From: a virus
IMG/VR virus record: IMGVR_UViG_3300032605_000083
Coordinates: 1 to 33,609 of that record
Length of the DNA stretch: 33,609 nucleotides
Reading direction: 5' to 3' (one strand)
A program made the position numbers and the translations under genes. The notes below the pieces were generated by a model, which was not told where the DNA came from, made no database searches, and saw only the letters and a list, made by a program, of their open reading frames with translations. Positions 1-33,609 of the stretch are shown here, one piece after another; the first letter of the stretch is position 1, and each line of letters starts with the position of its first letter.

Positions 1-1184
1 ATCAATTTACTGATTGGTGTAATCAATTGTCTCAACAATATGGCCATCCAGTGTGCTATGTTCCTCCGCCATGTATTAGTCAGATTGAATTTCAGTCTTT
101 ATCATGCGGTCCAAACCAAATTGGAAATATTAACCAATCTAGGCAATACTTTTGTTCAACGCAGTCTTGGGGACCATGGACAACAACAAGCAATAATTGT
201 TCACCAGCACCACCGACTTGCCAGACATCAACGTCACAACAGGTATTAACATGTCCAATACATTACACAGGACAGATTACCCAACAAGCAACAACGAGTT
301 GTCCAAATCCTTATGGTCAACCCGTACCTGGTCAGTGGACCACTATCAGCAATTCGTGTGTTCAAGACCCACCAACTTGCCACGCATCACAAACTACAAG
401 GACGTTAAGTTGTCAGACGCACTTCTCAGGGACTATTATACAAACGGACACAGTAACGTGTTCGGATCCTTATGGTCAGCCTTCAGACAGTGGATGGGTA
501 ACAACAACAAACAGTTGCAGTCCAGATCCAGCAACATGCAATCCCTCGGTTCAAACGCAGACTCTGTCATGCCAACCTGGGTATACTGGAAGCATCATAC
601 AAAACAGATCCTCCAGCTGTTCGGATCCATATTCCACGCCAACATGGTCGGATTGGGCAACGACTTCCAATACATGTATAATGACAGCTACGAATATAAA
701 CAACCCAGTGAGCCCTATAAGTCCAATAAGTCCAACGAATCCGAATTCGGTTATATCCAAGAGTACAACCCAAACGGCTGTGCAACCTGTGGATGTTCCA
801 CAAAACCCTGTTATTGTGAGTACCCCATCAAACTCAACGACAGCATCAACGAATACAACGAGCACAAGCTCAAGTAATACCTCAAGTAGCTCAAACACTA
901 CTACCACAGTTCAAACAACTGTACCAAAAGGCAAAGAAATAGTGCCTGGTTTTGGCATTGTAATGAGTATGCAAATGCTCAATACAGGCTATAACATGCA
1001 ACAACAACAGTTAACTGAATATATAACTTTAATACAGGAACAAGAATATGGAAAACAACAAGACTTTCTCATTGACTTTATCACCTCAAATGATACTGGG
1101 GATAATCTTGACCGCATTGCCGATTATAGGTGGCGGAGCTTACTTGGCAATAACCCGTTACAACGAAATGGTTTCAACGATTGA
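1..1184 (+). CDS. Cys-repeat phage protein, probable fibre/receptor-binding protein (5' partial)
   Basis: The frame is open from the window edge (in phase from base 3), so the true start lies upstream; the first start-like codon inside is a TTG at 27. Counting from that TTG, residues 16-217 hold four repeats with four cysteines each in near-fixed spacing (C-x10-C-x15-C-x14 or 18-C), each ending in a W-x-TT-x-SN-x-C type motif. A Ser/Thr/Pro-rich low-complexity linker (about 225-300) and a Gln-rich tail follow. The repeats look like small disulfide-bonded modules suited to a surface-exposed virion protein. The position just before the lysis genes fits a tail fibre. The last 137 nt overlap the next gene in another frame, which is unusually long. 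Function is inference; the repeats are direct observation. Confidence 0.7.
   Translation, partial: QFTDWCNQLSQQYGHPVCYVPPPCISQIEFQSLSCGPNQIGNINQSRQYFCSTQSWGPWTTTSNNCSPAPPTCQTSTSQQVLTCPIHYTGQITQQATTSCPNPYGQPVPGQWTTISNSCVQDPPTCHASQTTRTLSCQTHFSGTIIQTDTVTCSDPYGQPSDSGWVTTTNSCSPDPATCNPSVQTQTLSCQPGYTGSIIQNRSSSCSDPYSTPTWSDWATTSNTCIMTATNINNPVSPISPISPTNPNSVISKSTTQTAVQPVDVPQNPVIVSTPSNSTTASTNTTSTSSSNTSSSSNTTTTVQTTVPKGKEIVPGFGIVMSMQMLNTGYNMQQQQLTEYITLIQEQEYGKQQDFLIDFITSNDTGDNLDRIADYRWRSLLGNNPLQRNGFND
72..677 (+). repeat. Four tandem ~50-residue Cys-rich coding repeats
   Basis: From the TTG at 27, cysteines fall at residues 16/27/43/58, 65/76/92/111, 118/129/145/164 and 171/182/198/217. The period is 49 then 53, 53 residues. 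Similarity is seen at protein level (PPTC, LSC, TG-x-I, DPYG) more than at DNA level, so the array is old rather than freshly duplicated. Confidence 0.85.
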
Positions 1185-1443
1185 ATCTGTTAAAGGTTTG
1201 GAGGATATTCAAACCCGCATTAACACATTAGAAGTTCAATCTAAATCACAACAAGAACGTATTGCATCATTACAAGATACCTCTGTCAGAATGCAAGAAA
1301 AATCATCTGATGCACTAGCAACTTCAAGAGAAGCTATTGCTATGGCAAAAGGTAATACACAAGAAGTTAATGCTGCCATTACTTCAATGAATGAGCAAAT
1401 GAAAGCATTACGTAAGGCCACAATAAATCCTTTAGGAAACTAA
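1048..1443 (+). CDS. Small membrane protein with C-terminal coiled coil
   Basis: 131 residues. A hydrophobic segment at about 15-34 (ILGIILTALPIIGG) is followed by a long polar helix with heptad-like spacing (about 45-120), so one membrane anchor plus a coiled coil. The ATG follows an AGGA 8 nt upstream and lies inside the end of the preceding gene. It sits directly before the holin candidate and is probably part of the lysis cassette or a membrane-anchored accessory. The specific function is not recognised. Confidence 0.7.
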   Translation: MENNKTFSLTLSPQMILGIILTALPIIGGGAYLAITRYNEMVSTIESVKGLEDIQTRINTLEVQSKSQQERIASLQDTSVRMQEKSSDALATSREAIAMAKGNTQEVNAAITSMNEQMKALRKATINPLGN

Positions 1444-1444
1444 T

Positions 1445-1675
1445 ATGAATAAACTCATTAAAGACATCTTAACTGAAGACGATAATCAAACATTTTGTAT
1501 TGCTAGATTTGTAGCAATTGTAGCTGTACTCACATTTTCAGCATGTGCATTGGTTCATGTATTTCATGGATCATCATTTGACTTTTCACAATTAGGCATT
1601 GGATTTGGTTCAGTGTTAAGTGGAAGTGGTGTAGCTATTGGTGCTAAAGCAGCAACACAAAAAGATAAAGAATGA
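1445..1675 (+). CDS. Putative holin
   Basis: 76 residues with two likely membrane segments (about 20-42, FVAIVAVLTFSACALVHVF, and about 50-68, a Gly/Ser/Ala-rich stretch) and a charged C-terminal tail ending KDKE. That matches a small class II holin, which would collect in the inner membrane and open holes so that the endolysin reaches the cell wall. Its place immediately before Rz, Rz1 and the endolysin is the main support; no family motif is recognised. The stop overlaps the start of the Rz-like gene (ATGA). Confidence 0.6.
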   Translation: MNKLIKDILTEDDNQTFCIARFVAIVAVLTFSACALVHVFHGSSFDFSQLGIGFGSVLSGSGVAIGAKAATQKDKE

Positions 1676-2079
1676 TCCTTCTATATATTAGACTTGCATT
1701 CTTTGGTATAGCTATCACAGGTGCAGCTATAGGTGGATGGTATGTAGAACATCTACGATTTGTAGCATTTAAGACTGATGTTGAAGCTCAAGGAAAAATC
1801 CAAGAAGAACACAACAAAGTCGTATTAGCTCAACAAAAAGAAATAACAACAAAGGTAACAGACAACTATGAAAAAAAGCTTAATTCTCTTCACGCTTATT
1901 ATGACGGGATGCACAAGCCTAGTTCCAGTGGCAGTGCAGTGTCCGACACCAGCAACACCTTCAGACTCCCTAATGGCTCAACCAAAGACTATTTATCTAT
2001 TACCAGAGACTGTGCAGACGAGACAGAACACGTCATCAGCCTCCAAGAATTCATCAACCTCCAATTAGGTGTTAAATGA
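1672..2079 (+). CDS. Rz-like inner-membrane spanin
   Basis: 135 residues: an N-terminal membrane anchor (about 2-24) and a periplasmic region rich in Glu, Gln and Lys predicted to be helical (about 28-75). The C-terminus (TRDCADETEHVISLQ) resembles the conserved end of Rz proteins with its Cys and Leu/Gln pattern. i-spanins pair with the o-spanin Rz1 to fuse inner and outer membranes in the last lysis step of Gram-negative hosts. The whole Rz1 gene is embedded in it in another frame. The start overlaps the holin stop. Confidence 0.75.
   Translation: MILLYIRLAFFGIAITGAAIGGWYVEHLRFVAFKTDVEAQGKIQEEHNKVVLAQQKEITTKVTDNYEKKLNSLHAYYDGMHKPSSSGSAVSDTSNTFRLPNGSTKDYLSITRDCADETEHVISLQEFINLQLGVK
1868..2068 (+). 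CDS. Rz1-like outer-membrane lipoprotein spanin, embedded in Rz
   Basis: 66 residues lying wholly inside the Rz gene in another frame. It has the Rz1 layout: a short signal (MKKSLILFTLIMTGC) with a lipobox Cys at residue 15, then a short Pro/Ser/Thr-rich tail without charge clusters. o-spanins are lipoylated at that Cys, sit in the outer membrane and bind Rz across the periplasm. The nested arrangement is the lambda-type Rz/Rz1 layout and supports both calls together. Confidence 0.75.
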   Translation: MKKSLILFTLIMTGCTSLVPVAVQCPTPATPSDSLMAQPKTIYLLPETVQTRQNTSSASKNSSTSN

Positions 2080-2663
2080 ACGAATCTCAATTACAAGAGC
2101 TTGGTATAGACTTAAAATGGCTTGACCCTATCAATCAAGCACTTAAAAAATATGCTTTAGATTCTAATAGACGTATTGCTGCATTTATTGGTCAATGCCA
2201 ACATGAATCTGGTAACTTTAAGTTTGTAAAAGAAAACCTTAATTATAGTGCTGAATCACTTATGAAAACATGGCCTAGTCGTTTTCCTGATCTTGATACA
2301 GCGAATCAATATGCCCATAATCAAGAAAAGATTGCTAATAAAGTTTATGCAGGACGTATGGGTAACACGGAGGATGGAGATGGATTCAAATACATTGGTC
2401 GTGGTGTTATACAAATCACTGGTAAAGATAATTACAAGAATTGTGGAGAAGCATTGGGCTTGGATCTTTTGGATAATCCTGACCTTATTTCTGAACCTAC
2501 TGGGGCTGTATTGTCTGCTGGCTGGTTCTGGAACAAACATGGGCTAAACATTTTAGCTGATGCACAAGACTACACAAATATGACAAAACGCATTAATGGC
2601 GGTATACTTGGCCTTGATGATCGTGTTATGAAAATTAATAAGGTATTAGACGTACTAGAATAA
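2076..2663 (+). CDS. Endolysin, glycoside hydrolase family 19 (chitinase-like)
   Basis: 195 residues matching the phage GH19 lysin layout: an early helix ending QCQHESGNF with the presumed catalytic Glu44, then the conserved GRGVIQITGKDNY segment near residue 110, and a SAGWFWNKHG motif near 150. These enzymes cut the glycan strands of peptidoglycan. No signal peptide or membrane anchor is seen, so release through the holin is expected. It overlaps the Rz stop by 4 nt and closes the lysis cassette. Confidence 0.88.
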   Translation: MNESQLQELGIDLKWLDPINQALKKYALDSNRRIAAFIGQCQHESGNFKFVKENLNYSAESLMKTWPSRFPDLDTANQYAHNQEKIANKVYAGRMGNTEDGDGFKYIGRGVIQITGKDNYKNCGEALGLDLLDNPDLISEPTGAVLSAGWFWNKHGLNILADAQDYTNMTKRINGGILGLDDRVMKINKVLDVLE

Positions 2664-2664
2664 T

Positions 2665-5022
2665 ATGCCATTACAAAAACTCACATATAGACCAGGCGTT
2701 AACCGAGAAGGTACTGATTACAGTAACGAAGGTGGATTTTATCTTTCTGATAAAGTTCGTTTTAGATCAGGTCTTCCAGAAAAAATTGGTGGCTGGGTTC
2801 AGGTTAATCCAAGTCAATATGTAGGTGTTTGCCGTGCTTTATGGTCATGGATTAATCTTAACGGTCTTTCAAGCTATATTGGTGTAGGAACTAGCTCTAA
2901 GTATTATATTTACTTTGGTGGTACTTATAATGACATTACACCTATATCTTATACAAGTTCACTCACAGCAGCTATTGCTACTGTTGCTTCTTCATATGTG
3001 TTAACTATTACAGATGGTAACTATTCACCTAATGTAGGTGATTATGTTCTTCTTTCAGCTACATCAAATGTAGGCGGTATCAACATTGCCACTTCTGGTA
3101 TTAATGCCAATAATGAATATATCGTTGCATCTTTTTTAAATGCTACTCAATACACAGTCACTTCATCTAATGCGGCTTCTTCTACAGCCACAGGTGGAGG
3201 CACAGTCACAGCTCAATATGAATATCCAGTAGGTCTAGTCACAGAAACAGTAGGCACGGGATGGGGATCTGGTCCTTGGGGTGGAGATACTACATCACCT
3301 GTCTTGATGAGTGCTAATCCAATTACGACCACTGCATCAAGTTCTACAGTTACTATTGCTTTCTCAAATACTTTTATTGTCAATGCAACCGCTTTAGTCG
3401 TAGGTCAACAATATCAAATTGTAGCGTCTGGCACAACAAACTGGACATCTATTGGTGCATCTTCAACAGCTGTAGGCACCGTCTTTACTGCTACTAATGT
3501 TGGTACAGGTTCAGGTACTGCAGCTATAGTTACCGTAGCATTGAGTGGAGCAGCTTCTGTAGGAGGCGTTCCTGCAGCTGTGCTAAATAATACATTCCAA
3601 ATATCCAATATATCGGCTGCTGGATTTACAATTACTTTACCTAATTCATACAAAGCCACATCATCAGCTACAGGTGGTGGATCTTCTGTTTATATTAATG
3701 TGCAAGAAGGATCTCGTGGTTGGGGCACAGGTTATACATCTGGTATAGCTCTACAATTAAGACTTTGGACAAATGATAACTATGGTGCAGACTTAGCCAT
3801 AGCACCTCGTGGTGGACCTATTTACTATTGGGTAGCTGCAAATGGCGTATCTACTCGTGCTGTAGCTTTAAGTAGCTTAGCATCTAATTCTACTGTACCT
3901 GGAACATCTTATACCTATCAACAGTTTGTTCCATTAGAAACTAATCAAATTTTATCAGCTCCTATCCAACAATTCTTAATTGCTATGGGTGCTAATTCTT
4001 ATAACCCATCAAACCCAAACACAGCATTCAATCCCATGCTTGTACGTTGGTCAGATCAAGCTAACCAATTTACTTGGGTACCAAGTACCACAAATCAATC
4101 TGGTGAGTTCCAATTGACGAATGGTTCTTACATTATGCAATCTCAAACTACACGTCAAGAAATATTGATTTGGACTGATTCTTGTCTTTACTCTATGCAG
4201 TATATTGGATTCCCTTATGTTTGGTCATTCCAAGTATTGATGGATAATATTTCTATCATGTCACCTAATTCAGCAGTCACAGTTAATAACGTAACTTATT
4301 GGATGGGTAAAGATAAATTCTATATGTATAACGGTACTGTTTCCACATTACCATGTTCATTACGTCAGTATGTATTTGATGACATCAATACTAACCAATC
4401 ATTCCAAGTCTTTTCTGGATCTAATGAGGGCTATAACGAAGTTTGGTGGTTCTATGTAAGTAACTCAAGTGGTTCAAATCAAATTGACAAATATGTGATT
4501 TACAACTATTTAGATAAGGTTTGGACATATGGAACAATGGCTCGTACTGCATGGTTACAATATGGTATTAACCCATACCCAGTAGCAGCAGATTATAATA
4601 ATAGGCTTCTTTATCATGAGGTTGGTACAGATGATGTTTCAACATCAAGCCCACAACCTATTACTTCTTACATACAGTCTTCTGATTTTGGTATTGATGC
4701 TGGAGACCATTTAGGCTTTGTATGGCGTATGTTACCTGATGTAAACTTTAACGGATCTACAGTCAATAATCCGTCTGTCACCATGACCTTATATGGCCGT
4801 CAAAATTCAGGTGCTACTGTAGTTACTTCAGATGTTGATTCTGTGATAAGTGCAAATAACTATACATCAGTTTCAGAGTATCCAATCCAACAATTTAGTG
4901 GTGAAGTTTATACTAGACTTCGTGCTCGTCAAATGGCATTTAATATTACATCTACAGGACTAGGTGTGGCATGGCAACTTGGTGTGCCTCGTATTGATGT
5001 TAAACCAGATGGTAGAAGATAA
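2665..5022 (+). CDS. Large virion protein, P22 gp10-like (DNA stabilisation / tail hub) candidate
   Basis: 785 residues. The N-terminus (LTYRPGVNREGTDYSNEGG, then DKVRFRSGLPEKIGGW) is a pattern I associate with structural proteins of aquatic podovirus-like phages that play the role of P22 gp10, closing the portal channel and joining the tail. Low-complexity Ser/Thr/Gly beta-rich sequence fills about 90-350, followed by a Trp/Tyr-rich part that could form a propeller (about 360-700). Residues about 243-288 carry a separately recurring phage motif (GTTNWTSIGA, VGTVFTAT), suggesting an inserted small beta domain. The structural role is well supported; the exact position in the tail is inference. 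Confidence 0.65.
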   Translation: MPLQKLTYRPGVNREGTDYSNEGGFYLSDKVRFRSGLPEKIGGWVQVNPSQYVGVCRALWSWINLNGLSSYIGVGTSSKYYIYFGGTYNDITPISYTSSLTAAIATVASSYVLTITDGNYSPNVGDYVLLSATSNVGGINIATSGINANNEYIVASFLNATQYTVTSSNAASSTATGGGTVTAQYEYPVGLVTETVGTGWGSGPWGGDTTSPVLMSANPITTTASSSTVTIAFSNTFIVNATALVVGQQYQIVASGTTNWTSIGASSTAVGTVFTATNVGTGSGTAAIVTVALSGAASVGGVPAAVLNNTFQISNISAAGFTITLPNSYKATSSATGGGSSVYINVQEGSRGWGTGYTSGIALQLRLWTNDNYGADLAIAPRGGPIYYWVAANGVSTRAVALSSLASNSTVPGTSYTYQQFVPLETNQILSAPIQQFLIAMGANSYNPSNPNTAFNPMLVRWSDQANQFTWVPSTTNQSGEFQLTNGSYIMQSQTTRQEILIWTDSCLYSMQYIGFPYVWSFQVLMDNISIMSPNSAVTVNNVTYWMGKDKFYMYNGTVSTLPCSLRQYVFDDINTNQSFQVFSGSNEGYNEVWWFYVSNSSGSNQIDKYVIYNYLDKVWTYGTMARTAWLQYGINPYPVAADYNNRLLYHEVGTDDVSTSSPQPITSYIQSSDFGIDAGDHLGFVWRMLPDVNFNGSTVNNPSVTMTLYGRQNSGATVVTSDVDSVISANNYTSVSEYPIQQFSGEVYTRLRARQMAFNITSTGLGVAWQLGVPRIDVKPDGRR

Positions 5023-5306
5023 TGGCTTTTGATAACAAACTAATTCCAACGATTGCACCTAACTTACCGTTAGCCCCACCAGAATACAGTGCATTAACAC
5101 AAGATAAGTTCTCTAACGCATTACGTCTTTACTTTAATACAATAGATAGCTTTACTCGTGCAGTGGTAGTTCCAGCATATGGAACGACTGCAAATAGACC
5201 TAATCAAGGTCTTTCTATCGGACAAACATACTTTGATACCACTTTAGGTATCCCAATCTGGTATAACGGCACAAATTGGGTGAATTCTAGTGGCACAACT
5301 GTGTAA
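5022..5306 (+). CDS. Small virion-associated protein, tail-fibre adaptor type
   Basis: 94 residues. The C-terminal half contains the recurrent phage fibre motif RPNQGLSIGQTYFDTTLG followed by IPIWYNGTNWVN, often found at the ends of tail-fibre or head-fibre proteins. The N-terminus is Pro-rich. The ATG overlaps the stop of the preceding virion gene (TAATG), so the two are translationally coupled. Exact function is unknown. Confidence 0.6.
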   Translation: MAFDNKLIPTIAPNLPLAPPEYSALTQDKFSNALRLYFNTIDSFTRAVVVPAYGTTANRPNQGLSIGQTYFDTTLGIPIWYNGTNWVNSSGTTV

Positions 5307-5338
5307 AACCCTGTAAAATATTATATAATGGTGAAATT

Positions 5339-6877
5339 ATGAGTCTACATTTAGCAGCCCAACATTTACAATCCCAAGGTCGTGGAGATGATGACCACTT
5401 AGTCCATATGACGACTGGGGAATTACACGCCCTTAATGAACTTGCTAAAGCTCATGGACATTCACTAACTGTTAATCCTAAAACAGGACTTCCAGAAGCT
5501 GGATTCTTAAGTGCTATTTTACCAATGGCATTAGGTGCTTTAGGTGCAGTGACTCTTGACCCTGCTTTAGTAGACGCTGGTTTAACAGCATCACAAGCTG
5601 GATTATTAACATCTGCTGCTATTGGTCTTGGTGACTATGCTATAACAGGATCTTTAGGACAAGGCATTATGGCTGGTTTTGGTGCTTATAGCGGTGGTCA
5701 ATTAGGTTCAGATCTTAGTAATTTTGGAGCAGCTCCAGTAGAAACTCCACCACCTACATCTACACCAGCTCTTGATCCAACTACAGGTCAACCTGTTTTA
5801 ACTCCTGATGCACAACCACAGATCGCACCAAACTACAATACAACACCACAAGGGCTTCCTTCTGCAACACCAACTGCTACACCTACTGCAGGTCCAAATA
5901 CACCTAGTTTAAATAGATTGGGTTCTGGAATTGTAAACGCTGTAACGCACCCAGGAGACTTTTTATCTTCTGGACCAGGTGTTGGAATGGACGTATTAAA
6001 ATCATTAGCTCCTGCAGCTTTGGCTGGTTTACAAGGATTATCTTCTTCACAAACAAGTGGTCCTGTAGCTACTCAATCAAGCGTGCCTTCTGCTAATCAA
6101 TTAAAATATAATTCGCCTAATTTTCAACCCATGCTCCCAGCACAACCCAATCCAGCATATCAAGCTACTTATGCTAATTATGCTGCAAGTCCTTATAATC
6201 CATATGCAGCTAAAAAAGGTGGACTTATGGATGTGCATAAATATGCTGATGCTGGAGAAACAGATTTAAGTGACATTGCACCATCAAGTAAAAAAGATGT
6301 ATTAGCAGCAGAAAAAACAGCTATTGAAGATATTAACAAAGGTGCTGGAATGTTTAAACGGACTGCTAAAGAAATGCCTAAGGTTGAATCTACAGTTTAT
6401 GTAGACAAATCAGGCACAGCTAATTTACCTGCAGATCAAGCAGGTCTTGCTAACGCATCAGCTAATGCTGTATTAGCTCAAATGCCATCAAGTTATTTTG
6501 CAGGTATGCAAAAATTCCCAACTTTAGGTGCTATTAATACAAACCCTATCATTCCAAGTCAATATGCACATGGTGGTGAATTACACGGACTACCTGATTA
6601 CCATTTAGGTGATTATTCAGATGGTGGAAGACTTTTAAAAGGACCTGGTGATGGTGTATCAGATTCTATTCCTGCAACGATTGGTCATAAACAACCAGCT
6701 CGTTTAGCAGAAGGTGAATTTGTAATACCAGCTAGGATTGTTTCAGAACTTGGTAATGGCTCAACAGATGCAGGAGCTAAACGCCTTTATGAAATGATGG
6801 ATCGCATCAAAGCTAAACGTGCTAAAGCTAAAGATATAGCAGCAGACACTAAAGCATATAAATTTTTACCAGCATAA
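5339..6877 (+). CDS. Internal virion / structural protein with conserved terminal motifs
   Basis: 512 residues. Near the N-terminus is a motif seen in many podovirus-like virion proteins (QGRGDDDHLVHMTTGEL, then SLTVNPKTGLPEAGFL, about 13-58), followed by a hydrophobic Ala/Gly/Leu segment (about 58-115). A Pro/Thr/Ala-rich linker leads to a C-terminal block (LLKGPGDGVSDSIPATI, QPARLAEGEFVIPA, ELGNGSTDAGAKRL, about 430-490) and a basic Ala/Lys tail. The conserved ends joined by variable low-complexity sequence fit an ejected or internal protein. Function is inferred from context. Confidence 0.6.
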   Translation: MSLHLAAQHLQSQGRGDDDHLVHMTTGELHALNELAKAHGHSLTVNPKTGLPEAGFLSAILPMALGALGAVTLDPALVDAGLTASQAGLLTSAAIGLGDYAITGSLGQGIMAGFGAYSGGQLGSDLSNFGAAPVETPPPTSTPALDPTTGQPVLTPDAQPQIAPNYNTTPQGLPSATPTATPTAGPNTPSLNRLGSGIVNAVTHPGDFLSSGPGVGMDVLKSLAPAALAGLQGLSSSQTSGPVATQSSVPSANQLKYNSPNFQPMLPAQPNPAYQATYANYAASPYNPYAAKKGGLMDVHKYADAGETDLSDIAPSSKKDVLAAEKTAIEDINKGAGMFKRTAKEMPKVESTVYVDKSGTANLPADQAGLANASANAVLAQMPSSYFAGMQKFPTLGAINTNPIIPSQYAHGGELHGLPDYHLGDYSDGGRLLKGPGDGVSDSIPATIGHKQPARLAEGEFVIPARIVSELGNGSTDAGAKRLYEMMDRIKAKRAKAKDIAADTKAYKFLPA

Positions 6878-6887
6878 AGGAAAAGCC

Positions 6888-7406
6888 ATGGGCGGATCAT
6901 CATCACCAGCACCAGTAGTTCAACAAGTAACATCTGATTATAATGGACCAAACATTAATATGACAGGCCCTACAACTACGCCTCCACCTAATTCACCATA
7001 TCAACCAAATTATGGAACGCTTGGTGCAAATACAGGAACATCAAGTGGCATAGCTGGTATTCTTTCACAGCTTGTTAATTCAGGTGCATTTCAAAATTAC
7101 CAAACTAACCCATACGCTCCACAAGGATCTAATAATCCAGTGAATGTTCCATATGGCAATCAACAACAACCTATGTTTAATATGGGTCAAGTGAATCCAT
7201 ATGGTGGAAGCTTTGGTCAATGGAGTCCATATGGAAATACTTATGGTGGATTTAATCAATATGGCAATGGTTTTGGTGGTTGGAATCCAAACAATACAAC
7301 AGCTGGTCAAACAAGTAATGTAGCACCTCCTCCAAATACAACAGGACCTGATGCTTTAAGTCAACTTAATATGATGTCAGGACAAACGCCTCCACCAAAC
7401 GCATGA
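6888..7406 (+). CDS. Pro/Asn/Gln/Gly-rich low-complexity virion protein
   Basis: 172 residues, almost all low complexity, with repeated NPYG, SPYG and QYG units and no predicted fold. AAAGGAAAAG precedes the ATG and sets the start. It lies among the structural genes and ends 4 nt into the acetyltransferase gene. Probably a minor virion or assembly protein; family not recognised. Confidence 0.6.
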   Translation: MGGSSSPAPVVQQVTSDYNGPNINMTGPTTTPPPNSPYQPNYGTLGANTGTSSGIAGILSQLVNSGAFQNYQTNPYAPQGSNNPVNVPYGNQQQPMFNMGQVNPYGGSFGQWSPYGNTYGGFNQYGNGFGGWNPNNTTAGQTSNVAPPPNTTGPDALSQLNMMSGQTPPPNA

Positions 7407-7855
7407 TAGTATACGAGGACGTTGACGGAACGCAGTTTAAAGAAGAATTCATGAGAGTTCTTCCAGCTCATTACGAAGAGCTATGCGTAAGTAAAGAATT
7501 TCCATTTGATCCTGATTGGGATTCTTATGATCGTTTTGCACAAGCAGGAATGTTAAGAACGATTACAGTAAGAAATGATGGTGAACTTATAGGTTATATG
7601 GCTTTTTTCATACAATCTAATCCTCATTACAAATCTTGTAAGATGGCTTATGAAGATGTGTATTACTTAAAGCCAGAATACAGAAAAGGTCGTGTTGGAA
7701 TCAAGATGTTTCAATATGCAGAAGAAGCGTTAAAACGCATAGGCGTTAATCGTATGTTAATTCATACAAAAGTCCATTTGGATAATTCAAGGTTATTAGA
7801 ATATTTAGGTTATAAATTCACAGATAAGATATACACAAAGACAATTCAAGGATAG
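7403..7855 (+). CDS. GNAT-family N-acetyltransferase
   Basis: 150 residues. The acetyl-CoA binding motif A is visible as VYYLKPEYRKGRVGIKMF (about 86-104). It is followed by a helix and the late NSRLLEYLGYKFTDKIY element that closes GNAT folds. The acceptor is unknown; phage copies among structural genes may modify a virion or host protein. It overlaps the previous stop (ATGA) and is followed closely by the large virion protein, so it belongs to the late operon. Confidence 0.75.
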   Translation: MIVYEDVDGTQFKEEFMRVLPAHYEELCVSKEFPFDPDWDSYDRFAQAGMLRTITVRNDGELIGYMAFFIQSNPHYKSCKMAYEDVYYLKPEYRKGRVGIKMFQYAEEALKRIGVNRMLIHTKVHLDNSRLLEYLGYKFTDKIYTKTIQG

Positions 7856-7858
7856 ATT

Positions 7859-10681
7859 ATGAAGTTATTTGGCATAGACGTAGGACATGGAAACTCATTA
7901 AAAGATAAGCTTTATTGGCTTGTCAATGGTTTCATGACAAACATGGGCTTTGTGCTATGGGGAGGATCTCCACCACCAGCATCTGCTCCTACACAAACTA
8001 CGGTGATGAATACCAATATTCCTGACTATGCACAGCCATATGTTATGAATATGCTTAATGCTGCTCAAGCACAAGTATATAATCCATCTGGTACAGGCTT
8101 TAATGCTTATACGCCATACAGTAATAATCCTGCAAACTACGTAGCTGGTTTCTCACCATTACAACAACAAGCACAATCTTCTGCTGCTAATCTTCAAGTA
8201 CCTGGTGCTTATAATCAAGCGATGGGTCAAACCATGGGTGTAAATAGACAGCTTGGTGGATTAGGTCAACAAATGGGTATGACTGGTCAAAATTACGCAA
8301 ACCAAGCAACTAACCCAGCTTCTGTTAATGCTTATATGAATCCATACATTCAGGCTTCATTAGCACCTCAACTTCAATTAGCTAATCAGCAATATGGTAT
8401 AGCAGGTCAACAAGAACAAAGCGGTGCAACTCAAGCAGGAGCTTTTGGTGGATCACGTGAAGCACTTATGAATTCACTTAATGCACAAAACCAAATGTTA
8501 GCTCAAAATCAATTGATCTCACAAGGTTACAATACTGCATTCCAAAATGCACAACAAGCACAACAATTTGGTGCCAACTTAGGCCTTCAAGGTCAACAAG
8601 CTCAAGCTCAAGCACTTGCTTCACAAATGGCTGGTGCAAATCAATTGGCAGGTCTTGGTGGTCAAGAATTGGCTGCTCAACAAAGTATTCTTGGCACTCA
8701 AGCCCAACAAGGTGCTCAACAACAAACACAACAACAAAACATTATCAACCAAGCTATTCAAAACTACGCTACAGCACAACAATATCCATACATGCAATTG
8801 GGTGTACTTAACTCTATGTTACGTGGTTTACCAATGCAACAATCTACAACGTCTATGTACCAAGCTCCTCCAAGCCTTATTTCACAAGCTGCTGGTTTAG
8901 GTACTGCTGGTATTGGTTTAGCTGGTATGGCTAATGCTACTGGAATTTTAAAAGCTAAAGGTGGAGTTATTAAAGCTAAAGAAGGCGGTGTAATGAAAGC
9001 TGCTGGTGGTATTCCTATGAGTATGTTTTCACCAGAACAGCTTAATGCAGTAGAACAAAGTCAATATGCTAGTCCTTTAGCTAAATTAGTAGCTAATGGT
9101 TATCAACAAGAAGATCAAAGATTAAAATCTAATCCTGAATCTCCAAAGATATTAGCACAACAATCTATGCAACCAATGCCACCTCAAGATAGAATGGGAG
9201 TGGGTGCTATTGCAACACCTCCTGATCTTACAACCATGAAGGCAGCTGGTGGTGGTTTATTAGCCTTTGCAGGTAAAGATGATAGTTTAGTTCCTTCACC
9301 AGATGACTCTTCAAGTCTTAAACTTGCATCACAAAAAGAAGATCCAAGTATTATAAAACTTTTAAAATCAGCTTCTGGAGCTAATGCACACACTGATGAT
9401 ACCCCTAACACATATCCAGAACAAGAAAAATTTACGCCTACGACAATAAATCCAGACACGGGAATGTTTGATATTTCTAAATTTAATAAGAATGCTCCAG
9501 TAAAACCTGCTCCTGTAGTAGTTCAACCAAGTGATCCTTATGATGATTTTACTAAAGCTAATGCATCAGGATCTCCTACATATTCTGCTCCAACTGTAAC
9601 AGCTAAGTCTATTTATGATTCATTTAAAAAATCTCCACAAGTTAGCCATGAAATATCTAATAAAGCTCCTGTTTCGGATAACGTTGTAACACCTATTACA
9701 GATCCAAACAAATTTTCTAGCTCTTCTTTAGAACAAAAAATGTGGGAAGAATATTTGGATCCTAAAAATGAAGTATCTGAATCATTAAAAGCAGGTCAAA
9801 AACATCTTCAAGACATTATGGAAGGTCGTCAAAAAACCATGTCTGGAGAAGCGTTATTAAGAGCTGGTCTTGGCATGATGGCAGGAACATCTCCATATGC
9901 TTTAGTGAATATAGGTAAGGGTGCTCCAGAAGGTCTTGACTTTTATAGCAAACAACAAGCTCAAAATGAAGCAGATCAAGAAGCAATTAATAAATATGCT
10001 TATGAAGCAACTAAAGCCGATGAAGATCGTCATCAAAAAATTGGAGCTACTTTAAGTGAAATTGCTGCTAAAAAAGAAATTGCAGCAAATAAATTAAAAG
10101 AAGATGCATTTCAACACAATATGATGCTAATGCTTGCACAAGATAAGAATGCAAGAGAAAACTTAAAAATGGAAGGATTCCAAACTCCTGCACAAAAATC
10201 TTTACAAAAAAGTATTGTAGATCCAGCAAATAAATCAGCTGAGACAGCACAAGCTGGTATTAATACACTTAACTTAATGGAGCAATATCTTTCAAAAGCA
10301 CCTGATGGACCTATGCCAGGTAGAATTGCTGCAGGTCCAATTGGAAGAATGACAAACTCTGAAGGAAATCAAGCACTCAACCAACTTAAAATGTTGAAAA
10401 ATAGTTTAGTTGTTGAATTACCTAAATTGCAAGGTCGTTTAAATCAAAGTGAATTTAATGCATTACAAGAAGCTATTGGTGATATTTCTAATTCAGACTT
10501 AACAAATCAAGTAAGAATGCAAAGAATTCAAACTGCTAGACAGCATTTACAAGGTCTTATAGATAAAGCAAAATCTATTAATGATGAATTTGTTAACACT
10601 GGAAAAGTAAATGAATCATTATATGGAACATCTAGTCCTAAAAATGTAATTAAATTTGATCAATATGGAAACCCAAGATGA
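7859..10681 (+). CDS. Large internal virion / ejection-type protein, Gln/Ala-rich
   Basis: 940 residues. The first third is rich in Gln, Ala, Gly and Asn with long helical stretches (about 70-320). A Gly/Lys cluster (GGVIKAKEGGVMKAAGG) lies near 370-390, and the last third is charged and helical (about 600-900). An AAGGAT sequence precedes the ATG; a second in-frame ATG near residue 29 (MGFVLWGGS) is a possible alternative start. Length, composition and position match internal proteins that podovirus-like phages eject into the host envelope. No enzymatic motif seen. Confidence 0.55.
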   Translation: MKLFGIDVGHGNSLKDKLYWLVNGFMTNMGFVLWGGSPPPASAPTQTTVMNTNIPDYAQPYVMNMLNAAQAQVYNPSGTGFNAYTPYSNNPANYVAGFSPLQQQAQSSAANLQVPGAYNQAMGQTMGVNRQLGGLGQQMGMTGQNYANQATNPASVNAYMNPYIQASLAPQLQLANQQYGIAGQQEQSGATQAGAFGGSREALMNSLNAQNQMLAQNQLISQGYNTAFQNAQQAQQFGANLGLQGQQAQAQALASQMAGANQLAGLGGQELAAQQSILGTQAQQGAQQQTQQQNIINQAIQNYATAQQYPYMQLGVLNSMLRGLPMQQSTTSMYQAPPSLISQAAGLGTAGIGLAGMANATGILKAKGGVIKAKEGGVMKAAGGIPMSMFSPEQLNAVEQSQYASPLAKLVANGYQQEDQRLKSNPESPKILAQQSMQPMPPQDRMGVGAIATPPDLTTMKAAGGGLLAFAGKDDSLVPSPDDSSSLKLASQKEDPSIIKLLKSASGANAHTDDTPNTYPEQEKFTPTTINPDTGMFDISKFNKNAPVKPAPVVVQPSDPYDDFTKANASGSPTYSAPTVTAKSIYDSFKKSPQVSHEISNKAPVSDNVVTPITDPNKFSSSSLEQKMWEEYLDPKNEVSESLKAGQKHLQDIMEGRQKTMSGEALLRAGLGMMAGTSPYALVNIGKGAPEGLDFYSKQQAQNEADQEAINKYAYEATKADEDRHQKIGATLSEIAAKKEIAANKLKEDAFQHNMMLMLAQDKNARENLKMEGFQTPAQKSLQKSIVDPANKSAETAQAGINTLNLMEQYLSKAPDGPMPGRIAAGPIGRMTNSEGNQALNQLKMLKNSLVVELPKLQGRLNQSEFNALQEAIGDISNSDLTNQVRMQRIQTARQHLQGLIDKAKSINDEFVNTGKVNESLYGTSSPKNVIKFDQYGNPR

Positions 10682-12753
10682 GTGATGATGTTATAGCCCA
10701 AATGCATGACGGCACTGAGCTGCATTTCCCTGCTGGAACTAGTAGCAGCGTTATTCAAAATGCTGTTCATAATCATTTAGGTATTCCATCTGGACCATCT
10801 AAGCCATTGTCAAGTGATGAGATGGTAGATATTTCAAATATAGTAAGCGGTATAGGAAGTAAACCATCCTTACAATCTACTATGGCATCTTCTGATATAG
10901 ATGAAATGATGAGAAGTCATAATTCTATTGGTGCCAAATATCCATTAACTGCAGCATATCTTAGTGGTTTTGTAAAACCTGTTGCAGGTGTAGCACAATG
11001 GGCTGGTATAAATGAACCAGCTGACTACTTAGCTACCGTTGAAAGTGATGCTAGAAAAACTGGTCGCAGAGGAGTTGGGGTTGCAGAATTTGGTGGAGAA
11101 TTAGCAGGTTTAATTGGTGGAGGAGTATTAACACCAGAAATAAATGCTTTTAATAAAATGAGTCCATTAACAAGAAGTGCTGTAGCAGGTGCTGGTATAT
11201 CTGCATTAATGCCTACCGATACAAAAGGTAGCAATGATTATGAAACATTTTTAGAGAATAAAGCTAAAGACATTGCTGAAGGTGCTGCATTGGGTGGCGT
11301 ATTTGGTAAAGGATCACAAATGCTATTCTCTCCTATTGTAGGAGCAAGATTACAACAACTTAAAGATATGGGCGTAAAGCATTTTACTCCAGCTCAATTG
11401 CTATCAGATGTCTCTTTATTTGGTATTGACTTAGGTCCTGGACTTTTAAGTGCAGAACAATCTTTATCAAGCCGTCCTATCTTAGGTTCAATTATGGCAG
11501 AAGGTAGAAAAACATCTATTGCAGATTTTAATAAAGCTATTGCTAACCATGTTATAGAACCAATGAATAATGAAGTTAGGGAAAAAATAGCAGAAGCATT
11601 GGCTAGAGGCGATAAAAAAGCAGCAAAAGCATTAGAAGAACAACTTATTAAAGTTAATCCTAGAGCAGAAGCAGGACATGAACTTGTAGATGATGTCTAT
11701 AATAAAGTGACCAACGCCTATAAAGATATATCTCCAAAACTAGAACTTGATCTTGATAAGACTCTTCTTAACAAAGAAAATATGCCACATTATTTTAATG
11801 AAGATGGTTCATTTAAAACAGAATTAAAAGAACAAGCAATGAACGAATATCCTCATTTGTTTGATGAGGGTGATAGTAAATATATTTTAGAAGGATCAAA
11901 TAAATCATCTCTAGGTGTATTAAATGATGAGTTAGAAAAAGCCACTAAAGGATTAGATGCTGATCAAACTAAAAAAGTAACTGATACATTCAATAAGTTT
12001 ATCGTAGACAGAGCAAGTCAAAATGAAGCTTCATTTAAAGATAGTTTAAATAGAAGCTTTCAAGACGGTCTTATTACAGAAGAGGAATACCAAAAAGCAA
12101 TGCAATCAGGTGGCAATAAACTGACTGGTCAGCAATTTAGAGATGCTGAAAGTAACTTTGGTAATTTGGCATGGAATGCCTATAAAAGTAATGGTGATAA
12201 ATTAATTGCTAACGCTTATAGAGATTTACAATCTGCTCTTCGTGGAGTTATGGCAGATGCAAATCCAACACACGCAGAAAAATTAAATGGTATTCATGAA
12301 GCGTTTAAACGTTATTTAAGATTAGAAAGAGCTGCTCAAAGTGCTGTAGATACAAAAGGCATTTATTCTCCCAATCAATTATTAACAGCAGTTAAAGCTT
12401 TGGATAGAAAAGGTGCTGGAAAAGGTATTGCTATGATGCAAGATCAGGCAAATGCAGGTTTAGACGTATTGGGTGCTAAAGTTCCTAATAGCGGAACTGC
12501 AGATAGACTTATGATGTCAGCTGCTTTAACAGGAACACCTTTATTGGCTGGTCTTCCAGTTACTCCTGTTTTAGGTGCATTAGGAGCTTACAGCAAATTA
12601 GGCATGAGAGGACTAACTAAGCTTGCTACCGAAAGACCAAAATGGATGAAAAATTTTGGTCCTACAGCTCAAGATTTAGCTGCAATTACTAGCGGTGCAG
12701 CATCTAATAACTATGCCAAAGGTGGCTTACTAGATAAGTTTAAAAAAAAATAG
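10678..12753 (+). CDS. Large internal virion / DNA-ejection-type protein
   Basis: 691 residues. It opens with a short recurrent phage motif (HDGTELHFPAGTSSSVIQNA) found at the N-terminus of many internal virion or lytic tail proteins. A Gly/Ala-rich hydrophobic region follows (about 125-215), then long charged helices (about 280-560) and a second hydrophobic stretch (about 610-650). The start overlaps the preceding stop (ATGA). It ends the rightward structural block and overlaps the convergent rusA gene by 14 nt. Role inferred from length, order and composition. Confidence 0.6.
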   Translation: MSDDVIAQMHDGTELHFPAGTSSSVIQNAVHNHLGIPSGPSKPLSSDEMVDISNIVSGIGSKPSLQSTMASSDIDEMMRSHNSIGAKYPLTAAYLSGFVKPVAGVAQWAGINEPADYLATVESDARKTGRRGVGVAEFGGELAGLIGGGVLTPEINAFNKMSPLTRSAVAGAGISALMPTDTKGSNDYETFLENKAKDIAEGAALGGVFGKGSQMLFSPIVGARLQQLKDMGVKHFTPAQLLSDVSLFGIDLGPGLLSAEQSLSSRPILGSIMAEGRKTSIADFNKAIANHVIEPMNNEVREKIAEALARGDKKAAKALEEQLIKVNPRAEAGHELVDDVYNKVTNAYKDISPKLELDLDKTLLNKENMPHYFNEDGSFKTELKEQAMNEYPHLFDEGDSKYILEGSNKSSLGVLNDELEKATKGLDADQTKKVTDTFNKFIVDRASQNEASFKDSLNRSFQDGLITEEEYQKAMQSGGNKLTGQQFRDAESNFGNLAWNAYKSNGDKLIANAYRDLQSALRGVMADANPTHAEKLNGIHEAFKRYLRLERAAQSAVDTKGIYSPNQLLTAVKALDRKGAGKGIAMMQDQANAGLDVLGAKVPNSGTADRLMMSAALTGTPLLAGLPVTPVLGALGAYSKLGMRGLTKLATERPKWMKNFGPTAQDLAAITSGAASNNYAKGGLLDKFKKK

Positions 12754-13093
12754 CTTCTAAGATTACCTTACAGGCTCCGCCTTTAACCACTTCACCCCTT
12801 ATAATATGCAGGTCGTCTATTTGAGAATCATTCTCATATACGCCTGCATGTTCCATAGCATCTAAAAGACTCTTCATATTGTTGTCTATATCACGCTTTC
12901 TCCTGTCGGGAGGGTATAGGTATACCTTGACCTTTAATCGTGCGTTATAGAGCGATTCTGTGCGTTTTAGAGCTATTATAGAGACCTCTTTCCTAAAGGC
13001 TAATCCAGCCTTACCTACAAAGCGTATTTTACCGTGTATTCCCCAGTAATGATTTACGCTTGGTGGATAAGGAAAGTCGTACTCTATTTTCAT
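12740..13093 (-). CDS. rusA: RusA-family Holliday junction resolvase
   Basis: 117 residues with the RusA signature: N-terminal PYPPSVNHYWG, then PPDRRKRDIDNNMKSLLDA and GVYENDSQIDDL, which carry the acidic residues that bind metal and cut. RusA dimers resolve four-way junctions from recombination or replication. It is the last gene of the leftward operon and converges on the structural block. It is separated from the upstream nuclease gene by an oppositely oriented pqqA-like cassette. Confidence 0.9.
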   Translation of the reverse strand: MKIEYDFPYPPSVNHYWGIHGKIRFVGKAGLAFRKEVSIIALKRTESLYNARLKVKVYLYPPDRRKRDIDNNMKSLLDAMEHAGVYENDSQIDDLHIIRGEVVKGGACKVILEAIFF

Positions 13094-13100
13094 GGTTTTC

Positions 13101-13127
13101 TTGATTTAAATTGTTCTATTTTAGGAT
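13101..13127 (+). promoter_or_regulatory. Weak candidate promoter for the pqqA-like gene
   Basis: TTGATT (13101-13106) and TAGGAT (13122-13127) are separated by 15 nt, shorter than ideal. An alternative is TTGTTC (13111) with TGTACT (13133). A promoter is expected here because the gene points against both neighbours, but the match is poor and the choice uncertain. Confidence 0.3.
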
Positions 13128-13154
13128 ACATTTGTACTTGAAAGGAGAACTACT

Positions 13155-13226
13155 ATGTGGAATAAACCTACTGCAACAGAAATGCGTTTTGGCTTTGAAG
13201 TAACTATGTACGTAATGAATAAATAA
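13155..13226 (+). CDS. pqqA: PqqA-like coenzyme PQQ precursor peptide
   Basis: A 23-codon ORF starting MWNKP and containing GFEVTMY. PqqA peptides of beta- and gammaproteobacteria are 22-24 residues, usually start MW-x-KP and carry the invariant Glu and Tyr in E-V-T-x-Y. Here these are Glu15 and Tyr19, the two residues that PqqE cross-links as the first step of PQQ synthesis. A strong AGGAG (13143-13147) lies 7 nt before the ATG. The gene sits between two leftward genes but on the opposite strand, with a terminator 50 nt downstream, like a moron. No pqqB-E homologue is seen here, so host enzymes would be needed. The likely role is an auxiliary metabolic gene feeding PQQ-dependent methanol dehydrogenase. 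The peptide match is direct; the role is inference. Confidence 0.85.
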   Translation: MWNKPTATEMRFGFEVTMYVMNK

Positions 13227-13259
13227 TGGTATAATACTCGTCCCGATAAACTAGTTTAT
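13227..13259 (+). promoter_or_regulatory. Extended -10 element and perfect 14-bp palindrome downstream of pqqA
   Basis: TGGTATAAT (13227-13235) is an exact extended -10 (TGnTATAAT) just after the pqqA stop, with no convincing -35. It is followed by the perfect palindrome ATAAACTAGTTTAT (13246-13259). Together with the terminator this could yield a ~65-nt RNA starting near 13242. Alternatively the palindrome is an operator or part of the pqqA mRNA 3' structure. Confidence 0.4.
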
Positions 13260-13278
13260 GCATGGGGTTATGGTACCG

Positions 13279-13309
13279 AAAGGGAGGCTTAAAATGTCTC
13301 CCTTTTTTT
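13279..13309 (+). terminator. Rho-independent terminator of the pqqA cassette
   Basis: Stem AAAGGGAGGC / GTCTCCCTTT with one G-U pair and a 7-nt loop, followed by a run of seven T on the plus strand. On the minus strand only three T follow the stem, so it should stop rightward transcripts only. It overlaps the last codons of the convergent nuclease gene. Confidence 0.8.
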
Positions 13310-13789
13310 ATTTAAACGAATAATATGCTCTTGAGGTATATCTGAGTATTTAATTAAGGTAAGTTTGTCTTGACGACCTTTTCTTTGATAGACACTATAA
13401 AGCTCTTTACCTTGTTTATATCCGTTTTTAATAAGCTTGTGCGTTGTCCAGTCGAATAGTCCCTGACGTTCAACTACAAGCCATTCGTGGTTACGTTCAA
13501 AGACAATATAATCAGCTTTTCCTTGCAACCATCCTTTTTCACCATTGACGTTAACACCTTCTACCCAAGCCATATCATCTTGGAATGAATCATCATAGCG
13601 ATTAATTTTCTTTAAAGCCTTTACATCAAACTTATAGTAGTTATCAATAAATAGACCTTGAACATCCCAATGCTCGAACATATCCTGTTCTTTGGTTGCC
13701 CAAATTATTTGATTTAAGTAAGCTTCAGCGAAGCGTTCTTCTGCATTAAATCCACGATCATAGTCAGCTTTGTATTTTATAGATAACAC
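13289..13789 (-). CDS. PD-(D/E)XK-like endonuclease candidate
   Basis: 166 residues beginning with GTG. Glu17 in a first helix (NAEERFAEAYL), Asp42 (HWDVQG) and the strand YKFDVKALKK (Asp55-x-Lys57) form the layout of a PD-(D/E)XK nuclease core. KADYIVFE may be a further core strand. Such small phage proteins are often resolvase or repair nucleases. It lies in the leftward DNA-metabolism operon upstream of rusA. The nuclease call rests on motif spacing by eye. Confidence 0.6.
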   Translation of the reverse strand: MLSIKYKADYDRGFNAEERFAEAYLNQIIWATKEQDMFEHWDVQGLFIDNYYKFDVKALKKINRYDDSFQDDMAWVEGVNVNGEKGWLQGKADYIVFERNHEWLVVERQGLFDWTTHKLIKNGYKQGKELYSVYQRKGRQDKLTLIKYSDIPQEHIIRLNKKRETF

Positions 13790-13896
13790 AGTGCGTATTC
13801 GTAGATAGCTAGAATTCCCTTAAGAAATCCAGCTAGTATGTATATCAAGCACATAACAGTTACAAACGCAACAAAAACATCAGTATTATTTTGCAA
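13777..13896 (-). CDS. Small hydrophobic membrane peptide
   Basis: 39 codons from a TTG start with GAGG 9 nt upstream, overlapping the end of the gene upstream and the start of the gene downstream. The product is nearly all hydrophobic (FVAFVTVMCLIYILAGFL), consistent with one membrane helix. A later in-frame ATG would give 25 residues with no Shine-Dalgarno sequence. It fills what would otherwise be a gap in a tightly packed operon. Function unknown. Confidence 0.4.
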   Translation of the reverse strand: MQNNTDVFVAFVTVMCLIYILAGFLKGILAIYEYALCYL

Positions 13897-14068
13897 CTTT
13901 AGTTACCTCGCCTGTTGATTTATCGAGCTCATATTCTGCTAGATCATCATTAGACATTTTTTGATTTAAGATGCGTCTACCAAATATACGATCAAAGCCC
14001 TCATCAAAGGCCTTTTGATTGGTAGGTCTTGGTGAATCACCCTTTCCTGCTTCATGATGTTTACTCAA
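13886..14068 (-). CDS. Small phage protein with GKGD-RP motif
   Basis: 60 residues with the N-terminal EAGKGDSPRP motif followed by FDEGFDRIFGRR. This short layout recurs in many phages, but its function is not known to me. The same EAGKGD-x-x-RP motif is found at the start of the exonuclease gene at 18877 in this window. It overlaps the next upstream gene by 8 nt. Confidence 0.7.
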   Translation of the reverse strand: MSKHHEAGKGDSPRPTNQKAFDEGFDRIFGRRILNQKMSNDDLAEYELDKSTGEVTKVAK

Positions 14069-14240
14069 TCGGAGTTCTCCTTGCTATTTCTTTAGCTATC
14101 TTATGTTTTTTCTTTCCTTCAGCCTTCTCTAACAATAGGTAGAGTTGCTTTATAGAAAGAGCTTTTAAATTATCTTTACCCGTCTTTGTTTTGAACGGAT
14201 CTCGATGTTTTTTACTTGGATGTACTTTTTCTGTTGCCAT
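14061..14240 (-). CDS. Small basic protein
   Basis: 59 residues from an ATG that overlaps the upstream stop (TAATG), with GGAAAG before it; a longer reading from 14261 is less likely. The product is Lys-rich (KKHRDPFKTKTGKDNLKALS, ending KKKHKIAKEIARR), so it may bind nucleic acid. Family not recognised. Confidence 0.6.
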   Translation of the reverse strand: MATEKVHPSKKHRDPFKTKTGKDNLKALSIKQLYLLLEKAEGKKKHKIAKEIARRTPIE

Positions 14241-14944
14241 TATACTAACTTTCCTATCCATTTACCGTTTGAATTAAGCACCATAGGCATAAGCTTTGGT
14301 TGTCCATCGAGTATCATACCACATCCAACAATGAACCTTGTTTTAAAGTTCTTAGCGTATTGGAATGCCATAGACTTTTGATTGATAAGACATCCGACTT
14401 GCATGCCCCAGACTAACGCATCAGGATTAGAGTAATAACCAATACTAAACTTAGTATGATAATGTCCTTGAACAGTATGCATGCCATATTGCATAGCTAC
14501 TTTAAGAACGTCAGCAGATAAGCCATGAGTAAAAAAGCAACGAGTGCCGTCAGATAAATCAATGGTATGATCATCCACCCATTTCCAATTGTTACTTACA
14601 CCGAGATACTCATTATAGTCCCTTAAGTAGCCTTTTGGAACGCCATGCTTCAAAGCACGTCTAAATAACATCGATGAGTGATTGGAATGAACAATCGTCA
14701 TCTTTGGAAAGATCTTTTCAAGTTGTTGAATATATGAGATTGATGCAGCAAGTTCATGACCTGCCGAAAATAAGTCTGGATCTGAATCATGCATAGACAT
14801 CGCATGCATATCTAATTCGTCACCAATATTGACTACATGGTCTGGTTTGTACTTCTTCTTTAAAGCCGTTAAAAATTTAAACGCATCTGGATGATGGTAT
14901 GGAATGTGTAAGTCTGATATAACAAGTACTGATTTATATTTCAT
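14240..14944 (-). CDS. Calcineurin-like metallophosphoesterase
   Basis: 234 residues with the ordered metal-binding motifs: D-L-H (11-13), GDELD (41-45), S-N-H (87-89), H-G (140-141) and G-H-Y-H (160-163). These bind two metal ions that hydrolyse phosphoesters. The substrate may be a nucleic acid end or a nucleotide; phage copies often sit with DNA-metabolism genes as here. AGAGAGG is its Shine-Dalgarno sequence, 5 nt before the ATG. That sequence is the exact complement of the loop motif in the candidate small RNA at 23382. Confidence 0.85.
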   Translation of the reverse strand: MKYKSVLVISDLHIPYHHPDAFKFLTALKKKYKPDHVVNIGDELDMHAMSMHDSDPDLFSAGHELAASISYIQQLEKIFPKMTIVHSNHSSMLFRRALKHGVPKGYLRDYNEYLGVSNNWKWVDDHTIDLSDGTRCFFTHGLSADVLKVAMQYGMHTVQGHYHTKFSIGYYSNPDALVWGMQVGCLINQKSMAFQYAKNFKTRFIVGCGMILDGQPKLMPMVLNSNGKWIGKLV

Positions 14945-14955
14945 ATTTTCCTCTC

Positions 14956-15300
14956 TTAAAGTTCAAGTTTATCCCAACCCATGAGTGTGTTAATTTGTCT
15001 CATATGGTTTCTAAATGATTGGTCGTGATGATGATAATTTGCTTTACCTTCTAAATAAAACTTCATGTGCACAAGTTCATGTGCAGTCGTTCTTAATAGA
15101 TTTTCTACTGTCGATTGCCTAGCCGATGAAAGACGAATCACTAACGGGTCGCAATCAAATTCTCCCATAACTTCTGTGGCTGTAGTAACTTCAAAATTTA
15201 CTTTAGATGGTGGTGGTAACTTCCATGTGTTGAAAGGATAGACAGACCTAAGAAAAACATAGCATGCACGTAATGCATCATCATTGATAATAGTTTTCAT
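14956..15300 (-). CDS. SprT-like zinc metalloprotease-type protein (short)
   Basis: 114 residues with the HExxH zinc motif in TTAHELVHMKF (His74, Glu75, His78). A His-rich stretch (NYHHHDQSF, about 89-97) could give the third ligand. SprT/Spartan-like domains act on DNA-bound proteins in cells; phage versions are often this short. No zinc ribbon follows, unlike the second copy at 31825-32421. It overlaps its upstream neighbour by 4 nt. Confidence 0.72.
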   Translation of the reverse strand: MKTIINDDALRACYVFLRSVYPFNTWKLPPPSKVNFEVTTATEVMGEFDCDPLVIRLSSARQSTVENLLRTTAHELVHMKFYLEGKANYHHHDQSFRNHMRQINTLMGWDKLEL

Positions 15301-15524
15301 AGCCCTCCAAATGCTTCAGTTAGTTTTTTAGAGTTGTATTTGTTTTCTTTATCAAACACAATAGAGTCACCAACCTTATCAAGTGCTGATATTTCAACAT
15401 GTCCAATATCTTTTAGCTTAGATATGTAAGATAAATCATTAGGCAATAGATTCCATACATGTCTTGCTCTTAATTTACCGTTAGTATCGTACTCTTCATA
15501 CAACCATGCTTCTGGCTTATTCAT
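15297..15524 (-). CDS. Conserved small phage protein, function unknown
   Basis: 75 residues. The ATG at 15524 has AGGAG 8 nt upstream and is preferred over an upstream GTG. The start PEAWLYEEYDTNGK resembles a short phage family whose role is unknown to me. No membrane segment or metal site is seen. Confidence 0.6.
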   Translation of the reverse strand: MNKPEAWLYEEYDTNGKLRARHVWNLLPNDLSYISKLKDIGHVEISALDKVGDSIVFDKENKYNSKKLTEAFGGL

Positions 15525-15729
15525 CAAAAACACTCCTAAATTGATATGACTCTACTAATTCGCTATATATGTCCCATAGATGTTGAAACTTCATATCATA
15601 AAGTTCAATGACTGCTTCAATTCTTTTTCGGTCAATATGATTATCTTCCATGGGTTCAACAATCATTTTTAAGTCATCTAATATATTCCAACACGTTATA
15701 ATCTGTTCTTCTAAGTCAAAGCGATTCAT
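15517..15729 (-). CDS. Conserved small helical phage protein, function unknown
   Basis: 70 residues, strongly helical and acidic (FDLEEQIITCWNILDDL, ending KFQHLWDIYSELVESY). The FDLE-x-x-I-x-x-CW and KFQ-x-L motifs recur in aquatic phage genomes, but no function is known to me. The start overlaps the HNH-like gene stop. Confidence 0.65.
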   Translation of the reverse strand: MNRFDLEEQIITCWNILDDLKMIVEPMEDNHIDRKRIEAVIELYDMKFQHLWDIYSELVESYQFRSVFDE

Positions 15730-16016
15730 TATTTAATCTCCAAATGATCGTTTAAAAATAACCATCCTATCGTTTCTCTGTGGGCACGTTCCCATACATC
15801 AAATCTTTCTTCACGAGTTAAATCTTTTCCAGAGTCTATATTGACATGGCATTCATGGCAAAGAGCAGCAATACGGAAATCATGGGCTTTAATTCCCTTT
15901 CCTTTTCCATCTCGCATTTGATTGGAGTGTGCAGCACATATAGTGCCGTTTTCAATCCCACAATTTTGACAGGGAGATTGACGAACTAATTCCAGAAGCT
16001 TCTTGTTTCGGTACAT
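15729..16016 (-). CDS. DUF1364 (YbcO-like) putative nuclease
   Basis: 95 residues. CQNCG near the N-terminus, then AAHSNQMRDGKGKGIKAHD and ALCHECHVNIDSG match the DUF1364/YbcO layout: a zinc-binding, HNH-like small phage nuclease. AGGTTGGA precedes the ATG. The gene overlaps the end of the DUF1289 gene by 65 nt in another frame. Nuclease activity is inferred from the fold family. Confidence 0.78.
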   Translation of the reverse strand: MYRNKKLLELVRQSPCQNCGIENGTICAAHSNQMRDGKGKGIKAHDFRIAALCHECHVNIDSGKDLTREERFDVWERAHRETIGWLFLNDHLEIK

Positions 16017-16164
16017 TTTCCAACCTTTCTAACACTTCACGTTTTTGATCATCGCTAAAGTCATACCAGCTTACTATTTCGTACATAGTGCGATGGCAAC
16101 CCTTGCATTTGTTGTCCCATATTTGACATACGCCAACACAGGGACTATTTAAAGAATTCGTCAT
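15952..16164 (-). CDS. DUF1289 small Cys-rich protein
   Basis: 70 residues. SPCVGVCQIWDNKCKGCHRT followed by W-x-D-F-S-D-x-Q-K is the DUF1289 signature: four cysteines likely binding zinc. Function unknown. The C-terminal 21 residues overlap the next gene and are probably variable. Confidence 0.75.
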   Translation of the reverse strand: MTNSLNSPCVGVCQIWDNKCKGCHRTMYEIVSWYDFSDDQKREVLERLENVPKQEASGISSSISLSKLWD

Positions 16165-16234
16165 AGATAATAAATCCGATTGCTATGCCACATAGCAGTG
16201 AAGCTAGTAGCATATATATAAATAAAGGCGACAT
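16145..16234 (-). CDS. 29-residue single-span membrane peptide
   Basis: ORF starting MSPLFIYMLLASLLCGIAIG, almost entirely one membrane helix, ending DEFFK. Its ATG overlaps the upstream stop (TAATG), with AGAGGAG further upstream, so it looks translationally coupled. Function unknown. Confidence 0.55.
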   Translation of the reverse strand: MSPLFIYMLLASLLCGIAIGFIIYDEFFK

Positions 16235-16395
16235 TACTCAAAAAACTCCTCTTTAGGTGGGAAGTTAATGATCATATTAACCTGAATACCATTAGGTTCC
16301 TTTAGTATAACAGAAACTTTAGCACTGTAAAGCGTTGATCCATATACTTTTTTCAAAGCATCCCATACATCATCTTTAATATCTTTATGGCTCAT
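16234..16395 (-). CDS. Small conserved-context protein, function unknown
   Basis: 53 residues (begins MSHKDIKDDVWDALKKVYG). It is linked by ATGA overlap to the lipoprotein gene upstream and by TAATG overlap to the membrane peptide downstream, which strongly supports translation. A mixed helix and strand pattern is seen; no family is recognised. Confidence 0.65.
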   Translation of the reverse strand: MSHKDIKDDVWDALKKVYGSTLYSAKVSVILKEPNGIQVNMIINFPPKEEFFE

Positions 16396-16748
16396 CTTGG
16401 TTTACCACCTACAGCTCGCTCAATACGTTCTGCTGACATTTCAATCATAGATAATTTAGCAGAACAATAAACTTCACTAGGCTTATCTTTTTGGCTAAGC
16501 TCATCTACAATAGTATAAAGATTGTTTACAAGTTTGACCGTTGCTTCATTGTTTGGTTGATATTGTGAATAGTTCTTTAACGCTTTAATATCATAATTAA
16601 GTTTAGCTAAATTATCAGGTGTGCATTTCATAGTTTGTGCATCAGTTCTAATAATATTGACTAATTGATATTCATTAGGATCATAAGATGCCATATTAAG
16701 AATAGAACATCCTGTTAAAGCAATTGCTGCAAAAGGAAGAAATCTCAT
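16392..16748 (-). CDS. Putative phage lipoprotein
   Basis: 118 residues with a lipoprotein signal (MRFLPFAAIALTGC, lipobox LTGC, Cys14). A helical periplasmic domain follows with two further cysteines (Cys42 in MKCTPD and one in VYCSAK) that could form a disulfide. It would be anchored in the envelope. Phage lipoproteins expressed early sometimes block superinfection; that role here is inference. Confidence 0.65.
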   Translation of the reverse strand: MRFLPFAAIALTGCSILNMASYDPNEYQLVNIIRTDAQTMKCTPDNLAKLNYDIKALKNYSQYQPNNEATVKLVNNLYTIVDELSQKDKPSEVYCSAKLSMIEMSAERIERAVGGKPR

Positions 16749-16948
16749 AGTGCACTCACTATCTGAATCACATCTAGTATGATTGTTCTAGCTTGTTGAT
16801 CATCTTCAAACTGCGATGCATTCTGATCTATTTCTTTAGCAAGATTTAAATCAGACACAAGTTCTTTGAACTCAACCAGCGATAGCTTACCTGTAATATA
16901 AGCTTCTTTATATTCTTTAGCTTTAGCTGCTAGTTCTTGTGCATTCAT
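16745..16948 (-). CDS. Small helical protein, function unknown
   Basis: 67 residues, acidic and helical (MNAQELAAKAKEYKEAYITG). ATGA overlaps on both sides place it in the operon between the lipoprotein and the next small gene. No motif recognised. Confidence 0.6.
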   Translation of the reverse strand: MNAQELAAKAKEYKEAYITGKLSLVEFKELVSDLNLAKEIDQNASQFEDDQQARTIILDVIQIVSAL

Positions 16949-17166
16949 TGTCCAATCTCCGTTTCTTTAAAGTGTTTAAACAGGTTCTTACTTGTTAAAT
17001 ATAACTTCCATTCAATAGGTCTTTCTTTGTGGTAAATGGCAGTATAAGTAAATAATTCTAATAATTGTGCAATTTCATAGGCTGTAATATCTTCTGTTGG
17101 CATATAGTGCCATTGTTTGCCTTCAATCAAATCTATAAAACTAATATCTGGGTAATTAGGTATCAA
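16945..17166 (-). CDS. Small protein, function unknown
   Basis: 73 residues with aromatic-rich helices (EIAQLLELFTYTAIYH, SKNLFKHF). Joined to neighbours by 4-nt overlaps. Family not recognised. Confidence 0.6.
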   Translation of the reverse strand: MIPNYPDISFIDLIEGKQWHYMPTEDITAYEIAQLLELFTYTAIYHKERPIEWKLYLTSKNLFKHFKETEIGQ

Positions 17167-17345
17167 TGCATTCTCCTTTTCTTTTCTGATTCTAGTTTTT
17201 TAATGGTAGCCTTCATTTCTTTTACAAGAGCATTATGCAAGAGAACTTGTTTACCAATATCCTGAATGATTTTACCAAGTTCTGTTCCAGCTACTTTATC
17301 CTTTTTATAAAGCTCTTCAGCAAATCTAATAAGTTCATCTAGCAT
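17163..17345 (-). CDS. Small coiled-coil protein
   Basis: 60 residues, helical throughout with heptad-like Leu/Ile spacing and a basic end (KKLESEKKRRMH). Likely to oligomerise. Overlaps neighbours by 4 and 11 nt. Function unknown. Confidence 0.55.
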   Translation of the reverse strand: MLDELIRFAEELYKKDKVAGTELGKIIQDIGKQVLLHNALVKEMKATIKKLESEKKRRMH

Positions 17346-17520
17346 TTCTTTTCCTTTTGATAGCGGGAAGTCCTACTTTAATAGGTTCTTCCATCATTTT
17401 ACGAGCCATCTTTTTAGATAGCTCTGGAATATCTTCTAGCTCTTTATCACCGTTAATAATAAATCCTAACATAGCCATGCCAGCATAAACAGCTTCTAAT
17501 TGTTCTTGATCATTCATCAT
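17335..17520 (-). CDS. Small protein, function unknown
   Basis: 61 residues. An amphipathic N-terminal helix (AVYAGMAMLGFIINGD) leads to a basic C-terminus (AIKRKRNAR). It starts inside the end of the upstream gene (11-nt overlap). No family recognised. Confidence 0.55.
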   Translation of the reverse strand: MMNDQEQLEAVYAGMAMLGFIINGDKELEDIPELSKKMARKMMEEPIKVGLPAIKRKRNAR

Positions 17521-17905
17521 TCACCTCTTCATTCATGGTATGTATATGTTTTTCTTTTGGTATGGTAAAGGTTTCAATAGGAATATCTTTTCTTTTGTAG
17601 GCATTGTCACGACCTAATTTATATCCCGCTATCCATGCTTGCCACATCTTTTCATCATCATATTTAAGTTCACACATACTAGGGCTTTGTAAAAACACTC
17701 TTTCATACCACCATGTAAACTCTTCATTTGGTTCTGGGTTCATTTCTTTAGGTTGTGGTTTAATGCGGTATTCCCAATGAGTTGCATCCCAAATTGGAGT
17801 TTCAACATATTGCCATTCTTCATTTTCATCAGATAACCATTTAGCTTCAATCTTTTTACCTTCAGCCCATGCTTTTATTTCTTTATGCCATTTATGTTGT
17901 TTCAT
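17510..17905 (-). CDS. Conserved phage protein with repeated Trp motifs
   Basis: 131 residues. The first half (HKEIKAWAEGKKIEAKW, then ending W-E-Y-R-I-K-P near residue 49) is a small beta-rich module common in phage hypothetical proteins. The second half is a separate helical part (EFTWWYERVFLQS, WQAWIAGYKLGRD). Function unknown. Confidence 0.65.
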   Translation of the reverse strand: MKQHKWHKEIKAWAEGKKIEAKWLSDENEEWQYVETPIWDATHWEYRIKPQPKEMNPEPNEEFTWWYERVFLQSPSMCELKYDDEKMWQAWIAGYKLGRDNAYKRKDIPIETFTIPKEKHIHTMNEEVNDE

Positions 17906-18138
17906 AACATGCTCCTTACCTTTTTAAATACTTCTCGTCTATCACTAAATTTAACTTTGCCTTGTATTTCAACAGGACTAAAAAATGCAGTCCATCCATG
18001 ATCAGCATGAAATGTTCCTGTAACCTTTTTACCGTTAATAGTATCAAAATAAATCCAAGGATAATTGGCAGCAAAGGTTACATCTATACCTAATTTATTG
18101 AGTCTATGCACAAATGTTTTTATTCTATATTCATTCAT
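17902..18138 (-). CDS. Conserved small phage protein, function unknown
   Basis: 78 residues. The end KFSDRREVFKKVR resembles a recurrent phage motif, and the middle has alternating strands with Trp and Phe (PWIYFDTINGKKV). It overlaps the exonuclease stop by 8 nt. No catalytic motif. Confidence 0.6.
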   Translation of the reverse strand: MNEYRIKTFVHRLNKLGIDVTFAANYPWIYFDTINGKKVTGTFHADHGWTAFFSPVEIQGKVKFSDRREVFKKVRSML

Positions 18139-18877
18139 TTATCTTCTCCCTTATGCCATTGGCGATTGTTTCTTGGTCAATCTTGCCTTGAGCATGTTCA
18201 ATAACCTTAACCGCATTTTCCAACTCACAAGGATCGACGGGAACACCCCTAATATTAATACGCTGGGTCAACTCCCATATCTTTTGTTCTGATGCGTCCA
18301 GGGGTCTTAGCAAACGCCCTATGGCCATCTCTGTCTTAACGTCCTGGCGACAGTACTCAAACAGCTGATTTATAAGTTCGGGGTCTTTATTAAATCCGTC
18401 TTTGTATGGTTTGCATAGTTTCTGAATAAGACGCTTACCAATAGGATCTTTTTTATATTCGGCATCTAGAAATGTGCCAGCGTCATCTAAGCTTTGTGGA
18501 ATATTATTGGCCGCAGCTATGGCCATGGTGTCAATACATTGTTCTAATTTTAGTGGTGGCCAGCCGTACTTAGGCACACAGACGCAGTTCCAGATGGCAT
18601 ACTCGAACATGGCGTTCCATGCTTGGATTTTGCCACCGTTGTTTACGTGGTCTAATAGTTTGGATAAGAAATGCCCGTAGTGTGGGTTATTAACTTGGTC
18701 AGTTACTAACACATCGTTAGGTTGGGTGCCGAACGCAATGCATATAACCTCAGTAGTAGGGTCGTTGGCATATACATCCAATCCCCTATCTTTGAGGTCA
18801 ATTGCTGATCTGGTTTCAAAGTCAATACTATAGATCATTGGTCTTTGTTTATCGCCTTTGCCTGCTTCACTTGCCAT
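18131..18877 (-). CDS. DnaQ/PolA-type 3'-5' exonuclease without a polymerase domain
   Basis: 248 residues. Exo I is Asp19-Phe-Glu21 (YSIDFET), Exo II contains Asn88 (QAWNAMFEYAIW), and Exo III is Tyr175-x3-Asp179 (YCRQDV), the family A polymerase proofreading set. After the exonuclease it continues as family A polymerases do (LTQRINIRGVPVD) but stops about 30 residues later, so palm and fingers are missing. The N-terminus (MASEAGKGDKQRP) copies the GKGD-RP motif of the small gene at 13886-14068. GGAG 7 nt before the ATG supports this start rather than Met14. It may proofread or trim DNA for another polymerase. Confidence 0.8.
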   Translation of the reverse strand: MASEAGKGDKQRPMIYSIDFETRSAIDLKDRGLDVYANDPTTEVICIAFGTQPNDVLVTDQVNNPHYGHFLSKLLDHVNNGGKIQAWNAMFEYAIWNCVCVPKYGWPPLKLEQCIDTMAIAAANNIPQSLDDAGTFLDAEYKKDPIGKRLIQKLCKPYKDGFNKDPELINQLFEYCRQDVKTEMAIGRLLRPLDASEQKIWELTQRINIRGVPVDPCELENAVKVIEHAQGKIDQETIANGIREKINE

Positions 18878-19079
18878 TTTGATTCTCCACTTTTGCTATT
18901 TTCTTTTTAAGCCAAAGATAATCAGCCATTGCGTCACCTTTACCCTTGTCATACCAATTTAAAGCTTGTTTGCTAAATAACTTTCTAATAATCCAAGGCA
19001 AGCTTGCATGGAATTGCAACATACTTAATTCAAGCTTTCCTTCTATTAGATTCATTTTTTGTTTTCTAGTCAATTTCAT
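18867..19079 (-). CDS. Small basic protein, function unknown
   Basis: 70 residues, Lys-rich and helical (MKLTRKQKMNLIEGKLELSM, then WIIRKLFSKQALNWY). It precedes the exonuclease with an 11-nt overlap and supplies its Shine-Dalgarno sequence. No family recognised. Confidence 0.55.
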   Translation of the reverse strand: MKLTRKQKMNLIEGKLELSMLQFHASLPWIIRKLFSKQALNWYDKGKGDAMADYLWLKKKIAKVENQNGK

Positions 19080-19363
19080 TTCTTCATCTCCAATCCTTCA
19101 ATTCTGTGGGTGAGGATTGAACCAAGATCTTTACCTTTGATAGCTACCATCTGTGCTTCTTCACAATCATAAACAAGTTGTGCTGCATCTCTAATGGCTT
19201 GGTTATATCCACTGTTGTATGCATCGTTACCTTCGATAATCATGGTAATTGCATTACGCACCAATTCAGATGCCTTACGAGTCTTTGCAATCGCAGTTAA
19301 CTTTGAATGCAGTTCTTGTGGTAAATATACCGAGTATGGAACTTTCTTTAATTTTGCATCCAC
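19076..19363 (-). CDS. Ribbon-helix-helix type DNA-binding protein
   Basis: 95 residues. The N-terminal segment VPYSVYLPQELHSKLTAI followed by ASELVRNAITMII (about 8-46) has the strand-helix-helix pattern of RHH regulators. The C-terminal half is helical. RHH proteins bind DNA as dimers and often repress their own promoters, so this could act on the palindromes at 23300 or 23357. The target is inference. Confidence 0.6.
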   Translation of the reverse strand: MDAKLKKVPYSVYLPQELHSKLTAIAKTRKASELVRNAITMIIEGNDAYNSGYNQAIRDAAQLVYDCEEAQMVAIKGKDLGSILTHRIEGLEMKK

Positions 19364-19761
19364 TGTTTAAACTCCCTGTTAATCTTATCTAATCTTTGTT
19401 GTGCTGCTAAATCAGTTTTAAGTTCTGCTCTTGATTGAATACCAAGATATGCACGCAACCAATCTGTAGCTGTATCTTCATCTTTTTTAAGGATTTGACT
19501 ATCTGCATGTAAGAAGTCCCAAAAGTCTTTTGAAGTAGAAAGTATGCCAGCTAACTTCACATGTTGTTCTCCAACATAAGAAGCTTGTTTGTCTTCATGA
19601 GGACGGTCAGTTCTTACAAATACACATTGATAAGCAGCCCCAACGAAGTCCTGTAGAATTTCTATAGGAAAGTCGTCAGGATGCACAACAAGCGTTAATG
19701 AAACGCCATTCTTATCTTGCTTAATGGCAACCTTTTTAGCTTCGAATTGTATCGGCTTCAA
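19348..19761 (-). CDS. Conserved phage recombination-cluster protein, function unknown
   Basis: 137 residues from a TTG with GGAG 7 nt upstream; this start (MKPIQFEAKKVAIKQDKNG) is preferred over the ATG at 19794. A beta-rich N-terminal half (SLTLVVHPDDFPIEIL, about 20-60) precedes a helical half with LAGILSTSKDFWDFL and a Leu/Glu-rich end. Its place next to the DUF736-like and Erf genes suggests DNA metabolism. Function unknown. Confidence 0.6.
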   Translation of the reverse strand: MKPIQFEAKKVAIKQDKNGVSLTLVVHPDDFPIEILQDFVGAAYQCVFVRTDRPHEDKQASYVGEQHVKLAGILSTSKDFWDFLHADSQILKKDEDTATDWLRAYLGIQSRAELKTDLAAQQRLDKINREFKQWMQN

Positions 19762-19960
19762 TCTTGTTCTCCAAATATTGAACGATTCCACCAAGTCTTA
19801 CAATTTGATAATGTAAGTTAGCATTCTCAGCTTTTAAAGTGTCATTCTGTTTACGCCACTCTACACAAAAAGCGTAGAGATCATGGACCTGAGCTTGCAG
19901 GTCCTTAATCAATGCCTCTTGTGGAGTAATGGTTTCTGCCGTTTTTTTGGCTCTAGCCAT
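19736..19960 (-). CDS. Small coiled-coil protein
   Basis: 74 residues from the ATG at 19960, one base after the upstream stop. The longer frame to 20077 overlaps the neighbour and begins with unlikely sequence. After a basic N-terminus (MARAKKTAE) the rest is a coiled coil (LIKDLQAQVHDLYAF, LKAENANLHYQIVRLG). Function unknown. Confidence 0.6.
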   Translation of the reverse strand: MARAKKTAETITPQEALIKDLQAQVHDLYAFCVEWRKQNDTLKAENANLHYQIVRLGGIVQYLENKIEADTIRS

Positions 19961-19961
19961 C

Positions 19962-20240
19962 TTAGTTCTCCCAAGGATTCTTAGCTGGTGCTTGACCTGC
20001 TGGTTTCTCGTATGGTTCTGACGCTGATAATGACAAGAAATCATTTCCTGCTTGTGAAGTTTTCTTCCATGCAGCAATCGCTACTTTAATTGGACCTGAT
20101 TGATGTTTCTTTAAAAGGTCAATAAGTAAGTTACGATCAATATCTACTGAACCTCTAAAGTCAGGATGATTCTCTGATTTCTTTGTATCGTTATTAAATA
20201 ATACGCCCGTGTTAGGTCTTGATTCATACTGTTGTGCCAT
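19962..20240 (-). CDS. DUF736-like phage protein, possible ssDNA-binding accessory
   Basis: 92 residues. NTGVLFNNDTKKSENHPDFR and KVAIAAWKKTSQAGNDFLSL, ending in Pro-rich KNPWEN, match a short phage family that I relate to DUF736. The strands and the acidic/aromatic tail resemble the layout of small OB-fold proteins. It overlaps the Erf stop by 17 nt. A single-strand-binding role next to an annealing protein is plausible but unproven. Confidence 0.6.
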   Translation of the reverse strand: MAQQYESRPNTGVLFNNDTKKSENHPDFRGSVDIDRNLLIDLLKKHQSGPIKVAIAAWKKTSQAGNDFLSLSASEPYEKPAGQAPAKNPWEN

Positions 20241-20928
20241 CTTGTTTTTCCTTTTCTAGTTTATGTTTCATTTCTGTAAATTGAGCCATCATTTCCTTGT
20301 AGAAATTAGGATCGGTTAGTTTAATTTCATCAAATAGTAGTTTATTCTTTCTGAAGATAGATTCTAAGTCTTCATTTTTTTTGGCAAAACCTAACTGTAA
20401 ATGACAAGCATTTTTAATTAGATCTAACCATCCTTGAACATCTCCCTGTGGTTTAGCGGGAGCTACAATTTGCCATTCACCTCTTAAGCCTACGATCTTT
20501 GGACTTTCAGTTGTAGGCTCAGCTTTTTTTGGGTCATCTTTTCCTGTAGTAGCATCAAGAGCGTCATGTTCAACAATCTCCATGGCTGTTACCCATAGAT
20601 AGCGTCTCAAATAAGTCTGAACCGCCCCCAAATTCTGGATTGCATGGCAACCTTTTAACTCAGCCGATGACATTGGTGAACTAAATACAACATAGCTTCC
20701 TTGTGCTGCTTCAGTTGCATCTACGTCCACGATGGTTAATGATGCTATCTCTGTGCCAAATGATACCGTTCCACACAAACCAACTTTAGTAAATATATTT
20801 TGAATGGTAGGTAAAAAATCCCCTAATTCAAAGTATTCATATCCCGCAAACTTATTCTTACCAGACTTTTTAAGACTAGTATTTTGCAGCAGGATTCTTG
20901 CTTCCTGTAACTTCTTGTATACACTCAT
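20224..20928 (-). CDS. erf: Erf-family single-strand annealing recombinase
   Basis: 234 residues. The N-terminal domain carries the Erf signature (LKKSGKNKFAGYEYFELGDF and the helix CHAIQNLGAVQTYLRRYLW). Erf proteins form rings that anneal complementary single strands, for example to circularise or repair phage DNA. After about residue 130 the sequence turns into a charged linker and a helical tail. It follows the DUF3310 gene with a 53-nt overlap and lies close to the PD-(D/E)XK nuclease, a likely functional partner. Confidence 0.85.
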   Translation of the reverse strand: MSVYKKLQEARILLQNTSLKKSGKNKFAGYEYFELGDFLPTIQNIFTKVGLCGTVSFGTEIASLTIVDVDATEAAQGSYVVFSSPMSSAELKGCHAIQNLGAVQTYLRRYLWVTAMEIVEHDALDATTGKDDPKKAEPTTESPKIVGLRGEWQIVAPAKPQGDVQGWLDLIKNACHLQLGFAKKNEDLESIFRKNKLLFDEIKLTDPNFYKEMMAQFTEMKHKLEKEKQDGTTV

Positions 20929-21205
20929 TTGTTCTCACCTCTAATAGTTTCTCTAAATAATGCTTAGCCTTACGTAAATCCTCTAAGCCTCCCTTTTCTT
21001 GATACCTTGAAACATACTTTATGACGTTGCCTTCAAGATAACCAAGCTTGTTAGCCACAATAAAATCCCATGGCTGAATTGTTTTACTTACATAATGTGT
21101 TCCACCGATCTGTGAACTATCGACCATCGGTACTTTTTCATCAAATATCTTATCGTAGTCATCATAAGTCTGTGACCACTCATAAGGCATGCCCGCACCA
21201 CTCAT
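20876..21205 (-). CDS. DUF3310 protein (T7 gp1.7-like family)
   Basis: 109 residues. The segment IGGTHYVSKTIQPWDFI through EGNVIKYVSRYQEKGGLED and KAKHYLEKLL (about 33-88) is the DUF3310 domain. T7 gp1.7, a nucleotide kinase, belongs to this family, so a nucleotide-related function is possible. The last 53 nt overlap erf in another frame. Confidence 0.8.
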   Translation of the reverse strand: MSGAGMPYEWSQTYDDYDKIFDEKVPMVDSSQIGGTHYVSKTIQPWDFIVANKLGYLEGNVIKYVSRYQEKGGLEDLRKAKHYLEKLLEVRTNECIQEVTGSKNPAAKY

Positions 21206-22077
21206 GGATTTTCCTCCTTATATTGTTGATATTGTTTACACCACTTATTCACCAAGCAATAGCTTTCACATCGACCACGCTTACCACGCCTTAGTTGAAT
21301 CTCATAACCCGCACCTAATTCTTTCTTAGCTGCTTCTGCTAACTCAATTGCATCATGTAAAGACTTAGCACGAGTCGCACCTTGTTTAATGACAGCCCAT
21401 ACAGGAGGTTTCTCCCACATTTCTGCTGGTGTGCAATCTGTTAACTCTCCACCTGTTTCCATAGCGAAGTCAGCTGCACTGTGTTTAGCAATACGACCTT
21501 TAATAAAGTTTTCTTGTTCTTCATATGTCCATAAAGGAACATCAACCATAGCAACAGGTTTTTGTGGATACTCTGGATTACGATCAGCTTCTGACTTACT
21601 CCAGTCCTTTAGTATTCCAACAATTGTCAAGGACTTTATTTGAACTTTCTTATTGAAAGCAATAAGCCATGCATATATGTTTAATTGTTGTTCCCATTCT
21701 GGCTTATCATTTCTAACAGCCCACACTGATGTTGTTTTGTAATCTTGAATGTGAATTCCATCGCTATCGATGACTTGTAAGTCAACAGCACCTGATATAC
21801 TCCAACCATCAAGTTCTGCAAAGAATCTTTCTTCAACGATATGATTCTCATCACCACCTTTTTCCAAGATGCTATGCACTGCTGAACCGAAGATGGACCA
21901 AATGGTATCTGCTACATCTTGAGTCAACTCACCATCGTGCTTCTTCATCAATGCTACAATCTTAGGACTGTTAAGCAATTGTGTGGCTGATAGATGTGCC
22001 TTACCCTTTGAATAAGTGGGATTCTTAGCTATGTTTTCAAATGGCTTAGGTAATCCAAATTTATTAGTAATAATCAT
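21202..22077 (-). CDS. PD-(D/E)XK (RecB/Cas4-like) exonuclease
   Basis: 291 residues. Motifs in order: GSAVHSILE (about 64-72, His68), Asp99 in SGAVDLQV, the Asp112-x-Lys114 strand IQDYKTTS, and QQLNIYAWL (about 130). These form the RecB-like nuclease site. The C-terminus has a cysteine cluster (RCESYCLVNKWC), perhaps metal-binding. It would resect DNA ends for the Erf annealing protein encoded just downstream. ATGA overlaps link it to DUF3310. Confidence 0.82.
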   Translation of the reverse strand: MIITNKFGLPKPFENIAKNPTYSKGKAHLSATQLLNSPKIVALMKKHDGELTQDVADTIWSIFGSAVHSILEKGGDENHIVEERFFAELDGWSISGAVDLQVIDSDGIHIQDYKTTSVWAVRNDKPEWEQQLNIYAWLIAFNKKVQIKSLTIVGILKDWSKSEADRNPEYPQKPVAMVDVPLWTYEEQENFIKGRIAKHSAADFAMETGGELTDCTPAEMWEKPPVWAVIKQGATRAKSLHDAIELAEAAKKELGAGYEIQLRRGKRGRCESYCLVNKWCKQYQQYKEENP

Positions 22078-22424
22078 TTAACCCTCACCTCTTCAATACC
22101 ATATTTGTTTTTAAAAACTATCATAGGTCTTCTAACTCTTTTATAAGGAAATGGAACAGGTTTACCTTTGCTGTCTTTATACCACCTATAATAGATAGGC
22201 ATATGTTGTAACTGTGTTCCATATTTTCTTACTGCCTTGTAAATAATGTCATCAAATACGCTAGGCGTTGGTTTATAAATCCTTACAAATCTTTTAAGCA
22301 CATCATCGGCAAAATGCCAACCAATTAATCTATGTCTAACAAATGAATCTTCTTTTACATTGTTAATACTTCCATAGTTTTGAATCCAATAATACAAAGG
22401 AATATGCTCGCTTCTTGTTCTCAT
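22074..22424 (-). CDS. Basic phage protein, function unknown
   Basis: 116 residues from the ATG at 22424, preceded by GAGG and two bases after the upstream stop. It is rich in Arg, Lys and Tyr (PIYYRWYKDSKGKPVPF, ending KNKYGIEEVRVK), so nucleic-acid binding is possible. No family recognised. Confidence 0.55.
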   Translation of the reverse strand: MRTRSEHIPLYYWIQNYGSINNVKEDSFVRHRLIGWHFADDVLKRFVRIYKPTPSVFDDIIYKAVRKYGTQLQHMPIYYRWYKDSKGKPVPFPYKRVRRPMIVFKNKYGIEEVRVK

Positions 22425-22425
22425 G

Positions 22426-22710
22426 TTAAGCCTCGCAATTTCCACTAGCACACATGTTGTTTGTTAGCATCACTTCTTCTAATTCATCGAAGGCTTTATC
22501 TTTAGCAATCGCATCTGCTGATCTACTTACATCATCAAGTAAATGATAATCAGTTTCCATGCATCGCATTTTAATAAGCATGCCACGATCACGACCATGA
22601 TCTGCTAGTACAGAGGTAATCCAATCCGTAACTTCTATATTCCATGATTCAACTTCGTTGTATTTCTTTTCATCAATTTCAACTTCGGCTAATACTAAAA
22701 ATCGTTTCAT
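22426..22710 (-). CDS. Small acidic protein, function unknown
   Basis: 94 residues with an N-terminal strand (RFLVLAEVEIDEKKY) and later helices; three Cys lie in the last 50 residues (MRCMETD, NMCASGNCEA). GGAGAGG precedes the ATG. No family recognised. Confidence 0.55.
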   Translation of the reverse strand: MKRFLVLAEVEIDEKKYNEVESWNIEVTDWITSVLADHGRDRGMLIKMRCMETDYHLLDDVSRSADAIAKDKAFDELEEVMLTNNMCASGNCEA

Positions 22711-22877
22711 ATCCTCTCCTTATCTAATCTATGTTGAACATCTTTTGATTGTTTAATTAATATATCCATTAATAAATCTATACGATTGTTTGCTTCTTCA
22801 ATCTTTTTAGCCATAGCATTCATTTTCTTAGCCATGTTTTCTAATTCGACTCTCATTCCTTGATTAATAATTTCCAT
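22707..22877 (-). CDS. Small coiled-coil protein
   Basis: 56 residues from the ATG at 22877 (GAGG 5 nt upstream). A longer frame to 22940 lies inside the upstream gene and is unlikely. A continuous coiled coil is predicted (VELENMAKKMNAMAKKIEEA, then IDLLMDILIKQ). Function unknown. Confidence 0.55.
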   Translation of the reverse strand: MEIINQGMRVELENMAKKMNAMAKKIEEANNRIDLLMDILIKQSKDVQHRLDKERI

Positions 22878-22879
22878 AA

Positions 22880-23092
22880 TTACCTCGTTATCCAAAACAC
22901 ATAAGCCATAAATGCTGCCCAACAAACGACAAATACCCAAAAGAATACGTTTAAACGCTTCTTCTCTTTACGAGCAAGCATAGCCGATTGGAACATATAC
23001 ATGTCCACATCAACATTTTTGTAGTGGTTGGGATAAATACGACCATTCTCTCTAGCTGGGTCAATAGGATTAATACGAATATTTTGTTTCAT
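22880..23092 (-). CDS. First gene of leftward operon: small membrane protein
   Basis: 70 residues. A polar N-terminus (NIRINPIDPARENGRIYPNH) leads to a C-terminal membrane helix (VFFWVFVVCWAAFMAYVFW). AGAGAGG lies 8 nt before the ATG at 23092 but only 2 nt before the upstream ATG at 23098, so the later start is chosen. This Shine-Dalgarno sequence is exactly complementary to the CCTCTCT loops of the candidate RNA at 23382. Function unknown. Confidence 0.6.
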   Translation of the reverse strand: MKQNIRINPIDPARENGRIYPNHYKNVDVDMYMFQSAMLARKEKKRLNVFFWVFVVCWAAFMAYVFWITR

Positions 23093-23123
23093 TTTCATTT
23101 CCTCTCTAAATAAATGAAGCCCT

Positions 23124-23152
23124 ATTATGCAACATCAAAATACCAATGTCAA
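23124..23152 (-). promoter_or_regulatory. Strong leftward sigma70-type promoter
   Basis: On the minus strand a perfect TTGACA (23152-23147), a 17-nt spacer and CATAAT (23129-23124) give a near-consensus promoter. Transcription would start near 23117, about 25 nt before the first gene of the 10-kb leftward operon. Confidence 0.75.
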
Positions 23153-23299
23153 TATGTCGTACTCATATTAATTCATGTGTTAATTATATTTGCCTGTAAA
23201 AATGGTTTTCACTCAAAATACAGACAAATCCCTTTTGAATGAAACACTTACAAGAATTAAACGCAAAAAAGTGATATATTGACAAAAACAAAAAAGTCT

Positions 23300-23313
23300 A
23301 ACGAATATTCGTT
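23300..23313. promoter_or_regulatory. Perfect 14-bp palindrome, possible operator
   Basis: AACGAATATTCGTT is its own reverse complement. It lies 16 nt after a TTGACA (23279-23284) on the plus strand in the space between divergent promoters, a typical place for a repressor site. Confidence 0.4.
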
Positions 23314-23348
23314 GTATTTTTTCTAACACAAGATGTAGTAATAAATGC

Positions 23349-23375
23349 TTGACAAAACACAACATATTGTGTAAT
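23349..23375 (+). promoter_or_regulatory. Rightward promoter with internal inverted repeat
   Basis: TTGACA (23349-23354) and TGTAAT (23370-23375), 15-nt spacer. Between and into the -10 lies the inverted repeat ACACAA-CATA-TTGTGT (23357-23372), placed where a bound protein would block polymerase. It is followed only by the structured segment ending at the 23456-23490 terminator, not by a gene. Confidence 0.55.
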
Positions 23376-23381
23376 GTTTCA

Positions 23382-23488
23382 AATATCAGATCCCTCTCTG
23401 TCTGATGCTTTTCTTTCGTTCATACGATACCCCTCGGTGCCTCTCTCACCGACCCAAAAACCCTGAACTGATCATTCGGGGTTTTTTC
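23382..23488 (+). ncRNA. Candidate ~105-nt small RNA with two CCTCTCT loops
   Basis: Bounded by the promoter at 23349 and a clear terminator, with no plausible ORF. Three stems can be drawn: ATCAGA/TCTGAT (23385-23406), TCGGTG/CACCGA (23434-23452) and the terminator stem. The loops of the first two both show CCTCTCT, the complement of AGAGAGG. AGAGAGG is the Shine-Dalgarno sequence at the phage genes starting at 23092, 14944, 31526 and 30724. This is the layout of anti-Shine-Dalgarno regulatory RNAs. Existence and targets are inference from sequence. Confidence 0.5.
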
Positions 23489-23490
23489 TT
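23456..23490 (+). terminator. Strong rho-independent terminator
   Basis: Stem AAAAACCCTGAA / TTCGGGGTTTTT (one T-G pair), 7-nt loop CTGATCA, then a T-rich tract on the plus strand. The A-run upstream would also let it act leftward. Rightward, it ends the candidate RNA before the next promoter. Confidence 0.85.
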
Positions 23491-23499
23491 TTATACCCA

Positions 23500-23527
23500 T
23501 TGCATTTTTTTTCAGTTTGTGTATTAT
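23500..23527 (+). promoter_or_regulatory. Rightward early promoter
   Basis: TTGCAT (23500-23505), 16-nt spacer, TATTAT (23522-23527). It starts just after the terminator and would give a leader of about 350 nt before the first gene at 23888. ATTGAGAGCAA just downstream is repeated at the promoter at 24896. Confidence 0.55.
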
Positions 23528-23533
23528 TGTCAT

Positions 23534-23887
23534 TGAGAGCAACAAAGTATGAATGAGAGAAAAATGGATTAGCTATTCAGCTCTTCCGTCTTTTCTTATT
23601 CCTTTTTGTTACTATCCGTTCTCCAGACGTTACTAATGCACCTAAATGGGTGGCGTGGAAGAATACATAGGCTCGTTTACACCTGACGGCACGCCTCGTG
23701 ATCTTAAATGGGTATCACACAAGTTTACTAGTCATGGGGTGGTTGGTCTTTGCCTCTAGTAAATGAGTCAACATTAACTCAGTGTAGGATTGGTATTGAG
23801 TAGCAGTAATATCTCAGTATGGGTCAAAGGCGGTCATTACCACCCTTGGCAGAGCTATTGTCTAAAGATATGTAAATAGGAGGAAAT
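23534..23887 (+). other. Long non-coding leader with alternative stems
   Basis: No convincing gene on either strand. Visible structure: TTTACTAG (23724-23731) pairs with CTAGTAAA (23756-23763). ACTCA (23777-23781) can pair either with TGAGT at 23764 or with TGAGT at 23797, so two stems exclude each other. A short ORF (23646-23759, starting MGGVEEYIG) lacks a Shine-Dalgarno sequence. The segment may be a regulatory leader, a separate RNA or decayed coding sequence. Confidence 0.4.
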
Positions 23888-24055
23888 ATGAGTTGGGAGA
23901 AACGTAAACTACACATAAACGATAATTGGTTTTGTCAAGTTTGTAATTCGTACAATAAAGTGTATGATAAGAAACTGAGAGTAGTAATTAAAGAATGTAA
24001 AGAATGTAAGGCTTCTATTCACCCAAACATAGAGATTAATAAAAATGAAGCTTAA
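23888..24055 (+). CDS. Small zinc-ribbon-like protein
   Basis: 55 residues. Two Cys pairs, CQVC (16-19) and CKEC (37-40), are spaced as in a zinc ribbon, with basic residues between. AGGAGGAAAT precedes the ATG, the best Shine-Dalgarno sequence of this block. It is the first gene after the rightward promoter and may bind nucleic acid or host polymerase; the role is unknown. Confidence 0.65.
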   Translation: MSWEKRKLHINDNWFCQVCNSYNKVYDKKLRVVIKECKECKASIHPNIEINKNEA

Positions 24056-24251
24056 AGACCTAAAGAAAAATAATATAGAAAATGTAGTAAAGTTTGAAGA
24101 TGGTCTTCATGGAGATGTCATCATGCATGACCTAGAAAACAATATGTCTTTTGTATTATTTGATGCAGAGGATATGGATGGAAATGAATGCATTGGAACA
24201 AGAATTTATTATAAGGATCTATACGATGAATTTCACTCACGCAGTTGTTGA
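24045..24251 (+). CDS. Small acidic early protein, function unknown
   Basis: 68 residues; a basic start (MKLKDLKKNN) then an acidic beta-rich body (KFEDGLHGDVIMHDLENN, FDAEDMDGNE). It starts inside the end of the previous gene (11-nt overlap) and has only a weak Shine-Dalgarno sequence. Family not recognised. Confidence 0.55.
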   Translation: MKLKDLKKNNIENVVKFEDGLHGDVIMHDLENNMSFVLFDAEDMDGNECIGTRIYYKDLYDEFHSRSC

Positions 24252-24399
24252 TGATGGAGATATTATAAGAAAATACCGATGGTCAAAGAGGGAAGCCAAA
24301 TGGTATAAAGATAGTCACCCAGATATAGAAGTAGTAGAATTACCAAAAGAGAAAATCAAACCATTTAACACTAACGATTATGAGGAGGCACCATATTAA
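24226..24399 (+). CDS. Small early protein, function unknown
   Basis: 57 residues from the ATG at 24226, which has AAGGA 8 nt upstream; the longer frame from 24151 overlaps the previous gene by 100 nt and is less likely. The helix KYRWSKREAKWYKDSHPD is the main feature. The stop overlaps the next ATG (TAATG). Confidence 0.55.
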   Translation: MNFTHAVVDDGDIIRKYRWSKREAKWYKDSHPDIEVVELPKEKIKPFNTNDYEEAPY

Positions 24400-24557
24400 T
24401 GGCTGAATCAAAGAAAACAATTATTGTAGAAGATGTAGTAGTCAAAGGTTATATTAAACACGCCAATGGCCGTAAGACCGTATTTGAATTTAATAAGAAA
24501 GACTTTAAACCAACAGCATTTGAAAAGATATTTCAAGAAGTAGGGGAGAAATTCTAA
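24399..24557 (+). CDS. Small early protein, function unknown
   Basis: 52 residues (starts MAESKKTIIVEDVVVKGYIK) with TAATG overlaps at both ends and AGGAGG upstream, so translation is likely. Beta-strand start, basic middle (RKTVFEFNKKDFKP). No family recognised. Confidence 0.6.
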   Translation: MAESKKTIIVEDVVVKGYIKHANGRKTVFEFNKKDFKPTAFEKIFQEVGEKF

Positions 24558-24832
24558 TGTTTACTAAGCTCGATGATGAAAGACAAGCAAAGTTTATCAA
24601 TAACTTTTTATCACAAAATCCTAATTGCACGATTAAAGAGGTCATTCAGAAATGCGTGACTAACCGAACTCGCTTAAAGTATTTAGAGAGTCAAGGTTAT
24701 ATAACACTACCTAAGCCATTGAACAAGACTGAAGTCAGTAAGCTTGGTGCAGAAGCAATCAAAGAAAAGTTTAAAAATTATATTTCTGTATCTGTTGGTC
24801 GTGAGTATCGTAAGTGGGATAGATACCAATAA
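24557..24832 (+). CDS. Possible winged-helix-type DNA-binding protein
   Basis: 91 residues. Helices ERQAKFINNFLSQN, TIKEVIQKC and TNRTRLKYLESQGYI, the last followed by a possible wing (TLPKP), resemble a winged helix-turn-helix. The C-terminal part is basic and aromatic (GREYRKWDRYQ). It ends the first rightward early transcription unit and could be an early regulator. Inference from secondary-structure pattern only. Confidence 0.45.
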   Translation: MFTKLDDERQAKFINNFLSQNPNCTIKEVIQKCVTNRTRLKYLESQGYITLPKPLNKTEVSKLGAEAIKEKFKNYISVSVGREYRKWDRYQ

Positions 24833-24895
24833 TTCTTTACGCTTATTGATGGCAATCGTCAATGGGTATATCGTAAAAAGACATAAATAGTTTTC

Positions 24896-24923
24896 TTGAT
24901 TGAGAGCAAGAATTCGATATAAT
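24896..24923 (+). promoter_or_regulatory. Rightward promoter for replication genes
   Basis: TTGATT (24896-24901), 16-nt spacer, perfect TATAAT (24918-24923). It lies in the 109-nt gap before the coiled-coil, helicase and primase genes. Its spacer includes most of ATTGAGAGCAA, shared with the promoter region at 23530. Confidence 0.7.
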
Positions 24924-24941
24924 AATTTATAGGGAGATGTA

Positions 24942-25238
24942 GTGAAGTCAGTAACAAACCATGATGATTTAATACAAACTAATCTTGAACTATCTCAAAC
25001 AGTAGCAGAACTTGCTGATGAAGTTGAATCGTTAAAAGCGATTATAGCTTCTAAACAATGGAACGCAACGGAGTTTGAACAGGATTATATACTTCACGAA
25101 TATCAATCAGTCGTAGCACAAAATAGGTTGCTAATGATAGAAATACAATCTCTAAAGGATTCACGAGATATGTATCAGAATAGAAATGATATACTCACTC
25201 GTGATTTGAATAGTCTAAAACGCAAATTAAAAACCTAA
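24942..25238 (+). CDS. Coiled-coil protein upstream of helicase
   Basis: 98 residues from a GTG with GGGAG 5 nt upstream. Almost all coiled coil (LELSQTVAELADEVESLKAI, then LLMIEIQSLKDSRDMY). Possibly an accessory or scaffold for replication; no family recognised. Confidence 0.6.
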   Translation: MKSVTNHDDLIQTNLELSQTVAELADEVESLKAIIASKQWNATEFEQDYILHEYQSVVAQNRLLMIEIQSLKDSRDMYQNRNDILTRDLNSLKRKLKT

Positions 25239-25267
25239 CCAGAGGTTATCTGGAAGTTAAGGAGAAT

Positions 25268-26749
25268 ATGTTAAAGTTAAGGGAGCATCAACTTGGAGTT
25301 ATAGATAAGTTGAGAGAAGGGTTTAAACAAGGTCACAGATCACAATTACTTTACGCACCAACAGGATTCGGCAAGACAGAAGTAGCTATATCACTTATGA
25401 AGGCTGCTTCTGATAAAGGCAAACGATCAGCAATGATTATGGATAGAATTGTTCTAGTCGATCAAACAAGCCAACGATTAGACAAATACGATATACCACA
25501 TGGCGTATATCAATCAGACCATTGGAAGTATAACACGACTGAACCTATTCAAATATGTTCAGCACAAACACTAGAACGCAGACAAGACTTTCCAAAGATT
25601 GATCTTCTCATTGTAGATGAATGCCATATTGCAAGACGAGAAATCACGGAGTTTATTAAGAAAAACCCTAAACTAAAAGTCATAGGATTAACTGCCACTC
25701 CGTTTACACGAGGTCTCGGTAAAATATATTCTAACGTGGTGACAGGTTCAACCACAGAATTTTTAGTTATCAACAAATGGTTAGCACCACTTAAAGTTTA
25801 TATCGCCAAACAAATCGATATGAAAGGTGCTAAGAAAGTAGCAGGTGAATGGTCTCAAGATGTGGCTACCGAAAGGAGTATGAAGCTCACAGGAGACATT
25901 GTTCAGGAATGGATTGTTAAAACACATCAGATATACGGCAGACCGAGAAAGACTATTGTATTCTGTTCTGGAGTAGCACATGGACAAGACTTAGTAGCTC
26001 AGTTTGCCGAGAAAGGATATAACTTTGTTTCTATATCTTATCTTGATGAATCCAATGCCAAGCGTAAAGTCATTGAAGACTTTAGTAAACCCGATACCAC
26101 TATTCATGGTTTAATTGCAACAGACATCTTAACTCGTGGCTTCGATGTTCCCGATGTTATGATCGGAGTATCAGCACGACCCTTCGCTAAATCATTATCC
26201 TCCCATGTTCAACAAATGGGAAGAGTTATGCGATCATTTAAAGGTAAAGACTTTGGTCTATGGTTAGATCATAGCGGTAATTATTTACGCTTTAGAGATG
26301 ATTGGGAAGAAGTCTTTTTGAATGGCGTTAAAGATTTAGATACTCAAGAAGAGAAAGCCAAAGGCGAACCATCAGAACGAGAAAAGAAAGAAGCGGTTTG
26401 TCCCGCATGTCAAGCATTATGGATACCACAGGCAACCGAATGTGAATGTGGTTATAAGAAACAGAAGCCTATGTTCTCCACCAAAGCGGGAGAGCTTCAT
26501 GAGTTTGTTTCTATGTCAAACGAAGAATACGAAGAACGTCAGAAGTTCTATTCCGAATTACTTTCAATCGCTGATATGAAACAATTCAATCCTCATTGGG
26601 CGATGAAGACGTTTAAACAGAAGTATGGTGTCTTACCTACCAAGTTAGAATATAGCAGAAAAGAACCAAGTATCAAGACTATGAATTATGTTAAAAGCAG
26701 AATGATTGCTTATGCTCGTGCTAACAAACCATCTAGGAGAGCAGCATGA
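25268..26749 (+). CDS. SF2 DEAD/DEAH-box (RecQ/UvsW-like) helicase with zinc ribbon
   Basis: 493 residues. Motif I is APTGFGKT (30-37), motif II D-E-C-H (117-120), motif III T-A-T-P (142-145) and motif VI QMGRVMR (316-322), giving two RecA-like domains. A C-terminal zinc-binding element has Cys378, 381, 392 and 394. It would unwind DNA for replication or recombination-dependent replication. It overlaps the primase gene by 4 nt; the pair form a replication unit. Confidence 0.9.
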   Translation: MLKLREHQLGVIDKLREGFKQGHRSQLLYAPTGFGKTEVAISLMKAASDKGKRSAMIMDRIVLVDQTSQRLDKYDIPHGVYQSDHWKYNTTEPIQICSAQTLERRQDFPKIDLLIVDECHIARREITEFIKKNPKLKVIGLTATPFTRGLGKIYSNVVTGSTTEFLVINKWLAPLKVYIAKQIDMKGAKKVAGEWSQDVATERSMKLTGDIVQEWIVKTHQIYGRPRKTIVFCSGVAHGQDLVAQFAEKGYNFVSISYLDESNAKRKVIEDFSKPDTTIHGLIATDILTRGFDVPDVMIGVSARPFAKSLSSHVQQMGRVMRSFKGKDFGLWLDHSGNYLRFRDDWEEVFLNGVKDLDTQEEKAKGEPSEREKKEAVCPACQALWIPQATECECGYKKQKPMFSTKAGELHEFVSMSNEEYEERQKFYSELLSIADMKQFNPHWAMKTFKQKYGVLPTKLEYSRKEPSIKTMNYVKSRMIAYARANKPSRRAA

Positions 26750-27561
26750 CATTCCAAGACTTCGCCAGAATTCATGGTTTAATTATCAACAACATTATCC
26801 CATATAAATCAATTCGAGTTCCAACAGAAGATAAGCCAAGAAAACTAAATGGCTCTTATATGTTTAAGGGTGATGTTGGATTCGTGATTAATTGGGCAAC
26901 AATGGATAAACCAGCAACGTGGTTTCCCGATAAAGATACGCCTGTGGTCATCAACAAAGTTTCTAAAGCCAAGCTCAATGAAGAAAAGATTCGTTTAGCA
27001 GAATTAGCCCGTAAGAAAGCGGGTTGGATTATGCACCAATGCAAACAAGAAACTCACCCATATCTTGCTTCTAAAGGCTTTCCAGATATGTTAGACAACG
27101 TCTGGGATAACAACGGAGAAAAACTATTGGTAGTCCCCATGCGACAATTCAAAACGCTGATTGGGGTTCAACTCATCAATGCACAAGGGGAGAAGAAGTT
27201 CCTGTATGGACAAACGAGCAAGGGTGCAACTCTCGCCTTTAACGCAAAGGGATTTCCTATCTTTTGCGAGGGTTATGCGACTGCTCTCAGTATCAGGGAG
27301 GTCTTGAAAACTAGCAATATCAAGTATTCTATCTATACATGCTTCAGTGCAAGCAACATGAAGCTCATAGCTAGGAAATTCAGGAAAGGTCTCGTTGTCG
27401 CAGATAACGACAGAAATGGCATTGGAGAGAACTCCGCTATTGAAACAGGCAAGCCGTATTGGCTCAGCATGACAGCTGGGAATGACTTTAATGACGACCA
27501 TATTGCTCGTGGCACTCCCGAAATGGCAGAAGAGTTAAAAAAACTAATACTATCTAGTTAA
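26746..27561 (+). CDS. Toprim-domain primase
   Basis: 271 residues. The Toprim acidic residues are Glu175 (FCEGYATA) and Asp220-x-Asp222 (VVADNDRNG), followed by a Gly-rich loop. The N-terminal third has a strand-rich domain without zinc cysteines, so template recognition must work differently from zinc-finger primases. Coupled to the helicase by ATGA. Makes RNA primers for phage replication. The end converges on the SleB-like gene with a 4-nt overlap. Confidence 0.85.
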   Translation: MTFQDFARIHGLIINNIIPYKSIRVPTEDKPRKLNGSYMFKGDVGFVINWATMDKPATWFPDKDTPVVINKVSKAKLNEEKIRLAELARKKAGWIMHQCKQETHPYLASKGFPDMLDNVWDNNGEKLLVVPMRQFKTLIGVQLINAQGEKKFLYGQTSKGATLAFNAKGFPIFCEGYATALSIREVLKTSNIKYSIYTCFSASNMKLIARKFRKGLVVADNDRNGIGENSAIETGKPYWLSMTAGNDFNDDHIARGTPEMAEELKKLILSS

Positions 27562-27938
27562 TAGAAGTATAGGTTATTTACTTGTGCTAATAAAGGCTTT
27601 TTAAAGATATTTTTTTGTGGACTGATTCTGTCATCATGGAAGAAAGTCGCATGACCAACGGGATTATAAGTATATCCTTTGGCTTTTGTAAGAAACTTAA
27701 CCGCTAGGAGTTTGTATTGTAGAAACTCTTTTTGGTTAGGTTCTTTGGCTTTCTTATTTTGAATGAGGGAGATGTATTCGAATTGCTTTGGTTCGTATAC
27801 AGTATCACACACTCGACTTATGGTTTTACTACGATTCATTACTACGTTATAAACTGCCATTTGGTTATTGAAATCATTACCCGCTTCACCGAATAAAATC
27901 AATCCCAAACAGGCACTTGCAACCTCTAATTCTTGCAT
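27558..27938 (-). CDS. SleB-like cell wall hydrolase (Hydrolase_2)
   Basis: 126 residues. LGLILFGEAGNDFNNQMAVY (presumed catalytic Glu18), YNVVMNRSKT and TVYEPKQFEYI match the Hydrolase_2/SleB core that cuts peptidoglycan glycan strands. No signal peptide is seen. It lies far from the GH19 lysis cassette, at the end of the small early genes, and may be virion-associated or an alternative lysin. AAGGAG precedes the ATG. Confidence 0.8.
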   Translation of the reverse strand: MQELEVASACLGLILFGEAGNDFNNQMAVYNVVMNRSKTISRVCDTVYEPKQFEYISLIQNKKAKEPNQKEFLQYKLLAVKFLTKAKGYTYNPVGHATFFHDDRISPQKNIFKKPLLAQVNNLYFY

Positions 27939-28023
27939 AGCTTCTCCTTATTGAAAGGCAGGACTTATAACCTTACCACACTTACTCTTTCTAGGCAACC
28001 CATGTCCCGCCTATTTGTTGTTT

Positions 28024-28230
28024 TTATGCAACATCATCATCTTCTGTTGGTTCAAATTTAGGTGTTGTATATCCATTCGGTTCAATGTCTAGCGTTTCGT
28101 AAATGTCATTCTTAAATGCTCTAATTGAGTATTCTTGATTGACTAAACTTAACAATACTTCCAAACAATCCTCTGTATCAAAATTGCCTTTTCCACCAAA
28201 CCACTCTGTTAATTGTGCGTGCGTAATCAT
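28024..28230 (-). CDS. Small acidic early protein
   Basis: 68 residues, acidic (FDTEDCLEVLLSL, ending PTEDDDVA). Its ATG overlaps the stop of the upstream gene. Function unknown; part of the small-protein cluster. The 85-nt space downstream of it holds only a weak inverted repeat (GGCAGGAC/GTCCCGCC, 27957-28011). Confidence 0.6.
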   Translation of the reverse strand: MITHAQLTEWFGGKGNFDTEDCLEVLLSLVNQEYSIRAFKNDIYETLDIEPNGYTTPKFEPTEDDDVA

Positions 28231-28391
28231 GTTTTTTCCACCTCCTTAAAAAATGCCAATCTTAAACGTTCGCCATAAGGGTCTTTTTTTGCTTTGTTTG
28301 ATATTAATACCCATATCCCATGTTTAGCAAATAGTTCTAATGCGTCCCCTAAATTATCTATTGACGCTGTATCGCCTTTGTATTTAATCAT
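28227..28391 (-). CDS. Small early protein, function unknown
   Basis: 54 residues (starts MIKYKGDTASIDNLGDALEL). Joined by an ATGA overlap to the gene downstream and by an 8-nt overlap to the gene upstream. Basic C-terminus (LRLAFFKEVEKT). No family recognised. Confidence 0.6.
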   Translation of the reverse strand: MIKYKGDTASIDNLGDALELFAKHGIWVLISNKAKKDPYGERLRLAFFKEVEKT

Positions 28392-28569
28392 CTTGCACCT
28401 CATCTAAATCACCTAATTCATCTTCAAGTTCTTTTATACTCATGTTTTCATATCCTTTGAATCCATACATAAGTAAATCAAAAATAACTCCGTCATTCAC
28501 CTCTGTATTGTTTTGGCATAATGATAAGTTTTCATTAACCAATCTTTGAATCATCTTATCTCTATTCAT
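28384..28569 (-). CDS. Small acidic protein, paralogue of its neighbour
   Basis: 61 residues from the ATG at 28569 (GGAGG upstream); a longer frame is unlikely. GVIFDLLMYGFKGYENMSIK and an acidic end match the upstream neighbour's AYVLKNGYEGYGKLNSED, so the two look like a tandem duplicate. The G-x-x-GY pattern recurs in phage small proteins of unknown role. Confidence 0.6.
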   Translation of the reverse strand: MNRDKMIQRLVNENLSLCQNNTEVNDGVIFDLLMYGFKGYENMSIKELEDELGDLDEVQDD

Positions 28570-28570
28570 T

Positions 28571-28750
28571 TTATTCCTCCTCAAATATATCTGTATAAAT
28601 TCCGTCAATATCTTCAGAGTTTAACTTGCCATACCCCTCATAACCATTTTTTAACACATAAGCTACAAACTGTTCCAACTCCTTATAGTCGCTAAATATG
28701 TTATCCATATCACGATTAATTAATGCTTCCAATTTTTGATCTTTAGTCAT
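28571..28750 (-). CDS. Small acidic protein, paralogue of its neighbour
   Basis: 59 residues, strongly acidic (RDMDNIFSDYKELEQFVAYV, ending YTDIFEEE). The G-Y-x-GY segment is shared with the gene directly downstream. Its end supplies the GGAGG sequence of that gene. Function unknown. Confidence 0.6.
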   Translation of the reverse strand: MTKDQKLEALINRDMDNIFSDYKELEQFVAYVLKNGYEGYGKLNSEDIDGIYTDIFEEE

Positions 28751-28780
28751 TTCCCTCTCCGTGTTGTTTAAACAATGTTA

Positions 28781-29140
28781 TTAAAAACTAGCTTCAATGG
28801 TTCTAATCGGTGTTAAATAATATTGAGGATCGTTTCTATAATCCACCTCAACATCATCATAATCATCACCAATTCTTACAAACTCAACAGATAACTTTTC
28901 TTTGTCTGCCAAATCCATAAGTTCTTCCCATGCTTTAACTTCCTTAAATGTTTGATACCATTTCCAATCATTACCATTCAAATATATGAAATCATAATCT
29001 TCACTACTAATATATTTTAATGACCCGTCATTAAATTCATCATCTAATATTTTGATTATGTCTGCATGGTCAGCTTTGAATTTATCCATAATTTCTTTTT
29101 TATCATAAATGATACTTGCTATTTGGCTTCTATAACCCAT
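28781..29140 (-). CDS. Conserved phage protein (MGYRS start), function unknown
   Basis: 119 residues. The N-terminus MGYRSQIASIIYDKKEIMDK and the later YLNGNDWKWYQTFKEVKA are typical of a family found in many phages and some bacteria without known role. Very acidic in the C-terminal half (IGDDYDDVEVDYRND). GGAGGG, 9 nt upstream, overlaps the end of the previous gene. Confidence 0.65.
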   Translation of the reverse strand: MGYRSQIASIIYDKKEIMDKFKADHADIIKILDDEFNDGSLKYISSEDYDFIYLNGNDWKWYQTFKEVKAWEELMDLADKEKLSVEFVRIGDDYDDVEVDYRNDPQYYLTPIRTIEASF

Positions 29141-29142
29141 GA

Positions 29143-29331
29143 TTAAATACCCTCCGTTTGTAATTGTTCTAACTCTTCATCTCTTTTAGACTGTAAAAGA
29201 TACCATTGAACATCTATGACATCTTGTGCTTCATTGTCAAATAATAGTATGCCATGTGTCATTCCATTATTGGTATCACCATAAAATTTATCTAATTCCT
29301 CATCAAACCAATCAACTGCTATGTAATTCAT
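29143..29331 (-). CDS. Small acidic protein, function unknown
   Basis: 62 residues from the ATG at 29331 with AAGGAG 7 nt upstream. Acidic (DWFDEELDKFYGD). Its last codons E-G-I-stop lie in a 13-nt sequence repeated exactly at the end of the 29990-30319 gene, which also provides the next gene's Shine-Dalgarno sequence. Confidence 0.6.
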   Translation of the reverse strand: MNYIAVDWFDEELDKFYGDTNNGMTHGILLFDNEAQDVIDVQWYLLQSKRDEELEQLQTEGI

Positions 29332-29617
29332 TTGTTTTCTCCTTTGCTTCGAATTCGTAAATATCTTCATCACAATTCACACAAACATATTTATAGCCTC
29401 TCGTTCTGTTAGGTTTATATGACGATAACTCACAATTACATCTAGCACAATACTTGCCACTATGTTTAAACGGCTTGATGTCCACTTCCCACATATCAGC
29501 ACAGAAGCCCAAGTTAAAATACTTTTTAGGCGTTTCCATGTTGTCACTATCTGCAAACTGTTTAAACACCTCCAACAACTGTTTTCTATCTAGGGGAGTT
29601 TCCCATGTCCAAGACAT
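29312..29617 (-). CDS. Small zinc-ribbon protein
   Basis: 101 residues from the ATG at 29617 (GGGAGG upstream). N-terminal SWTWETPLDRKQLLEVF; C-terminal zinc ribbon CARC plus CVNC with basic residues between, then an acidic tail. Probably metal-binding; may contact nucleic acid or host proteins. Function unknown. Confidence 0.6.
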   Translation of the reverse strand: MSWTWETPLDRKQLLEVFKQFADSDNMETPKKYFNLGFCADMWEVDIKPFKHSGKYCARCNCELSSYKPNRTRGYKYVCVNCDEDIYEFEAKEKTNELHSS

Positions 29618-29651
29618 AAAAGACCCTCCCTGTAAATCGTTCACAACATAT

Positions 29652-29816
29652 TTAAGCATTCTGTATCTCCTTGACTAAAATGTCATCTAAATATTCAGCG
29701 TCCACAGGTTCAATGTCTCCAAACCCGTCATACAGTTTCTCAACAGCTTTATCTTCTGTGTCTGCTTCCACTATGTAATACTGCCACAATGTTTCTCTTA
29801 ACATAAATTTAGGCAT
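29652..29816 (-). CDS. Small acidic protein, possibly DpnD/PcfM-like
   Basis: 54 residues from the ATG at 29816 (GGAGGAG upstream). The strand-helix pattern QYYIVEADTEDKAVEKLYDG resembles the DpnD/PcfM-type small domain also suggested for the gene at 30294-30542. The resemblance is weak. Acidic end (DAEYLDDILVKEI). Confidence 0.5.
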   Translation of the reverse strand: MPKFMLRETLWQYYIVEADTEDKAVEKLYDGFGDIEPVDAEYLDDILVKEIQNA

Positions 29817-29988
29817 TTTCGTTCTCCTCCATATTTGTTTGAACTGCGTCCTCAATAAGTTTGTTAGCTTCTAAATCATTATCAAATAAACATTCATTTC
29901 TTTTGTTATACAAGAATTGGTCACAGTCATGGTCGTATGCCATAAATCCCCATTCTGTTTTTATAAGTTCATATCTACTAGCTTCCAT
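29809..29988 (-). CDS. Small acidic protein, function unknown
   Basis: 59 residues (MEASRYELIKTEWGFMAYDH...). Its stop overlaps the next gene's start region by 8 nt. GGAGGGTATTTAAC precedes the ATG, and this Shine-Dalgarno segment is part of a 13-nt repeat also seen at 29143. Acidic, no family recognised. Confidence 0.6.
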   Translation of the reverse strand: MEASRYELIKTEWGFMAYDHDCDQFLYNKRNECLFDNDLEANKLIEDAVQTNMEENENA

Positions 29989-29989
29989 G

Positions 29990-30319
29990 TTAAATACCCT
30001 CCATTGTGCTTCTTAACATATTAAATACATCATTACTAATATCTCTGTATCTATCCGTGTTAGATATAAAGCCTTTGTCGTTTGGCTCTGCATAGTCGCC
30101 TTGCACAACAACTCTATCCCCTGCCCAACTGCCGACTAATTCATGCTCTCTTACATCACCACCTCCACGACCATTGGAGTTAGCTAACAACAGGAATAAA
30201 GCGGTTGAGGTTGATAGGTCATGCCCTACTTGTTCAACTAATTTCAAACCATTATTAATGCCATGAGCATTAATCATCTCTTGTTTATCTACATTATAAA
30301 CTTTGTGATACTGTCCCAT
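29990..30319 (-). CDS. Conserved phage protein (MGQYH start), function unknown
   Basis: 109 residues from the ATG at 30319, where AGGGAG is well spaced; the ATG 6 nt earlier is too close. GQYHKVYNVDKQEMI, LLLANSNGRGGGD and GSWAGDRVVVQGDYAEP are motifs of a widespread phage/bacterial family with no known function. The Gly-rich loop and conserved Asp could bind a ligand. Part of the early small-protein operon. Confidence 0.65.
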   Translation of the reverse strand: MGQYHKVYNVDKQEMINAHGINNGLKLVEQVGHDLSTSTALFLLLANSNGRGGGDVREHELVGSWAGDRVVVQGDYAEPNDKGFISNTDRYRDISNDVFNMLRSTMEGI

Positions 30320-30542
30320 TTTCATCTCCCTTAATAAAGTTCATATCTTTTTCCTCGTTGATTTCTACATTGTCCCAATAATCCTCTTGTGAGGTTCTGT
30401 CCCATGTATTCCATTCAACTTCCTCTCCGTCTCCCTGTTGTGCTTTTTGTAGTGCTTGTTTTTCATTTTTAGCCTCAACAGCAATCGTGACCTCTTCCAT
30501 TTCGGTCATATATCTTTGATAGGTTACCCAATAAGTTTTCAT
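30294..30542 (-). CDS. Small acidic protein, possibly DpnD/PcfM-like
   Basis: 82 residues. YWVTYQRYMTEMEEVTIAVE followed by a helix with EKQALQKA resembles DpnD/PcfM-type domains; the rest is very acidic. GAGGAG precedes the ATG. The final 26 nt overlap the next gene. Function unknown. Confidence 0.5.
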   Translation of the reverse strand: MKTYWVTYQRYMTEMEEVTIAVEAKNEKQALQKAQQGDGEEVEWNTWDRTSQEDYWDNVEINEEKDMNFIKGDENGTVSQSL

Positions 30543-30724
30543 TTTATCTCCTCGTCTAAAAGTTTAAGTTCAGATATTCTATAAACTAAAGTTTCCTCGC
30601 CATTTTCACTCCACATTTCTGCGTCATCATCTGTTATGACCACTTTAGACCCGCAATCATAACGAATAACTGTGCCTGTAATGTTTTGGTCAATGACTTT
30701 TACTCTATCCCCTATTGTAATCAT
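30539..30724 (-). CDS. Small SH3-like beta protein
   Basis: 61 residues of short beta strands (MITIGDRVKVIDQNITGTVI, SKVVITDDDAE), resembling SH3/KOW-type small barrels. AGAGAGG lies 7 nt before the ATG, complementary to the loops of the 23382 RNA. Function unknown. Confidence 0.55.
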   Translation of the reverse strand: MITIGDRVKVIDQNITGTVIRYDCGSKVVITDDDAEMWSENGEETLVYRISELKLLDEEIK

Positions 30725-30906
30725 TTTATTTCCTCTCTTAAAAGTAAATTCACAGCTTCGATTAAGCTATCTGAACTATACATCTTAACTGACGAATCTG
30801 TCAAACCCTCCAAAAATGAGTGTGCTTCTGTATAGTCATTAAAAACTCTCTTTAATGTTTTATTCGTCCAACTGTTGTGACCCTTTGCTAAATATATGCT
30901 TTTCAT
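30721..30906 (-). CDS. Small early protein, function unknown
   Basis: 61 residues. Contains TEAHSFLEGL; the DNA for TEAHS is in a 15-nt direct repeat shared with the next upstream gene (30916). ATGA overlap with its downstream neighbour. No family recognised. Confidence 0.55.
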   Translation of the reverse strand: MKSIYLAKGHNSWTNKTLKRVFNDYTEAHSFLEGLTDSSVKMYSSDSLIEAVNLLLREEIK

Positions 30907-30915
30907 AATTTCCCC

Positions 30916-31074
30916 TTAAATATATGAGTGTGCTTCTGTCATGGTTGATAAAAAAAACCTAATGCTTTGAATCCTTGCTTTATTAAGACTGCGTTTAAAC
31001 GCTTCCTGTAATAATTGGCGATTGAATTCACAGTCTGCAAGTCCGTGCGTTTCCATTTCCTGTAATAAACTCAT
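30916..31074 (-). CDS. Small basic protein, function unknown
   Basis: 52 residues (MSLLQEMETHGLADCEFNRQ...). A short internal repeat (LLQE twice) and a basic helix (AFKRSLNKARIQSI). It ends TEAHSYI, echoing TEAHSFL in the neighbouring gene through a 15-nt direct DNA repeat. Real gene likely from operon spacing. Confidence 0.55.
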   Translation of the reverse strand: MSLLQEMETHGLADCEFNRQLLQEAFKRSLNKARIQSIRFFLSTMTEAHSYI

Positions 31075-31083
31075 GATTACTCC

Positions 31084-31296
31084 TTAAATTCTAACAAAAG
31101 CGTTGCAATTATTAATTGATTCAATTCTGCCAATATATGAACCAAATTCACACACTAATATATCAGAGACGCCTTTGTCATTTGAAATATCAACAGCAAA
31201 ATGTTTTGCTTCATGTTCATAATTAAAATTATTGCGACAAAATTCTCCGTTGTATAGATATTCTACTTGATATAAATTCATGTTAATAACACTCAT
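31084..31296 (-). CDS. Small protein, function unknown
   Basis: 70 residues. GGAGG 6 nt before the ATG at 31296, which overlaps the upstream stop (ATGA). Strand-rich (MNLYQVEYLYNGEFCRNN). No family recognised. Confidence 0.55.
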   Translation of the reverse strand: MSVINMNLYQVEYLYNGEFCRNNFNYEHEAKHFAVDISNDKGVSDILVCEFGSYIGRIESINNCNAFVRI

Positions 31297-31526
31297 ACTA
31301 GACCTCCTGTCAATGTGTCAAAAAATGATTGGTAAGCTGTCTCTGCGTTTCGTCCGTCAAGCCATTGGTTAATATGGCGTGTTGTAGTTTTACTCCAGAA
31401 TTTATCCGTTTTGAAAATCTCGCCTTTTAACTCACAAGCCACAGGAGTTTTATAGCTAAATAACACTTTCAAATCGTTGTTAATAATAACCTCTGTCAAA
31501 TTTGCTCTGATTGGGTTTAAGTTCAT
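31293..31526 (-). CDS. Conserved phage protein with TTT-x-HINQWL motif
   Basis: 77 residues. SYKTPVACELKGEIFKTDKF and SKTTTRHINQWLDG are motifs I recognise from aquatic phage proteins of unknown function. AGAGAGG lies 10 nt before the ATG. It is the first gene after the promoter at 31598 and its two-hairpin leader. Confidence 0.65.
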   Translation of the reverse strand: MNLNPIRANLTEVIINNDLKVLFSYKTPVACELKGEIFKTDKFWSKTTTRHINQWLDGRNAETAYQSFFDTLTGGLV

Positions 31527-31547
31527 TTTGTCTTTTCCTCTCTAATC

Positions 31548-31590
31548 GTGCGAAATTGCACACATAAGCCAACTATTGCTAATTGGCTTA
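31548..31590 (-). other. Two-hairpin leader of the small-gene operon
   Basis: Read on the minus strand, TAAGCCAA pairs with TTGGCTTA (8 bp, 10-nt loop, 31590-31565), then GTGC pairs with GCAC (6-nt loop, 31561-31548). They lie at the expected transcript start before the Shine-Dalgarno sequence. No T-run follows, so they are not a terminator; they may stabilise or regulate the mRNA. Confidence 0.45.
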
Positions 31591-31597
31591 AATTTGC

Positions 31598-31625
31598 ATT
31601 ATAAATAAAACCTGTTGTTTGTTAA
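31598..31625 (-). promoter_or_regulatory. Leftward promoter of the small-gene operon
   Basis: On the minus strand TTAACA (31625-31620), 16-nt spacer, perfect TATAAT (31603-31598). It overlaps the end of the 31599-31796 gene and would drive the genes from 31526 leftward. Confidence 0.6.
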
Positions 31626-31796
31626 TGCTTCTCTCAATCTAAAAATATATTGCGGTAAATCACCGCCTTTTATTGTATCGTAGCACACGCCACAATCGGT
31701 GTGTATTTCGTATCGGTCATTGATGATAAATACATTTACCTTTTGTCCGTCATAGTCTCTAAACTGATTTGTTATGCTTTTAATATACTGTTGCAT
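31599..31796 (-). CDS. Small protein, function unknown
   Basis: 65 residues with two cysteines (DCGVCYD), beta-rich middle (VNVFIINDRYEIH). GGAG 8 nt before the ATG. Its 3' end carries the next promoter. No family recognised. Confidence 0.55.
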   Translation of the reverse strand: MQQYIKSITNQFRDYDGQKVNVFIINDRYEIHTDCGVCYDTIKGGDLPQYIFRLREALTNNRFYL

Positions 31797-31824
31797 TTTT
31801 TTATCTCCAAAAAATAGGGGAGGA

Positions 31825-32421
31825 CTATTCGTCCTCTCCCTCGTTATTATCAGAACTCAATTTAATATCGCATTGAGGGCAATTTGGCACGCCAACAGCA
31901 AGCCATTTTCTTGTCATTCTTACTGTATATCCGCACTCCTCGCATTCGCATTTAATCATTCTTGTTGATTGTTTTTTGATTCCGTTGGTCATTCCGCTTA
32001 ATACAGCATGAGGATAATCACCAACAGTTAAAAACCATTCGTTCATGATTGCTTTGAGTTCGTCCGTTGAAGTTGTCGCTGTCATTTTGCCTGTCAAACC
32101 AACAGCAACAGCACATTGTTTAAACGGCTTCTTGTGTCCAGCTTCGAGACCAACAGTCGCATGGACTAACTCATGTATTAATGTAGAAGTGACTGTTTGA
32201 TTATCCGCAATCGTTGGTGAAATCATTATTTCGTAATGTCCGTCTTTTGAAGCTATGTCAGACCAACATTCACCAATCCGCTGTTGCTTCATGCCGAACG
32301 CTTTTTGACTAGGTAAACCGCAAGTTAAGCGGACGTTTTTTGGAATCTCAAACCCTTTTGAAATAAACAATGGTCTGATAAATTGCTCGGTGACTTGATT
32401 AAGCCATGTCTCTCTATTCAT
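31825..32421 (-). CDS. SprT-like zinc metalloprotease with C-terminal zinc ribbon
   Basis: 198 residues from the ATG at 32421 (GAGGAG upstream). HExxH is in LIHELVHATV (His83, Glu84, His87), with GHKKPF giving the probable third His. A C-terminal zinc ribbon (CECEECGY ... CPQC) and acidic tail follow, as in SprT proteins. A second SprT-like gene is at 14956-15300. Possible role: removing host or DNA-bound proteins. First leftward gene of this arm. Confidence 0.78.
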   Translation of the reverse strand: MNRETWLNQVTEQFIRPLFISKGFEIPKNVRLTCGLPSQKAFGMKQQRIGECWSDIASKDGHYEIMISPTIADNQTVTSTLIHELVHATVGLEAGHKKPFKQCAVAVGLTGKMTATTSTDELKAIMNEWFLTVGDYPHAVLSGMTNGIKKQSTRMIKCECEECGYTVRMTRKWLAVGVPNCPQCDIKLSSDNNEGEDE

Positions 32422-32450
32422 TTTTACTACTCCTCTTTTTATTAATAAAC

Positions 32451-32509
32451 ACATGAAAAGGTTTTATTTCATGTATTGCTAGTTTAATTGATGTAATTTT
32501 TAATTGCAA
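32451..32509 (-). promoter_or_regulatory. Candidate leftward promoter with inverted repeat
   Basis: On the minus strand TTGCAA (32509-32504), 17-nt spacer, TAAACT (32486-32481) is a modest promoter match. Downstream lies the perfect 8-bp inverted repeat ACATGAAA/TTTCATGT (32451-32474, 8-nt loop), in the leader of the SprT-like gene. It may be an operator or mRNA hairpin. Confidence 0.4.
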
Positions 32510-32676
32510 CAATTATTTTTAAGCCCGTTTAAACGACTTAAAACCGCCATTTTTGAGACCTCAAAGCGAAGCGAAAAAGCACTTTATAGCTAAAAAGCAC
32601 ACAATCGCACTATAACAAACGATTAAAAAGTTAATATCAGAATATCAAGTGACTATCAATCGTTCGTTAAAATCGC

Positions 32677-32719
32677 TTTACAGCGTTCGATTTCTAAACT
32701 ATAATGAGAATCATTCTCA
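32677..32719 (+). promoter_or_regulatory. Late sigma70-type promoter with Fur-box-like palindrome
   Basis: TTTACA (32677-32682), exact 17-nt spacer, perfect TATAAT (32700-32705). The palindrome TGAGAATCATTCTCA (32705-32719, 7-1-7) begins at the last base of the -10 and covers the expected start site. It matches the 7-1-7 form of Fur sites (TGATAATnATTATCA) at 13 of 15 positions. A bound repressor there would block the terminase promoter. The rest of 32510-32676 holds no gene. Confidence 0.7.
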
Positions 32720-32738
32720 ATATACCTGATTTATACCT

Positions 32739-33609
32739 ATGACCAAACCGCCGCCAAAGCTATCTAAACGCCAAATAAGCGAAGCGATACAGCAAGTCCC
32801 ATTGGATAAGATACTAGGGAACGACATCAAGCTAACATCAAAACAGCGTAAGTTTACTGAAAATATCGTCCTCAAGGGAATGAATAAGACTGAAGCCTAT
32901 CGAAACGCTTATGACACTCAAGGGAAGCCAAACGGACAATCAGTCAATGCCAATAAAGTATTCAACAACACTAAAGTCTCACTTATGATAAATCAATTAC
33001 AAGCGTCAGAAACGATAAAACATCTTATTTTGCCTACTTCTTTAAGAGCTCTCGCCATAGAAAAAATTACCGAACTCGCTATTGATGACGACTTGTCACC
33101 GAGAGACCGCCTCAAAGCATTGGAACTGATTGGCAAATTCACCGAAGTTGGACTGTTTGAAGACAGGGATAAGACCGCCACGATTGTCACCAACTCGGAC
33201 GAAGTCAAACAGCGATTAATGGACAGCTTACGAAAAGCTATAGGTAACAGTCTCACATTGTCAGACGATAAGAAACGGAGTGCGGACGAACTATTGTCAG
33301 AGATAAGAGGGGAAGCGATACAAGATGCCGAACTTATATCAGATGACGAACCTATGTCAGAGGAATTGGACGAGACGGAGAACGATATTCCCCTATCCGA
33401 GACCCCACCGCACCCCACCCCCCTAAATGACCATGATGATAGGGCAGAGATATTACATAATATTCCAGAAAATCAAATATCAAATCCTAGCGAAGTACCC
33501 ACCCTAGACGAAGTAGAAGAAGAGGGGGAGGGGGTATCTGAAATTTTGAAGGTTGAGTTAGGCGTGGATATAGAAATGACCCCCCTTGATGATTTTGGGT
33601 CCCATGACT
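32739..33609 (+). CDS. terS: Terminase small subunit (3' partial)
   Basis: 290 codons without a stop, running off the window. KLTSKQRKFTENIVLKGMNK followed by EAYRNAY is the helix-turn-helix region of Terminase_2-type small subunits, which recognise phage DNA for packaging. A helical middle (about 90-150) leads to an unusual acidic, Pro-containing tail (LLSEIRGEAIQDAELISDD, then LDEVEEEGEG). This tail is longer than in usual small terminases of about 150-200 residues. Codon use looks more GC-rich than the early genes. Two runs of six C (33418 and 33579) are places where a sequencing error could change the frame. Confidence 0.8.
   Translation, partial: MTKPPPKLSKRQISEAIQQVPLDKILGNDIKLTSKQRKFTENIVLKGMNKTEAYRNAYDTQGKPNGQSVNANKVFNNTKVSLMINQLQASETIKHLILPTSLRALAIEKITELAIDDDLSPRDRLKALELIGKFTEVGLFEDRDKTATIVTNSDEVKQRLMDSLRKAIGNSLTLSDDKKRSADELLSEIRGEAIQDAELISDDEPMSEELDETENDIPLSETPPHPTPLNDHDDRAEILHNIPENQISNPSEVPTLDEVEEEGEGVSEILKVELGVDIEMTPLDDFGSHD

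Follow-up and report, generated by a model that had tools for sequence, protein, structure and literature searches.

Which molecule is specified by the short stretch between a promoter and a terminator in the divergent control region of this phage, and on what would it act? The window (the whole 33,609-nt stretch that was analysed, from an IMG/VR virus record) had been given a first-pass annotation that placed a small RNA (sRNA) here and proposed that its loops bind Shine-Dalgarno (SD) elements. With a probability of roughly 0.75, judged from the nucleotide sequences, the locus instead encodes a tandem antisense RNA, with a promoter and a terminator of its own, that refolds the leader of the adjoining replication operon.

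A predicted small RNA gene in front of a structured leader

The promoter with its internal inverted repeat, the hairpins and the terminator that had been described are present in the sequence, at 23349-23488, whereas the variable middle segment of the sRNA and a further promoter (P2, 23500-23527) with the structured leader behind it had been overlooked. The control region is composed as follows.

23124..23152, minus strand: leftward promoter of the divergent operon, TTGACA-17-CATAAT (scan, 11/12 consensus bases)
23349..23377, plus strand: P1, promoter of the sRNA, TTGACA (23349-23354), 17 nt, TAATGT (23372-23377); from the sequence, with a predicted start site
23358..23373, no strand: inverted repeat ACACAA-CATA-TTGTGT within P1, between the boxes, a candidate operator (from the sequence; inverted repeat I7 overlaps)
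23383..23488, plus strand: sRNA of about 105 nt, both ends predicted (fold z -5.3; module in relatives)
23384..23407, plus strand: hairpin 1 of the sRNA, loop CCCTCTCT (hairpin survey of relatives)
23434..23452, plus strand: hairpin 3 of the sRNA, loop CCTCTCT (hairpin survey of relatives)
23456..23488, plus strand: intrinsic terminator of the sRNA (hairpin 23456-23486, then a T-run; terminator scan)
23500..23527, plus strand: P2, promoter of the leader, TTGCAT, 16 nt, TATTAT (from the sequence)
23528..23887, plus strand: whole untranslated leader, about 360 nt, ending at AGGAGGAAATATG of gene 23888
23888..27561, plus strand: rightward operon with small genes, helicase (25268-26749) and primase (26746-27561) (ORF list, gene identification)

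The -10 box of P1 has three of six consensus bases and P1 is absent from the promoter scan output; in relatives P1 occupies the same position, with better -10 boxes than in the window. Its inverted repeat is kept in L004 and L005, while the arms are changed in L185, L008 and L019. The P2 pattern TTGCA/TANNNT likewise recurs in relatives, and the P2 start is predicted near 23528-23534; no open reading frame of at least 50 aa lies on the plus strand within 23528..23887. A further palindrome around AACGAATATTCGTT (window 23291-23322) is found between the divergent promoters and is likely a regulator site, and L011, L012, L016 and their relatives carry a long palindrome-like TATATAACATTTAGTTATATA upstream of P1, perhaps the operator of that clade. 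A replication origin was considered and rejected, its sole sign being a change in the sign of the GC skew near 24,000, which divergent transcription explains equally well.

The region 23349-23488 holds the promoter, three hairpins and the terminator. The predicted sRNA stretch folds at -30.2 kcal/mol, compared with -15.7 +/- 2.7 in dinucleotide shuffles (z -5.3), and this, together with the presence of the module in relatives, supports the prediction that the divergent control region encodes a structured phage sRNA. The motif CCTCTCT occurs twice (23393-23399 and 23440-23446), each time in a predicted hairpin loop as had been stated, so that at least two C-rich single-stranded loops, a feature of anti-SD sRNAs, are present.

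Relatives were collected by a helicase search, which yielded 80 viral loci, by a hairpin pattern (16 stretches) and by a leader pattern (93 stretches, 80 of these among the matches listed). The module and its spread are established by computation: near the helicase, the order P1, hairpin with a C-rich loop, variable middle, usually a second C-rich hairpin, terminator, P2 and leader recurs, with the sRNA, terminator, second promoter, structured leader of about 360 nt and helicase/primase operon in the same slot. In 42 loci, which take in close relatives, hairpins 1 and 3 were each found 40 times; hairpin 1 shows 19 different 5' arms with CCC or CCTC in 39/40 loops, and hairpin 3 shows 15 different arms with CCC or CCTC in 35/40. 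In L005 the stem of hairpin 3 is altered on both sides (GGTG/CACC to GCTG/CAGC) and the loop motif is retained.

Predicted pairing of the sRNA middle with the start of the leader

Between the C-rich hairpins, each sRNA carries a middle segment whose complement is found within the first tens of bases of the adjoining leader, even though both vary between clades. In the window the predicted duplex comprises 15 Watson-Crick pairs and two G-U pairs, and the leader strand involved is also part of a helix within the leader.

23409..23425, plus strand: antisense segment TTTTCTTTCGTTCATAC, variable middle of the sRNA (duplex; co-evolution)
23547..23563, plus strand: predicted target site of the sRNA in the leader, GTATGAATGAGAGAAAA (duplex)
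23541..23610, plus strand: 5' helix of the leader, its 5' strand overlapping the target site (MFE fold; covariation)

To assess the pairing, sRNA nt 19-62 and leader nt 1-40 were paired in silico, and the duplex energies of matched pairs were compared with those of pairs swapped between phages. In the discovery set of 30 loci, for which the segment limits were chosen after the pattern was seen, matched pairs reached -27.0 kcal/mol against -16.5 for swapped ones, and 0 of 20,000 permutations were as good; the same held (0/20,000) for its 11 divergent representatives. Because the limits had been set in this way, 12 further loci were used as a check, three of them (L116, L136, L159) with hand-set limits; here the energies were -30.2 and -18.6 kcal/mol, and again none of 20,000 permutations was as good, nor when two near-copies were removed (0/20,000). 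In a 4 x 9 grid that crossed sRNA segments with neighbouring segments (up to 16 representatives), the cell of the middle and the leader start gave z -7.87, while the other 35 cells ranged from -2.38 to +1.63. Since this cell alone stands out, base composition is not the cause of the pairing.

Tested locus by locus against dinucleotide shuffles (with hand-set limits in L059, L032 and L072), the pairing reached p<0.01 in 27 and p<0.05 in 37 of 45 loci, with p=0.003 in the window. It is absent in four of the 45 (L116, L137, L032, L072) and weak in another four (L012, L019, L025, L026); in the very distant relative L059, which scores 39.6 bits with the leader core model R1, the sRNA and leader pair at -43.4. 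The pairing is, as far as sequence comparison can tell, kept by co-evolution in many relatives, and the uncultured freshwater phage of the window probably makes an RNA of about 105 bases that pairs with the start of the neighbouring leader, an untranslated leader with helicase and primase genes downstream.

In the MFE fold of the window leader, 23541-23561 forms the 5' strand of a helix with 23591-23610. Among 16 representatives the leader 5' strand co-varies with leader nt 45-130, without an effect beyond nt 170; against nt 45-100, z is -5.6 for nt 1-40 and -6.6 for nt 6-45. One leader strand thus co-varies with two partners, so that sRNA pairing and the leader helix compete; like the competing helix, the co-evolved pairing is established by computation.

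These observations suggest the following course of events. The sRNA would be transcribed from its own promoter to its own terminator, directly upstream of its target and on the same strand, and its middle would pair with a stretch in the first 40 nt or so of the leader made from P2. Without the sRNA, this stretch would supply the 5' strand of the 5' helix within the leader itself; since sRNA binding and helix exclude each other, the sRNA is likely to refold the leader start. Both RNAs would be made, and would meet in trans, in the cell, and the outcome may be lower expression of the rightward operon with its helicase and primase, by premature termination, a block of translation or decay. The sRNA is best read as a switch acting on the leader, whether toward repression or toward activation. 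Sequestration of ribosome-binding sites (RBSs) by the freed leader strand was rejected as the route, given that modelling over 14 loci, in which start codons are uncertain, was mixed: blocking the site in silico clearly lowered RBS access in some loci (0.44 to 0.21 in the window), and no drop was seen in others (L004, L008, L020 and L025).

C-rich loops and alternative readings

In the anti-SD reading that follows the first-pass annotation, the CCUCUCU loops would block translation of phage genes led by AGAGAGG, chiefly the first leftward gene (23092), or of genes of the host. The motif search bears out the sites to the letter: AGAGAGG (counting its complement in the two loops) occurs six times in the window, where 2.5 are expected and 2 of 100 shuffles reach six, and the four other copies precede the starts at 14944, 23092, 30724 and 31526. 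The C-rich loops of hairpins 1 and 3 are also conserved while the stems vary in relatives, the pattern by which the annotation had proposed to judge its own reading. Furthermore, the first leftward gene keeps GAGAGGAA in L005, L185, L008 and L009, and the hairpin loop CCTCCTTTCT of L153 is identical to what we take to be the 3' end of betaproteobacterial 16S rRNA. However, the two loops of the window match 19 of its 63 RBS regions with a 5-mer and six with a 6-mer, compared with averages of 23.0 and 7.1 for shuffled loops of the same composition (window genome alone), and any C/U-rich loop fits purine-rich SD sites as well. Targeting of the phage's own genes through SD elements was rejected on this ground. 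Nor did the loop segments co-evolve with any of the nine neighbouring segments, apart from hairpin 3 with lead3 (uncorrected p 0.02); the sole partner that co-evolves phage by phage is the start of the rightward leader, through the middle of the sRNA and not through the two loops; the claimed targets are not supported. An anti-SD sRNA is therefore an unlikely description of this RNA.

We regard as slightly more doubtful a version in cis: transcripts from P1 would at times read through the terminator, and the two complementary segments would then make up a single long-range helix within one leader, with no free sRNA. Covariation cannot tell pairing in cis from pairing in trans, and both segments lie on the same strand in the same order, about 120 nt apart in the window. 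By contrast, the stretch from the terminator to the P2 start carries no pairing signal (middle against spacer, z +0.46), and the signal begins only past the predicted P2 start; moreover, the terminator is strong, the second promoter recurs, and leaders made from P2 could be reached in trans only.

The loops might also serve as a decoy for a protein or for ribosomes, with leader pairing as a secondary matter. Their character is retained from clade to clade, and they do not co-vary with the sequence around them, but no candidate protein is known and the leader pairing would be left unexplained, which makes such a decoy highly improbable. A chance or DNA-level feature that is never transcribed is barely credible in the face of the fold z-score of -5.3 and the co-evolved pairing.

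For the tandem antisense RNA, an unchanging partner of loops 1 and 3 is probable, namely RBSs, a protein or an invariant part of the leader. Pairing of the loops with the leader core was rejected, as hairpins 1 and 3 show no co-variation with core segments c1-c4; the core is nearly invariant, so that a constant contact between loops and core may still exist. In a wider proposal, which we put forward only tentatively, a switch of two RNAs, each from a family that Rfam lacks, would set the expression of the replication operon in a large, mostly uncultured group of freshwater phages: the tandem antisense RNA would displace the 5' helix of a leader of about 360 nt that acts in cis on RNA polymerase or ribosomes, and the C-rich loops would mimic the 3' end of 16S rRNA, tying the switch to host translation.

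The leader core, its distribution and comparable antisense RNAs

Downstream of the 5' helix lies the best conserved part of the leader.

23613..23728, plus strand: most conserved part of the leader core RNA, model R1 (cmsearch 118.8 bits, the window sequence itself being in the model; covarying pairs)

Alignment A1 of 42 leaders has 42 consensus pairs, of which 23 are changed on both sides. The leader core model (36 sequences) matches 36 of the 77 sources searched from the helicase set; in GC-rich phages the core scores 26 to 55 bits and sits upstream of the helicase as in the window. Neither the sRNA nor the leader matched a family of Rfam 15 at gathering score, and L055 alone gave weak sub-threshold matches to anti-hemB and Betaproteobacteria_toxic_sRNA. 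The leader core would represent a novel RNA family. A tRNA or tmRNA nature of the leader was rejected, as ARAGORN finds none in the window; its one report from 16 relatives is an ordinary tRNA-Thr that L114 carries ahead of the leader. L055 alone has a tRNA match in Rfam next to a leader copy (6539-6654, 116 nt); this match overlaps the end of the first copy and is not reported by ARAGORN. The core is present in two tandem copies in L055 (6455-6562 and 6837-6954) and in L078 (1583-1690 and 1965-2082).

An sRNA/leader pair without a match to the leader core model is found in L028, L034, L058 and L061. Conversely, many phages have the core without an evident sRNA and with a different, self-contained 5' part, which often ends in a terminator-like hairpin (both by eye). 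In the two such loci that were checked, a YdaS/P22-Cro-like gene lies directly upstream of the core (L120 1801-2079, L156 5722-5943). In lambda, nutR/tR1 is located after cro; as the core follows a Cro-like gene in the corresponding place, the leader might act on transcription. The genes downstream vary, with helicase and primase in some phages and apparently virion genes in L119 (by eye). L125 and L167 were rejected as carriers of the core (20.6 bits or less), as was the one match in prokaryote genomes, L193 in Aeromonas, which is taken as chance because the rest of the core is missing and the model search does not return it. A nucleotide search of the region against named phages gave no match, and no description of this sRNA or leader was found among the open-access papers listed.

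Only a handful of antisense control RNAs have, to our knowledge, been described in phages, mostly enteric ones; C4 and CI are examples. ColE1 RNA I is a multi-hairpin RNA of about 100 nt that refolds the structured, leader-like RNA II and is encoded on the opposite strand. The sRNA resembles it in size, in its several hairpins and in acting, as predicted, on a structured leader, but sRNA and target here both lie on the plus strand, in tandem. In LhrC and sX13, examples of sRNAs with C-rich anti-SD loops, these repeated loops are thought to do the targeting. Such loops are repeated here as well, whereas the co-evolved pairing is carried by the middle segment. LhrC is the subject of PMC4132741 and sX13 that of PMC3771888.

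The closest parallels are found among phage RNAs, and the sRNA is best read as resembling P4 CI or P1 C4 RNA in kind, as judged by its pairing, and not in family. P4 CI RNA binds the leader ahead of the P4 replication genes by pairing at two flanking sites, seqA and seqC, causes termination and is processed from the leader transcript itself (PMC4825925). The sRNA would share with it the nature of a control-region antisense RNA on the untranslated leader of replication genes. Unlike CI RNA, it has its own promoter and terminator and its target a separate promoter, and it shows a single co-varying site, none of the other eight neighbouring segments standing out. C4 RNA of P1/P7 is about 77 nt long with three stem-loops, has variable loops that set target specificity and is released from a longer transcript by RNase P (PMC5320573); C4 antisense RNA is listed as RF01695 in PMC2864571. 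Three stem-loops and a variable, target-specifying part would be common to both phage RNAs, whereas the promoter and terminator read from the sequence here speak against release from a longer transcript. Searches with model RF01695 were negative for the window, for 10 relatives (gathering score) and for nine relatives (up to E 1).

Here sequence data suffice to recognize an antisense control RNA whose target co-evolves with it in dozens of phages, and it is adjoined by a conserved leader RNA that has no Rfam entry. The pairing is open to a test by mutation and compensating mutation, and the module could serve to mark the control region in a group of uncultured phages. In MW202674, a complete deposited phage genome, the core has leftward SSB and Erf genes on one side and a rightward gene on the other; the leader RNA (MW202674.1 5130-5377, L194 1441-1688) is annotated there as two opposite-strand hypothetical proteins, a probable mis-annotation. 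Elsewhere in the window, a gene for the PQQ precursor peptide PqqA (13155-13226, plus strand, 23 aa; Pfam PF08042, E 1.9e-9) is overlapped by a 58-nt stretch (about 13176-13233) with 94.8% identity to Methylophilaceae phage P19250A. A Lake Baikal phage with PqqA is already in print (PMC7678222). Together, the PqqA gene and the P19250A match point to a methylotroph host.
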